Origin: Halobacteriovoraceae bacterium
GTDB lineage: Bacteria > Bdellovibrionota > Bacteriovoracia > Bacteriovoracales > Bacteriovoracaceae
NCBI GenBank assembly: GCA_002712005.1
Contig: PASP01000008.1
Coordinates: 7,187 to 54,151 of the forward strand
DNA: 46,965 nucleotides
Reading direction: 5' to 3'
Made by a program: the position numbers and the translations under genes. This document shows positions 1 through 46,965 of the stretch, piece by piece (position 1 is the stretch's first letter; each line of letters begins with the position of its first letter). The notes under the pieces are model-generated. The model saw only the letters and a list, made by a program, of their open reading frames with translations. It did no database searches and was not told the origin of the DNA.

Positions 1-555
1 CATATTTCTCTTGGCCCATTCTATATAATTTGGATTTAAATCTACACTTGTGACTTGAGCTCCAGATTTGGCCAAGGCACTACTGATACTTCCTGTGTAG
101 CAAAAGAGATTTAAAGCTTTTAAGCCTGTGAGGTTTTGGTCTAGAAATTGAGAGCGCCAATGGCGATGATCTAAGAAAAGTCCTGAATCGAGGTAATCAC
201 TGAGATTAACTTCAAACTGAAGAGGACCTTCTGATACTTTTTCGATAATATTCTTTTTCGCCAATTTTTGGTATTGTTCGCTGCCCTTATTAACCTTACG
301 ACTCTTAACAAAGCAATTTCTCTTGGGAAAACCTAGCTTGTCTAGGCCTTGGAAGAGTTCTTCAATATGGTGCTCTTTTCCAATATCCTTATCATTGAGT
401 CGAAGATAGATGATGGCCTTGTCATTGTAGAGATCTACTATATAGGGATATTCAGGAATGTCGCGATCGTAGAGGCGAAAAGCGCTAATTTGATTTCTTT
501 TGGCCCACTTACGTAGGTGCTTATATCGCTTTGCTAGTCTTTGTTCAATGGCCAT
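1..555 (-). CDS. rlmK: RlmK-type 23S rRNA methyltransferase, C-terminus cut off by the window edge
   Basis: This is a class I SAM-dependent RNA methyltransferase; 185 codons are visible and the frame is still open at base 1. The protein starts MAIEQRLAKRYKHLRKWAK, then has FRLYDRDIPEYP, VNLSDYLDSGLFLDHR and the SAM-binding NLFCYTGSISSALAKSGA. These are the landmarks of the C-terminal half of E. coli RlmL (RlmKL), which makes m7G2069 in 23S rRNA. The N-terminal THUMP/m2G2445 half of that fusion is absent: an ATG at 555 begins the RlmK part and a terminator hairpin lies just upstream. No strong ribosome-binding site precedes the ATG; a GTG 18 bases further upstream, in frame, is an alternative start. 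Family assignment is confident; the exact modified base is inferred. Confidence 0.85.
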   Translation of the reverse strand, partial: MAIEQRLAKRYKHLRKWAKRNQISAFRLYDRDIPEYPYIVDLYNDKAIIYLRLNDKDIGKEHHIEELFQGLDKLGFPKRNCFVKSRKVNKGSEQYQKLAKKNIIEKVSEGPLQFEVNLSDYLDSGLFLDHRHWRSQFLDQNLTGLKALNLFCYTGSISSALAKSGAQVTSVDLNPNYIEWAKRNM

Positions 556-584
556 GGAATTCAACTCATTCACTTAATATTAAT

Positions 585-615
585 AAAAAAGGGGATCATA
601 ACTTAGATGATCCCC
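585..615 (-). terminator. intrinsic terminator after the 654-2795 gene
   Basis: Read on the minus strand, a perfect 9-bp stem GGGGATCAT / ATGATCCCC (591-599 with 607-615) with a 7-base loop is followed directly by six T. It lies 39 bases past the stop codon of the 713-residue protein gene and separates it from the rRNA methyltransferase gene. Confidence 0.9.
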
Positions 616-653
616 ATTGAGTAGCTCTTTTGAAAAGCGTTATTTATTATTTG

Positions 654-2795
654 TCATTGTTCGTCAAAGATAACGGGATAAGCACTTTTTAAATATCGTC
701 CCGTAATAATCTTGAAGATATTCTTGTTGCGATCATCATTAATATCACCTTCAATGACGTAGTCTTCATCTTCTTTTGCCATGGCCTCGGCCAAGGCAGC
801 TGCTTCTGGGTCTACAGCAGTATCTGAATTTTCTTCATCAAAATTAAAGTCCCAAGAGGATCCCTGGTTGCTTTTATTTCCGGCTTCTCCGGTAGCCACG
901 GCTCCTGTTCCTCCAACTGCGGCAGTGGTGTCACTAGAGCTTTCTTCAGAGTCTGATTCTGCTGTTTTCTCTCCTTCACCTAGGGCTGGTGCAAATCTTG
1001 CGAGGCTTGCTTGCTCAGTAGGAGAGAGGCCCTTAAATGAGTCATTAACACTCTTTAAAAGTTGATTTTGAAACTTATCTTCCATTTTATCGAGATCATA
1101 ATTTCCTTTTCCACCAGCAGCTACATTATCTTTGTTAATCTTCTTAACTAGGGCATCTCTAAGTTTACTTATTCGAGCTGCATTCTTAGAAAGTGATTGG
1201 GCATCTGTTGCTGCACCTTCAAGACGTCCCGCATAGACATTATCTCCCGCTGACTTCAGAGATTTTAAGCTATCGGAGAGAATACTCTTTCCTGCAAAAT
1301 CAGGCATTGCCGATATCTCTGGCATATTGGTCTTCTTACAAGAATTCGAACTGGCACATGCGCAGCTCTCATCAACCGAAATACTGCTCGTACTTCCTCC
1401 GGTGGTACAACTAACATCGTCACTTCCTGAAGAAGAAACTTTATCCGTTTTAGATATTGTTCCCGATACAGTTTGATTAGTGGAGCCATTACTTGTTGTT
1501 GTATTTTGACCCACCTGAGTTCTTAGGGTGTTGGCAAGCTTTCGATATTCGGCACTTCTTTGATCTAGCTTATTTGCGGCATCAGAAGCTTCTTTAGCAG
1601 CTCCAATCGCAAATACGGACATTCCCCCAAAGAGAGCCGCTCTTGTCAGGGGATTTTTTACCATTTTTGAATTGGCGATCTTGGATGAGTTCATAGCGAC
1701 TACACCAGCTCCAGCCCCTAGCATTCCTACCATGGCCTTAACCCCTGAACCTGTCCAATTAATCCCTGTTTTTTCTTTTTCATCACTTGATTTTTCTTCT
1801 GCTTGCGCTTGAGAAGATAGGGTTTCAATAGCAAAGTTTGTGGCCATTAAGATGGCCGACTTAAATTCACTAATTGAATTGATCGAATCAGCAGTTTCGC
1901 TCTTTTGTTGGTAATATTCATCAAGTGTAATGGATTGATTCTTTCCTTCCAAAACATCAATTTGCTCTTGATAAGAAATGAGAAAATCAAAATTATCACT
2001 ATTCATAACAAGGAGCTCTTTGTCGATATTTTCTTGGATGGAATAAGTGTAGAGTTGAAGTTCTTCGTTTTCCTCTGCCTGATTTATTGAGTTTTGGGTC
2101 GTAGCACCTGCTGAATCTCCACCTGGTCCGCACCCCCCAGCACTTACCCATGAGGTGTAATTCTCAACTAAGGCCATGGCCGTAGCGGCAGCAAATCCAG
2201 CTGCTGTGATTTTAGCGATGAGGGCCCTGGTTTTCGCTGCTTTCTTGGCCTTATCTGTTTGCTCGGCCGCAGACTCTAAAGAGTCAATTTGCTTATCTTC
2301 ATCGCCTCGACCAAGATAGGCGGCCATTTCCGCATCTGAGGCATTTTTAAAACGAGTAAAGAGTCCAATCTCATTGGCAAGATAAATGGCTGCCGTTCCG
2401 CCATAAATCCATACAGAAGGAGCTTTCTTACATTGCTTGATTAAGATAGGAGCGGCCATCGTTGCCGCGAAGAGTGCAATATTACTGAGGAGCATTTTTG
2501 ACTTGGGATCAATATTGTCCCCTTCAATTTTTGTATAGTTACCATTAGAAGAGCTTGTTCCCCCTGAACTTGCTCCTTCTGAAGTTGAGGAGCCCGAGGT
2601 GGAGAGATCATCTGAAGAAGCTCCCGTGCTATCTGAACTGTCCGTCATCTCTTGGGTCGCTGAACTATCTGCGGCGTATACGGGCAGATGGGTCCAAGTT
2701 AAACCTAAGCAAAGGACTAAATTTAATGCATAAGAATGGGCGAGTTTTAAAAAGCTCTTATTTCTTGTTCCATTCTTTCGATTAAAGGCGTTCAT
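654..2795 (-). CDS. large exported Ser/Gly/Ala-rich protein of unknown function
   Basis: I do not recognise this 713-residue protein. It has a long signal peptide (about residues 1-41, ending HLPVYA). A Ser/Thr/Gly/Asp low-complexity stretch follows (about 42-88), then several Ala/Gly-rich hydrophobic segments (near 102-118, 128-145, 193-210, 355-372 and 385-400). A Ser-rich region has a Cys cluster (ESCACASSNSCKK) near 470-485, and the acidic tail is DEENSD...KEDEDYVIEGDIND. This fits an envelope protein that may interact with membranes. The start is well supported: AGGAG sits 7 bases before the ATG, and a TATAAT-like hexamer lies at 2836-2841. It has its own terminator, so it is probably a single-gene transcript. 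The low-complexity composition makes distant homology hard to judge by eye. Confidence 0.85.
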   Translation of the reverse strand: MNAFNRKNGTRNKSFLKLAHSYALNLVLCLGLTWTHLPVYAADSSATQEMTDSSDSTGASSDDLSTSGSSTSEGASSGGTSSSNGNYTKIEGDNIDPKSKMLLSNIALFAATMAAPILIKQCKKAPSVWIYGGTAAIYLANEIGLFTRFKNASDAEMAAYLGRGDEDKQIDSLESAAEQTDKAKKAAKTRALIAKITAAGFAAATAMALVENYTSWVSAGGCGPGGDSAGATTQNSINQAEENEELQLYTYSIQENIDKELLVMNSDNFDFLISYQEQIDVLEGKNQSITLDEYYQQKSETADSINSISEFKSAILMATNFAIETLSSQAQAEEKSSDEKEKTGINWTGSGVKAMVGMLGAGAGVVAMNSSKIANSKMVKNPLTRAALFGGMSVFAIGAAKEASDAANKLDQRSAEYRKLANTLRTQVGQNTTTSNGSTNQTVSGTISKTDKVSSSGSDDVSCTTGGSTSSISVDESCACASSNSCKKTNMPEISAMPDFAGKSILSDSLKSLKSAGDNVYAGRLEGAATDAQSLSKNAARISKLRDALVKKINKDNVAAGGKGNYDLDKMEDKFQNQLLKSVNDSFKGLSPTEQASLARFAPALGEGEKTAESDSEESSSDTTAAVGGTGAVATGEAGNKSNQGSSWDFNFDEENSDTAVDPEAAALAEAMAKEDEDYVIEGDINDDRNKNIFKIITGRYLKSAYPVIFDEQ

Positions 2796-2856
2796 ATGAG
2801 TCTCCTAGATATATTTCTAGATGGAATTACCTTCTATTATAGGTCCTCTATGCCTT

Positions 2857-2874
2857 AAAAAGGGCTTAAGGCCC
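2857..2874 (-). terminator. probable terminator after menH
   Basis: On the minus strand GGGC-CTTAA-GCCC is followed by five T (2861-2857). The stem is only 4 bp, and an alternative pairing of GCCTTAA with TTAAGGC overlaps it. It is the only candidate stop signal between menH and the next gene, about 100 bases past the menH stop. Confidence 0.5.
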
Positions 2875-2967
2875 ATAAAGAATTGTTCTTTATCGATATT
2901 TTTATGTTATTTCAGATACTTGTAAAAATCCAGTGGGCAAAGTTCTGAAAATTGGGGCGACAAGAAA

Positions 2968-3693
2968 TTAGGGCGCTATAAATAAATTCAGTTCTTTTGA
3001 AGGCCAAAGAGGCGCCTGAGCATGAAGATTATGGCCTAAGTTAGAAGTTTCCCAAAATTGAATGGGGGTCCTTAATTTTGAAGCACTTTGCGCCCTATCT
3101 TTATAGGCTTGATCTTTTTCTCCATAGAGATAGAGGCCCAATATATTTCTTGGCCACTTCTCTAATTTCATTCGATGAGAAAATTGTCCGGGACTAAAAA
3201 AGAGAAGACTTCTTATCATGGCCTCTTTCTTTATGGGATCAGAGAATTCGGCCAATCGTTGGGTGATCCATTCTTCTCTTACTAGTGGATCGAGTTCGCC
3301 CCACATCGGTAGGCGATACCATTTTCTTAAGAATGAACCAAAGTTTGTAGAGATTGCCTTCGCTCTTGATTTATCTTTTAAGATTCTCGCCTGTTTTTGT
3401 TCTTCAGTTAAATCAAAGAGGGCTCCTGACTCGAGAACGACCTTACATAAACTCTTATTGAGAATATGAGAAGAGAGATAGCGTAAGGTGACTCGTGCTC
3501 CCATGGAGTAGCCATAAATGATTTCAGGATCATATTTATAGAGTTCATTAAAAAATTGATGAAGCTTTTGGTCACTATCGATCTCACTTAAGTTGGGACA
3601 GTAGAGATCCAAGGCATAGGACTTTAAAAAATCCCCCTCGGAGGGTGAACCCATGAAGCCATGGAGAAAGAGTGCGCGATTATACTTCTTCAT
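2968..3693 (-). CDS. menH: SHCHC synthase MenH-like alpha/beta hydrolase
   Basis: MenH eliminates pyruvate from SEPHCHC to give SHCHC in menaquinone synthesis, in the cytoplasm. The protein (241 residues, starting MKKYNRALFLHGF) has the HGF oxyanion segment, the nucleophile elbow GYSMGAR (Ser63), an Asp candidate in GEKDQ and the His in NLGHNLH. The WYRLPMWGEL segment resembles the MenH lid motif. The start is the ATG of a TAATG overlap with the menE stop, preceded by GGAAGA. A longer reading frame begins 36 bases upstream but runs into menE and is less likely. Direct linkage to menE makes MenH far more likely than a generic hydrolase. Confidence 0.85.
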   Translation of the reverse strand: MKKYNRALFLHGFMGSPSEGDFLKSYALDLYCPNLSEIDSDQKLHQFFNELYKYDPEIIYGYSMGARVTLRYLSSHILNKSLCKVVLESGALFDLTEEQKQARILKDKSRAKAISTNFGSFLRKWYRLPMWGELDPLVREEWITQRLAEFSDPIKKEAMIRSLLFFSPGQFSHRMKLEKWPRNILGLYLYGEKDQAYKDRAQSASKLRTPIQFWETSNLGHNLHAQAPLWPSKELNLFIAP

Positions 3694-5135
3694 TAAATCT
3701 TCCAGTAGATGAGTTCGCCATTTTTCCATAAACGATTAAACTCACTGTGAGTTAGTTTAATACCGGATTGGATAGGTGGTTGAGAAATGAGGTAGCGTGG
3801 CCTTTTTAAAGGTGAGAGATGTTGGCGTAGTTCCATTACAAGTTCATCTCGCAGTTCATCTCGTAATTCACTTTTCCATTGTTCTAATCCATCGATAAGG
3901 GCCACCGGTATTTGTCCCTTGACTTCATCATCGATGGCCATAATTTGAAATTGGGCGATTATCTCTCTTCGTTTGAAGTAGGAATTGATGATGTCGGCAA
4001 TTTCTTGAGGATTAATATTTTCTCCCGAGCAAATCATCACTTGATCCGTGCGGCCTAAAATTTCGATATGTCCATCACCACTGAGATTGGCCCTGTCATT
4101 CGTGGTGAAGAATTGATTCCCGTCATAGAGATGATGATTCCAAGCTGGATTCTTTTTGGGATGGTAAGAAAAGATGGCATGAGCTAGAGAGGGGCAGCGA
4201 ATGCTTAATCTTTGATTTACTATTTTAAAGTCCACCTGATCCATGGGCTGGAAGCCTGTTGTATTATTGTCTTGATAAAGATCTTGATATAGGAGTGCCC
4301 CACAACTTTCTGTTAGCCCATAAGTGGGAATGACACGGAGTAATTTCTGCGCTTTCTTCAAAAGCTCAGCTCCAATGGCCGCACCACCACTGTAGAATGT
4401 TTGAGTAGGAAGAGCTGAATTTTCTTCAATGCCCCCTAGAAGCTGAGTGGGAACTCCAATAATGATATCAGGTGCGCTTTTCTTCCACTGGGGGAGAAGC
4501 TCCTTATGACCAGTAATCAAAAGGGGGTGTCCATAGAGGTCGGCCCTTATTAAATTAAGAAGTCCGCCGTTATGGTAGCAAGGAAGCGCACTTAGGACTT
4601 GCGTTGATGAATTTAGATTTAAAAGCTTTGCACTACGTTTTGCAGAGGCCAGATAATTTTCTAGACTTTGAAAAATGAGTTTTGAAGGACCCGTAGAGCC
4701 AGAACTGAAAAGGCCAATGAGTTTTAACTTTTCACTATTCAAAGCTTTTTCAATAAAGTTTTGAAGTTGAGGAATTTGAGAATTAAAGCGGGGGTTTAAT
4801 TCCCATGTTTCACTTTGCCAGCGCCATAGGAGAGCACCAAATTGGAGTTGATGTCTGTGCTCTTGAGTGTGTTTGGGTGGAAGTTCGCTTAAGAGAATCG
4901 GAACCCAGTTATTTTCCATGGCCCAGGAGATTCGTTGCATGAAACGATGAATAGGGGAATAGACTCTCTTTCCATTTTCTTGATGCTGAGAAGTTCTTGG
5001 ATGAAGATATCCCTCTAATTGATGAGGACACTCGATAAGGAGAGTTGGTATTTGAGGAAAGCTCTCTAGGGAAGGATTCTTTTCCCGAGATTGGATCTCA
5101 TTTAGAAATGGAGATAGCGTATTTTCAAAAATCAT
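3693..5135 (-). CDS. menE: o-succinylbenzoate-CoA ligase MenE
   Basis: MenE activates o-succinylbenzoate with ATP and CoA, the step before ring closure by MenB. The 480-residue protein is an ANL-superfamily adenylating enzyme. It has the P-loop-like SSGSTGPSK, IPTYGLTESCG (A5 motif), TNDRANLSGDGHIEILGRTDQ (A7/A8 region with the conserved Asp and Arg) and a C-terminal subdomain with the catalytic-Lys region (GIKLTHSEFNR). The stop overlaps menH (TAATG) and the start is 4 bases after the dinB stop. No clear Shine-Dalgarno precedes its ATG, so translation may be coupled to dinB. The other men genes are more than 5 kb away. Confidence 0.9.
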   Translation of the reverse strand: MIFENTLSPFLNEIQSREKNPSLESFPQIPTLLIECPHQLEGYLHPRTSQHQENGKRVYSPIHRFMQRISWAMENNWVPILLSELPPKHTQEHRHQLQFGALLWRWQSETWELNPRFNSQIPQLQNFIEKALNSEKLKLIGLFSSGSTGPSKLIFQSLENYLASAKRSAKLLNLNSSTQVLSALPCYHNGGLLNLIRADLYGHPLLITGHKELLPQWKKSAPDIIIGVPTQLLGGIEENSALPTQTFYSGGAAIGAELLKKAQKLLRVIPTYGLTESCGALLYQDLYQDNNTTGFQPMDQVDFKIVNQRLSIRCPSLAHAIFSYHPKKNPAWNHHLYDGNQFFTTNDRANLSGDGHIEILGRTDQVMICSGENINPQEIADIINSYFKRREIIAQFQIMAIDDEVKGQIPVALIDGLEQWKSELRDELRDELVMELRQHLSPLKRPRYLISQPPIQSGIKLTHSEFNRLWKNGELIYWKI

Positions 5136-5139
5136 AGAA

Positions 5140-6285
5140 TTATAAAAGTCTCAATTGACCTAGTCCCTCAAGTTCATCACTTTGAGTATAATTCAATTTA
5201 ACTCCTATTCCTAGTAGACGTATAGCAGGTCTACCAATTTGGGTGTAGAGAGAATGGCCAAGCTGTTCAAAGATTTTAGATTGAGAAAATTCAAAACTCT
5301 TTAGCGTCCAGGGCTCCTCAATAGGAGATATGAATTCATGAGTGTGATTTTTAAAATCCTTGGTTTTCATCTTAATAAAGAGCTTCTTTATAGGAGGAGA
5401 ATAGAGAAGGGGGTCTTCTGCTTTTTTTCGTTCAATCTTTTCATAATAAGTGATGATTCTCTCTTCGAGTTCATTGAGAAGGAAAGGGAAATATTCTTCG
5501 ATCTCTTGCATGCCTTTGAGGTCTTGAGAGAAGGTTCTTTCGCAACTTATACTCTTTCTTTGAGAGCGTCTTCCCACTTGATCACTACTGATTCCCCAAG
5601 ACTTCTGATAGAGGGAATGTCCAAATTTTCCAAAGTGATCTTTTGCCCAAAGGACACCTTTTTCTCTGATATCCCCTAGTTTAAAGATTCCTAGGGTATG
5701 ACACTTTTCTAGTGTCTTTTCTCCTATTCCAGGGACCTTTCCTAATTCGAGTTGGTAAGAAAATTCAGCTGCCTTTTCTGGAGGAATAACCCATTGGCCA
5801 TTGGGTTTATTCCAATCACTTGAAACTTTGGCCAAGAATTTATTATTGGCAATTCCTGCACTGGCGGTCAGTGAAGTTTTTAAAAATATTTTCTCTCTTA
5901 TTTCTGCTGCGACTTTAGTGGCGAAGACTTGGTGTTTATGACAATAGTCAGTGACGTCGAGAAAGCCTTCATCTAGGGAGAGCATCTCCACGGTGTCTGT
6001 GTATTCATAGAATATTTTCTGTATTTCCTGAGAAGCCTCACGATAGCGATAGGAGCGGGGATTGACGATAATAAGTTCAGGACAGCGCTTGAGGGCGAGG
6101 TTAGAACTTAGCGCCGAGTGTACACCAAATTTACGAGCTTCATAGTTAGCAGTACAAAGGACGCCTCTTGTCCCTGCTTGACCTCCAACCGCCATGGGCT
6201 TGCCTCGTAACTCTGGATTATCGAGCATTTCAATGGCCGCAAAAAAGCAGTCCATATCAATATGGATGATTTTCTTTTCCGTCAT
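5140..6285 (-). CDS. dinB: DNA polymerase IV (Y-family)
   Basis: DinB is the SOS-induced error-prone polymerase for translesion synthesis. The start IIHIDMDCFFAAIEM carries Asp10 and Asp12, and SLDEGFLD gives the catalytic Asp105-Glu106 pair. Other landmarks are YEARKFGVHS, the helix-hairpin-helix-like KVPGIGEKTLEK and the little-finger region. The C-terminus GQLRLL is a beta-clamp-binding type motif. At 381 residues it is slightly longer than the 351 of E. coli. It follows lexA by 17 bases in the same direction, which fits SOS control from the lexA promoter. No strong Shine-Dalgarno is visible; the context is GAATTCTATG, almost the same as before menE. Confidence 0.95.
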   Translation of the reverse strand: MTEKKIIHIDMDCFFAAIEMLDNPELRGKPMAVGGQAGTRGVLCTANYEARKFGVHSALSSNLALKRCPELIIVNPRSYRYREASQEIQKIFYEYTDTVEMLSLDEGFLDVTDYCHKHQVFATKVAAEIREKIFLKTSLTASAGIANNKFLAKVSSDWNKPNGQWVIPPEKAAEFSYQLELGKVPGIGEKTLEKCHTLGIFKLGDIREKGVLWAKDHFGKFGHSLYQKSWGISSDQVGRRSQRKSISCERTFSQDLKGMQEIEEYFPFLLNELEERIITYYEKIERKKAEDPLLYSPPIKKLFIKMKTKDFKNHTHEFISPIEEPWTLKSFEFSQSKIFEQLGHSLYTQIGRPAIRLLGIGVKLNYTQSDELEGLGQLRLL

Positions 6286-6302
6286 AGAATTCTTGTCATT
6301 TA

Positions 6303-6956
6303 TTAAATATAACTTCGAATGATCCCAATCAATTGACCTGCAATTTTAAAGTCTTGATCCCTTTCCACTAAAATAGGGCTCATAGAAGAATTGGCCGGTA
6401 TTAATTGAATTTGATCTTTATCCTTTTGGTACTTCTTTAAGGTTGCTTCTCCATCAACGATGGCCACTATGGTTTGACCTTTATGGGCTGAAGTTCCGTA
6501 TCTAATGATGGCCGTATCTCCATCGAGAATTCCATCTTCAATCATAGAGTCACCCTTGACTCTAAGTGCGTAGTGCTTAAAGCCAGGCTTAATCATTTCT
6601 TGAGAGATGCTTATATGTTCATCACATTCTTCAATGGCCTCAATGGGAATACCCGCGGCAATATCACCGAGAAGGGGGATACTCGCGCTATTTGAAAGGG
6701 AGGGTTCAGGAGAAGGATTTCTCTTATTTGAACCTTGTAAGCCTTGCCCTTCTACAAGAGTAAGGCCTCGCTTTGAATTCCAATCTTGGGTTAAGTAGCC
6801 ACCTTCTTTGAGATATTTAAGATATCTTTGAACTGAGCCAAAACTCTTAAGGCCAAAAGCGTCTTTGATTTCCCTTTGAGTTGGAGCATAGCCATTTTTG
6901 AGGGTGTATTCTTTAATATAGGTATAAACTTCGTGTTGTTTCTTTGTAAGTCCCAT
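6303..6956 (-). CDS. lexA: LexA SOS repressor / self-cleaving protease
   Basis: LexA represses SOS genes and cleaves itself when RecA filaments form on single-stranded DNA. The 217-residue protein has an N-terminal winged helix (LTKKQHEVYTYIKEY ... APTQREIKDAFGLKS). A linker of about residues 66-92 is longer than usual. The cleavage site is Ala101-Gly102 in DIAAGIP, and the Ser137 (GDSMIEDG) and Lys174 (ATLKKY) dyad is spaced 37 residues apart as in E. coli. It is the first gene of lexA-dinB-menE-menH. No ribosome-binding site precedes the ATG; TATACT lies 6 bases upstream, so the mRNA could be leaderless. The variable recognition-helix region (KSFGSVQRYLKYL) differs from E. coli, so a different operator is expected. 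Confidence 0.95.
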   Translation of the reverse strand: MGLTKKQHEVYTYIKEYTLKNGYAPTQREIKDAFGLKSFGSVQRYLKYLKEGGYLTQDWNSKRGLTLVEGQGLQGSNKRNPSPEPSLSNSASIPLLGDIAAGIPIEAIEECDEHISISQEMIKPGFKHYALRVKGDSMIEDGILDGDTAIIRYGTSAHKGQTIVAIVDGEATLKKYQKDKDQIQLIPANSSMSPILVERDQDFKIAGQLIGIIRSYI

Positions 6957-6962
6957 AATTAA

Positions 6963-6996
6963 AGTATATAAAAAAAAATGCGTAAGTAAAGCGTAA
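6963..6996 (-). promoter_or_regulatory. candidate lexA promoter with a direct-repeat operator
   Basis: On the minus strand TTTACT (6990-6985), 16 bases, then TATACT (6968-6963) forms a plausible -35/-10 pair. The -35 lies inside two direct copies of a hexamer, read on the plus strand as GCGTAA at 6980-6985 and 6991-6996, exactly 11 bp (one helical turn) apart. A repressor sitting there would block the promoter, which suits LexA autoregulation. LexA binding is inferred from position only. Confidence 0.55.
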
Positions 6997-7016
6997 AAAA
7001 AGATTTTCTTCTTAAA

Positions 7017-8876
7017 TTAGGGTTTAAGGTCAAAGAAATAAAAAATCTCTGATGGATCTTCTAAGATATAGGCAAAATGAGTTTGATTCATTCTTTCAAG
7101 TACGGATTCATGATTTTGGTAAGTGGCTTCGGCCAGTACAGAGTTTTGATAATAGAGCTTATGGTGATTCCATTGATGGTAGGGAGAACTCTTTTTATTC
7201 ACGAGAAGCTGATTCATCGCCTTTAACAAAATTATATTATGGCCTTTTAAATTATTCATATAGAAAGAACTTCTAAAGGCCCAGCCAAGATGTCGATAGG
7301 CCAATATCTTATTTCCATTTTGATAAGCTAATTGAGCTTTTCTCATTGTTTTTAAGAAGGCCTCTATACTTCTTCCTAATCGAATATCTTTTAGAGGAAT
7401 TCGAGATTGCCTAAGCCTTCTTCTATTTCTGTCATGAAATTGGGTCTGCATACTTCTTTCAATATAGCTCCATTTCTCATTCGTCACTTCTTCGATGGCC
7501 TGTTGCCAAGCTTCTGGTGTTGCCTGAAGGAAAGTAAGGAGATGTTCTTCCTCGTAGAATAATTTGATTCGTTGGATTGAATTTATATCGGGAAAGCAAC
7601 TTTCACATTGTAGCTTAACCATGGTCTCTTGAAAGGTCTTATTGGCAAGGGCTCCTGGGGTGAGCTCCTTTGTTAGCACTAGATAATTATCTTGATATTC
7701 TTGTATCGTTGTTTCCCCATCATCAATACTTAAATTTAGAGAGAGAATGGGATCGATAATCTCAAATCCCTCTCTCTTTCCAGATAGGAGGATTTGAGAT
7801 TGATAGACTTCGCCTCGGATACCATTGGTCCAGTCAAAATTTCTTCGATCCTCCCACTGCCACCACTGTTCATATTCATTATCTTTGTAGTAATCGATTG
7901 AGTCCATTCGTTGATAGGTATCTCTATTATAGAGCCAAAAGAGGCTAAAGCTTGTCTTAGTCTCTTTGTACTGCGTGTCCCAGATCTCATTTTCCTGATA
8001 GGGAAGAAGAAGTTGATTTAATTCATGCGCACTTTCTATGGCCAATTCCTTATTCTTAAAACGAATGGATTGTTTGTTGAGTAGACCCTTAAAGAGTGCA
8101 CTATAAAGTTTCTCCTTTGGGAGATTACGCCAATCTTTTTGGTCCATCGAATAGAATGTTCTCCTTGAACTACCCAGTCCATAGAGAGAATCAAAGACGG
8201 GAATATTTAAGGCCCCAAGATTGAGCCAGATTTCATTGGCCAATTTTTGATAGGCCCCTTTTTCCATCATCATCTTTAAATGATCATTCTGATAACGACG
8301 GGCCATTGTTTTTAGAAAGTTCACACGTCCAAAAGAGCTTTCACTTCCTAATGAAAATAGAGGCAAGTTACCAAACTTAAGCCGACCTTTTCCTTCAATA
8401 TAAGCCTCCCTGATCACGGTGTAATCACGAGGCAATTGAGAGTCTTCCCATTGGGAAACACTTATAGGGAGAAAGAGATCAACGATGAATTTCTTTGAGA
8501 GATGTCCATCAATGGCCTTAGAGACTGGATAAACCAAGGTCCACTCTTGGACGTAGGTTGCTGTACCGGCCAGGACAAACCCTGCACCCAATTCAATCCC
8601 CAGACGTAGGCGATCTTTTACTAAGAATTGATTGGAATCATCAGTAGCAAAGGGATTTCTTTCTACTGTTCTACCGGATCCAATGATAATTTGATGAATA
8701 AGGCCACTGTCCATTCCGAGGCTTGCGCTTTCAATATTTACCGATCCTACTCCTTCGACAAAGGTATGAAGAATTTGCGTCCAAATAGAGGACGATGACT
8801 CATTGGAATGAGCTTTGGTTGAAAGGATGAAAAGTAGAATAATGAAGATTCTACTCAAGCTTTTTGGTCTTTTCAT
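7017..8876 (-). CDS. exported protein of unknown function
   Basis: I do not recognise this protein (619 residues from the ATG at 8876). That start gives a normal signal peptide (MKRPKSLSRIFIILLFILSTKAHS). A start 45 bases upstream adds a hydrophobic lead of poor signal character and neither has a good ribosome-binding site. The mature part begins with a Gly-rich segment and then LGIELGAGFVLAGTATYVQEW. Much of the rest is rich in aromatic and charged residues, with a CESCF Cys pair in the middle and a C-terminal helical segment about residues 540-600. There is no obvious enzymatic motif. Its stop lies 60 bases before lexA. Export to the periplasm or outer membrane is inferred from the signal peptide. 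Confidence 0.8.
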   Translation of the reverse strand: MKRPKSLSRIFIILLFILSTKAHSNESSSSIWTQILHTFVEGVGSVNIESASLGMDSGLIHQIIIGSGRTVERNPFATDDSNQFLVKDRLRLGIELGAGFVLAGTATYVQEWTLVYPVSKAIDGHLSKKFIVDLFLPISVSQWEDSQLPRDYTVIREAYIEGKGRLKFGNLPLFSLGSESSFGRVNFLKTMARRYQNDHLKMMMEKGAYQKLANEIWLNLGALNIPVFDSLYGLGSSRRTFYSMDQKDWRNLPKEKLYSALFKGLLNKQSIRFKNKELAIESAHELNQLLLPYQENEIWDTQYKETKTSFSLFWLYNRDTYQRMDSIDYYKDNEYEQWWQWEDRRNFDWTNGIRGEVYQSQILLSGKREGFEIIDPILSLNLSIDDGETTIQEYQDNYLVLTKELTPGALANKTFQETMVKLQCESCFPDINSIQRIKLFYEEEHLLTFLQATPEAWQQAIEEVTNEKWSYIERSMQTQFHDRNRRRLRQSRIPLKDIRLGRSIEAFLKTMRKAQLAYQNGNKILAYRHLGWAFRSSFYMNNLKGHNIILLKAMNQLLVNKKSSPYHQWNHHKLYYQNSVLAEATYQNHESVLERMNQTHFAYILEDPSEIFYFFDLKP

Positions 8877-9298
8877 TGGGCGTAAGTTTAGGATGAATAG
8901 AAAGGGTGCGCAATGCGTCATGTAATGTATTCAAGGCCCATATCTGACAGTTTAGTGACAATTTCTTACAGGCTGTTATTTTTACCACCCTACCCATGAA
9001 ATTCTTACACGATTTAATAAGAACAAGATTTACGATGACTTAAGGTCTTTATATAACTGTTCATGAAAGTGAACACAGTTTAACTGCACCGAAACTTAGA
9101 AAATTATTCGCTGCGTTTAAATTTATTTCACTATTTAGCTCTCCTAATAGTTGAAATTAGGTTGAGTTAATAAAAGCAGGCCATTTTAAGTTGACGTTGT
9201 CCTGTGGGACTCTGTAACTTGGCCATAAGTTAAGGAAAACGGGAAACCTTCCCAAAGATGAGTTAGCTTTAGGAAGGACCCAACTAGGGAGAGAGAAA
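8877..9298. other. 422-base non-coding stretch between divergent genes
   Basis: No coding frame or tRNA is visible here. It holds an imperfect hairpin at 9055-9080 (AACTGTTCA with TGAACACAGTT, two bases bulged), an overlapping 11-base palindrome CAGTTTAACTG (9076-9086), a TTGACG hexamer at 9191-9196 and a foldable leader at 9241-9298. Promoters for both flanking exported-protein genes must lie here, but I see no convincing -10 for either. Confidence 0.6.
9241..9289 (+). promoter_or_regulatory. foldable 5' leader with mutually exclusive hairpins
   Basis: CCTTCC (9247-9252) pairs with GGAAGG (9272-9277), with AAAG/CTTT (9254-9257 with 9267-9270) stacked inside and a 9-base loop. The same CCTTCC can instead pair upstream as GGGAA-ACC-TTCCC (9241-9253). 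Just downstream CCC (9279-9281) can pair with GGG (9287-9289), which is part of the Shine-Dalgarno GGGAGAG for the ATG at 9299. This could be a translational switch. It matches no riboswitch class that I can recall. Confidence 0.4.
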
Positions 9299-10033
9299 AT
9301 GGTTAAAAAGATCTTATTGAGTTTAATGATGGCCTCTATTGCTTCAGCTCATGCCGGTAATGTACGTTACTTAAGCTTTGAGCAAACGGCGAAACCAGTA
9401 GAAAAAGGCATTGAGAGAGCTCAAGCTGCAGACCCTTACTTCGTAATATCCAGTATTACAGCAACAGAGGTTGGTTCTCGTGAGATGGATCAGAAATTTG
9501 ATTTACCATCGGCTAAAGATTTAGGAACTGTTATTGCCAGTCTTGATAAGCTCATTGCTTTTGGGACTAAGGTTTGGGAAATCATTAAAAAAGGTAAACC
9601 TGTTGTAAATGTAGACATGGGCACACCTATTAGTATTCTTCCTACTTCGGATGATCCTAATGCTGCCTTTTTCCAAATGGAAAACTGGAGTGCTCCTAAA
9701 GCAAAACGTTATAGAATCGAATATAAGAATATGCTTGGAATGAGCGTGATCTCTTTTGATTACACCGTTCAGTTTCAGTACAACGGTCAATATGATGGCG
9801 TAGGGAAGTATGTAACAGGACTTCAGGTTACAGCATCCAATGTAGCAGTGAGCTGGGGATTCCAATTTGATGCAAGTACAGAGCTTATGTCCATTTCAAA
9901 TCGTGGGCGTTTAGATGATCCTATCGCAGGTGGTACTCTTCAAATCAATTACCGTGCCTCATCAGCTCTGAGAGATATCTCAAGTTCTGAAACCTTCCAT
10001 GTAACAGGAAGTGGAGAAGTTTTAAAATACTAA
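9299..10033 (+). CDS. exported protein of unknown function
   Basis: This 244-residue protein has a clean signal peptide (MVKKILLSLMMASIASAHAG). The mature domain is predicted from its alternating pattern to be beta-rich in the second half (RYRIEYKNMLGMSVISFDYTVQFQYNGQYDG ... TLQINYRASSALRDISSSE). It has no Cys and no catalytic motif that I recognise. A strong Shine-Dalgarno (GGGAGAG) precedes the ATG and a strong terminator follows, so it is a single-gene unit with a leader that can fold. It is a monocistronic, probably well expressed, secreted or periplasmic protein. Confidence 0.85.
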   Translation: MVKKILLSLMMASIASAHAGNVRYLSFEQTAKPVEKGIERAQAADPYFVISSITATEVGSREMDQKFDLPSAKDLGTVIASLDKLIAFGTKVWEIIKKGKPVVNVDMGTPISILPTSDDPNAAFFQMENWSAPKAKRYRIEYKNMLGMSVISFDYTVQFQYNGQYDGVGKYVTGLQVTASNVAVSWGFQFDASTELMSISNRGRLDDPIAGGTLQINYRASSALRDISSSETFHVTGSGEVLKY

Positions 10034-10068
10034 CCAACCTCTAAACGTTAGTTAGTTTTATTGTGTAT

Positions 10069-10120
10069 AGACCGTTTTTACGAGAGTGTGATCACTTAAG
10101 TAAAAACGGTCTTTTTTTTT
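10069..10120 (+). terminator. strong intrinsic terminator
   Basis: A perfect 13-bp stem AGACCGTTTTTAC / GTAAAAACGGTCT (10069-10081 with 10100-10112) is followed by nine T from 10112. The 18-base loop itself contains the palindrome GTGATCAC (10088-10095). It ends the plus-strand gene at 9299 and separates it from menC, which converges on it. Confidence 0.95.
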
Positions 10121-10140
10121 CTTTTTATTTTTTCTTTTTT

Positions 10141-11070
10141 CTAAAGAGGAAGCTCTATCTTCGCCCCAAGCCCATGACATTCTCGAGGATAGAGGGCGGC
10201 CAAGCGTTTTAAAGCGGAGATTCCATAGAGGCTTTCCCAACAACTGCTTATGACCAAGCGCTTAGGAGTGGGGGTGGGCCAATTCACTTGAGAAGGTTTA
10301 TAGACGAGACCTAAAGATTGATTGGGGCTCTTTAAGTATTCTTGAAAGCACTCTTCATGCATTATCGGTATTTCAGCGGCCAATTCCTTATATTCTTCAT
10401 ACTTACCTAGAGGCTCTTCAAAATAATCGATTACGGATTCACACCCAAGTTCAACGAGTAAGGACCAAAGAAGATTGAGCTTCTCCACATTCCATGATCC
10501 GTTCATATCAAGTCGAAAGTGATGCTTATACTTTCCATCATGAAAACGATTGAGCTCTTTTGCGACTTCCTCTGGAGAGTCTCGATATATTTTTACTTTT
10601 GTCTTTGAATGGCCGGATTTCTTAAGAAGTGCCTGTTCAGGCATTTCCTTAAGTTGTTCAAAGGAGAGAAGTGAGTTTTCTTTAATGTCACATCCTTTGA
10701 TTTCATTTCCTTGGGCCTTTAAGTCCTGATCAATAATTTGAATAAAGGCAAAGAAAGATGAAGGGGTTAGCTTTTGAGAATTGAGGAAATCTATATATTC
10801 TCCAAAACTGAGCCCCTTAGGTAATTCAATCCTTTTGAGATCAAGTTTAAATTCCTCAAAGGCCTCTTCAAGAGATTTATCCATAAATCCAGGAAAGGGA
10901 GCAATCTCAATTTTATAGAGAGTTTTAGGACTTTTCTCTGTTTGGTCACATTCTTCATAGCCCAAAGAAAGGAGGATGCCATAGCGTGAATCGATAATAT
11001 GGCCTTTCACTCTTTGAGAAAAAGGGAGGTCAACTTTATAGTTTTCTTTTTTTAAACAGATTAATTTCAT
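10141..11070 (-). CDS. menC: o-succinylbenzoate synthase MenC
   Basis: MenC dehydrates SHCHC to o-succinylbenzoate and belongs to the enolase superfamily. In this 309-residue protein the KxK pair is in KTKVKIY (Lys158, Lys160). Metal ligands are Asp188 (RLDMNGSW), Glu218 or Glu219 (DYFEEP) and a third at Glu239 in IMHEECF, and the second catalytic Lys is Lys258 (VYKPSQV). The SSCWES..G motif is present. Third-ligand Glu in place of the usual Asp (DES) is unusual. The sequence is divergent, so calling it MenC rests on these motifs plus its place as the last gene of the men run. It overlaps menA by 4 bases (ATGA). Confidence 0.88.
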   Translation of the reverse strand: MKLICLKKENYKVDLPFSQRVKGHIIDSRYGILLSLGYEECDQTEKSPKTLYKIEIAPFPGFMDKSLEEAFEEFKLDLKRIELPKGLSFGEYIDFLNSQKLTPSSFFAFIQIIDQDLKAQGNEIKGCDIKENSLLSFEQLKEMPEQALLKKSGHSKTKVKIYRDSPEEVAKELNRFHDGKYKHHFRLDMNGSWNVEKLNLLWSLLVELGCESVIDYFEEPLGKYEEYKELAAEIPIMHEECFQEYLKSPNQSLGLVYKPSQVNWPTPTPKRLVISSCWESLYGISALKRLAALYPRECHGLGAKIELPL

Positions 11071-11978
11071 AACAAGAGTAAGATTAAAGAGTAGGTGATA
11101 CTGTAGAGGAAAATATATTTCCCTACCGTTGCGAGTACGTGATTGAGCTCTCTTCCCTCAGTATAGCGGAGGAGTCCCCACCAAACTTTTGAAAAGATAA
11201 ACAGAGGGGTTAGACCCACTAGAGCATAGAAAGAATGAAAAGACTCACTCTTCCACAAAATGCTTTGGGCCAAGATCTGGCTTGCGAGGATCATTAAGAA
11301 GATAAGTTTTCTCATCGCTCGACCCCCTAAAATAGTGGCCAAGGTATGCTTACCCTTTTCTTGATCCCCATATCGATCTCTTAAATTATTGACTCCCATG
11401 AGGGCAGCAGAGAGAAGTCCTAGGGAAGATCCCCAAAGAAGAGCCGGCCCATGGGGAAAGACCCCCTGAGTTTGTAAGAACCATGTTCCCCAAACGGCAA
11501 CGGGACCAAAGAAGATAAAAGCAAAGAGTTCTCCTAATCCAAAGTAGCTCAGGGGAAAAGGCCCTCCCGTATAGGCCCAAGAAAAGAAGAGTGAAGATAG
11601 TCCAATGATTATAATGGGCACTCCTCCAATAATCATAAGGTAGAGACCTAAAAGAAAGGAGACAAGTAAGGTAAGAAGAAAACCATTTCGAACTTTATGA
11701 CTTGAGAGAAGTCCTAGGGAAGTGGCCCGTGGGGGCCCAAGTCTTTTCTCATCATCTAGCCCTTTAACACCATCATAGTAATCATTAATGAGATTACTAC
11801 TGACTTGGAGAAGAATTGCGCATAGAAGAGTGGTTAAGGCGACGGGGATTGAGAATGTATATTGTTGAGAAGCCTCGATTAAATATTTATAGGAGAGGGC
11901 GAGTCCTAGAATAACAGGTCCTGCTCCTGCTGGTAGGGTTTTGGGTCGTATGGCCATTTTCCAGGGATTATTATTCAT
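11067..11978 (-). CDS. menA: DHNA polyprenyltransferase MenA
   Basis: MenA attaches the polyprenyl chain to 1,4-dihydroxy-2-naphthoate in the inner membrane, giving demethylmenaquinone. The 303-residue protein is a UbiA-family multi-pass membrane protein. It has the first Asp-rich motif NDYYDGVKGLD (Asp66, Asp69) and the second NNLRDRYGDQEKGK (Asp201, Asp205), plus the typical RPKTLPAG near the N-terminus. It starts in a TAATG overlap with the menD stop and ends in an ATGA overlap with menC. The polyprenyl substrate could come from the synthase at 16190. Confidence 0.95.
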   Translation of the reverse strand: MNNNPWKMAIRPKTLPAGAGPVILGLALSYKYLIEASQQYTFSIPVALTTLLCAILLQVSSNLINDYYDGVKGLDDEKRLGPPRATSLGLLSSHKVRNGFLLTLLVSFLLGLYLMIIGGVPIIIIGLSSLFFSWAYTGGPFPLSYFGLGELFAFIFFGPVAVWGTWFLQTQGVFPHGPALLWGSSLGLLSAALMGVNNLRDRYGDQEKGKHTLATILGGRAMRKLIFLMILASQILAQSILWKSESFHSFYALVGLTPLFIFSKVWWGLLRYTEGRELNHVLATVGKYIFLYSITYSLILLLL

Positions 11979-13807
11979 TATAATTTTACCGTCTTTAATT
12001 GGTCATAAGTTCTTATATTATCTTCATCATTAAAGAGGCACTCGAGAATCATGAATTTTGGTTTCTTATTCCACTGCTGAAGATGCTGCAGATATTCTTC
12101 CCGACTATTGACCTTTTTCGCTTCGATTCCAAAGGCCTTAACAATGGCCGTAATATCCAATTGATGGGGAGTTGTGAGTAAGGAGAGGTAGGGATTCTTC
12201 TCTCTATTTTCTTCTTTACCAATGGGAAGGAGCTTGAATATTCCTCCCCCTTGATTATTGGCCACTATAATAAGAAGGGGGATTTCTCTTTCTTCCTCGG
12301 CAGAAGAGGAAAGGACAGCTAAAGAAGCTAAAGATCCAAGATCATGAATAAAAGACACATCCCCCATAAAGGCCACCGTAGGCGACTGACTCGCATCATA
12401 GATTCCCTGAGACATGGCCAGGTGTCCTTCAATCCCACTGGCCCCTCTATTGGCGATGATATTCCATGTCTTCGATAGGGATTTGTAGGTTGCATAGGAA
12501 TCAAAACTTCTAATAAAAGTTGAATTGCCCATAAAGATATTAAGAGGCCCTTCCAGATTTTCTACGGCAATCTTAGTGAGAACAGGATAGCTCAAGGGAG
12601 AGTTATTGATAATATCTGTCTTCTTTTGAATCATTTCTTCTAAATTTAAAAGAGGCCTGAGCTTTAGAGTGTGACCGGCATCTTTTCTTTCTTTGAGAAA
12701 GTGATTAATGGCCCTCAAGGCCGTAGTCGGAAGGATATTCCATCTTCTTTGAAAGGCGAGACCTGGATCTTCATGTTGATGAGAATCACAAATATGAAAG
12801 ATTTTTGCCTCAGGATCAGAGTAAATTCTTCTTTCTAGGAATTTGTAATAATGCTTTGAAGTTAATCTATGTCCGAAATGGATAATAAGGTCAGGATTGG
12901 TGCGCTCTAATTCGGCCAGCACTTCAGGATGATCTAGCGTGGGAATGAGTCCCTTTTCACTCCCATATTTATACTTTAAACCAGTGGTCACATCACAGCT
13001 AAAGCTTCCTTTATAGGATTCGAGAAATTCGCCAAGATCTTCTTCCCACAGGGAAGCTTCTTCATCCATGGGACCAAAAATGATGAATGGACGTTGTGAG
13101 TTTTCTAGGGCCTGGTAGAGCTCCGAGAGTTCAGCCTTAGGAATTCTCTTTTCTAAAAGAGCATTTTCTAAAGATGCCCGCTCTTTTTTCAAAATATGAA
13201 AAATTTCATCTTTCCATTTCTGATCCATGGCCACAGGTGAATGATCCAGTGGTTCTCGTAAGGGAATATTAATATGCATAGGTCCCTTTGGGGAACTTAG
13301 AGTTGAATGGGTAAGTTGAGAGAGTTTTCCACTTAATGCTCGCGGAGGAAAGTCACTCTGGGGCTCAGAGCACATCCAATAATGTTTACAATAATCTCGT
13401 AAGACTTCGGTTTGATCTATTGTCTGATTGGCATCAATGGCATTGAGTTCTCCCGGGCGATCTGCACTGAGAACAATGAGAGGAATTCTTGATTTTTCCG
13501 CTTCAATTACCGCTGGCAGGAAATTGGCGACTGCTGTACCTGAGGTACAAACTAAAGCAGCTGCTTGGGAATGGGTACGAATAAATCCTAGCGCGCGAAA
13601 ACTTTGCGCTCGTTCATCAAATCCTATAAAGGACTTTGCATCAGGATGTAATTCAATGGCCTTTAATAAGGGGGCATTTCTCATTCCTGGGGCACAGAAG
13701 AAGAAGCGCACACCATTTTTTACAAGCTGATCAATGATAAGCGCTGCCCATAATGTAGATGGGTTTTGAAAATCTTCATTCATATTTAAATAGGTATGAC
13801 TCATCAT
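11978..13807 (-). CDS. menD: SEPHCHC synthase MenD
   Basis: MenD is the thiamine-diphosphate enzyme that adds the succinic semialdehyde unit from 2-oxoglutarate to isochorismate. The 609-residue protein has FFFCAPGMRNAPL, the ThDP-activating Glu65 in GFDERAQSF, LVCTSGTAVANFLPAVIEA and the cofactor-binding region MGDVSFIHDLGSLASL near the C-terminal third. AGGA sits 5 bases before the first of two adjacent ATG codons, so the start is 13807 or 13804. It begins 5 bases after menF and overlaps menA by one base. Confidence 0.95.
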   Translation of the reverse strand: MMSHTYLNMNEDFQNPSTLWAALIIDQLVKNGVRFFFCAPGMRNAPLLKAIELHPDAKSFIGFDERAQSFRALGFIRTHSQAAALVCTSGTAVANFLPAVIEAEKSRIPLIVLSADRPGELNAIDANQTIDQTEVLRDYCKHYWMCSEPQSDFPPRALSGKLSQLTHSTLSSPKGPMHINIPLREPLDHSPVAMDQKWKDEIFHILKKERASLENALLEKRIPKAELSELYQALENSQRPFIIFGPMDEEASLWEEDLGEFLESYKGSFSCDVTTGLKYKYGSEKGLIPTLDHPEVLAELERTNPDLIIHFGHRLTSKHYYKFLERRIYSDPEAKIFHICDSHQHEDPGLAFQRRWNILPTTALRAINHFLKERKDAGHTLKLRPLLNLEEMIQKKTDIINNSPLSYPVLTKIAVENLEGPLNIFMGNSTFIRSFDSYATYKSLSKTWNIIANRGASGIEGHLAMSQGIYDASQSPTVAFMGDVSFIHDLGSLASLAVLSSSAEEEREIPLLIIVANNQGGGIFKLLPIGKEENREKNPYLSLLTTPHQLDITAIVKAFGIEAKKVNSREEYLQHLQQWNKKPKFMILECLFNDEDNIRTYDQLKTVKL

Positions 13808-13812
13808 TTTTC

Positions 13813-15255
13813 CTAATTTATATCGATATTAATATCAAGGGGAGAAAAGGACTTCATCTTTTCTGCTGTCTCTAACCATTCACCCTTCGCCGTTGAGCCT
13901 TTAACAATTCCTGCTCCCCCATAGAGGTGAACTCTCTTTTGAGAGCTCGAAAAGAGTAAGCTTCTAATGGTTACACAGAGATCACTTTGGTTGCGTTCAA
14001 TCACGCCAAAAGCACCGGCATAGAGTCCACGATTTATAGGTTCATGGTGGAGAATAAATTTCTTCGCATATTCCTTAGGGAGACCACAAACTGCTGGAGT
14101 GGGATGGAGTTTTTCAAAGAGTTCAAAGAGAGTTTCAGATTGCCCGATTTGATTGGCCTTACTCTTACTTTTGAGAAGAAGAGGGGTCTTAATATGCTGA
14201 AGAGACTTTAATTTCAATATATGAGATTCACCGGCCGTAACTTCCCCATATTCTCTTAGACCTTCTTTTAAGTAATCGACGACTTGAAGGTGTTCAAACT
14301 GTTCCTTTGGACTTTCCCAAAGTTCTCTTTCCAGGGCCAAATCTTCTGCATCACTCTTGCCACGGGCTCGGGTACCGGCCAAGGCATCAAATTCAAACTC
14401 ATGATCCCTATGTTTAAGGAGGCATTCTGGCGTATTGCCCATAAAGTAGAGAGATTCATTTCTTAAGAAGAATGAGTATTGAGAATGAGAGGAGAGGGAG
14501 TTAAAGAGATTGTAGGCCTCGCTACTTTCTTCTAGCTCTACAATGACTTCCCTTGCTGCCACCATTTTTGTCACCTGATCAGGGTTATTCTCAAGATCGG
14601 CCAATAGTTTCTCCATATAGAAATTCCAATCTTTGAAATTTGGATTTTCTTCGACTTTCTTTACGCTTAGTGAGTTCCTTTGATTTTCTTGAGGGGAAGG
14701 CCGGGAGAGTTTCTTCCAATTTGCGGCCAATTTCAAAAGAGGTTCTTTTTCATCGGAATCGAGTTTTGTTAACTGAATAGTGATTGCAGAGCTGCCGTGT
14801 TCATAACTAATTAATAGTGGGGGCAGGAGATTACCCAATAGATTCCATTGCGACCATACGTGGTTCGATTCATTAATGGCATCAAAAGGATTTAACTTAA
14901 AGAGAGTGAAAGAATTCTCTAATGCCGCTATGGCCTGACTTTTGGAAAGGGCAGGACACTGTTCTGGGGATAGGCCTATATAAGTGCGCTCATTATTTCT
15001 AAAATAGAGAGTATTTCTTTCACCTAAATAATGTTGCCAATCTTTAAAGGTAAATTCGACGGGATGAGTGCAGGGAATCTCAAATCTTTCTTGGGAATAA
15101 AGATGGACTTCAGAGTCGCTCTGATCACCTTGGTTTTTCCTTGGGTTATTCCTAAGTTCAAACAAGTCTCTACTTTCCATTGAAGCTCGAGCAAAGGATT
15201 CACACCTAAGGATAATTTGATCAATGACATGGGATAGGGAATCTCTATTTGTCAT
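13813..15255 (-). CDS. menF: isochorismate synthase MenF
   Basis: MenF converts chorismate to isochorismate and commits it to menaquinone. The 480-residue protein has a less conserved N-terminal half. The C-terminal chorismate-binding domain shows KMVAAREVIVELE, DALAGTRARG, the HLQVVDYL metal-binding Glu region, LHPTPAVCGLP and the closing LYGGAGIVKGSTAKGEWLETAEKM. There is no amidotransferase domain. In this setting isochorismate synthase is more likely than a salicylate or anthranilate type enzyme. It lies 12 bases after ubiE and 5 before menD. Confidence 0.93.
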   Translation of the reverse strand: MTNRDSLSHVIDQIILRCESFARASMESRDLFELRNNPRKNQGDQSDSEVHLYSQERFEIPCTHPVEFTFKDWQHYLGERNTLYFRNNERTYIGLSPEQCPALSKSQAIAALENSFTLFKLNPFDAINESNHVWSQWNLLGNLLPPLLISYEHGSSAITIQLTKLDSDEKEPLLKLAANWKKLSRPSPQENQRNSLSVKKVEENPNFKDWNFYMEKLLADLENNPDQVTKMVAAREVIVELEESSEAYNLFNSLSSHSQYSFFLRNESLYFMGNTPECLLKHRDHEFEFDALAGTRARGKSDAEDLALERELWESPKEQFEHLQVVDYLKEGLREYGEVTAGESHILKLKSLQHIKTPLLLKSKSKANQIGQSETLFELFEKLHPTPAVCGLPKEYAKKFILHHEPINRGLYAGAFGVIERNQSDLCVTIRSLLFSSSQKRVHLYGGAGIVKGSTAKGEWLETAEKMKSFSPLDINIDIN

Positions 15256-15267
15256 GAGATAAGTCCC

Positions 15268-15999
15268 TTAAGGGTTTTCTTCCTTATCCCCAATATAGAG
15301 TGTTGCAATACCAAAGGTGAGGGGATGGGCTTTTGGAGTTTTAAATCCCGCCTCTCTCATAATATTCAAGAAATCTTCTCCGTAGGGATAATCTTCTACC
15401 GTCTTATTAAGATAGCTATAAGCGTCCCCGTGACCAGAGAAGAGATTTCCTACAAAGGGAAGAACATGGCGAAAGTAGAAGAGGTAGATAAACTTAACTA
15501 AGAAGTTAGTAGGGAGAGAGAATTCCATAACCATAGCGCGGCCGCCGGGTTTTAAAATTCTATGCATTTCTTGCAGTCCCTTTAAAGTGCTTGGGAAGTT
15601 TCTTATTCCAAAACTAACCGTTGTTGCATCATAGCTTTCGCTTTCAACAGGAAGATTGCATCCATCACCAATTCCTAGTTGGATCCGATGATTGAGTCCG
15701 GCCTTTTCAACTTTGACTTTACCGATTTCTACCATTTTCTCTGAGAGATCGAGCCCTTGAATTCTTTCCACCTGCTTGGCCTTGGCCAAGACAAGAGGAA
15801 CATCTGCGGTACCAGTGGCCAAGTCGAGCACATGAATATTTGGTTTTTGAGGTAGGTTATTCTTAATTTGATGGCGCCAATAAACATCTATCCCAAATGA
15901 AAGGGTTCGATTGAGTGAATCATAGGTTGGGGCTATATCATCAAAAATACGAAAGGATTCTTTCTTCCTCTCGGAGAGTTTGGCATCTTGTTTAGTCAT
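15268..15999 (-). CDS. ubiE: demethylmenaquinone methyltransferase MenG/UbiE
   Basis: This enzyme C-methylates demethylmenaquinone with SAM, the last step of menaquinone synthesis. The 243-residue protein has the UbiE signature: YDSLNRTLSFGID near the start, the SAM loop LDLATGTADVPL, and VSFGIRNFP followed by MHRILKPGGRAMVMEFS. It also has YLNKTVEDYPYGEDF near the C-terminus. The start is supported by an AAAGGAAAGGAA ribosome-binding region. It is the first gene of the five-gene men run, so the promoter should lie in the 190 bases shared with the divergent polyprenyl synthase gene. Confidence 0.95.
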   Translation of the reverse strand: MTKQDAKLSERKKESFRIFDDIAPTYDSLNRTLSFGIDVYWRHQIKNNLPQKPNIHVLDLATGTADVPLVLAKAKQVERIQGLDLSEKMVEIGKVKVEKAGLNHRIQLGIGDGCNLPVESESYDATTVSFGIRNFPSTLKGLQEMHRILKPGGRAMVMEFSLPTNFLVKFIYLFYFRHVLPFVGNLFSGHGDAYSYLNKTVEDYPYGEDFLNIMREAGFKTPKAHPLTFGIATLYIGDKEENP

Positions 16000-16189
16000 A
16001 ATATTTCCTTTCCTTTTAAGTACCAGATTTTACGCACCTAGAGAAGAGTTAAATTGATGGACACAAGCTTCGCGGTGTTAACTAAATATTGGACTTTGTC
16101 CTTATTTTTAGTGATTTAGAGGGGATGGAGTTTACACTGTGAGGGCCTAGTGATAACTTCTACGCATTCAAATTGTCATTAAATAGAGG

Positions 16190-17197
16190 TTGACCACCAA
16201 AGTGAATAAAACTGATTTTCTTCTCAATATTCCAAAGCCCATCCTTTTAAGAATTAAAAATATTGATCTCAATACTCCTTCTGAAAATTGTAATGAGGCT
16301 GTAAATGAATTACTTCAACGTTCTGTTCTTCTTGGTGGTAAAAGACTACGTCCCTTATTGACGTATTTATTTTGTGACTTCTTTGGTTTAGATCTCGACG
16401 CTGAAATATGCTCGGTTAATGCCACTTCTATTGAGATGGTGCATGCTGCTTCTTTGGCCCATGATGATGTCATTGATGAAGCCACTCTTCGAAGAGGGAA
16501 TCCTAGTATCAATATTCAGGCTTCTAATAAGAGGGCCGTCCTGGCCGGTGATTACTTATTGGCAGCTGTCATTGGACGCTTAACCCAGAAGGGCTCCCTT
16601 GAATTAGTAAGGGAAATGTCCCGTGTGATTCAGGCCTTATCCGAGGGAGAGTGGATTCAGTCGGATGCTATCATTCATAAGAATTATACCCGAGAACTCA
16701 TCAATCAAATTGCTCTCAATAAGACATCTTCTGTAATGACTTGGTGTGGAGTTTCCTCTGCTCTTATATCTCCCTATGATGAATCGATTAAAGCTGAACT
16801 CGTTTCTAAGGGCCGTGAGTTTGGAGAATATTTAGGATTGGCCTTCCAATTTCTTGATGATACTCTTGATTTCAGTAGTGATTCACAAAAAGATACCCTT
16901 CTCGATTTAAAAAATGGCCAAGTCAATTCTGTTATCTATGAATGGCTTGAATCTCATCCTGAAGTCTTTAAAGACTTTAAAGACGGAAAAGATATTCTTG
17001 AACTCTTTAATGACGATGGTATAGAGGACTCGATTTCTGTCGTACGTGCTCGCGCCTTAGAACATCTTAATCGCTGTCGAACTCTATTGAGTGAAATGAA
17101 AAATCTCTTAAAAGATCATGTTGATTCTCATCGCTTAGATAAGGCCGAAAAGACCTTGCTCTTTATCCTAAAGTACTTAGAGGATCGTCAGTCTTAA
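16190..17197 (+). CDS. long-chain polyprenyl diphosphate synthase
   Basis: This is a trans-prenyltransferase that builds the isoprenoid side chain, most likely for menaquinone given its position beside the men operon. The two Asp-rich motifs are HDDVIDE (Asp92-Asp96) and FLDDTLDF (Asp223-Asp227), with LGGKRLRPLL near the N-terminus. The residue five before the first motif is Ala, which in this family goes with long products (C30 or longer). The start is not ATG: TTG at 16190 has AGAGG abutting it with no spacing, and GTG at 16202 has the same AGAGG 12 bases upstream. Chain length (hepta- or octaprenyl) cannot be read from the sequence. Confidence 0.88.
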   Translation: MTTKVNKTDFLLNIPKPILLRIKNIDLNTPSENCNEAVNELLQRSVLLGGKRLRPLLTYLFCDFFGLDLDAEICSVNATSIEMVHAASLAHDDVIDEATLRRGNPSINIQASNKRAVLAGDYLLAAVIGRLTQKGSLELVREMSRVIQALSEGEWIQSDAIIHKNYTRELINQIALNKTSSVMTWCGVSSALISPYDESIKAELVSKGREFGEYLGLAFQFLDDTLDFSSDSQKDTLLDLKNGQVNSVIYEWLESHPEVFKDFKDGKDILELFNDDGIEDSISVVRARALEHLNRCRTLLSEMKNLLKDHVDSHRLDKAEKTLLFILKYLEDRQS

Positions 17198-17214
17198 ATT
17201 CCTAAAGCGTTTGA

Positions 17215-17982
17215 TTATGACTTTGGGGCCCACTTCATTATTTTCCGATCGGCCCTGCGGGATTCGTAATATTCAAAATTCATCTTTGATCTTCTTTCAA
17301 GATAAGTTCTTATGAAGTTATGAAAGGGAGAATCAGCTTGCTCTGAATGACTCTTTTCTTTTAAAAGTTCTGCTTTGACAAAGTAATTCATAGGTTCATT
17401 GGCCGCGAGTTCTATGGCCTTAGTTATATATTCGAGGGCCTTTTGCTTATTCCCACCAAAGAAGCCCGGAGTCTTCTGATAGAGTATGGCCAACATGCGA
17501 TAGGGACCTCCATGAGCATAGGTAGGATCTAGTTTTCCTGCTCTTTCATAGTAGTCAAAGAGTTTGCTGAGATTAAAGGCCAAGCTTAGGGTGCTAATTT
17601 CTTTATGATAGAGTGCGAGATTAGTAGCGCTCCAAAAGTAGCATTGGGCCATGGGAGTCTTTAAGGATCGCGAAATTTCTAGACACTTCTCACCATGATC
17701 AATTCCTCTTTTGAAGGAATCTTTCTTCTTAGTCGTTTGAGATTCTCTATGTCCAATATAGTAATAAGTCATACTTATTCGCCATAGTAATTCGACTTTG
17801 AGAGTAGCTGCTGGATTCTTATCGAGGGCCTGAAGATAGATGGCCTTTGCCTTATGAACATTTTCTATATTCTCTCTGAGGGTATAAAGGCGATCACCGG
17901 ATAGAAGAGGATCACTAGCTTCTAGGGAAGTAAGAGAGAGTAGAATGAGTAAAATCCCTTGCAGAGGGAAAAAACGGATCAT
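17215..17982 (-). CDS. exported TPR-like protein resembling the TAtT / TRAP-T family
   Basis: The 255-residue protein begins with a signal peptide (MIRFFPLQGILLILLSLTSLEAS) and continues as helical repeats. The segment DPTYAHGGPYRMLAILYQKTPG, then GGNKQKALEYITKAIELA, closely follows the pattern of the periplasmic TPR proteins known as TAtT or TRAP-T components. No TRAP transporter subunits are nearby, so the transport role is not supported; a periplasmic scaffold is as likely. The stop of the preceding gene lies immediately before its start, so the two are probably cotranscribed with pepP and lysS. Confidence 0.7.
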   Translation of the reverse strand: MIRFFPLQGILLILLSLTSLEASDPLLSGDRLYTLRENIENVHKAKAIYLQALDKNPAATLKVELLWRISMTYYYIGHRESQTTKKKDSFKRGIDHGEKCLEISRSLKTPMAQCYFWSATNLALYHKEISTLSLAFNLSKLFDYYERAGKLDPTYAHGGPYRMLAILYQKTPGFFGGNKQKALEYITKAIELAANEPMNYFVKAELLKEKSHSEQADSPFHNFIRTYLERRSKMNFEYYESRRADRKIMKWAPKS

Positions 17983-18492
17983 TTATTTCTTTTCACCATA
18001 GAAGCCAATTTTCTTGCAAGTGGGGATGTGGATAAAGCTTTCTTTGATAGCGAAATCACAGCGCTCCATACCCTTAAAGGTAATGCGAGGAACCTTACGT
18101 TTAACCGATTTCTTGTATAAAGAGGGATCACTCTTTCTTGGCCTTTGCCCTTTGGCCTGCTTCAACGAGATATCGATGACACAAGCGTGGTACACACTTT
18201 CTTTAGTGAAGTTGAGATCCCACTGAAAGTAGAGCTCACCTGTCAAAAGGCGTTTACCGTCAATAAGTTCTTTAACTGTAAAGTTTCGCTTTTGGAGTTC
18301 ACTTACCACTTTATCTTTAAGTTCTTTGATTTCATCAGTAAGACGATCATGACTGGGATGAGCAATTCTTGCGGTACAATCTGAGTGTTCAAATATATAT
18401 TCTTCGGCACTAACTAGAGGGGTCCCTGCAATTAGGGAGAAGAGTATAAAGAGAATGTTGAATTGAAGGTTCACTCTCAGATTCTTTCTCAT
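17983..18492 (-). CDS. small exported Cys-containing protein, unknown function
   Basis: This 169-residue protein has a signal peptide (about residues 1-29, ending LVSAEE). Five Cys lie in the mature part (HSDCTARI, YHACVIDI, MERCDFAI, IPTCKK and their surroundings), which suggests disulfides in the periplasm. Charged, Lys-rich segments dominate. I recognise no family. It overlaps the end of pepP by one base and abuts the following TPR-like gene, so the pair looks like one export-related unit added after pepP. Confidence 0.75.
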   Translation of the reverse strand: MRKNLRVNLQFNILFILFSLIAGTPLVSAEEYIFEHSDCTARIAHPSHDRLTDEIKELKDKVVSELQKRNFTVKELIDGKRLLTGELYFQWDLNFTKESVYHACVIDISLKQAKGQRPRKSDPSLYKKSVKRKVPRITFKGMERCDFAIKESFIHIPTCKKIGFYGEKK

Positions 18493-19832
18493 TAGAAAAT
18501 CTCTTTGATAAAGTCTTCAAAAGGTCTTTGGCAGGCCTCTTCAATTTCCTTTCTCTCTTTAGGAATGGAACGAGTTAGGTTTTCAAATCCTTTATCGGTT
18601 ATGAGGATATCGTCTTCTGTTCGAATTCCAAGTCCACGCCAGTGGGCCGGAACCTGAGGATCATTTTCTTTAAAGTAGAGACCTGGTTCTACGGTAAAAC
18701 ACATTCCCTCTTCAAAGCGAATATCACTTAGATCGTCATTCTTATAGGGACTATTATCGTGAACATCAAGTCCTAGCCAATGGCCTGTACCGTGGGGATA
18801 ATATTTCCTGTGGGCACCACTTTCTAAGATTCCATCCACACTTCCTTCTAAAATCTTTTCATCAATTAAGGCCTGAATCAGAACCTTGGAAGTTTCTTGG
18901 TGGACTTCAGTTAAGCTATGGCCAATGGCCGCTTTTGAGAATCCTGCCTTCTGGGCCTCAAGAACGATGTCATAGAGATCCGCTTGGGGTTTCGAAAATT
19001 TTCCAGAAATGGGAAATGTACGGGTGACATCACTTGCGTAGAGATTCACCTGTGAACCCGCATCAATAAGGAGCCAATCTTCTTTCTTTAATGGGGCGTC
19101 GTTTTCAATATAGTGGAGAACGAGAGCATTTGTTCCACCGGCTACGATGGGATCATAAGCATGACCTTCTCCGTTTTCTAAGGTGAAAATATGAGAAAGA
19201 AGTCTCTCGACATCTTTTTCTGTTTTCGTTTCATTGGCCATACTCATGGCCGCTTTGAAACCAAGGGTGGTTAATTTCGCCGCTTGTCTCATGGCCATGA
19301 TTTCATTGCTATCTTTTTGAAGCCTTAGTCTTCCAACGAGAGGAGAGATATGAGTAATCGATTGAGGACGGTGAATGGACTGCTTTCTGAAGCGCTCTAA
19401 GGTTTTCATCCCTTCAAGAACTTTTTGATGAAGGCTAGGATGGTGGAGATCGTAGTAGAGCCTATGGGTATTTTTCATAAGTTCCACTAGATTCATCTCG
19501 AAAGACTCGATAGGGTAGGCTTCCTGAATAGGAAGGAGGTCAACGGCCTTCTCTACTCCTAAGCGAATACCGGCCCACATTTCTGCAAATTCATCTTTAT
19601 CTCTAAGAAAGAGAATCGTACGAATTGTACCATCCAACTCCTTTTTTAAAGCGAAAATAGCATGGGGCTCATAGGAACCAACAAGATATTTGAAATTCGA
19701 ATCCTGACGAAACGGAAATTCAGTGTCGTTACTCTTCGTAATGAATTCTGCCCCAGGTAAGATGGCCAGGGATCCAGCACTCATGAGATGGCCAAGATTC
19801 TGTTGGCGAGTTTCAAATGATGTGAGTTCCAT
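18492..19832 (-). CDS. pepP: Xaa-Pro aminopeptidase PepP (M24B)
   Basis: This dinuclear-metal peptidase removes an N-terminal residue that precedes proline, in the cytoplasm. The 446-residue protein has the PepP N-terminal domain (GSLAILPGAEF, SNDTEFPFRQDSNFKYL) and a pita-bread catalytic domain. Metal ligands are in DAGSQVNLYASDVTRTFP (two Asp), HGTGHWLGLDVHD (His), FTVEPGLYF (Glu) and GIRTEDDILIT (Glu). The length matches E. coli PepP (441). It starts 19 bases after the lysS stop, in the same direction. Confidence 0.95.
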   Translation of the reverse strand: MELTSFETRQQNLGHLMSAGSLAILPGAEFITKSNDTEFPFRQDSNFKYLVGSYEPHAIFALKKELDGTIRTILFLRDKDEFAEMWAGIRLGVEKAVDLLPIQEAYPIESFEMNLVELMKNTHRLYYDLHHPSLHQKVLEGMKTLERFRKQSIHRPQSITHISPLVGRLRLQKDSNEIMAMRQAAKLTTLGFKAAMSMANETKTEKDVERLLSHIFTLENGEGHAYDPIVAGGTNALVLHYIENDAPLKKEDWLLIDAGSQVNLYASDVTRTFPISGKFSKPQADLYDIVLEAQKAGFSKAAIGHSLTEVHQETSKVLIQALIDEKILEGSVDGILESGAHRKYYPHGTGHWLGLDVHDNSPYKNDDLSDIRFEEGMCFTVEPGLYFKENDPQVPAHWRGLGIRTEDDILITDKGFENLTRSIPKERKEIEEACQRPFEDFIKEIF

Positions 19833-19851
19833 AAATCGGTCCTTTTCTTTC

Positions 19852-21462
19852 TTATATCAACTGTGAAAAGAGGTTTGCTACGCTCTTGGTTCCAATTGTT
19901 CTCATAAACCCTGCTAATTTTGGTCCCTTTTCTTTAGATATTAAAACTTGATAGCAAGTGGGAAAGATATCCATAGGCTTGAGTTCATGCTTGTGCATGA
20001 TTTCGTAAAGGGCTTCATGAAGCGCCTTGTCTTCCTTTTGGTGCTCACCTTCATTTTCTAGGAGGGCCACCATATCTGTGATAAAGGCCTTCTGCTCACT
20101 GCCGAGATCAACTTTGGGAGCTTCTTTATTTATAGAGAATTTAAAATCTTCAGGTGCAAAATTTGCCAACCAGTGAAGAGCACAACCCGCCCTCTGTTTG
20201 AAACGTCTCTCATCTCTTGGGTTTTTTATCTCGGATTCGTAATAGGCCCTTGCCTTTGAGATATCCCCATCATTAATTTGAAGAACATTTGTTAGGTGAC
20301 GAAAGCTAGGTTGAAAGGGCATCTCCTTAGGCATTTCTTCAATTTGAGAGAGCTCATATACTCGCTTGGCCATATTCACTTTCTTGTCATTGCCCTTTTC
20401 TACCCCATAGGCCAGTCGCTCTTGGCGATCGAAGTCCTCGTAAGTCTTGATCGCATCGAGATCAAAGCTTACTGCAAAATCTACATTTGATTTATAACTT
20501 GCAAAAATCCAACGAACCATTTCTGGCTCATAGACATTGAGAACATCATTAACGGTGACCACATCTCCAGAGGAGGAACTCATTTTTCCCCCACGGCCTT
20601 TAATGGATACAAAATCATATTGCAGATAGATTGGAGCTTGCCAGTCAAATACCTTTACAATCTCTTTGGCCGTAGTGAAACTTCCCCCTTGAGATGAGTG
20701 GTCTTTCCCACCTGGTTCAAAGTCTACTTTTTCAAAGGCCCATCTCATTGGCCAATCTACTCGCCAAGGAAGTTTTAAACGACTTGTTTCTTCAAGCTTT
20801 TCGCTTCCTTTGTGATTACAATTTTCACATTCATAACCTAGGCTTTCTCCGTCCCAAGTCTTATTCGTAATTTTGTTATCTGTATTACATTGCGAACAGT
20901 AGACGGATACGGGTAACCATGAGTCGTCTAAGGGTGTCTTTCTATATTCATTTAGAATATTTTTAATTTCCTCTTTTTTATCGAGGGCCTTTTTAATACT
21001 CTCGCGGTATTCACCCGCACGATATTTCTTTGCTTGATAGAGGGGCTCTAACTCAATACCCACTTTTGAGAGTTGAGCTTCAAATTTCTCTTCTTGATGA
21101 GCAGCATAGGATTCTGTTTGTTCAAAAGGATCGGGTGTATCAACAATGGGTTGAAACATATATTTTTCAAGCTCATCTTGTTTAGGCATATTCTTAGGGA
21201 TTTTTCTAAATGTATCGTAATCATCCCAGCTAAAGATAAAACGAACTTTCTTACCACGGGCCCTCAAAGCACGTGCAACGAAATCTACTGTGATCACCTC
21301 ACGAAAATTTCCAAAGTGAACTGTACCTGAAGGTGTAATTCCACTGGCCACGGTATAAGTTTCCTTATCTCCCAGCTGTCTACAAATTCTATCGGCCGTA
21401 ATGTCGGCCCAGTGGATGAGGGGACGTTGGTTTTCATTTTTCTTCTGTGTATTGTCTGTCAT
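19852..21462 (-). CDS. lysS: class I lysyl-tRNA synthetase
   Basis: It charges tRNA-Lys but is the class I enzyme, with a Rossmann fold, unrelated to the usual bacterial class II LysRS. In this 536-residue protein the HIGH-type motif is VHFGNF (near residue 48) and the KMSKS-type loop is GGKMSSSSGD (near residue 293). A zinc ribbon is formed by Cys189, Cys192, Cys212 and Cys215. Class I LysRS is typical of archaea and occurs in scattered bacteria such as spirochaetes and some proteobacteria. GGAATCACC precedes the ATG. The leader contains CATACAAAGTATG (21488-21500), a small hairpin. No second LysRS is in the window. Confidence 0.95.
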   Translation of the reverse strand: MTDNTQKKNENQRPLIHWADITADRICRQLGDKETYTVASGITPSGTVHFGNFREVITVDFVARALRARGKKVRFIFSWDDYDTFRKIPKNMPKQDELEKYMFQPIVDTPDPFEQTESYAAHQEEKFEAQLSKVGIELEPLYQAKKYRAGEYRESIKKALDKKEEIKNILNEYRKTPLDDSWLPVSVYCSQCNTDNKITNKTWDGESLGYECENCNHKGSEKLEETSRLKLPWRVDWPMRWAFEKVDFEPGGKDHSSQGGSFTTAKEIVKVFDWQAPIYLQYDFVSIKGRGGKMSSSSGDVVTVNDVLNVYEPEMVRWIFASYKSNVDFAVSFDLDAIKTYEDFDRQERLAYGVEKGNDKKVNMAKRVYELSQIEEMPKEMPFQPSFRHLTNVLQINDGDISKARAYYESEIKNPRDERRFKQRAGCALHWLANFAPEDFKFSINKEAPKVDLGSEQKAFITDMVALLENEGEHQKEDKALHEALYEIMHKHELKPMDIFPTCYQVLISKEKGPKLAGFMRTIGTKSVANLFSQLI

Positions 21463-21584
21463 GGTGATTCCAGTGTTTTAAATGAATCATACAAAGTATG
21501 CTTTGCAGTATAAAATTTATAATCTAGGCGAAATCCTAACAAATTGTAGGCTAAACGACTAGTTTTAAAGGTATTGAGGAGCAT

Positions 21585-21611
21585 CGATTTATTGTCAAAG
21601 CTAATAAATCG
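21585..21611. repeat. perfect 9-bp inverted repeat between lysS and the 21658 gene
   Basis: CGATTTATT (21585-21593) and AATAAATCG (21603-21611) are exact reverse complements around a 9-base spacer. It lies in the 195-base gap between divergent genes and has no T-run on either side, so an operator or RNA hairpin is more likely than a terminator. Confidence 0.6.
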
Positions 21612-21657
21612 CCATAGGTGATTGTAAGGCCTATTTTAAATGTGTTAAGCTGTTTCT

Positions 21658-21882
21658 ATGATAGTAAATACTCTTATTAAAATTCTCTTTTTCTATTTTG
21701 CTTTCGTCGTGATTCGCAATCTCCTAAAAGGAGCGAGCAAGATCAATCAGGTGAAAGAACAGATGCGAGAGCATAAGAAGGCCTATGAAAATCAATTTGG
21801 ATCGACTCAAGGATCTAACGCCGGTGCGAAGAGAACATCTTCCCATGAAGACATAGTTGAAGCCGAGTTTCGCCACTTATAG
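21658..21882 (+). CDS. small single-pass membrane protein
   Basis: The 74-residue protein has one N-terminal membrane segment (TLIKILFFYFAFVVIRNLL) followed by a charged cytoplasmic-type tail (NQVKEQMREHKKAYENQFG). It ends DIVEAEFRHL, a tail pattern seen in DUF4834-like small proteins; that assignment is tentative. No ribosome-binding site precedes the ATG. TAAGCT (21646-21651) lies 6 bases upstream with TTGTAA 18 bases before it, so a leaderless transcript is possible but weakly supported. Confidence 0.7.
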   Translation: MIVNTLIKILFFYFAFVVIRNLLKGASKINQVKEQMREHKKAYENQFGSTQGSNAGAKRTSSHEDIVEAEFRHL

Positions 21883-22124
21883 ACTAGGTATAGAAAATTT
21901 CATAGTTTCCCTTAAAAACAAGAAAATCTGACAATTTCCCATAATCATAGGTCTCATTAAAATCAATTTATCTTTACAAATTCATTTGGAATTCCCTGAT
22001 ATTGATAACTTATAAAAAAAGTCAAAGTTTTCCTTTTTTTTAATTTTGCCACAGGTGAAAATAAAAAAAGATGATGTATAGATTTATTCTTTGCTCATCA
22101 AGTCACTGAGAAGAAGGGGGAAGC

Positions 22125-22532
22125 ATGGGAGTCCATAGACTCAACGTTCTCATCCTCAATGAGGATCCTAATCTAATCAATAAAATTTCCTGTACACTAC
22201 AAGATCAGGGCTTTGATATGAAGTGGGCAACGACTTATGCAGAGGCAAAGAAATTGATGAAGTCAGACAGATTTGATGTCTTGATTACCGATATCACCAT
22301 GCCCGAAGATGATGGAATCAAGCTTTCAAAATCAGTCTGTGGCCAAATTCCAATTGTCCTTCTCACTGCAGGATCTGGCGGAGAAGTTCTGGCCAGAAAG
22401 TTTGAAGATATTTGCGATTGTTTCTTAGATAAAGGCGATATCGTATCGCGCTTAGGTCAAGCTACTTGGAAGGCCTTTAAGAGATTTAAAATCGATCGTG
22501 AAATTGTAAGAGATCTCAAATTAGCGGCCTAG
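22125..22532 (+). CDS. stand-alone response-regulator receiver domain protein
   Basis: The 135-residue protein is a CheY-like receiver without an output domain. The acidic pair is in NEDPN (Glu13, Asp14), the phosphoacceptor is Asp56 in DVLITDITMP, the switch Thr81 is in VLLTAGS and the conserved Lys103 is in FLDKGD, so it should be phosphorylatable. A short helical tail (about 118-135) follows. A strong AAGGGGGA precedes the ATG. No histidine kinase is nearby. The 242 bases upstream hold no gene that I can see. Confidence 0.88.
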   Translation: MGVHRLNVLILNEDPNLINKISCTLQDQGFDMKWATTYAEAKKLMKSDRFDVLITDITMPEDDGIKLSKSVCGQIPIVLLTAGSGGEVLARKFEDICDCFLDKGDIVSRLGQATWKAFKRFKIDREIVRDLKLAA

Positions 22533-22533
22533 A

Positions 22534-23361
22534 CTAGAAAAGAGTGAGGCCTTTTTTCCAGTTATAGATAAGCGAGACGATAAAACTGGGGTGAGTTGTG
22601 CTTTGGCGAGTAGAGAAAAAGCCGGGGCCGAGACTTAAGCCTAAGTTTCTTCCTTTCGAAGGATTAAAGGGATCAACAAATTGATGGCGATAAAGAAGCA
22701 TGGCCATAGTGGTATTTTGATCCGTGCTTCTTATACGATTTCTTTTGTAGAGGATGGCCAAAGATTGTGCCTCATTGAGCTCCACTCCTAGAATATGAGT
22801 TTGATAAAAGAGAGTATCTCTTTTTCCTCTTCCCAATAAGGTTCCCTGTTCCTCAGCAAATGTAGGAAAGGGGTTTTCATCAAGAATAGTCGTCTGCCAC
22901 TGAAAACGTCCCATATAGAAGATCTTCTTGAACTTCATCGCCAACATAGAGCCCCAGTGATTTCTTTTGAAAGCCCCTGTATCACAGGAGGTCGTTTCAC
23001 AGTTGAAAGTATCGAGATTCTTGGCGCTTCGATAAGTATATTCTCTTCCTACATAGAGGGACCAAAATGAAATGGGATGAAAATCAAGAAAGGCCTTGGC
23101 CGAGTTGAGCACACCACTGGTTTGAAATTGGACATGGGGACGAATCATACCATAGAGAGGCGAGGGTTTTAGGGCATCTTGATTGGAACTGGAAGAAGTT
23201 TTACCCCAATACTTGAAACTATATCCCGCATCGACTCTAGCATAACCGCCCAAAGGATAAGGTCTCGCAAAGGCTTCATAACGAAGATCTGATTTACCAT
23301 AAACTTCGGATATTCCTAGCAGGTTTATGAATAGGTAAATATAAAGAAAGAAAGGTCTCAA
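22534..23361 (-). CDS. probable outer-membrane beta-barrel protein
   Basis: This 275-residue protein has a signal peptide (MRPFFLYIYLFINLLGISEVYG) and then alternating polar/aromatic strands (YARVDAGYSFKYWG, FWSLYVGREYTYRS, MGRFQWQTTIL, SLIYNWKKGLTLF). It ends in Phe as outer-membrane barrels commonly do. One CETTSC pair may form a disulfide. No substrate can be inferred. It is the last gene of a three-gene minus-strand run after the GH171 gene and the 65-residue gene, and its stop lies one base from that of the convergent receiver gene. Confidence 0.65.
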   Translation of the reverse strand: MRPFFLYIYLFINLLGISEVYGKSDLRYEAFARPYPLGGYARVDAGYSFKYWGKTSSSSNQDALKPSPLYGMIRPHVQFQTSGVLNSAKAFLDFHPISFWSLYVGREYTYRSAKNLDTFNCETTSCDTGAFKRNHWGSMLAMKFKKIFYMGRFQWQTTILDENPFPTFAEEQGTLLGRGKRDTLFYQTHILGVELNEAQSLAILYKRNRIRSTDQNTTMAMLLYRHQFVDPFNPSKGRNLGLSLGPGFFSTRQSTTHPSFIVSLIYNWKKGLTLF

Positions 23362-23364
23362 ATT

Positions 23365-23562
23365 TTAAAGACCTAATTTATCGCGTAATTCGTCTTCGCT
23401 AATAAGGTTTTGAGCCACTTGGGCACGACAGAGGGCAAGCGCCTTTTGATATTCTGGGCGTTCACTCGCATCAACAAGGGTGAGGTCGATATGCTTTTGA
23501 CCTTCAATATGTGAATATTTAACAGCATTCTTTAAAAGAGCTACAGCTTGTTCAAAGTTCAT
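23365..23562 (-). CDS. small conserved-looking protein of unknown function
   Basis: This 65-residue acidic protein (MNFEQAVALLKNAVKYS ... EDELRDKLGL) has no signal peptide or membrane segment and is likely all-helical. I recognise no family. It lies 23 bases after the GH171 gene and 3 bases before the barrel gene, in the same direction, which supports it as a real cotranscribed gene. The ribosome-binding region (AAATAAAGG, then TTTAATCAAATG) is weak. Confidence 0.7.
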   Translation of the reverse strand: MNFEQAVALLKNAVKYSHIEGQKHIDLTLVDASERPEYQKALALCRAQVAQNLISEDELRDKLGL

Positions 23563-23585
23563 TTGATTAAACCTTTATTTTTTTA

Positions 23586-24788
23586 TTAATGAGAATAGAT
23601 AAGTATATCTTCTCTTAGATTCAAATAATCTGGCCAGTTTTTCTTCTCGAGTTCTAGAAGATCTTCTAGAGAACCATTTTTCTCCACCCATTTTCTTAAA
23701 GAGGTTCCTCCATTGATATAGTCGATGGCCAAATTCTCATATTGATATTCATAGGGAGAGTCATTCCATTGAAAAGCAAAATCATTTTGTTGATAGAACT
23801 CTCGCAATAAAAGCGCGCCTGCTCGCCAAGTGCGCACTTTTTTAGGTTCTGTAGGATGAAGGTGGATTCCGCCACAGGCTAGAGACTTATGTTTTTGAAA
23901 CATGGGAAAGAATTGGAGTGGTCTCAGTTTAAGTCCCGTAATTTGCGCCTTTTCAAGTTGGGCCTGAGCTGTCTTGGCAAAATTTATGGGGTCTATGCCT
24001 GGTGCTCCAAGAACTTCTAAACTCCGAGTGGTTCCTCTTCCTTCGCTGATATTAGTTCCTTCATAGAGCACAGTACCAGCAAAAGTTAAAGATGATTCGT
24101 ATGTGGGAAGATTAGGGGAGGGATTGATCCATGCTCGACCAAGATCATTCCAATGAAAGGATCGCTTCCAATCATCCATAGCTATGACTCGAAGTGCAGT
24201 ATTAGGACAGTGGAGTCGTTGCTGTAGCTTGGCCACTTCACCAATGGTTAAAGCATGTCTTTGAGGAATGGGATGATGACCTACAAAGGATTTCCATTCC
24301 TCTTCTAGAATGGGACCTTCCCATATTTCTCCCCCAACTGGATTAGGGCGATCCAAAACAACAACTTCGATATCTCGATTTTCACAGGCTTCCATAAGGA
24401 GGGAAAGGGTTGTGATATAGGTGTAGACTCTTGTTCCCACATCCTGAAGGTCCACGACAATCGTATTGAGGTTTTCAAGCATTTCTGCAGTGGGCTTACG
24501 ATGTTCACCATAAAGGGAATAAATAGGAATCTTATAATGGGGATGAATGACATGATCGGTTTCAATCATATTGTCTTGAACATCGGTGACAAAGCCATGT
24601 TGAGGGCCAAAAGCTTTAGTGAGACGTTTGCCAAAGGTTTGAATCATCAGCTCAAGACCAAGATTTAAATTCGAATCAACAGCAGCTGAGTGGCCTAAAT
24701 AGGCTATATTTCCTTTGAGTGAATCTTGGAGTTTTTGAGATTGAGAAGATGAGATTAATTTTTCAAGTCCTAAGGTAATAGCAGACAC
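23586..24788 (-). CDS. GH171 / DUF1343 exo-beta-N-acetylmuramidase NamZ-like
   Basis: Members of this family (B. subtilis NamZ, YbbC) remove MurNAc from the non-reducing ends of peptidoglycan fragments. The 400-residue protein carries the family hallmarks GPQHGFVTDVQDNM, YSLYGEHRKPT, VVDLQDVGTRVYTY, VLDRPNPVGG and YEGTNISEGRGTT. The start is GTG at 24788 with GGAG five bases upstream. No signal peptide is visible, whereas characterised NamZ proteins are exported. A cytoplasmic role in recycling imported muropeptides is therefore inferred. It heads the run with the 65-residue gene and the outer-membrane barrel. Confidence 0.88.
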   Translation of the reverse strand: MSAITLGLEKLISSSQSQKLQDSLKGNIAYLGHSAAVDSNLNLGLELMIQTFGKRLTKAFGPQHGFVTDVQDNMIETDHVIHPHYKIPIYSLYGEHRKPTAEMLENLNTIVVDLQDVGTRVYTYITTLSLLMEACENRDIEVVVLDRPNPVGGEIWEGPILEEEWKSFVGHHPIPQRHALTIGEVAKLQQRLHCPNTALRVIAMDDWKRSFHWNDLGRAWINPSPNLPTYESSLTFAGTVLYEGTNISEGRGTTRSLEVLGAPGIDPINFAKTAQAQLEKAQITGLKLRPLQFFPMFQKHKSLACGGIHLHPTEPKKVRTWRAGALLLREFYQQNDFAFQWNDSPYEYQYENLAIDYINGGTSLRKWVEKNGSLEDLLELEKKNWPDYLNLREDILIYSH

Positions 24789-24949
24789 GTATACTCCAAT
24801 AATATCTATAAATTTAATAAAAAACTAAAAGTAATTTCTGTGCGTATGATCTATAATTTTGCCATGTTGAATTATAAAAGCATAGTTTGAAACATTAAAG
24901 TATAATCATTAAATCTTACTTATTAATAATCAAAGACAACGAAGAAAGC

Positions 24950-25738
24950 ATGAGCAAAAAGAATCATAATTTATTAAGCCTTTACACTCCAATAGTCGTT
25001 CGCCTTATTATGCTTGTATTCGTCGTTCATACTGTCATGGGGACATCCTCTATTTATGCTCGAGGATCGGCATCCTTAGAAAAGTCGGCCAAAGATTCAA
25101 CTCAGTGGAAGAAAGATCGAGTGATAAGAGGCTTTAGTGTTTTCACCAGCAAGAATAGCAAAACAGATATTGTTCCCATCAAAGTCGAAGGAATTATCGA
25201 AGCTCCCATCACGGCCATTATGGAGAACTTGAGAACGATTGAAGGAAGTGAAGATTGGACTCCCGATCTTGTTATCAAGAAAACATTGAAAGACTTTGGG
25301 CCGCGTAAGGCGATTACTTATTCTCTAACGGATATGCCTTGGCCTCTCTATGACCGTGTTTTAATTCTTGAAAATGAACTCCTCTTAGATAAAGAAAGAA
25401 AGCTCCTTTTTGTTCTAAGTAAGACGGTTCCCTTTGAGAAGAAGGCGATCCCTTCCTCTGATAAAACTATTGAAGCCCTAGTAGGCTATTCAAATATGGG
25501 TTTTCGTCCTGTGAGTAAAGATAAGACCTTTGTTGAATTCACGGCTTGGGTAGATCCAAAAGGCTCTATCCCCAGTTGGGTGATTAACTTCTTTCAAATG
25601 AAGTGGCCGGTGACATTCTTTGAAGCTTTAGAAGAACGCTGTGATGAATATTCTCCCGAGTTGCGCCCTGGTTTGAAAACGATGCTTGATGATCTGCTGA
25701 AAGAAATGGACTGGGATCCCAAGACTTTTGACAGCTAG
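24950..25738 (+). CDS. exported START-domain lipid-binding-like protein
   Basis: The 262-residue protein has a signal-anchor or signal peptide (LIMLVFVVHTVMGTSSIYARG). It is followed by a START/SRPBCC-type fold: VEGIIEAPITAIMENL, EDWTPDLVIKKTL, DMPWPLYDRVLI, FVEFTAWVDPKGSIPSWVINFF and a C-terminal helix. Proteins of this type bind hydrophobic ligands. The ligand is unknown. A TATAAT hexamer lies near 24911 but its -35 is unclear. Confidence 0.75.
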   Translation: MSKKNHNLLSLYTPIVVRLIMLVFVVHTVMGTSSIYARGSASLEKSAKDSTQWKKDRVIRGFSVFTSKNSKTDIVPIKVEGIIEAPITAIMENLRTIEGSEDWTPDLVIKKTLKDFGPRKAITYSLTDMPWPLYDRVLILENELLLDKERKLLFVLSKTVPFEKKAIPSSDKTIEALVGYSNMGFRPVSKDKTFVEFTAWVDPKGSIPSWVINFFQMKWPVTFFEALEERCDEYSPELRPGLKTMLDDLLKEMDWDPKTFDS

Positions 25739-25771
25739 AAAATATGCCTCAAAATACATTTTCTCTAGTTT
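25735..25771 (+). terminator. weak hairpin at the end of the START-domain gene
   Basis: CTAGAAAAT (25735-25743) pairs with ATTTTCTCTAG (25758-25768) apart from a two-base bulge, followed by only three T. It overlaps the stop codon. A terminator role is plausible, not certain. Confidence 0.35.
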
Positions 25772-25849
25772 AGCCCCTCTACCTTTTTAAGTCGCTAACT
25801 CTAACTCATTAAGTCTTTGATATCACATTTATCTTTTTTTATTTTCAAC

Positions 25850-25878
25850 TTGGATAAGTGTATCGGGTTTTTTAAAAT
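25850..25878 (+). promoter_or_regulatory. candidate thyA promoter
   Basis: TTGGAT (25850-25855), a 17-base spacer and TAAAAT (25873-25878) make a reasonable sigma-70 type promoter, about 97 bases before the thyA ATG. The -35 matches the consensus at only three positions. Confidence 0.45.
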
Positions 25879-25974
25879 AATAGGGTCGTCACTTTAATCT
25901 AACACACACCACAACAAATAAACTAAGAATATAAAAATCGAAGTTTAGTGACACAATTTTACGGAGACACTTAC

Positions 25975-26769
25975 ATGAAACAATACCTCGATCTAATGAA
26001 GCACGTCCTTAAAAATGGTGAAGAAAGAAAAGACCGTACAGGAGTAGGAACTCTCTCTGTTTTTGGTTATCAAGCTCACTATGACCTAAGCGAAGGTTTT
26101 CCCCTCGTTACGACCAAGAAGCTTCACCTTCGCTCTATTATTCATGAACTCCTTTGGTTTCTAAAAGGGGATACCAATATTCAATATTTAAAAGAAAATA
26201 AAGTGCGCATTTGGGATGAGTGGGCCGATGAGAATGGTGACCTTGGTCCAGTTTATGGAAAGCAGTGGCGCCGTTGGGAAACCAAAGAGCAAATCATTGA
26301 TCAGATCACTGAGCTTGTTGATGGTATTAAGAATAACCCTCATTCACGTCGCCATATCGTTACGGCCTGGAATCCCAGTGATATAAAAGATATGGCCCTT
26401 CCCCCTTGTCATACTCTAATGCAATTCTATGTGAGTAATACGGGTGAGTTGAGTTGTCAGCTCTATCAAAGATCTGCTGATATCTTTCTAGGTGTTCCTT
26501 TTAATATTGCAAGCTATGCTCTTCTTACTTTAATGATTGCTCAAGTTACGGGATTAAAGCCTGGTAAATTTGTGCATACGATGGGAGATGCTCACCTCTA
26601 TCTCAATCATCTACCTCAGGCCCAGCAGCAAATTAAGAGAAAACCTCACCCTCTACCCCAAATGAAATTAAATCCTGAGGTTAAAGATCTCTTTGATTTT
26701 AAATTTGAAGATTTTGAATTAGTTAATTATGTGGCCCATCCCCACATTAAAGGTGAAGTGGCCGTATAA
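25975..26769 (+). CDS. thyA: thymidylate synthase ThyA
   Basis: ThyA methylates dUMP to dTMP using methylene-tetrahydrofolate and releases dihydrofolate. From the ATG at 25975 it is 264 residues, the same length as E. coli ThyA, with the catalytic Cys145 in [11 protein letters not shown], the R-rich PHSRRHIV and the dUMP-binding [24 protein letters not shown] lies 8 bases before this ATG. A GTG 27 bases upstream would add a non-conserved lead and is not preferred. It overlaps folA by one base, so dihydrofolate made here is reduced by the next gene product. Confidence 0.97.
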
Positions 26770-27260
26770 TGAAAGTATCCATGATTGTGGCCATAGGTAA
26801 GCAGCGCCAAATTGGCGCTGATAATAAAATGTTGTGGAGAATTTCAGATGAATTCCAACATTTTAAGAAAACGACCATGGGACATACTCTCCTTATGGGA
26901 CGCAAAAGTTTTGAGTCCATTGGCAAGCCCTTACCAGGAAGAAATACCATTATCATAACTCGTGATGAGAACTATCGTGCCGATGGCTGTGAGGTGGTTC
27001 ATAGTGTGGAAGAGGGAATAGAATTGGCCAAAAAGAAAGGAGAGGATGAACTCTTTATTTCTGGTGGTGGTCAAATCTATGAGTTAGGCCTTCCCTATAC
27101 GGAAAAACTCTATTTGAGCATCGTTGACTTCAATGGCGACGCAGATATCTACTTTCCTGAATATAAGCAATATGACTGGAAGCTTACTCATAAAGAAGAT
27201 CATGTCAGTAATCTGGCCTGGGAACTTCAAGTTTTAGAAAAGGAAGCTAGGCCAGTTTAA
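26769..27260 (+). CDS. folA: dihydrofolate reductase FolA
   Basis: FolA regenerates tetrahydrofolate with NADPH. The 163-residue protein has the expected landmarks: MIVAIGKQRQIGADNKMLWRI (substrate and Met20-type loop), MGRKSFESIGKPLPGR (cofactor binding), IIITRD, FISGGGQIYELGL and DADIYFPEY. The typical catalytic Asp/Glu is Asp27 or Glu28 in ISDEFQHF. It starts in a TAATG overlap with thyA. This is the common, directly coupled thyA-folA pair. Confidence 0.96.
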   Translation: MKVSMIVAIGKQRQIGADNKMLWRISDEFQHFKKTTMGHTLLMGRKSFESIGKPLPGRNTIIITRDENYRADGCEVVHSVEEGIELAKKKGEDELFISGGGQIYELGLPYTEKLYLSIVDFNGDADIYFPEYKQYDWKLTHKEDHVSNLAWELQVLEKEARPV

Positions 27261-27270
27261 ATATTGGCCC

Positions 27271-28002
27271 CTAGTCTTCTTTTCTTTCCTCTACATTATA
27301 GGGAGCTATGGGAGTCGGGCCCTTTTGTTCAAGACTTTGCGATTCATTGGCCTCGATTTTAGACTCATTATTCTCAGAGCTTTCCTTTGTTTCACTTAAT
27401 AATCCCTTACTTTCTAAGACTTCTACGGCTTCACCGGAGGGATGATCTATTTTTACCGATATTTCTTGATTATTCTGGATCAAAATAGCTTCATAGAAAT
27501 TCTCTAGTGCCGATGTAAAGTTGCCCTTTTTAAAAGAGCGAATCATTGTTTTAAATTCACTCTTCACTTGTCCAGAAATCTTAGTTTCTTTTAAGGCACT
27601 AGGAATGAAGAGTTCTACTCTCTTTTCAAACTCAGATAAGTAAATATATAAAGAGTGATCCTCTGCGAGAACGCCCATTTGATACCCTTGTTCAAGAGCT
27701 TGTTGGTAACACTCTTCTTTCATCTCAGAATTGGAAATAAAGAACTTCTTATATCTTGGAAAGAGAGCAAGAATTTGTCCCAAGACAACGGCGGGGACAC
27801 TTAGCCCAATCATCCAAATGGGATCTTGAATATCAAAGGGAATAAAATAGAAGATGAGGTAGGTTATCGCTAGAATAAAGAGCGATGAGCGAAAGTAAGA
27901 AGCCGGATAATGATCACTTCTATTCATGATGATACAATTGATAGGAAGATCATACTTCTTTGAAATTCTTTCGTTTATTTCGTGAATCTTTTTTAAATTC
28001 AT
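27271..28002 (-). CDS. TPM-domain membrane protein (second of a pair)
   Basis: The 243-residue protein has two adjacent membrane segments (about residues 38-55 and 62-82), then a domain matching the TPM / YgcG-type pattern. In that domain YQQALEQGYQMGVLAEDHSLYIYLSEFEKRVELFIP is followed by VKSEFKTMIRSFKKGNFTSALENFYEAI. A Ser/Glu-rich tail follows. TPM proteins are linked to membrane-protein quality control or phosphatase activity, but the function is unsettled. It follows the other TPM gene by 21 bases and ends the plsC-acylase operon. Confidence 0.7.
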   Translation of the reverse strand: MNLKKIHEINERISKKYDLPINCIIMNRSDHYPASYFRSSLFILAITYLIFYFIPFDIQDPIWMIGLSVPAVVLGQILALFPRYKKFFISNSEMKEECYQQALEQGYQMGVLAEDHSLYIYLSEFEKRVELFIPSALKETKISGQVKSEFKTMIRSFKKGNFTSALENFYEAILIQNNQEISVKIDHPSGEAVEVLESKGLLSETKESSENNESKIEANESQSLEQKGPTPIAPYNVEERKED

Positions 28003-28023
28003 AATTATTATCCTAAAGAGATT

Positions 28024-28737
28024 TTAGTAAAAACTTTGATAGCGCTCATACTTCTGAGCTCTCTGTTTTCTAATATCTTTAATAAGGCTCCGTGGCCTTG
28101 TGAAGAGCTTTCTTCCCAAGATGAGAAAGAGAAGGATAGCAGAAGCAAAGGCCAATAAGGTCTTGAGGTTTTGCCCTTCTTTGACACTGGCCCTGGGGGG
28201 AATGAGTGGTGCATCTGGATTCATTTTAAAAGAGAAGGTACTAAAGAACTGACTAAGCCCTTCTTCATAATTCATGCGCGTAAGAGCAGGTTTCACCAGT
28301 TCCACTAGGAAGTCGAGATTATCTTTACCCAATTTATTCTCAAGCATAGGGGAGAGGTAGATTTTAAATTGCCTATCACTTAAGGAAAGAAAGAAGATCC
28401 CAAAGTTATCATGATTACTTAAGCGATCAATGATGGGTCTAATTTTCTCTTGGAGAGAGAAACCTCGAGATGTACTTAAGAGTTCCACTTGGAAAACAAT
28501 TCCATAATTATCTTCAAGATGATCAAGAAATTGATTCATTCTAAATTCATAACTATAGCTTAAGAGCTTGGCCTCATCATTTATATGCTGAGTAGGAGGT
28601 CTGAGTTGATAGGGGACTTTTCGACTATATTGGGCATATAGATCGGGTTTAAAACGATAGATCCCATAGAGGGCCAATAGACCAATCCCTAAGAGGGCAA
28701 GGATTAGGCTAAGAATTTTAACTTTCTTTAACTTCAT
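28024..28737 (-). CDS. TPM-domain protein with two membrane anchors (first of a pair)
   Basis: This 237-residue protein has an N-terminal membrane segment (ILSLILALLGIGLLALYGIY) and then a YgcG-like TPM domain. The landmarks are INDEAKLLSYSYEFRMNQFLDHLEDNYGIVFQVELLST, NFGIFFLSLSDRQFKIYLS and LVKPALTRMNYEEGLSQFF. A second membrane segment (LLAFASAILLFLILG) near residue 200 and a basic tail follow. The domain should face the periplasm. Its start overlaps the acylase gene stop by 4 bases (ATGA). Two TPM proteins in tandem suggest that they act together. Confidence 0.75.
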   Translation of the reverse strand: MKLKKVKILSLILALLGIGLLALYGIYRFKPDLYAQYSRKVPYQLRPPTQHINDEAKLLSYSYEFRMNQFLDHLEDNYGIVFQVELLSTSRGFSLQEKIRPIIDRLSNHDNFGIFFLSLSDRQFKIYLSPMLENKLGKDNLDFLVELVKPALTRMNYEEGLSQFFSTFSFKMNPDAPLIPPRASVKEGQNLKTLLAFASAILLFLILGRKLFTRPRSLIKDIRKQRAQKYERYQSFY

Positions 28738-30986
28738 AGAAGCTCCATTTGAGTACTCTTATATTGGAGATTTAAGTAGCGCTTCGTCTCACTAAACCAA
28801 TGGGGCCTGAAAACGGATTCATGGGCGCCACCAGGAATGGCCGAGAATATAAGAGGATCATTCATCGTTGTGATCATACGATAACTAGGGGCAAATGTAC
28901 TGACTCTTCCGTTAGACTTAAAGAGATTTCCCTGACAAACCGTCGTTTTATCACCTCTTAAGGGATAGGGACCGGGATTAAACAGGTATTTAAGCACGGG
29001 AGTTCTTCCCAATTTCTCTCCAAAGAGAATATGAGTAAAGTGGAATTGATTGGCCTGCCCCCACGACTTCAATTTAACTTTTGTATAACGGGCCAAGGTT
29101 TTCTTTAAGGCCTTTTTAAGAAAGTCGTTTCTCTTTTCAATAAGGCCTTCTCCGCTATATTTTTGAAACCAAAGGGCGTCCTCAGGACCAGGTTGTAAGA
29201 TGATACGATCAAAATTTCCGTAGTAATCCGCTACAATGGCCGTTTCATTGGTTAAATGGTCCCACGCTTGTTCACCAAAGGCCGGTGAAAAGAGAATTTG
29301 ATAGGCATTTTCTATAAATTTAGAATAGAGAAAAGGAGCCTTTTGTTGAGCATGGAAGTGACCATCCCAATCTTTTAAGAGGCGCCCATTGGGTGTATCC
29401 GGTAAGAATTCTCTAATCAGATCAAGATATTGTTGGGCCTGGAGTGAGCAAATATCAGCTTGAAGCGATTTCATCTGCTCCATTTCCCACTTCTTTTGGG
29501 CACTAATATATTGCTCGATTCTATCCTTTCGGTAACTGGCCATGGGTAGATTGACACTATGTTGGCCATCGACTTCAGGAATTTGATGATTGGCGGTAAT
29601 GAGATAGTCACACTCTGGATTCATGATGTGATGAAGTTTCTCTGGACAGTGAAATCGTTGCCAATGGCTTTCTTTCTGACTAGCGAGTCTTGGAATTAAA
29701 CCACTTTTACCGTTCTTTCTCTCCGGAAGATATCCGGATTGTTGTTGAGCGATATTTCCCAACTTATCACAAAAGAGCCAATTGCAACTAATAAAGAGAT
29801 CCTTAACCAGATGGCAGGCATCTTCGACATTCTTTGCGTAGGGAATTTGGCGTAAGAGTCCTATGGCCTGGGCAGAACCTTGCTGGTGTCCACTCCAAGC
29901 ACGGCTCAAGTATAGGCCATCTTCAAGATTCCCCATTTTTGTCAGAGATTGAGAAGGGACTTCTAAGATTCCTCTTTGGGTTTCAAAGAGGTTGAGTTCA
30001 ATCTCTTTACGAGATTTAGTCTTAATGATTTCTTTTCTTTTAATAAGACCGGAATACTCGTCATTATCTTCTTTAACTTCTTCACGATTGATCTCTTCGA
30101 TAAAATAGTCAATCGTATCCATGAATCCGTAAGTAAAGCTAAAGGCCACATCTTGATTACGACCCATAACAATTCCTGGAACACCAGGCATCGTTATCCC
30201 CATTACCGAGCGTTCACCTAAGTTGAGGTAGGTTTCATACCAGATGGCGGGAAAGCGATTGATCTCTAAATGGGGATCAAAGGCCATAAGTGGAGAGTCT
30301 GATTTCATTAAGCTCTTTCCCAATACCCAGTTATTAGAATTTTTTAAACTTGGGATGGCCTTAAAGAATTTATTCTCCGGTATGAGGGTTTTATCAAATT
30401 TTACTTTCTTTAAAATTTCAAAAACATCGTGATCTTCATTGGAAAACGAGAGCTTAAAAAGAGAAGCGATATACTCGGGAGATACTTGAGCATTTAAGGA
30501 CTGAGCAATAAATTTTTCCGCCTCTTTCTGACTTGAGGCCAAGCCGATATAGCCCATCAATTTTAATAGGGCGAGGGAGTCGGCCAGGGTCCAAGTCTGC
30601 ATAGGAACCTTTAAGAGTTTTAAACTTCTTGGCCAATGGGTTCTTCTTCCTTGGTTGAGACCTTCTGTATAGGACTTAAGATACTTACGATCATCCCCAT
30701 AGAGTTGTGACTCTTCTTTTCGCGCCTGATAGTACATACTTAAATGGGCCATGAACTTATCCATTTCAATGGCCTCTTCACTCTCTTCAAACCAAAGGCT
30801 GACTTTGGAGCGCATAATCGCTTGAAGCAAGGTCAGTTGTTGGCAGCGATCCTTTCCATGAAGATACCCTTGGGCGTAAGCATAGGCTTTATCATCAGCT
30901 GTCTGTATATGGGGCAGACCTTTATCATCGTATTTTATAAGAATCGCGGTGGATTCAAAGTTTAAGCTAATCTCTTGCGTGCTCAT
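28734..30986 (-). CDS. penicillin-acylase family (S45) Ntn-hydrolase
   Basis: Members hydrolyse amide bonds of N-acyl compounds (penicillins, N-acyl-homoserine lactones, acyl-amino acids) after self-cleavage. In this 750-residue protein the nucleophile is Ser217 in NSNNWVLGKS, so cleavage should occur after Asn216. DPHLEI, MPGVPGIVMGRN and VAFSFTYG are typical of the beta chain. The N-terminus (MSTQEISLNFESTAILIKYDDKG) shows no signal peptide, unusual for a family that is mostly periplasmic or secreted. It overlaps plsC and the first TPM gene by 4 bases each. The substrate is unknown. Confidence 0.9.
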   Translation of the reverse strand: MSTQEISLNFESTAILIKYDDKGLPHIQTADDKAYAYAQGYLHGKDRCQQLTLLQAIMRSKVSLWFEESEEAIEMDKFMAHLSMYYQARKEESQLYGDDRKYLKSYTEGLNQGRRTHWPRSLKLLKVPMQTWTLADSLALLKLMGYIGLASSQKEAEKFIAQSLNAQVSPEYIASLFKLSFSNEDHDVFEILKKVKFDKTLIPENKFFKAIPSLKNSNNWVLGKSLMKSDSPLMAFDPHLEINRFPAIWYETYLNLGERSVMGITMPGVPGIVMGRNQDVAFSFTYGFMDTIDYFIEEINREEVKEDNDEYSGLIKRKEIIKTKSRKEIELNLFETQRGILEVPSQSLTKMGNLEDGLYLSRAWSGHQQGSAQAIGLLRQIPYAKNVEDACHLVKDLFISCNWLFCDKLGNIAQQQSGYLPERKNGKSGLIPRLASQKESHWQRFHCPEKLHHIMNPECDYLITANHQIPEVDGQHSVNLPMASYRKDRIEQYISAQKKWEMEQMKSLQADICSLQAQQYLDLIREFLPDTPNGRLLKDWDGHFHAQQKAPFLYSKFIENAYQILFSPAFGEQAWDHLTNETAIVADYYGNFDRIILQPGPEDALWFQKYSGEGLIEKRNDFLKKALKKTLARYTKVKLKSWGQANQFHFTHILFGEKLGRTPVLKYLFNPGPYPLRGDKTTVCQGNLFKSNGRVSTFAPSYRMITTMNDPLIFSAIPGGAHESVFRPHWFSETKRYLNLQYKSTQMELL

Positions 30987-31768
30987 GAAGAAGCCCTTAC
31001 TCCATAGACTTCTTCATCTAGTAAGGCCACTTCCCTACGAATGAGAGCTTCACAATGATCTTTTAAGAACGTTACAAATTGATCACCCGTATATTCAGAC
31101 TTCATGGCCTTCACATCAACTGGGGGAAGAACTCTTACCTTGACCTTGCCACTATTCCACTTCTTTGTGTTGACATGGAGTTCATAGCTACTTAGTGCGA
31201 CTGGCATCATGGGAAGATCAAATTGGGAAGCTATATGGAAAGCTCCTTTCTTAAAGGGAAGAATTCCTCTCCCGCGACTTCTTGTACCTTCGGGCATAAT
31301 CCAAACTTTGAGATGTTCTTTGATCATTTGGGTTCCTGCCTCTCCCATGGTCTTCATCGCACTTTTCTTATTGCCGCGATTGATGAGAATATTTCCCGCT
31401 AGCCAATACATTTGTCCAAAAAGAGGCAGGAGGCGAATGGATTTCTTTCCAAGGCTCACCGTTCTTTTGGCCGTCATCTGACCGATAACAAAAATATCGT
31501 AATTATTCTGATGGTTGGAAAATACGACTCCAGACCCAGTGACTTTTTCAAAATTTTCTCGTCCCTCTACCTCCATTTTAATTCCTAAAATTTTAAGCAC
31601 GGGGTAACCAAACATTCTTCCCATTACCCAAGTATTATTGGGGTGAAAAGGACGTAATAAACATAGAAAAAGACCTAGAATCGAGGCCAAGAGTATATAT
31701 ACGGTCATTAAGGTAAAGCGTAAGATTTCGAGTAAGATAATGGCCTCCAGTTCCTTCTGGTTTCTCAT
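30983..31768 (-). CDS. plsC: 1-acyl-glycerol-3-phosphate acyltransferase PlsC-like
   Basis: The enzyme transfers an acyl chain to lysophosphatidic acid (or a related acceptor) at the inner membrane. The 261-residue protein has an N-terminal membrane segment (TLMTVYILLASILGLFLCLL), the H-x4-D catalytic motif NHQNNYD, the acceptor-binding EGTRSRG and the family pattern PFKKGAFHIASQFDLPMMPVAL. It is the first gene of a four-gene minus-strand operon whose genes overlap by ATGA or lie a few bases apart. No clear ribosome-binding site precedes the ATG. Confidence 0.9.
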   Translation of the reverse strand: MRNQKELEAIILLEILRFTLMTVYILLASILGLFLCLLRPFHPNNTWVMGRMFGYPVLKILGIKMEVEGRENFEKVTGSGVVFSNHQNNYDIFVIGQMTAKRTVSLGKKSIRLLPLFGQMYWLAGNILINRGNKKSAMKTMGEAGTQMIKEHLKVWIMPEGTRSRGRGILPFKKGAFHIASQFDLPMMPVALSSYELHVNTKKWNSGKVKVRVLPPVDVKAMKSEYTGDQFVTFLKDHCEALIRREVALLDEEVYGVRASS

Positions 31769-31872
31769 TTATTTTTAAAGAATTGTGAGAAATATTGTAA
31801 CGAAGTTAAAAGGCCACTGCCAAGCTATTATCTAGGTCATTCTCTATTAAATAGCACTGTGTCACAAGTTCA

Positions 31873-33009
31873 TTAGAACCACTGGATAAAAGAGAATTTA
31901 AAGATTTCTGTATCCGCTTGGAGGTCACGATATTCGATTACACTAGAGCTGACGTAAGTGAATTCATACTCCTGATAGTTATCGATTTCGTAGCCAATGC
32001 GATAGAGCATCCCTTCTTGATTATTGTGGGAGTAAAACTTGGAATTATAATAGGCCACAGAGGAATCAGATTCATTTCTAAACGTTTCCACTTCAAAGTC
32101 CCAAGGATCATATTCTAGCCCAAAACCATAGATATGACCTTTATTGCGACCTTCTGGAGCTTCGTCATTGTAGAGCCATTGACCATAGAACTCGAACTCA
32201 AGCTTTCCAAAAGGAGAGGCATTGATATCCCACATGAGATTATAACCTTTGTAGCCATAGAGAAAGGCCGAGCTAATATTATTTCCACTTGATACCGAGT
32301 TACCAAAGTTGCGCGAGATATTTGCTATACCCGCTGCTAAAGATTCAAAGCGAAATTGAGAGGCTTCAATTTGTAATCCCAAGAGATCACCTTCTAATTC
32401 GATACCAACGGCTTCGTTATAGTAGAAAGGCGTTCCATTATCTTCAACCACACCAATTCTTTGAACAAGATTGATATTGTTTGGGATCGACTGTTGCATC
32501 TTAATGTAGATACGATGATCTTTAGTGAAATTTAGACTTAAAGTCTCTCGCGCTCCTAAGAAGGCAGAAGCACTTACGAGTAAAGGGGAGTGGTACTCTC
32601 TTTGACTTAAGGCCCCTCCCTCTAAAGTTAAAAAATTCCAAGGTTGGTAATTAACCTGGGCATAGTCTAGGGCCCAAATTCGATTGGGCTCATATTCATT
32701 GGTGACAAATGAACTATTGGAACCGGCTTCAAGGATGGCACCTCCTCGAAAGGCAATGCTTAGGTCTTCAGAATAGGGAATGCGAATATCAGCCCCCACC
32801 CTTAAACCTAAGACTCTGGCCTCAACCAGTTTGCTATCGACAATATCACTGCTAAAGCCCACGAGTGGATCTACAGTCGTTCTCTTCCAAAGAGCATCTA
32901 TTTTTTTCTGGATGGCCTTACTGGGGACTTCTCTTTCTTCAAGAGAGTAAGTAGATAGAGAAAGAGCGATGAGGCCGATGGCCGACAGTTTTTTATACAT
33001 AAGTTTCAT
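31873..33009 (-). CDS. predicted outer-membrane beta-barrel (porin-like) protein
   Basis: The 378-residue protein has a short signal peptide (MKLMYKKLSAIGLIALSLSTYS) and many alternating strands ending in aromatic residues (DYAQVNYQPWNFLTLEGGAL, FEFYGQWLY, HIYGFGLEYDPWDFEVETF, YEFTYVSSSVIEYRDL). It ends FIQWF, the terminal-Phe signature of outer-membrane barrels. I recognise no specific porin family. It is a single-gene unit between the plsC operon and a divergent gene. The start is the first of two nearby ATG codons; the fourth codon is also ATG. Confidence 0.7.
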   Translation of the reverse strand: MKLMYKKLSAIGLIALSLSTYSLEEREVPSKAIQKKIDALWKRTTVDPLVGFSSDIVDSKLVEARVLGLRVGADIRIPYSEDLSIAFRGGAILEAGSNSSFVTNEYEPNRIWALDYAQVNYQPWNFLTLEGGALSQREYHSPLLVSASAFLGARETLSLNFTKDHRIYIKMQQSIPNNINLVQRIGVVEDNGTPFYYNEAVGIELEGDLLGLQIEASQFRFESLAAGIANISRNFGNSVSSGNNISSAFLYGYKGYNLMWDINASPFGKLEFEFYGQWLYNDEAPEGRNKGHIYGFGLEYDPWDFEVETFRNESDSSVAYYNSKFYSHNNQEGMLYRIGYEIDNYQEYEFTYVSSSVIEYRDLQADTEIFKFSFIQWF

Positions 33010-33137
33010 TTCTTTTAAAAAAATTAAAAATAGGTGATGAATTTAATATAAAAAAAGAATACCACTTCTTCGAAAGTTTCTAAATACCTAAAATTAATAG
33101 ATAGTTTTGTTCTGGTATTTTAAATTCCCTAATTCTT

Positions 33138-33146
33138 TGTTAAAAT
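33138..33146 (+). promoter_or_regulatory. extended -10 promoter for a possibly leaderless gene
   Basis: TG at 33138-33139, one base, then TAAAAT (33141-33146) is a good extended -10. The ATG at 33154 follows after 7 bases, so the transcript would begin at or next to the start codon. No convincing -35 is visible, as is usual with extended -10 promoters. Confidence 0.45.
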
Positions 33147-33153
33147 AGTGGAG

Positions 33154-33546
33154 ATGCTAGTCAATCAATTAGGGAAACCCCTATGGTATAAATTAACGAG
33201 GAAAGTTTTCAGCTGCCCCAGTTGCGCTCAAAAACTTCGTGTGCCCATAAGGCCTGGAAAAACATTGAATATTCAATGTTCACGCTGTCCTTCGCAATTT
33301 CTCCTTGATTTTAAAATACCCCTTATTGAGGTCTTTCGCTGGCAATCTGGAAAAAGTTTAAAGCAGAACTTAATTGATTTTCACCATCGCTTTTGGAATC
33401 TTCCTATGGCGGCAAAAATTCAATTGATCATGATGCTCTTTGTTTTGGCCATGCTCATTGATGCTGTTTTATCTCCGCTTTTTTCCTATACCATCCTACC
33501 TTTCTTTCAATCCCAACTTGGGGATTATTCTTCGGCCGTACTTTAA
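33154..33546 (+). CDS. zinc-ribbon membrane protein of unknown function
   Basis: This small protein (130 residues from the ATG at 33154; a GTG at 33148 would add two) has a zinc-ribbon-like CPSC ... CSRC in the first third. A membrane segment (AAKIQLIMMLFVLAMLIDAVL) near residue 90 and a short tail follow. The ribbon resembles the MJ0042/zinc-ribbon_5 type that sits at the N-terminus of many delta-proteobacterial membrane proteins; here little follows it. GGAG abuts the ATG too closely to act as a normal ribosome-binding site. Confidence 0.7.
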   Translation: MLVNQLGKPLWYKLTRKVFSCPSCAQKLRVPIRPGKTLNIQCSRCPSQFLLDFKIPLIEVFRWQSGKSLKQNLIDFHHRFWNLPMAAKIQLIMMLFVLAMLIDAVLSPLFSYTILPFFQSQLGDYSSAVL

Positions 33547-33600
33547 AAAGCTTCACCAAAATTCCTAAGCCTTTAAACGTTTAAGAATCTTGAAGTTTTT
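33545..33600 (+). terminator. long imperfect hairpin terminator
   Basis: AAAAA-g-CTTCA (33545-33555) pairs with TGAAG-TTTTT (33591-33600), with a further inner arm built on the palindrome TTAAACGTTTAA. The stem runs into the five T. It begins at the stop codon of the zinc-ribbon gene and precedes the kamA promoter region. Confidence 0.5.
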
Positions 33601-33643
33601 GCGTAGAGCTTAACACTTTTTATTTTCTGGCCCCATTTAGCTG

Positions 33644-33649
33644 TATAAT
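33644..33649 (+). promoter_or_regulatory. TATAAT -10 hexamer of kamA
   Basis: A perfect TATAAT lies 31 bases before the kamA start codon. The -35 region at the right distance is only T-rich (TATTTT). An AGAGGA ribosome-binding site follows at 33671-33676. Confidence 0.5.
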
Positions 33650-33680
33650 AATAGATAACTTTATTCATAAAGAGGACAAA

Positions 33681-35090
33681 ATGAGCGAAGTATTAAAATT
33701 AGATGACAAAGATGTCAAAACAAAGAAACAAGAGGCAAACCCTATTAAAATTCCGGAGCTTCAGCATCGTAACTTTAGAAATGATGAGTTTTGGAAGAAG
33801 ATTCCTGCATGGTCTAATGTTTCCCGTGCAGAATTCAAAGACCATTTGTGGCAAATGAAAAATTCAATTCGTAAAGTAGAACAAGTTCAGAAAGTACTTG
33901 GGAAACTTTGTACTAAGGAATTGATGGATGATCTCTTAGAAGGTCAGAAAATCACTCCGATGAATATTCGAATTACTCCCTATATCTTTGCCTTAATCGA
34001 TTGGGAAAATCCTAAGGATGACCCTTTGAGAAAGCAATTCTTGCCTCTTGGTTCACAATTTCTTCCGGATCATCCTTTCTATGCTGAAGATAGTTTAGGG
34101 GAAGATACTGATTCTCCCGTTCCGATGTTGACCCATCGATATCCTGATAAGGTTCTCTTTCTTCCTACAACGATTTGTCCGGTTTATTGTTCCTACTGTA
34201 CAAGAAGTCGTATTATTGGGGGAAGTACAGAATCGGTAGATAAGAATACTTATGGGGCCAACCAAAAGAAATGGGATGATGTCTTTGAATATATTCTTAG
34301 AAATCCTCTAATCGAAGATGTTGTTATTTCAGGTGGTGATAGTTATATGCTAACCCCTGCGCAACTTAAGTATATTGGTGAAGGACTCTTAAATATTCCT
34401 CACATTAGAAGAATTCGTTATGCCTCTAAAGGTGTGGCGATTTTCCCTCAGAAAATTCTAACTGATGATGCTTGGGTACAGGCCCTTCAAGAAATTCACG
34501 ACTATGGTAGAAGCTATGGTAAGCAAGTGGTCGTCCACACTCACTTTAGTTCACCGAAGGAAATCACTCACTGGACCGAGCTTGCGATGGATAGACTCTT
34601 TTCCATGGGGATTACGGTTCGTAATCAGGCCGTCCTGCAAACAGGTGTAAACGATAGTGTCGACACCATGGTTAAACTTACTCGCCAATTGGGCTATCTG
34701 AATATTCAACCCTACTATGTCTACCTACACGATATGGTTCCTGGTTGTGAGCATTTTAGAACCACACTGAGAGAGGGAATCGAATTAGAAAAAGCAGTTC
34801 GTGGAACCACCGCTGGATTTAATACACCTACCTTTGTTTGTGACCTTCCCGGTGGTGGCGGTAAAAGGCATGTGGCCTCTTATGAATACTATGATGAAGA
34901 AAACGGGATATCAGTCTGGAAAGCACCCTATGTGAAACCAGGTGAAGTCTTCACTTACTTCGATCCGATTCATAAGCTCTCTCCTGAAGCACAAAAGCGT
35001 TGGGCCGATCCGAAAACGCAGAAGGAAATGATCAATGCAGCGATTGAGAAAGTGACGAAACGCTCGGATAAGGATGAGAATCAGAAATAA
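33681..35090 (+). CDS. kamA: lysine 2,3-aminomutase (radical SAM, PLP)
   Basis: The enzyme interconverts L-lysine and L-beta-lysine, used in lysine degradation, as an osmolyte precursor or on EF-P. The 469-residue protein has the radical-SAM cluster Cys166-x3-Cys170-x2-Cys173, SGGD at 217-220 and the PLP Lys395 in DLPGGGGKR. Asp351 (YLHDMVPG) and Asp388 (CDLPGGGG) align with the two Asp that bind the lysine side-chain amine in clostridial KAM, where glutamate 2,3-aminomutase has Lys and Asn. This favours lysine as substrate. It is longer than the EpmB branch (about 340). It stands alone, with no ablB-type acetyltransferase or efp beside it. Confidence 0.88.
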   Translation: MSEVLKLDDKDVKTKKQEANPIKIPELQHRNFRNDEFWKKIPAWSNVSRAEFKDHLWQMKNSIRKVEQVQKVLGKLCTKELMDDLLEGQKITPMNIRITPYIFALIDWENPKDDPLRKQFLPLGSQFLPDHPFYAEDSLGEDTDSPVPMLTHRYPDKVLFLPTTICPVYCSYCTRSRIIGGSTESVDKNTYGANQKKWDDVFEYILRNPLIEDVVISGGDSYMLTPAQLKYIGEGLLNIPHIRRIRYASKGVAIFPQKILTDDAWVQALQEIHDYGRSYGKQVVVHTHFSSPKEITHWTELAMDRLFSMGITVRNQAVLQTGVNDSVDTMVKLTRQLGYLNIQPYYVYLHDMVPGCEHFRTTLREGIELEKAVRGTTAGFNTPTFVCDLPGGGGKRHVASYEYYDEENGISVWKAPYVKPGEVFTYFDPIHKLSPEAQKRWADPKTQKEMINAAIEKVTKRSDKDENQK

Positions 35091-35100
35091 TCTTTAATTG

Positions 35101-35173
35101 AAGAGGCTTTTTTATAAAAACGAATAGAGTTTTATAGAGTTTTATAAAGTTTTATAAAGAGCCTCTTTTTTTT
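35101..35173 (+). terminator. terminator with a tandem-repeat loop after kamA
   Basis: AAGAGGCT (35101-35108) pairs with AGCCTCTT (35160-35167), followed by a T-run to 35173. The roughly 50-base loop holds three head-to-tail 10-base units, TTTTATAGAG once and TTTTATAAAG twice (35130-35159), preceded by a partial unit. Confidence 0.8.
35130..35159. repeat. three tandem copies of a 10-base unit TTTTATARAG
   Basis: The units at 35130-35139, 35140-35149 and 35150-35159 differ only at the eighth base (G in the first, A in the others). They fill the loop of the kamA terminator and look like a slippage product. Confidence 0.85.
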
Positions 35174-35180
35174 GGTTTAT

Positions 35181-36734
35181 TCACAGAACTTTATAATCCA
35201 TGATCATGGCACGGTATTGGGCCAAGGCCTCTTGGTAATCAAAGAGGGCTTCAATCAATTTCACACGTGCATCCGCCGTATTTTGTTCACGAATATTGAC
35301 GACGAAGTAATCACTATCTCCCGAATTAAATTTTTGACGTTCACTGGCCTCAAGGCGTATGGCCAATTGAACCTCTCTTTCGGTGTTGTCAGTGATTTCA
35401 TTGAGAGCACGTAATTTTGTGAGAAGTTGATTCAATTTAACATTGAGTTGCTCCGATTTAAATTGAATATCTCTCTCTTTTAAACGCATCATGGCCATAT
35501 TGGCCTGTTCATTTCCTTTGATTTGATTGTACTCAAAGGGAATATTGAGGCTGAGATAAATCTTATGATCTTGAGAATAGAGATTCTTTGGTCCACTGCC
35601 TAGATCTTTAGCATATTCATACTTGAGATCAAGCTTGGGGAGAAAGCGTGTATTGTAGAATTCATTTTCTTTCTTGAGCTGACCCAATTCAACTTTAAGG
35701 GCCTGAAGTGAGTAATTCGTATTAAGAATTTCTTTATAAGATTCATTCGCGTGAATCTTCTCTTTTCTCGCCAAATTCTCTTTAATTGAATTTCTCATTT
35801 CTTTAATGCGCGGAATATGCTTAGCACGGGCTTCAATTGGACGACCTTCACTATCTCGATAATATAAAGAAAGGTAGAGGGCCGAGTTACGAACAGAGGC
35901 CATTAATTTAGCGACATTAGATTTTCTCTTGAGGATATACTGCTCGTTTTCTACGGCGTAGATAGCAGCGAGATCCCCCTTCTTAATTCTCTTTTTAAAG
36001 GCCTCTTGTCTTTGCTCGGCCAATTCTAATAATCCAATGGCCACATCGAGCTTAAGACCCTCTGCAACCCATTTCCAATAAGCGATAGTTGCTTCTTGTT
36101 GCATGACCATAAGAAGATCATTTTGTTTCCACTGACCTGATTCTAAATCAAACTCCGAGAGTCTGAGCTTTAATCGCTTGGCATCGATAGATCTATTTCT
36201 TAGAAGAGAGAGGGAAACTCCTCCCATAACTTCACCTTCATCAAGTGTTTCAACGGCGCCTTCATAGCTAGGAAAATTTCCTTCTGACTTTTTATAACCC
36301 CCGTAGACTTTGGCGTTGAGAAAGGGAAGGGGCTTGGTGGCCTTGGCCTTGTAGTAACTTCCGTTATAATACTCTCCATCACGATCATAGAAATCCACAT
36401 CGAGAGAGGAGTCAAACGCTCCTGTTGCCGCCCTTTGCTTAGATTCGTAATAGATAATCTTATCAAGGGCCATTTTTACTTTTGGAGCATGGTTTCGCGT
36501 GCTCTCTAAGACTTCCTGTAATTCTAGAGGATCTCCGGTATGGATTTCATCGGCAGAATTTAAAAGCTCTGATTGGCCACTTCCTTTCTTTGTTATTTCA
36601 GGCTTTGATCCCGAGGGTCTTGGTTCAGCATGAAGCTGTGAGGTGAGACCGGTCAAAAGACCCAGAAAAAGACCTGTGAAAGAGATAAGCTTTAAAGGAG
36701 CCTGAAGTCTATGATGATGATTCATTTGCGACAC
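35181..36734 (-). CDS. TolC-family outer-membrane channel protein
   Basis: This is the outer-membrane duct of a tripartite exporter. The 517-residue protein has a signal peptide (ending LTSQLHA) and long coiled helices with strands typical of TolC-like proteins. Examples are LQEVLESTRNHAPKVKMALDKIIYYE, AYWKWVAEGLKLDVAIGLLELAEQRQEAFKKRIKKGD and the C-terminal VNIREQNTADARVKLIEALFDYQEALAQYRAM. The start is GTG at 36734 with AAGGA six bases upstream, sharing its first base with the stop of the HlyD gene (TAGTG). It is the last gene of the export operon. Confidence 0.85.
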   Translation of the reverse strand: MSQMNHHHRLQAPLKLISFTGLFLGLLTGLTSQLHAEPRPSGSKPEITKKGSGQSELLNSADEIHTGDPLELQEVLESTRNHAPKVKMALDKIIYYESKQRAATGAFDSSLDVDFYDRDGEYYNGSYYKAKATKPLPFLNAKVYGGYKKSEGNFPSYEGAVETLDEGEVMGGVSLSLLRNRSIDAKRLKLRLSEFDLESGQWKQNDLLMVMQQEATIAYWKWVAEGLKLDVAIGLLELAEQRQEAFKKRIKKGDLAAIYAVENEQYILKRKSNVAKLMASVRNSALYLSLYYRDSEGRPIEARAKHIPRIKEMRNSIKENLARKEKIHANESYKEILNTNYSLQALKVELGQLKKENEFYNTRFLPKLDLKYEYAKDLGSGPKNLYSQDHKIYLSLNIPFEYNQIKGNEQANMAMMRLKERDIQFKSEQLNVKLNQLLTKLRALNEITDNTEREVQLAIRLEASERQKFNSGDSDYFVVNIREQNTADARVKLIEALFDYQEALAQYRAMIMDYKVL

Positions 36735-37831
36735 TATTTATCCTTATCTTCTTTATCTGAGTCAGAATAGTCAGAGCCCGAACCTTTCTTGGTGACATTA
36801 TGAAGCTCACTCGTATACGAGTTATCAACGGTGGGTGGAAATCCGTTAAAGAGTCGCCACAACTCATAACCTAATTTTACTGTATCTAAGAGCACCCAGC
36901 CCACAACTCGGGTTCCTTGGCGCAAATAAATATTATCAGGCCAGTCACCGCCTTTACCTTTACTAGGGGCGATGAGTACTCGAAACTTTCCTTGCTTATT
37001 TACAGAGGGATCGACGCTAAAGACTTTTCCAGGAAAGGTCCCCACCGCGATAGAAGGCCAACCACTAAATTGAACGGCCGGCCATCCTTCAAATTGAAGG
37101 CGAACATGGCGTCCTGGCTGAATAAGGGGCAAATCATTTCCATCCACAAAGATCTCCACTGCGGGCTTGAGGTGATCGGGAACAAAGACGGCCAATTGAT
37201 CTCCACTTTTAACAAAGACCGAGCCACCACCTTGAAGAACACTGAGAACCGTTCCATCTCTTTCCGCAGTTACTAGTTGTCGTTGCTGACGGGAGAACTT
37301 TACTTCAACCTTGGCCAGGGATGCCGCAGCCGAAGCTTCTTCGGATAAGAGTTTCTTATATGTAATTTGTGCTTTTTCAAGAGTGAGTTTGGAACTTAGG
37401 CCTTGCTTGTAGAGTTCTTTTTGGCGAACAAAGTTGTTATAGGCCGTTTCACTTGCGGTTTTTGAAGCTTCAAACTTTGCTAAGACCGCATCTCTTTCAA
37501 TCTTAAGGCGTTCAACAAAATTGGGATCATTATCTACGATCTCCACAATGGGATCACCAACCTTTACCTTGTCTCCGTCTTTAACAAACCACTTATTGAT
37601 ACGACCTGATACCGGAGCATTCACATATTGAACACGATCATTAGGGTCAATGGCCGTTACTCTTCCCACCCCTGTAGAAGTTTGCTGCCAAGGGGTAATA
37701 GCAAAGACAATGGCCATTAAACCAAAGGCCGCCATAAGGATGAGGACAAAGACTCTTTGCCAAGAGGGAATGACCACACGTCTTAAGCTTGAATAGTTGA
37801 GTTTTTTATTTGTTTCGTTCATCTCGTTCAC
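36734..37831 (-). CDS. HlyD-family periplasmic adaptor
   Basis: It links the inner-membrane ABC protein to the TolC-type channel. The 365-residue protein has one membrane segment (VFVLILMAAFGLMAIVFAI). A lipoyl-like half motif follows (VNAPVSGRINKWFVKDGDKVKVGDPIVEI), then a helical hairpin (about residues 110-190) and the second lipoyl half (AERDGTVLSVL). A beta-barrel region comes next and the tail is Ser/Asp/Lys-rich. An odd feature is a second short hydrophobic stretch near residue 315 (VVGWVLLDTVKLGYELW). The start is GTG at 37831 or ATG at 37822; neither has a strong ribosome-binding site, but the ABC gene ends 10 bases earlier. Confidence 0.88.
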   Translation of the reverse strand: MNEMNETNKKLNYSSLRRVVIPSWQRVFVLILMAAFGLMAIVFAITPWQQTSTGVGRVTAIDPNDRVQYVNAPVSGRINKWFVKDGDKVKVGDPIVEIVDNDPNFVERLKIERDAVLAKFEASKTASETAYNNFVRQKELYKQGLSSKLTLEKAQITYKKLLSEEASAAASLAKVEVKFSRQQRQLVTAERDGTVLSVLQGGGSVFVKSGDQLAVFVPDHLKPAVEIFVDGNDLPLIQPGRHVRLQFEGWPAVQFSGWPSIAVGTFPGKVFSVDPSVNKQGKFRVLIAPSKGKGGDWPDNIYLRQGTRVVGWVLLDTVKLGYELWRLFNGFPPTVDNSYTSELHNVTKKGSGSDYSDSDKEDKDK

Positions 37832-37841
37832 TTTTATTCAA

Positions 37842-39518
37842 TTAAGGGTTTGGAGTTGGCGACTTCTTATAGTCTTGGTGAAATTCAAGCTTTTCATCAA
37901 AGAGAAGTTTGCAATGTTCAAACTCATCATGGCTAAAGCTAAGCACCATGACACCGATATTCTGTCCCTTTAACTCAATTAAAATGGCCTTTTGCAATTC
38001 AGGTCGTAGCTGATTAAAGAGAGAAGAGATAACGACCCATTTTGGCTTTTGGAGAAGCACTCTGGCGAATTCTAATTGAATCAACTCACCCCAACGAAAG
38101 AGTGAGCAACCATGCCAAATTTGGGTTTCCAGACCTTCTGGAAGATTGTTGATTTTTTCAGAGAGAAGAGTTGCATCTACCGCATGGTTAAGCTGTGACT
38201 CGGTCACTTTATCGACGCTCCAAGTGAGGTTATCTAAAATCGAGCCCTGAATAATTCTTGGGGCATCAACTAAATAAATCTCCTCTCTTAAATCCATAAG
38301 AGGAATATCTTCGTAAGGAATTCCACTCCAGATGATATCTCCCGTTTTGGGCTGATTATGGGCGTGAAGTAAACTCATAAAGGTTCTTTGGGTACAATCC
38401 TTATCGATCACGATGTGATAGCAAGAGCCTTTTTGAAAGCTGTGATGGAAGTGATACTTCTCCTTATTTTCATTTTCTATCGCAATATTATCAAAAACAA
38501 GAGGTCCATCACCGATACTATTTTGTTCCTCAAGTTGAGGAAGTTCTTTTTCTGATTGAAGAATCTCAAAGTCTTCTAACTTATCCAAGGCCGCATAGAT
38601 ATCATAGAATGATTCTAGATAACCTCCAGATTTCGCAATCCCGGTTAAGATGAGGGCCACGACAATCTCAGCGGAAACCAATTGTCCAAGGGTAAGTTGA
38701 CCTTCCATGACAAGGAAGCCTCCTAGCCCGAGGATAAGCGCACTCATGAGAGCATAGATACAGAGGGAGAAAATAATCTGTTTAAAGAGATAATTGAAGT
38801 GAGTAAAACGTCTCGTTAAATAGAGGTTGATATGACCATCAGTTGCCTTGATAGCACTTTGATGTGATTTTCTACCATAGAACATATGACGGTTGTATAT
38901 GAGCTCCTCTAACCAAGCAGCTGCCTTGTATTTGGCCTTCGACTCATAAATAGAAGTTTCAATTCCGGCCTTTCCATAGAGCTTCCACATCAGATAAATC
39001 AATCCAATGAGAACAATATCAAAGGCCAAGAAATAAGGGTGATAGAAGGCCAAAAGAAACATACCGGCAATCGTTTGCAAGACAAGAGTGATCCCATCGA
39101 TGAGAAGCTTTGTGGATTGCTTTTGAATCGACATGATTTCAAAGTAGCGATTAACAAGATCGCCTTTATAGACTGAATTCACACTCTTTTGAGTCGAGGT
39201 AAGAATTTTATCTGCTATATGTACGGTTAAGCGAGCATAGAAATGGCGCTGGAAGTATTCAACCGTTAAGTCTTGGAGGGCCCTAAGAACACCACTGAAA
39301 ATGAGGAGACCTAATAAGAGGACACTCACCACAATAAGAGGTTGCTTAAGCACAGCGAAGGTAACGGTATTAACTAAACTCTGAACTGATATAGGAATGG
39401 CCAAACTTAATAAACTGGTACCAATGGCATAGATGAAGGTAACAAAATAAAAGTTCTTCTCTGGCCATAGAATTTTCTTCCACAGATATTTACCTGAGGC
39501 CTTTTGAGGATTATTCAT
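37842..39518 (-). CDS. ABC exporter half-transporter with a degenerate, probably inactive ATPase domain
   Basis: This is the inner-membrane component of the TolC/HlyD system; 558 residues from the ATG at 39518. A TTG start at 39575 is possible but adds a poor lead. Residues about 25-300 form an ABC type I membrane domain with six hydrophobic segments. Residues 340-545 follow the ABC ATPase fold, but key motifs are gone. The Walker A position reads DKDCTQRT (372-379), with no Gly and Arg in place of Lys. The Q-loop Gln is replaced in LVDAPRI, the signature reads SLFRWGEL (472-479) and Walker B ends ISS (497-499). Only the H-loop His530 remains. There is no C39 peptidase domain. The frame is otherwise intact, with no stops or shifts. 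Confidence 0.88.
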   Translation of the reverse strand: MNNPQKASGKYLWKKILWPEKNFYFVTFIYAIGTSLLSLAIPISVQSLVNTVTFAVLKQPLIVVSVLLLGLLIFSGVLRALQDLTVEYFQRHFYARLTVHIADKILTSTQKSVNSVYKGDLVNRYFEIMSIQKQSTKLLIDGITLVLQTIAGMFLLAFYHPYFLAFDIVLIGLIYLMWKLYGKAGIETSIYESKAKYKAAAWLEELIYNRHMFYGRKSHQSAIKATDGHINLYLTRRFTHFNYLFKQIIFSLCIYALMSALILGLGGFLVMEGQLTLGQLVSAEIVVALILTGIAKSGGYLESFYDIYAALDKLEDFEILQSEKELPQLEEQNSIGDGPLVFDNIAIENENKEKYHFHHSFQKGSCYHIVIDKDCTQRTFMSLLHAHNQPKTGDIIWSGIPYEDIPLMDLREEIYLVDAPRIIQGSILDNLTWSVDKVTESQLNHAVDATLLSEKINNLPEGLETQIWHGCSLFRWGELIQLEFARVLLQKPKWVVISSLFNQLRPELQKAILIELKGQNIGVMVLSFSHDEFEHCKLLFDEKLEFHQDYKKSPTPNP

Positions 39519-39678
39519 GAAGGTGCGTCCCGCGAATCCGTAAGTATTTACTATTAAACAGTATCTCCTGTTCAATTAAATCGATCAAGTTAGGATTTTA
39601 GACAATAGCGAACCTAATGAAAATATAATAGAAGGAATTTTTGCAAAGAGTTAACGATAGAGTGGAAAAGAAAAGCGG

Positions 39679-41007
39679 TTAAGCGAGCTTCTTCTGCATT
39701 GCGCCGTTGCGATCACTTGCCCTGCGGTGAGTAACACTCTTAATACTGTCGAGAAGCTCGGGGTAGTGGCGGATGATTTGGATGAAATCATCTTTAGATA
39801 GACGATAGAGATCGGTATAGGCACTGGCCCTGATATTGGCATTACGTGTCGTTTCTTGAATAAGTGCCGCTTCTCCAAAGAACTGACCTTCATGGAGTTG
39901 GGCAACGGTTTTTCCATCATCGGTGATCACATCAACAATACCGTGACCTATGATGAACATTTCATCTCCGATTTCACCAATATTGATAATCGTATCCCCT
40001 GGAGAGTAGAACTTCTGCTCAAGGGCCCCTGAAACTTCACGTAAACAAGCGATAGAGCAAAATTGAAAGACAGGAAGATTCCTAATCAATTTCATATTCA
40101 TAAAGACTTGAAGTTCTTGTTTTAAAGCATGGGGGAGTTCAGAGATAATCTGAGTATCATTGTCACTCAAACGTTTATTATAGAGATGTCCATAGTAATT
40201 AAATACTGCAGACTGCAGTTTACTTGGGATATGGTAGTACTTCATAAAGGCATTGAGTTCAGCGAATTTTTCACGTCCCTGTTCTTTGTAACGAGCGGAT
40301 TCAGCAAAAATTCTACTGATATTACCAATAACAAAACCGTAAACCCCAACTCCAATAAACATCACAAACATAGTATAGATACGACCAGCATTGGTTTTAG
40401 GGGTAATATCTCCATAACCTACAGTGGTAAGAGTCGTCACGGTCCAGTAGAAGCATTCGATATAGTAACTGGTTCTATCCATATTGGCGGGCAGGGGATG
40501 GAACATAATCCAAAAGCATGAGAACCAATGGACCACAATCATAGAGGAAACAAAGGCCAGTGAGATTTTTAGCCACCCAGAGATAAGGGGCATGGAATTG
40601 AAAACTTGAAAAATCTTAACAATTCGTACCAGGCGAATCATACGCAGAAGCTTTATTGTCTTAGCTGAAACCATTCCTATGGGACCGAGCATATATCCAA
40701 GCATATAAAAAATAAGATCAAAGGGAATAATCGCCACGATATCAATGAAAGAATAGATCTTAAATTGGCGGGCACTTATCCTTTGGGTTGGTGGTAGCTC
40801 TGATTGTTTCTTATATTTACGGATTGAGTAGATGAAATCCGCAATAAAAAGAGCGCTAATGATACCATCTGCAATGACCTGCCAGAATTGAATTTTAGTA
40901 TCAAATGTAAAGGTAAAGGGGGCTTCAGCTGCAGAGAAAACAACTGCGGCAAAGACTATACCTAGCCATATCCCTTCGCCTTTTGTGAGTTGATTTTGTT
41001 GCATCAA
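39679..41007 (-). CDS. voltage-sensor-type potassium channel with a cyclic-nucleotide-binding domain
   Basis: The 442-residue inner-membrane protein has six membrane segments. The S4-like helix is rich in Arg and Lys at three-residue spacing (KTIKLLRMIRLVRIVKIF, about 116-133), and the pore helix and selectivity filter are TTLTTVGYGD (191-200). After S6 comes a C-linker (EKFAELNAFMKYYHIPSKLQ) and a cNMP-binding domain (about 310-425). Its phosphate-binding cassette FFGEAALIQETTRNANIRA keeps the Glu379 and Arg388 needed for cyclic-nucleotide binding. It resembles CNG/HCN/EAG-type channels. It lies 160 bases upstream of the export operon in the same direction; cotranscription is possible but not shown. 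Confidence 0.93.
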   Translation of the reverse strand: MMQQNQLTKGEGIWLGIVFAAVVFSAAEAPFTFTFDTKIQFWQVIADGIISALFIADFIYSIRKYKKQSELPPTQRISARQFKIYSFIDIVAIIPFDLIFYMLGYMLGPIGMVSAKTIKLLRMIRLVRIVKIFQVFNSMPLISGWLKISLAFVSSMIVVHWFSCFWIMFHPLPANMDRTSYYIECFYWTVTTLTTVGYGDITPKTNAGRIYTMFVMFIGVGVYGFVIGNISRIFAESARYKEQGREKFAELNAFMKYYHIPSKLQSAVFNYYGHLYNKRLSDNDTQIISELPHALKQELQVFMNMKLIRNLPVFQFCSIACLREVSGALEQKFYSPGDTIINIGEIGDEMFIIGHGIVDVITDDGKTVAQLHEGQFFGEAALIQETTRNANIRASAYTDLYRLSKDDFIQIIRHYPELLDSIKSVTHRRASDRNGAMQKKLA

Positions 41008-41170
41008 TTCTTGCCCGTTTCTTTAAGATGATCCTATAGAGGTACATAGACAAAAGCCTATGCTCATATTTATCTATCGGAAAATATGTCCGGGAGTTTA
41101 TACCTTTTTGAATAAAAGATATTTTGGTCAAGTAATTGTCAATTTTGAGATAACCCTAGACCCAAGCAAG

Positions 41171-41182
41171 CAAGATATCTTG
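41171..41182. promoter_or_regulatory. 12-base perfect palindrome CAAGATATCTTG upstream of htpX
   Basis: The palindrome overlaps TTGACT (41180-41185), a possible -35, but no good -10 follows at the right distance. It lies in the 276-base gap between divergent genes (the potassium channel and htpX) and might be a repressor site. Confidence 0.3.
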
Positions 41183-41283
41183 ACTGTTTTCAAAATGATA
41201 TCAAAATAGAGAGGTAAAACTATATAAGAAATAGGAGAGTTTTCTAGTCTCTTAAATAGTCTATCTTTTTGGAGTGAGTACAT

Positions 41284-42174
41284 ATGAATTTTATAAAGCG
41301 CTATGGCTTTTTTATTATCACCAATCTCTTAGTCTCTGTCGTTCTCTACACGATAGGGATGTTTGTCATTTCTCAAATGGGTTATCCCCCAGGGTCCTAT
41401 GCGGGTCTCTTTGTATTTTGCTTTGTCTTTGGAATGGGAGGATCTTTTATCTCCTTGGCCATTTCCAAATGGAGTGCTAAGCGTTTAATGGGGCTAGAAC
41501 CCGTGGCCTCTGGCTCGGCATTAACCCAGAAAGTACACCACTTTGCTCGACGTGCAGGTCTTAGAGAAATGCCTGAAGTCTATATTTATCAGTCACCAGA
41601 AGTAAATGCTTTCGCTACTGGACCTAGTCGCAATAATTCACTTGTGGCCGTTTCAACGGGTCTTATGAATTCCATGAATGAAGATGAAGTGGATGGAGTC
41701 TTGGCCCATGAAGTCAGCCATATTGCTAATGGAGATATGGTGACCATGACTTTGGTTCAAGGGATTGTGAATACCTTTGCCATGTTTCTCTCCTACGTCA
41801 TTACTCAAATTATTATGAATGCCCTCAGAGATGAAGATGAAGGAGATCATCGTGGAGGAGGAAGCTTCTTTATTCAATATATGATTAGAAATGCTGTTTA
41901 TATGGTTCTTAACCTTCTGAGCTATCCTTTGGTCATGTATGTTTCAAGATGGCGTGAATATAGAGCAGATCTTGGTAGTGCAAAAATAGTGGGAAAAGAT
42001 AAGATGATTGCAGCGCTTAGAAAGCTTCAAACCAATCTCGATAGATCAGGTAAGCACGATAAGAATATCGAAGTTATGGCCATTAGTGCCCCTATGAATT
42101 TGAGCGAACTCTTTAGTTCTCATCCTCCTCTTGAAAAGAGAATCATGGCCCTTGAAAACTCTCGGGAAATTTAA
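41284..42174 (+). CDS. htpX: membrane zinc metalloprotease HtpX (M48B)
   Basis: HtpX degrades misfolded inner-membrane proteins. The 296-residue protein has two N-terminal membrane segments, EVNAFATGPSRNNSLVAVSTGL, the zinc site HEVSH (His142, His146), a further membrane pair, and the third-ligand region SRWREYRADLGSAK. It ends with FSSHPPLEKRI, all typical of HtpX, and the length matches E. coli (293). GGAGTGAG upstream is a good ribosome-binding site. It appears to be a single-gene unit. Confidence 0.96.
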   Translation: MNFIKRYGFFIITNLLVSVVLYTIGMFVISQMGYPPGSYAGLFVFCFVFGMGGSFISLAISKWSAKRLMGLEPVASGSALTQKVHHFARRAGLREMPEVYIYQSPEVNAFATGPSRNNSLVAVSTGLMNSMNEDEVDGVLAHEVSHIANGDMVTMTLVQGIVNTFAMFLSYVITQIIMNALRDEDEGDHRGGGSFFIQYMIRNAVYMVLNLLSYPLVMYVSRWREYRADLGSAKIVGKDKMIAALRKLQTNLDRSGKHDKNIEVMAISAPMNLSELFSSHPPLEKRIMALENSREI

Positions 42175-42202
42175 AAGTAATAATGATAATAAAGATAAGA
42201 CG

Positions 42203-43018
42203 TTAATCTCTTAAATACTCCACAGGAGAGCGTTCCATAAGATCAATGATCTCCTGTGGACACTCTCCGTCTCTACTGGCCCGAGTGGAGAGCTTCTTAC
42301 TCCCATAACCCTGAACGGTTCTCACTGCCCATCCGGCCTTAACCATCGCCTTCCAAACCGCCTTTGTAGAGGAGTAAGTGGCCATCTTTGTAGTGGCGTG
42401 AGAAATGGACGCTAGTTGAGAGAACCATTCATATGTCCATAGACGGGGACAACGTTTGGGAGAAAAAGCGTCTTGATAAATAGCATCCACTGGTCCCGTA
42501 TAAGTATAGAGTGAAGAAGATTGCCAATAAGTAATCCTCTCGCGAATGTCACCGATGATCACAGTGAGCTGTGAGCCCTTTTTAAAAGAGGAGAATTCAG
42601 CTGTGAATATTCTAAGAGAATCGTCGAAGTTTAAATTCTGAAGCATTCCTTTATCTACAGCTTCTTTTAAGAAATGATGGGCCAATTCATAGTCGATTTC
42701 ACAGCTAGTAAAGTGTAGGGTAGGGCTTGACTCACCTGCATGGAGAGCAACTCGTAGATAATCCCAAGTCGCACTCATACCTAGCCCGGTACCAAAGCCC
42801 AATTCAAATATATGGATTTTTCCTTTATTTTTAACAATAGGAAGAATTTCACAACCCTCAATATAGTTATAGAGAGTCTCTTCAAGGGCCCCTGCATGGG
42901 AATGGCAACTTTCCTCAAAGTGCTCACTAAATAAAGTATAGCTACCGTCTTCGGTCATTTCCCAGCGATACTCGCCTAGGCTTCCTTGTAGCTCTTTCTT
43001 AACTATTGGTTTTTTCAT
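42203..43018 (-). CDS. mnmD: tRNA 5-methylaminomethyl-2-thiouridine methyltransferase domain protein (MnmD)
   Basis: MnmD methylates nm5(s2)U34 in tRNA; in E. coli it is fused to an oxidase as MnmC. Here only the methyltransferase part is present (271 residues). It has FELGFGTGLGMSATW (SAM binding), VDAIYQDAFSPKRCPRLWTYEWF (catalytic Asp region), KMATYSSTKAVWKAMVKAGWAV and GYGSKKLSTRAS. The ATG at 43018 has GGGAAAG about 12 bases upstream; a TTG at 43030 would abut that sequence and is unlikely. The partner enzyme MnmE/G is not in the window. Confidence 0.88.
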   Translation of the reverse strand: MKKPIVKKELQGSLGEYRWEMTEDGSYTLFSEHFEESCHSHAGALEETLYNYIEGCEILPIVKNKGKIHIFELGFGTGLGMSATWDYLRVALHAGESSPTLHFTSCEIDYELAHHFLKEAVDKGMLQNLNFDDSLRIFTAEFSSFKKGSQLTVIIGDIRERITYWQSSSLYTYTGPVDAIYQDAFSPKRCPRLWTYEWFSQLASISHATTKMATYSSTKAVWKAMVKAGWAVRTVQGYGSKKLSTRASRDGECPQEIIDLMERSPVEYLRD

Positions 43019-43099
43019 TATAAATGACAACTTTCCCTTATATATAATTTTATAGATAAATAGTTAAAGGCACTGACTAATTTTGTCGATATTTAATCA

Positions 43100-43849
43100 A
43101 TGATTAAGTCTAAAATGACATCCTATATTCGAAAAATGAACAAACGCGCCTACCCATTTATGGTCATTTCGAGTGTGTTTTGTGCCAACTTCTTCTTTGC
43201 AAGTTGTGGTTATGATAAAACCTATGAGGCCAGAGAGGAGAGTCTTCATTTTTCAAATGATGCCCTAAGTGGCGGAGTTCCCCTTGATGATACGGAGATG
43301 GCAGTGGCCCTACGTATCTGCTATGCCTTTCGTACAAAGCGCTCCAAGTTCTCCGTAGAAATGCTTGATCAAAGTTTTAATTATAATTATGTTTCACGTG
43401 ACTGCCAGTCTACGGAAAGCTCTGAGAGTTTTAGTGCGACTCTTACCCAGACGAATTCAACAGAACCTCTTCGCTTTGAAAGTGACTTCAAAGGAAGTTA
43501 TGTTCGTGAGGTACAAACAGATATTCATGGTTATCTTTCCGATATTTGCTCCGATGTATTAGCAGGGGAGACACCACTTAATATTTCTGAAATCAATAAT
43601 GAATTATATGAATATACTTTTCGCTCATATGTGGGCGAAGGCGATCAGGTAGAAATACAAATTGGGGCCATTAATAACCCCAATTCGACGGTCCCTGAAG
43701 TGAATCAGAAACTTATTTTTAAAATTTTGACCAATGCTACATCGGCAGGTCATTACCAAGGTATGGTGATTCAATCTAAGCGCTACTTACCTTGCGAAGA
43801 TAATGACCAAAATGTAAAGCTCTACCAACAAGACTTCGTTGCTCCTTAA
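43100..43849 (+). CDS. lipoprotein of unknown function
   Basis: The 249-residue protein has a type II signal peptide with lipobox FASC (Cys36), preceded by MNKRAYPFMVISSVFCANFFF. The preferred start may be the ATG at 43136, giving a normal-length signal; ATG codons at 43100 and 43115 are alternatives and none has a ribosome-binding site. The mature part has four Cys, beta-rich segments and no recognised domain. Its stop codon overlaps that of the convergent acyl-CoA dehydrogenase gene within TTAA. Confidence 0.75.
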   Translation: MIKSKMTSYIRKMNKRAYPFMVISSVFCANFFFASCGYDKTYEAREESLHFSNDALSGGVPLDDTEMAVALRICYAFRTKRSKFSVEMLDQSFNYNYVSRDCQSTESSESFSATLTQTNSTEPLRFESDFKGSYVREVQTDIHGYLSDICSDVLAGETPLNISEINNELYEYTFRSYVGEGDQVEIQIGAINNPNSTVPEVNQKLIFKILTNATSAGHYQGMVIQSKRYLPCEDNDQNVKLYQQDFVAP

Positions 43850-45624
43850 CGAGTCCTTCTATCCCAATCTGAATAAATGGCCTCTAATCTTGGAATCACG
43901 AGATTAGCATAACGATCAAATAAATCGGAGCGAGAGCTATCTTTATTTGCGTGATCACAGAGAACCCTTAACGTTTCGGTATAACTTAAGGCCCAACAAA
44001 TTGTTTCAGCATGGACCATGAGATCTTCAAAACGTTCCTCTTTTTGCCACATTTTTGGATCAAAGACATCTTTCCAAGCATCAGGCTTAAGACAGCTGAT
44101 CACAAGGGACATAAGACGTTTCTTAAATTTAAAATGAATGGCCTTGTATTCCCTTGTCCAATGATTGTCACCAGAGAGAAGCGCAGTTGAGGGATGCTTA
44201 AAGAACATGCCACTAAAGAATTTCTTAGGATCTTTCATCACATATTTTAAAGTATCTTTAAGGGCCATGAGAGCTTGAATTTGACTGGTTCCCTCATAGA
44301 GAAGAGGTCCAAAACTATCGCGATGATAACGCTCTACTGGGTATTCCTTAATAAATCCATAGCCTCCGAGAACTTGAATGGCCTTCTTACTGAGGTCTGT
44401 ATAGGCTTCTGTTGCATAGAATTTCACAAGGGGAGTTCTCTTACGAGTCCAGCGTGAAGCTTCTTTGAAAAGCGCTTCTTCCTCAGAGTTTAAATCACCT
44501 GTACTATGCTTCTTCCCTTCAAGCTTGAGATAGATATCAAACCAGCTCATCGTATCTGCAATAAGGGCCCTAATGGCATCTCTTTCTGTTCCAAAATCTT
44601 CTAGATTTCTCTTCATTAGAGGTAATTCTGCAATAGGCTTACCAAAGGCCACACGCTCTTTAGCATAACTTTCAGCATAATCGAGTGCTTCTTCGATTCC
44701 CCCAAGGGCCTGAATCCCGACAAGAATACGGGCTTCATTCATGAGATGAAGCATATACTTAAAACCTTCTCCTTGTTTTCCAACGAGATGACCTACGGTA
44801 TTTTCATAGGAGACAACTGTGGTAAATGATCCGTGCATTCCCATTTTTTCTTCTGCTTTGTCCACACGGAAATTAGGGCCTTCTACTGATTCTTCATCTT
44901 GTTTAACAAAGAACATTGAAATTCCGTCTAAGGAATCGGGATCACCCTTAACTTTGGCCAGAACAAAGGCAAGACCACCGCCACCATTTGTAATGAAGAT
45001 TTTTTGACCATTGATAAGATAGGTTCCGTCTTCTTGAGGTGTTGCCGTGGTTTTCATCATGGTTAAATCGGAACCACAACCAGGCTCTGTAAGGTTCATG
45101 GAACCAGAGATTCTCCCTTCAATAATTTCGGGAATATATTTGGCGGCTGTTTCTTTATCGCAGTAGCGCAAGAGCATTTCCCCTAATGAAGTATAGAAAC
45201 CAAGTAGGGTGGTTGTACACATACAAGCTCTAGCGAGAAGATTTTGTGACATCATATAAATAGAATTGGGAAGGGCCATACCTCCATATTCTGTAGGAAG
45301 AGTAATTCCATAAACACTAAGTTCCTTAGCTTCTTTAATCATTCGCGCTAAGGGTTCACTTGGAATGGTCCTACCATCTACGACTTTTCCCGCTCCATAC
45401 TCATCTAATAATTGACCAATTTCTTTAACTGAATTTGCTGACCAATCTCCCATGGAGGAGAGTATATCCTTTAAAAATTGCTTTAATTCAGCTTCGTTTT
45501 GAATCCCATCTTCTGTGGGAAATTCTGGGTAATAAAGGGGGATAATCTTGTCCCAATCTATAGCATTTTCAAACATCCAATTCCATTCACTAGAATCTTC
45601 AAAATAATTCATATATTTCTCCAA
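43846..45624 (-). CDS. acyl-CoA dehydrogenase, large form
   Basis: It oxidises acyl-CoA to enoyl-CoA with FAD. The 592-residue protein has MNLTEPGCGSDLTMMKTTA (FAD/substrate region), INGQKIFITNGGGG, the helical C-domain and LLYEGTSQIQALMALKDT, whose Glu is the usual catalytic base. The C-terminal extension (about residues 460-592) identifies the larger ACAD subfamily that also has an N-terminal extension, as in FadE-like dehydrogenases of proteobacteria. It follows the DoxX gene by 25 bases in the same direction. The acyl substrate is unknown. Confidence 0.93.
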   Translation of the reverse strand: MEKYMNYFEDSSEWNWMFENAIDWDKIIPLYYPEFPTEDGIQNEAELKQFLKDILSSMGDWSANSVKEIGQLLDEYGAGKVVDGRTIPSEPLARMIKEAKELSVYGITLPTEYGGMALPNSIYMMSQNLLARACMCTTTLLGFYTSLGEMLLRYCDKETAAKYIPEIIEGRISGSMNLTEPGCGSDLTMMKTTATPQEDGTYLINGQKIFITNGGGGLAFVLAKVKGDPDSLDGISMFFVKQDEESVEGPNFRVDKAEEKMGMHGSFTTVVSYENTVGHLVGKQGEGFKYMLHLMNEARILVGIQALGGIEEALDYAESYAKERVAFGKPIAELPLMKRNLEDFGTERDAIRALIADTMSWFDIYLKLEGKKHSTGDLNSEEEALFKEASRWTRKRTPLVKFYATEAYTDLSKKAIQVLGGYGFIKEYPVERYHRDSFGPLLYEGTSQIQALMALKDTLKYVMKDPKKFFSGMFFKHPSTALLSGDNHWTREYKAIHFKFKKRLMSLVISCLKPDAWKDVFDPKMWQKEERFEDLMVHAETICWALSYTETLRVLCDHANKDSSRSDLFDRYANLVIPRLEAIYSDWDRRTR

Positions 45625-45649
45625 ATAATTTAATAACAGTTTTAATCGG

Positions 45650-46033
45650 TTATGATTTGCGTCTCATCATATGATCTAGACTAAAGCGACCACTGCCTAG
45701 TAAGCCTGTTGCAATAAAGGCCCCCATATAAATGAAAGAAAGTTCGCGCTTACCCCAAGCATCATTTCCGTGCACAAGAAAGAACGCCACGGCCATGGTG
45801 ATAATGAGCGGAATCGAAACCCAGCGAGTAAAGAGGCCTAAGGCCAGCATAACGGCGCAAATGACTTCAGCACCTATGGCCAAGCCAAGGGATAAGCTAT
45901 TTCCAATACCGAGGGGATCTGGGAATGAGTTCATTAGACTTGAATAATTGGCCAATTTTCCCCAACCATGGGAGAAGAACATCGTAGCACCAAAAGTCAG
46001 TCGTAAGGCCAAGAGACCCATATCTTTATACAT
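45650..46033 (-). CDS. DoxX-family membrane protein
   Basis: The 127-residue protein has four membrane segments with the DoxX landmarks ALRLTFGATMFFSHGWGKLANY, AEVICAVMLALGLFTRW and VAFFLVHGNDAWG. The start at 46033 is supported by AAGGAA seven bases upstream; a longer frame from 46081 is not. DoxX proteins are linked to redox and thiol stress systems, but the role here is unknown. It leads into the acyl-CoA dehydrogenase gene. Confidence 0.9.
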   Translation of the reverse strand: MYKDMGLLALRLTFGATMFFSHGWGKLANYSSLMNSFPDPLGIGNSLSLGLAIGAEVICAVMLALGLFTRWVSIPLIITMAVAFFLVHGNDAWGKRELSFIYMGAFIATGLLGSGRFSLDHMMRRKS

Positions 46034-46398
46034 AAGAATTCCTTTTCTTAAGAGATGATAATTCCAGTATATTTTAATCAATTATAATCATCTCTGGCAA
46101 GATATGTGCTTAATGCGTAAGAAGAATAAACGAAGAATAGACAATGAATCTCTGTTTAAGATTTCACGAAAAAGAGTTCGTAAATGATAAGGAAAGATTC
46201 GAGACGTAATAATTGGGCTTGTGAATAGAAGGAAAATCGCTAAAATATTGAATTCAGGGGGGAAAACCACTCCCCTGAGCTTACCCCATATAATGGTAAT
46301 TATAGGGGGTAAAATCTAAGATTTTTAAATACCCTCTCTAAAATCCCTAATTATGCCAGATATTGACTCTCAAAAATATAAAGTCACTAACATTCGTT
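46034..46398. other. 365-base non-coding gap with hairpins, near a composition change
   Basis: I see no believable gene here. The DoxX promoter should lie in the left part on the minus strand. The main content is a cluster of three inverted repeats at 46254-46325. GGCC, common elsewhere in the window, is absent from this gap. Confidence 0.6.
46254..46325. repeat. three consecutive inverted repeats
   Basis: The first is TCAGGGG / CCCCTGA (46254-46260 with 46272-46278). The second is TTACCCC / GGGGTAA (46281-46287 with 46306-46312), with TATAAT / ATTATA inside around GGTA. The third is AAAATCTAAGATTTT (46311-46325). The G-runs and C-runs of the first two could also pair with each other. Confidence 0.75.
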
Positions 46399-46965
46399 CT
46401 ACTTATCATTTAGGAATTTTTTGTAATAGAACATGACCTCTTCAGGTATGTCGGTGTCTATATTTTTATAAATTTCTTTTACTTTTTCTTCTATTTCACG
46501 ATCTGTTCTATTTTCCCTCAATCTCTTGTAGAATGAATTAAATGATTTTATGTTTTTCTTAGTATTTAAAAGCTGTAAGTTCGACACAGCAATTCTTAAA
46601 GTTAAATCACGAACCTCTGGATAAACTATTTTGTATGAACCGTAAACTCTAAGACACATATTGTAAATTTTCTTACGATAGCAGCGATCGAATGAATAGT
46701 TCAAAATATACCTACTTACCTCAATAGAATTAGAAAAATACGAAATATTGGAAGCGACACGAGCGATTGATTCTTGAGAATAGTCTGTCTGCTTCTGCTC
46801 CAATTGCTTTAATAAATACTTTGTATATTCAAGTTTCTTCTCATCTGTAGCCAAGGACTGATACTTTTCTTTTAATTTTACATTGCATAGGCCACCACTA
46901 AATATCTGATTATCAATACATTCTGATTCAACTGTCTTCCAATAATCACCAGATATCCATTCGCA
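46399..46965 (-). CDS. unknown protein, N-terminus cut off by the window edge
   Basis: The frame is open to the last base of the window, so the gene is 5'-truncated here; 188 codons are visible before the stop. An internal TTG at 46854 is not the real start. The visible part begins CEWISGDYWKTVESEC and has several Cys early on, then long charged helices rich in Lys, Arg, Tyr and Asn, ending VMFYYKKFLNDK. The Cys suggest an extracytoplasmic protein, and the helices could be a repeat scaffold. Alanine codons are all GCT, and GGCC occurs once in the 567 bases against seven to eight per kb elsewhere. The gene may be more recently acquired or under different bias. Confidence 0.65.
   Translation of the reverse strand, partial: CEWISGDYWKTVESECIDNQIFSGGLCNVKLKEKYQSLATDEKKLEYTKYLLKQLEQKQTDYSQESIARVASNISYFSNSIEVSRYILNYSFDRCYRKKIYNMCLRVYGSYKIVYPEVRDLTLRIAVSNLQLLNTKKNIKSFNSFYKRLRENRTDREIEEKVKEIYKNIDTDIPEEVMFYYKKFLNDK

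Follow-up and report, generated by a model that had tools for sequence, protein, structure and literature searches.

An ABC-exporter-like protein without ATPase motifs in a HlyD/TolC cassette, and relatives that lack the ATPase domain altogether

Introduction

How might a three-component exporter be driven when its only ABC protein carries none of the ATPase motifs? The question is raised by a cassette in the window (by which we mean the whole stretch of 46,965 nucleotides of Halobacteriovoraceae DNA that was analysed), where an ABC-exporter-like gene is followed by genes for a HlyD-like adaptor and a TolC-like outer-membrane factor. A sequence-only reading of this DNA had held that random decay does not account for the loss of the motifs. 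It proposed that the operon might encode a conserved exporter, powered by another ATPase or by a different energy source, or gated as a fixed conduit. We followed up this proposal computationally.

Results

The open reading frames of the cassette were confirmed at window positions 35181-39518 on the minus strand, and all three are intact. As the earlier reading had stated, the HlyD-like and TolC-like partners are complete: both are full length, belong to the same operon and score 568 and 606 bits, respectively, against family profiles (which include the window's own proteins). An alternative in-frame TTG start at 39575 would lengthen the ABC-like protein to 577 aa. The features referred to below are the following:

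37842..39518, minus strand: ABC-exporter-like protein, 558 aa from the ATG at 39518; fold of a type IV exporter, the NBD being catalytically empty
38544..39518, minus strand: membrane domain (residues 1-325) with six TM helices; the portion under strong conservation
39258..39260, minus strand: E87 in TM2; about 100% in the family
39174..39212, minus strand: ICL1 tip, residues 103-115; includes the predicted coupling helix 110-115 and is shorter in all relatives without an NBD
39039..39041, minus strand: H160, in the YHP between TM3 and TM4; about 100% in the family
38844..38900, minus strand: ICL2 tip, residues 207-225; includes the predicted coupling helix 210-213 and is likewise shorter in all relatives without an NBD
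38667..38669, minus strand: E284 in TM6; in 91% of the unbiased set and in all NBD-less members covering the site
37845..38519, minus strand: pseudo-NBD, residues 334-558; fold of an ABC ATPase, all catalytic residues absent
38382..38405, minus strand: Walker A position, DKDCTQRT, residues 372-379; K-S replaced by Q-R
38259..38273, minus strand: Q-loop position, LVDAP, residues 416-420; no Gln
38082..38105, minus strand: signature position, SLFRWGEL, residues 472-479
38022..38039, minus strand: Walker B position, WVVISS, residues 494-499; neither Asp nor Glu
37929..37946, minus strand: H-loop region, VLSFSH, residues 525-530; the H-loop column is F528
36734..37831, minus strand: HlyD-like periplasmic adaptor, 365 aa; starts 10 bases after the ABC gene
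35181..36734, minus strand: TolC-like outer-membrane factor, 517 aa; overlaps the HlyD-like gene by one base

The gene immediately upstream of the cassette, in the same orientation (39679-41007, minus strand), encodes an ion channel with a cyclic-nucleotide-binding domain; it was not found adjoining the cassette in the genus relatives. A lysine 2,3-aminomutase-like radical SAM protein of the KamA family is encoded on the plus strand (33681-35090), facing the cassette.

In a Pfam scan (the earlier reading had recommended a search with HMMs), the ABC-like protein matched ABC_membrane (PF00664, 35.2 bits, above the cut-off) and gave no match to ABC_tran (PF00005), a profile that matches 44 places elsewhere in the source genome. 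AlphaFold2, supplied with 42 sequences, predicted a complete type IV exporter with a mean pLDDT of 86 (92-97 over most of the NBD). The structures nearest to this model by Foldseek and VIA-align were exporters, with VIA-align Z scores of 24.1 for PCAT1 and 22.7 for HlyB; the NBD alone aligned with that of ComA at Z 22.9 and an rmsd of 2.8. SbmA was absent from the VIA-align list, but since the list is a re-ranking this absence carries no weight either way. The claim that the membrane domain and the overall ATPase fold are intact, in an open frame, is thus borne out.

All five ATPase motifs are nonetheless replaced. For Walker A, the Q-loop, the signature and Walker B the alignment columns agree with the earlier reading, which however had taken the H-loop histidine to remain. 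It does not: the H-loop column is occupied by F528, while H530 lies two residues further on, at a position where no genus relative has a His. Of the sequence-based criteria for an ATP-driven exporter, the window protein meets two (the exporter fold and the HlyD/TolC partners) and fails another, a motif-bearing ATPase domain. A heterodimer with a normal ABC subunit was considered and rejected, there being no second ABC gene in the cassette; moreover, because Walker A and the signature are both lost, both composite sites would be spoiled even with a normal NBD partner, as they would in a homodimer.

The motif loss is common to all six other species of the genus, and every frame is open. The replacement at Walker A, D-x-TQR, is kept in seven of seven genus members, and of 16 Alteromonadaceae 14 have Q and then R or K at the same position. 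Within the genus, the cassette ABC protein is 62-66% identical over the membrane domain and 30-39% over the NBD, whereas an MsbA-like exporter of the canonical type, taken from these genomes too, gives 72-75% and 74-79%; the pattern of domain conservation is the reverse of that of the canonical exporter.

All pairs in the window's genus were too distant for dN/dS, and the ratios were consequently taken from closer pairs of motif-less homologues elsewhere. They came to 0.02 (L176/L177), 0.045 (L283/L284) and 0.089 (L285/L287) for the NBD and to 0.005-0.018 for the membrane domains of those pairs. The NBD values are low yet above those of the membrane domain, meaning that the pseudo-NBD is constrained, albeit less than the membrane domain. 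As far as sequence comparison can tell, these ratios show purifying selection on motif-less homologues; for the window's own genus it is only inferred from relatives.

Could the ABC gene nevertheless be a decaying pseudogene or the product of a sequencing error? A few relatives are indeed split or truncated (L149 and L170, and L030, L315 and L316 at contig ends). This explanation is hardly credible, however, given the open frames and shared replacements of the genus relatives, the purifying selection seen in motif-less homologues and the conservation of the three-gene cassette across differing contexts. The earlier reading had named two findings that would refute it, homologues with intact motifs implying a frameshift in the window and close relatives with a pseudogenised ATPase domain; neither was found. 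Its statement that the loss is not random decay is upheld, the loss being conserved, recurrent and under purifying selection.

A profile search with the membrane domain recovered the family in 44 of the 129 genomes of the window's own family, in 49 of 241 sampled from its phylum, and in Planctomycetia (84/149), Polyangia (30/116) and Alteromonadaceae (17/197). Among named records, the window's relatives fall in Bacteriovoracaceae/Halobacteriovoraceae, and other members in Planctomycetota, Myxococcota, Acidobacteriota, Alteromonas and Parvularcula; sphingomonad plasmids also carry the cassette. Some members are annotated "ABC transporter ATP-binding protein", and no earlier description of the family was found in the literature searched, from which most subscription papers were out of scope. 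Planctomycete and myxobacterial members (L104, L109, L091, L146) have an N-terminal extension of about 150-380 aa, without any Pfam match.

When each catalytic position was scored as one alignment column, no member out of about 197 that bear an NBD had the complete set (K+Q+D+E+H), i.e., the lysine of Walker A, the Gln of the Q-loop, the Asp of Walker B, the catalytic acid and the His of the H-loop. Planctomycetia keep the Walker lysine in 25 of 28 cases and the Asp in all 28, with the catalytic Glu and the H-loop His in none of the 28; Alteromonadaceae have almost no catalytic residues left. Only nine other Bdellovibrionota and L140 retain K+D+E+H, and, judging from these residues, may still use ATP. 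An apparent Q-loop Gln in genus g25 proved to belong to an adjacent position and disappeared once single columns were counted. On a FastTree phylogeny of 93 representatives, the lysine-less group required at least 10 changes over well-supported branches, so that motif decay appears recurrent; the count is approximate, as the root is uncertain and counts cannot separate loss from gain.

About 25 loci encode the membrane domain without any NBD, as a protein of roughly 281-316 aa directly before HlyD and TolC. Some 23 of them belong to the window's family (L036, L147, L148, L150-L169, L171), a few cut by contig ends, with HlyD/TolC seen where the contig allows; the other two, L211 and L212, come from another bacterial family and are placed by the tree apart from the main NBD-less clade. 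In every NBD-less member examined there are deletions within 103-118 and 207-229, the stretches that in the AlphaFold2 model cover the predicted coupling helices (110-115 and 210-213). We count at least two, and probably three, independent losses of the NBD.

Five further candidates for the NBD-less group (L030, L149, L315, L316, L215) were set aside as contig ends or frameshifts. The membrane domain is split across two frames in L170 (4050-4938) and L149 (3556-5291), either by a frameshift or by local decay. At L213 (4187-5362), from a third bacterial family, the membrane domain runs straight into HlyD N-terminal sequence; this looks like a membrane domain-HlyD fusion, but the rest of HlyD lies in other frames and a sequencing error is possible. 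Genomes of genus g25 (e.g., G120, G129 and G136) hold two cassettes each, one with a pseudo-NBD and Ala at the E284 position, the other NBD-less and with E284.

The membrane domain carries a set of conserved charges. One set of loci, from named records, had been found with a search pattern that included E284 and was biased for that reason; with these left out, 153 members remained, in which E87 and H160 are present in about 100%, K196 in 99%, K133 and E284 in 91% each and E192 in 87%. In canonical exporters of related genomes the same positions are occupied by T/R/F (E87), S/C/S (H160), L/F/M (K196), N/T/A (K133), L/I/V (E284) and A/N/C (E192). Inferring from helix boundaries, these charges would fall into two groups, with E87, K133, E192, K196 and H240 nearer the cytosol and H160 and E284 nearer the periplasm. 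In genus g25 the full-length paralogues have Ala instead of E284, and L172 has Phe; this glutamate therefore cannot be essential in all members.

In the gene neighbourhoods examined no linked substrate gene was found; contexts differ between genera, plasmids and phyla, and no substrate could be assigned in this way. A LysR gene resembling NhaR does recur beside the cassette: it lies within 400 bp upstream in 9/17 Alteromonadaceae and 6/25 loci without an NBD, and in 4/23 other Bdellovibrionota and 4/29 Polyangia, in divergent orientation at L137, L142, L143, L154, L155, L157, L158, L160, L168, L226, L227 and others. It has no counterpart in the window's genus (0/7). NhaR was the best NCBIfam match for all eight LysR regulators tested, above the cut-off for two, and the genomes tested hold zero to four NhaR-like genes each (E 1e-25). 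Since this neighbour spans cassettes with intact, degenerate and deleted NBDs, it suggests one function across NBD states. NhaR is a sodium-responsive regulator in E. coli, and it is our guess from this lead that the cassette has to do with ion or pH stress.

Discussion

That the window protein has lost its ATPase is well supported. Insofar as homologous sequences alone allow, the comparisons indicate that the NBD keeps its fold and is catalytically empty, that the loss of motifs is conserved, recurrent and selected, and that the NBD has been deleted together with both coupling tips more than once while the membrane domain, HlyD and TolC stay together. These observations support the suggestion that the operon is a conserved exporter driven by other means. 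The explanation we favour, with moderate confidence, is a working tripartite exporter that descends from a type-I-secretion ABC ancestor, is no longer driven by its own ATPase and is probably coupled to ions or protons; the energy source and the substrate are inferred. In such an exporter, a dimer of the membrane domain would dock onto the HlyD/TolC conduit and switch conformation by itself, and export would be coupled to an ion gradient, most likely of protons, through the charged network absent from canonical ABC exporters (E87, K133, E192, K196, H240, H160 and E284). The remaining pseudo-NBD may act as a dimerisation or gating scaffold, dispensable in some lineages. Ion coupling, probably to protons, is favoured by the conserved charges and by the precedents of SbmA, LmrA and MsbA described below, in the absence of any ion-coupling measurement. 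Against this explanation, there are no data on transport, ATP binding or ion coupling, and exposure of the charges to the cavity is not established. The replacement of E284 in some members, the few members that may still use ATP and the lack of a linked substrate gene also count against it.

The same observations bear on other ways of running the cassette. The membrane domain could be powered in trans by a separate canonical NBD or some other cytosolic ATPase, the attached NBD being a relic. The source genome encodes many canonical NBDs, split genes for membrane domain and NBD exist in the YddA family (PMC13316013), and type I secretion-domain proteins have in some bacteria been linked to secondary SecA_DEAD proteins, with SecA proposed as the ATPase (PMC4452313). 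Yet in separate lineages the members without an NBD are also without both coupling-helix tips, i.e., the surface on which an NBD docks, which makes drive by an NBD in trans unlikely for them; in full-length members the attached pseudo-NBD would fill the docking site, and neither an NBD nor a SecA gene recurs beside the cassette in the neighbourhoods examined. We consider this arrangement quite unlikely. Also unlikely, albeit not excluded, is a passive conduit, that is, a substrate-gated facilitator whose direction follows from the substrate gradient: a solute made at high intracellular concentration could leave through TolC in a single step, E284 is replaced in some members, and no energy source has been demonstrated. 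A simple pore, however, hardly explains the conservation of E87, H160 and K196, and the NBD-less ABC-type membrane domains measured so far are ion-coupled.

It is also conceivable that the family ancestrally gates by ATP binding without efficient hydrolysis, and that the window's pseudo-NBD, as an extreme form, still senses a ligand. This can be likened to degenerate ABC sites and would fit the Planctomycetia, with their Walker lysine and no catalytic Glu or H-loop His, as well as the selection on the pseudo-NBD in relatives and the fold kept in the window protein. We nevertheless deem such a switch very unlikely, as neither the Walker lysine nor the Walker B Asp is present in the window protein or elsewhere in its genus, and the NBD-less relatives retain HlyD and TolC. 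Of the three options raised by the sequence-only reading, a different energy source thus remains the one favoured.

We are evenly divided on a broader interpretation, namely, that the family stands next to the ABC, RND and MFS types as a tripartite exporter class of its own, with an ABC-derived, ion-driven subunit placed on HlyD/TolC in several phyla after repeated decay of the ATPase and then its deletion, all stages being still alive. If this is true, the class arises repeatedly by that route. A natural switch from primary to secondary transport is known from one case, SbmA, whose origin was reconstructed from sequence relatives; the present family displays the stages side by side, from members with the lysine kept and the Glu gone, through members with all motifs gone, to members in which the domain and its docking helices are deleted. 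The contribution of the ATPase to an ABC exporter would become testable with natural proteins, and the distribution points to a widespread, as yet unassigned export system in Planctomycetota, Myxococcota, Bdellovibrionota, Alteromonadaceae and sphingomonad plasmids.

Among known systems, HlyB-HlyD-TolC (HlyB, PDB 8dck/7sgr; PrtD, 5l22) has the same three-component cassette and a type IV ABC membrane domain, and among solved structures HlyB matches the sequence of the window's membrane domain best. Unlike type I secretion systems, the window protein lacks the catalytic residues, some 25 relatives lack the NBD, the family has membrane-domain charges unseen in canonical exporters, and no substrate gene was recognised nearby. 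Altered catalytic residues also occur in heterodimeric exporters with a degenerate site (TM287/288, TmrAB, PatAB), but these keep one working composite site, whereas the only ABC subunit of the window cassette is without Walker A and signature.

The isolated membrane domains LmrA-MD and MsbA-MD transport on ion gradients without an NBD, and the pH dependence of LmrA requires a glutamate in TM6, E314 (PMC2704374, PMC4979069); equivalence with E284 in TM6 of the window protein is not established. Those proteins are laboratory truncations of ATP-driven transporters, whereas the loss in the present family is natural and selected. SbmA, in turn, has a membrane domain of the ABC type, lacks both the NBD and the coupling helices, and is driven by the proton gradient; it arose from an ABC transporter through loss of both elements and uses protonatable glutamates (PMC13316013). 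The family shares with SbmA/BacA (the SLiPT, proton-driven peptide importers) an ABC exporter membrane fold without a working ATPase and conserved protonatable residues (a proton-coupled glutamate ladder like that of SbmA/BacA could at most be inferred from the conserved E87, H160, E192, K196 and E284), although the SbmA_BacA Pfam profile matched neither the window protein nor any of 53 members scanned, NBD-less ones included. The NBD-less relatives, like SbmA/BacA, have lost the NBD and the coupling helices, whereas the window protein keeps a pseudo-NBD and both tips. The family differs from SbmA/BacA in that it belongs to another, HlyB/PrtD-like branch of ABC proteins, is tied to HlyD/TolC and presumably to export, and includes surviving intermediates with a pseudo-NBD.
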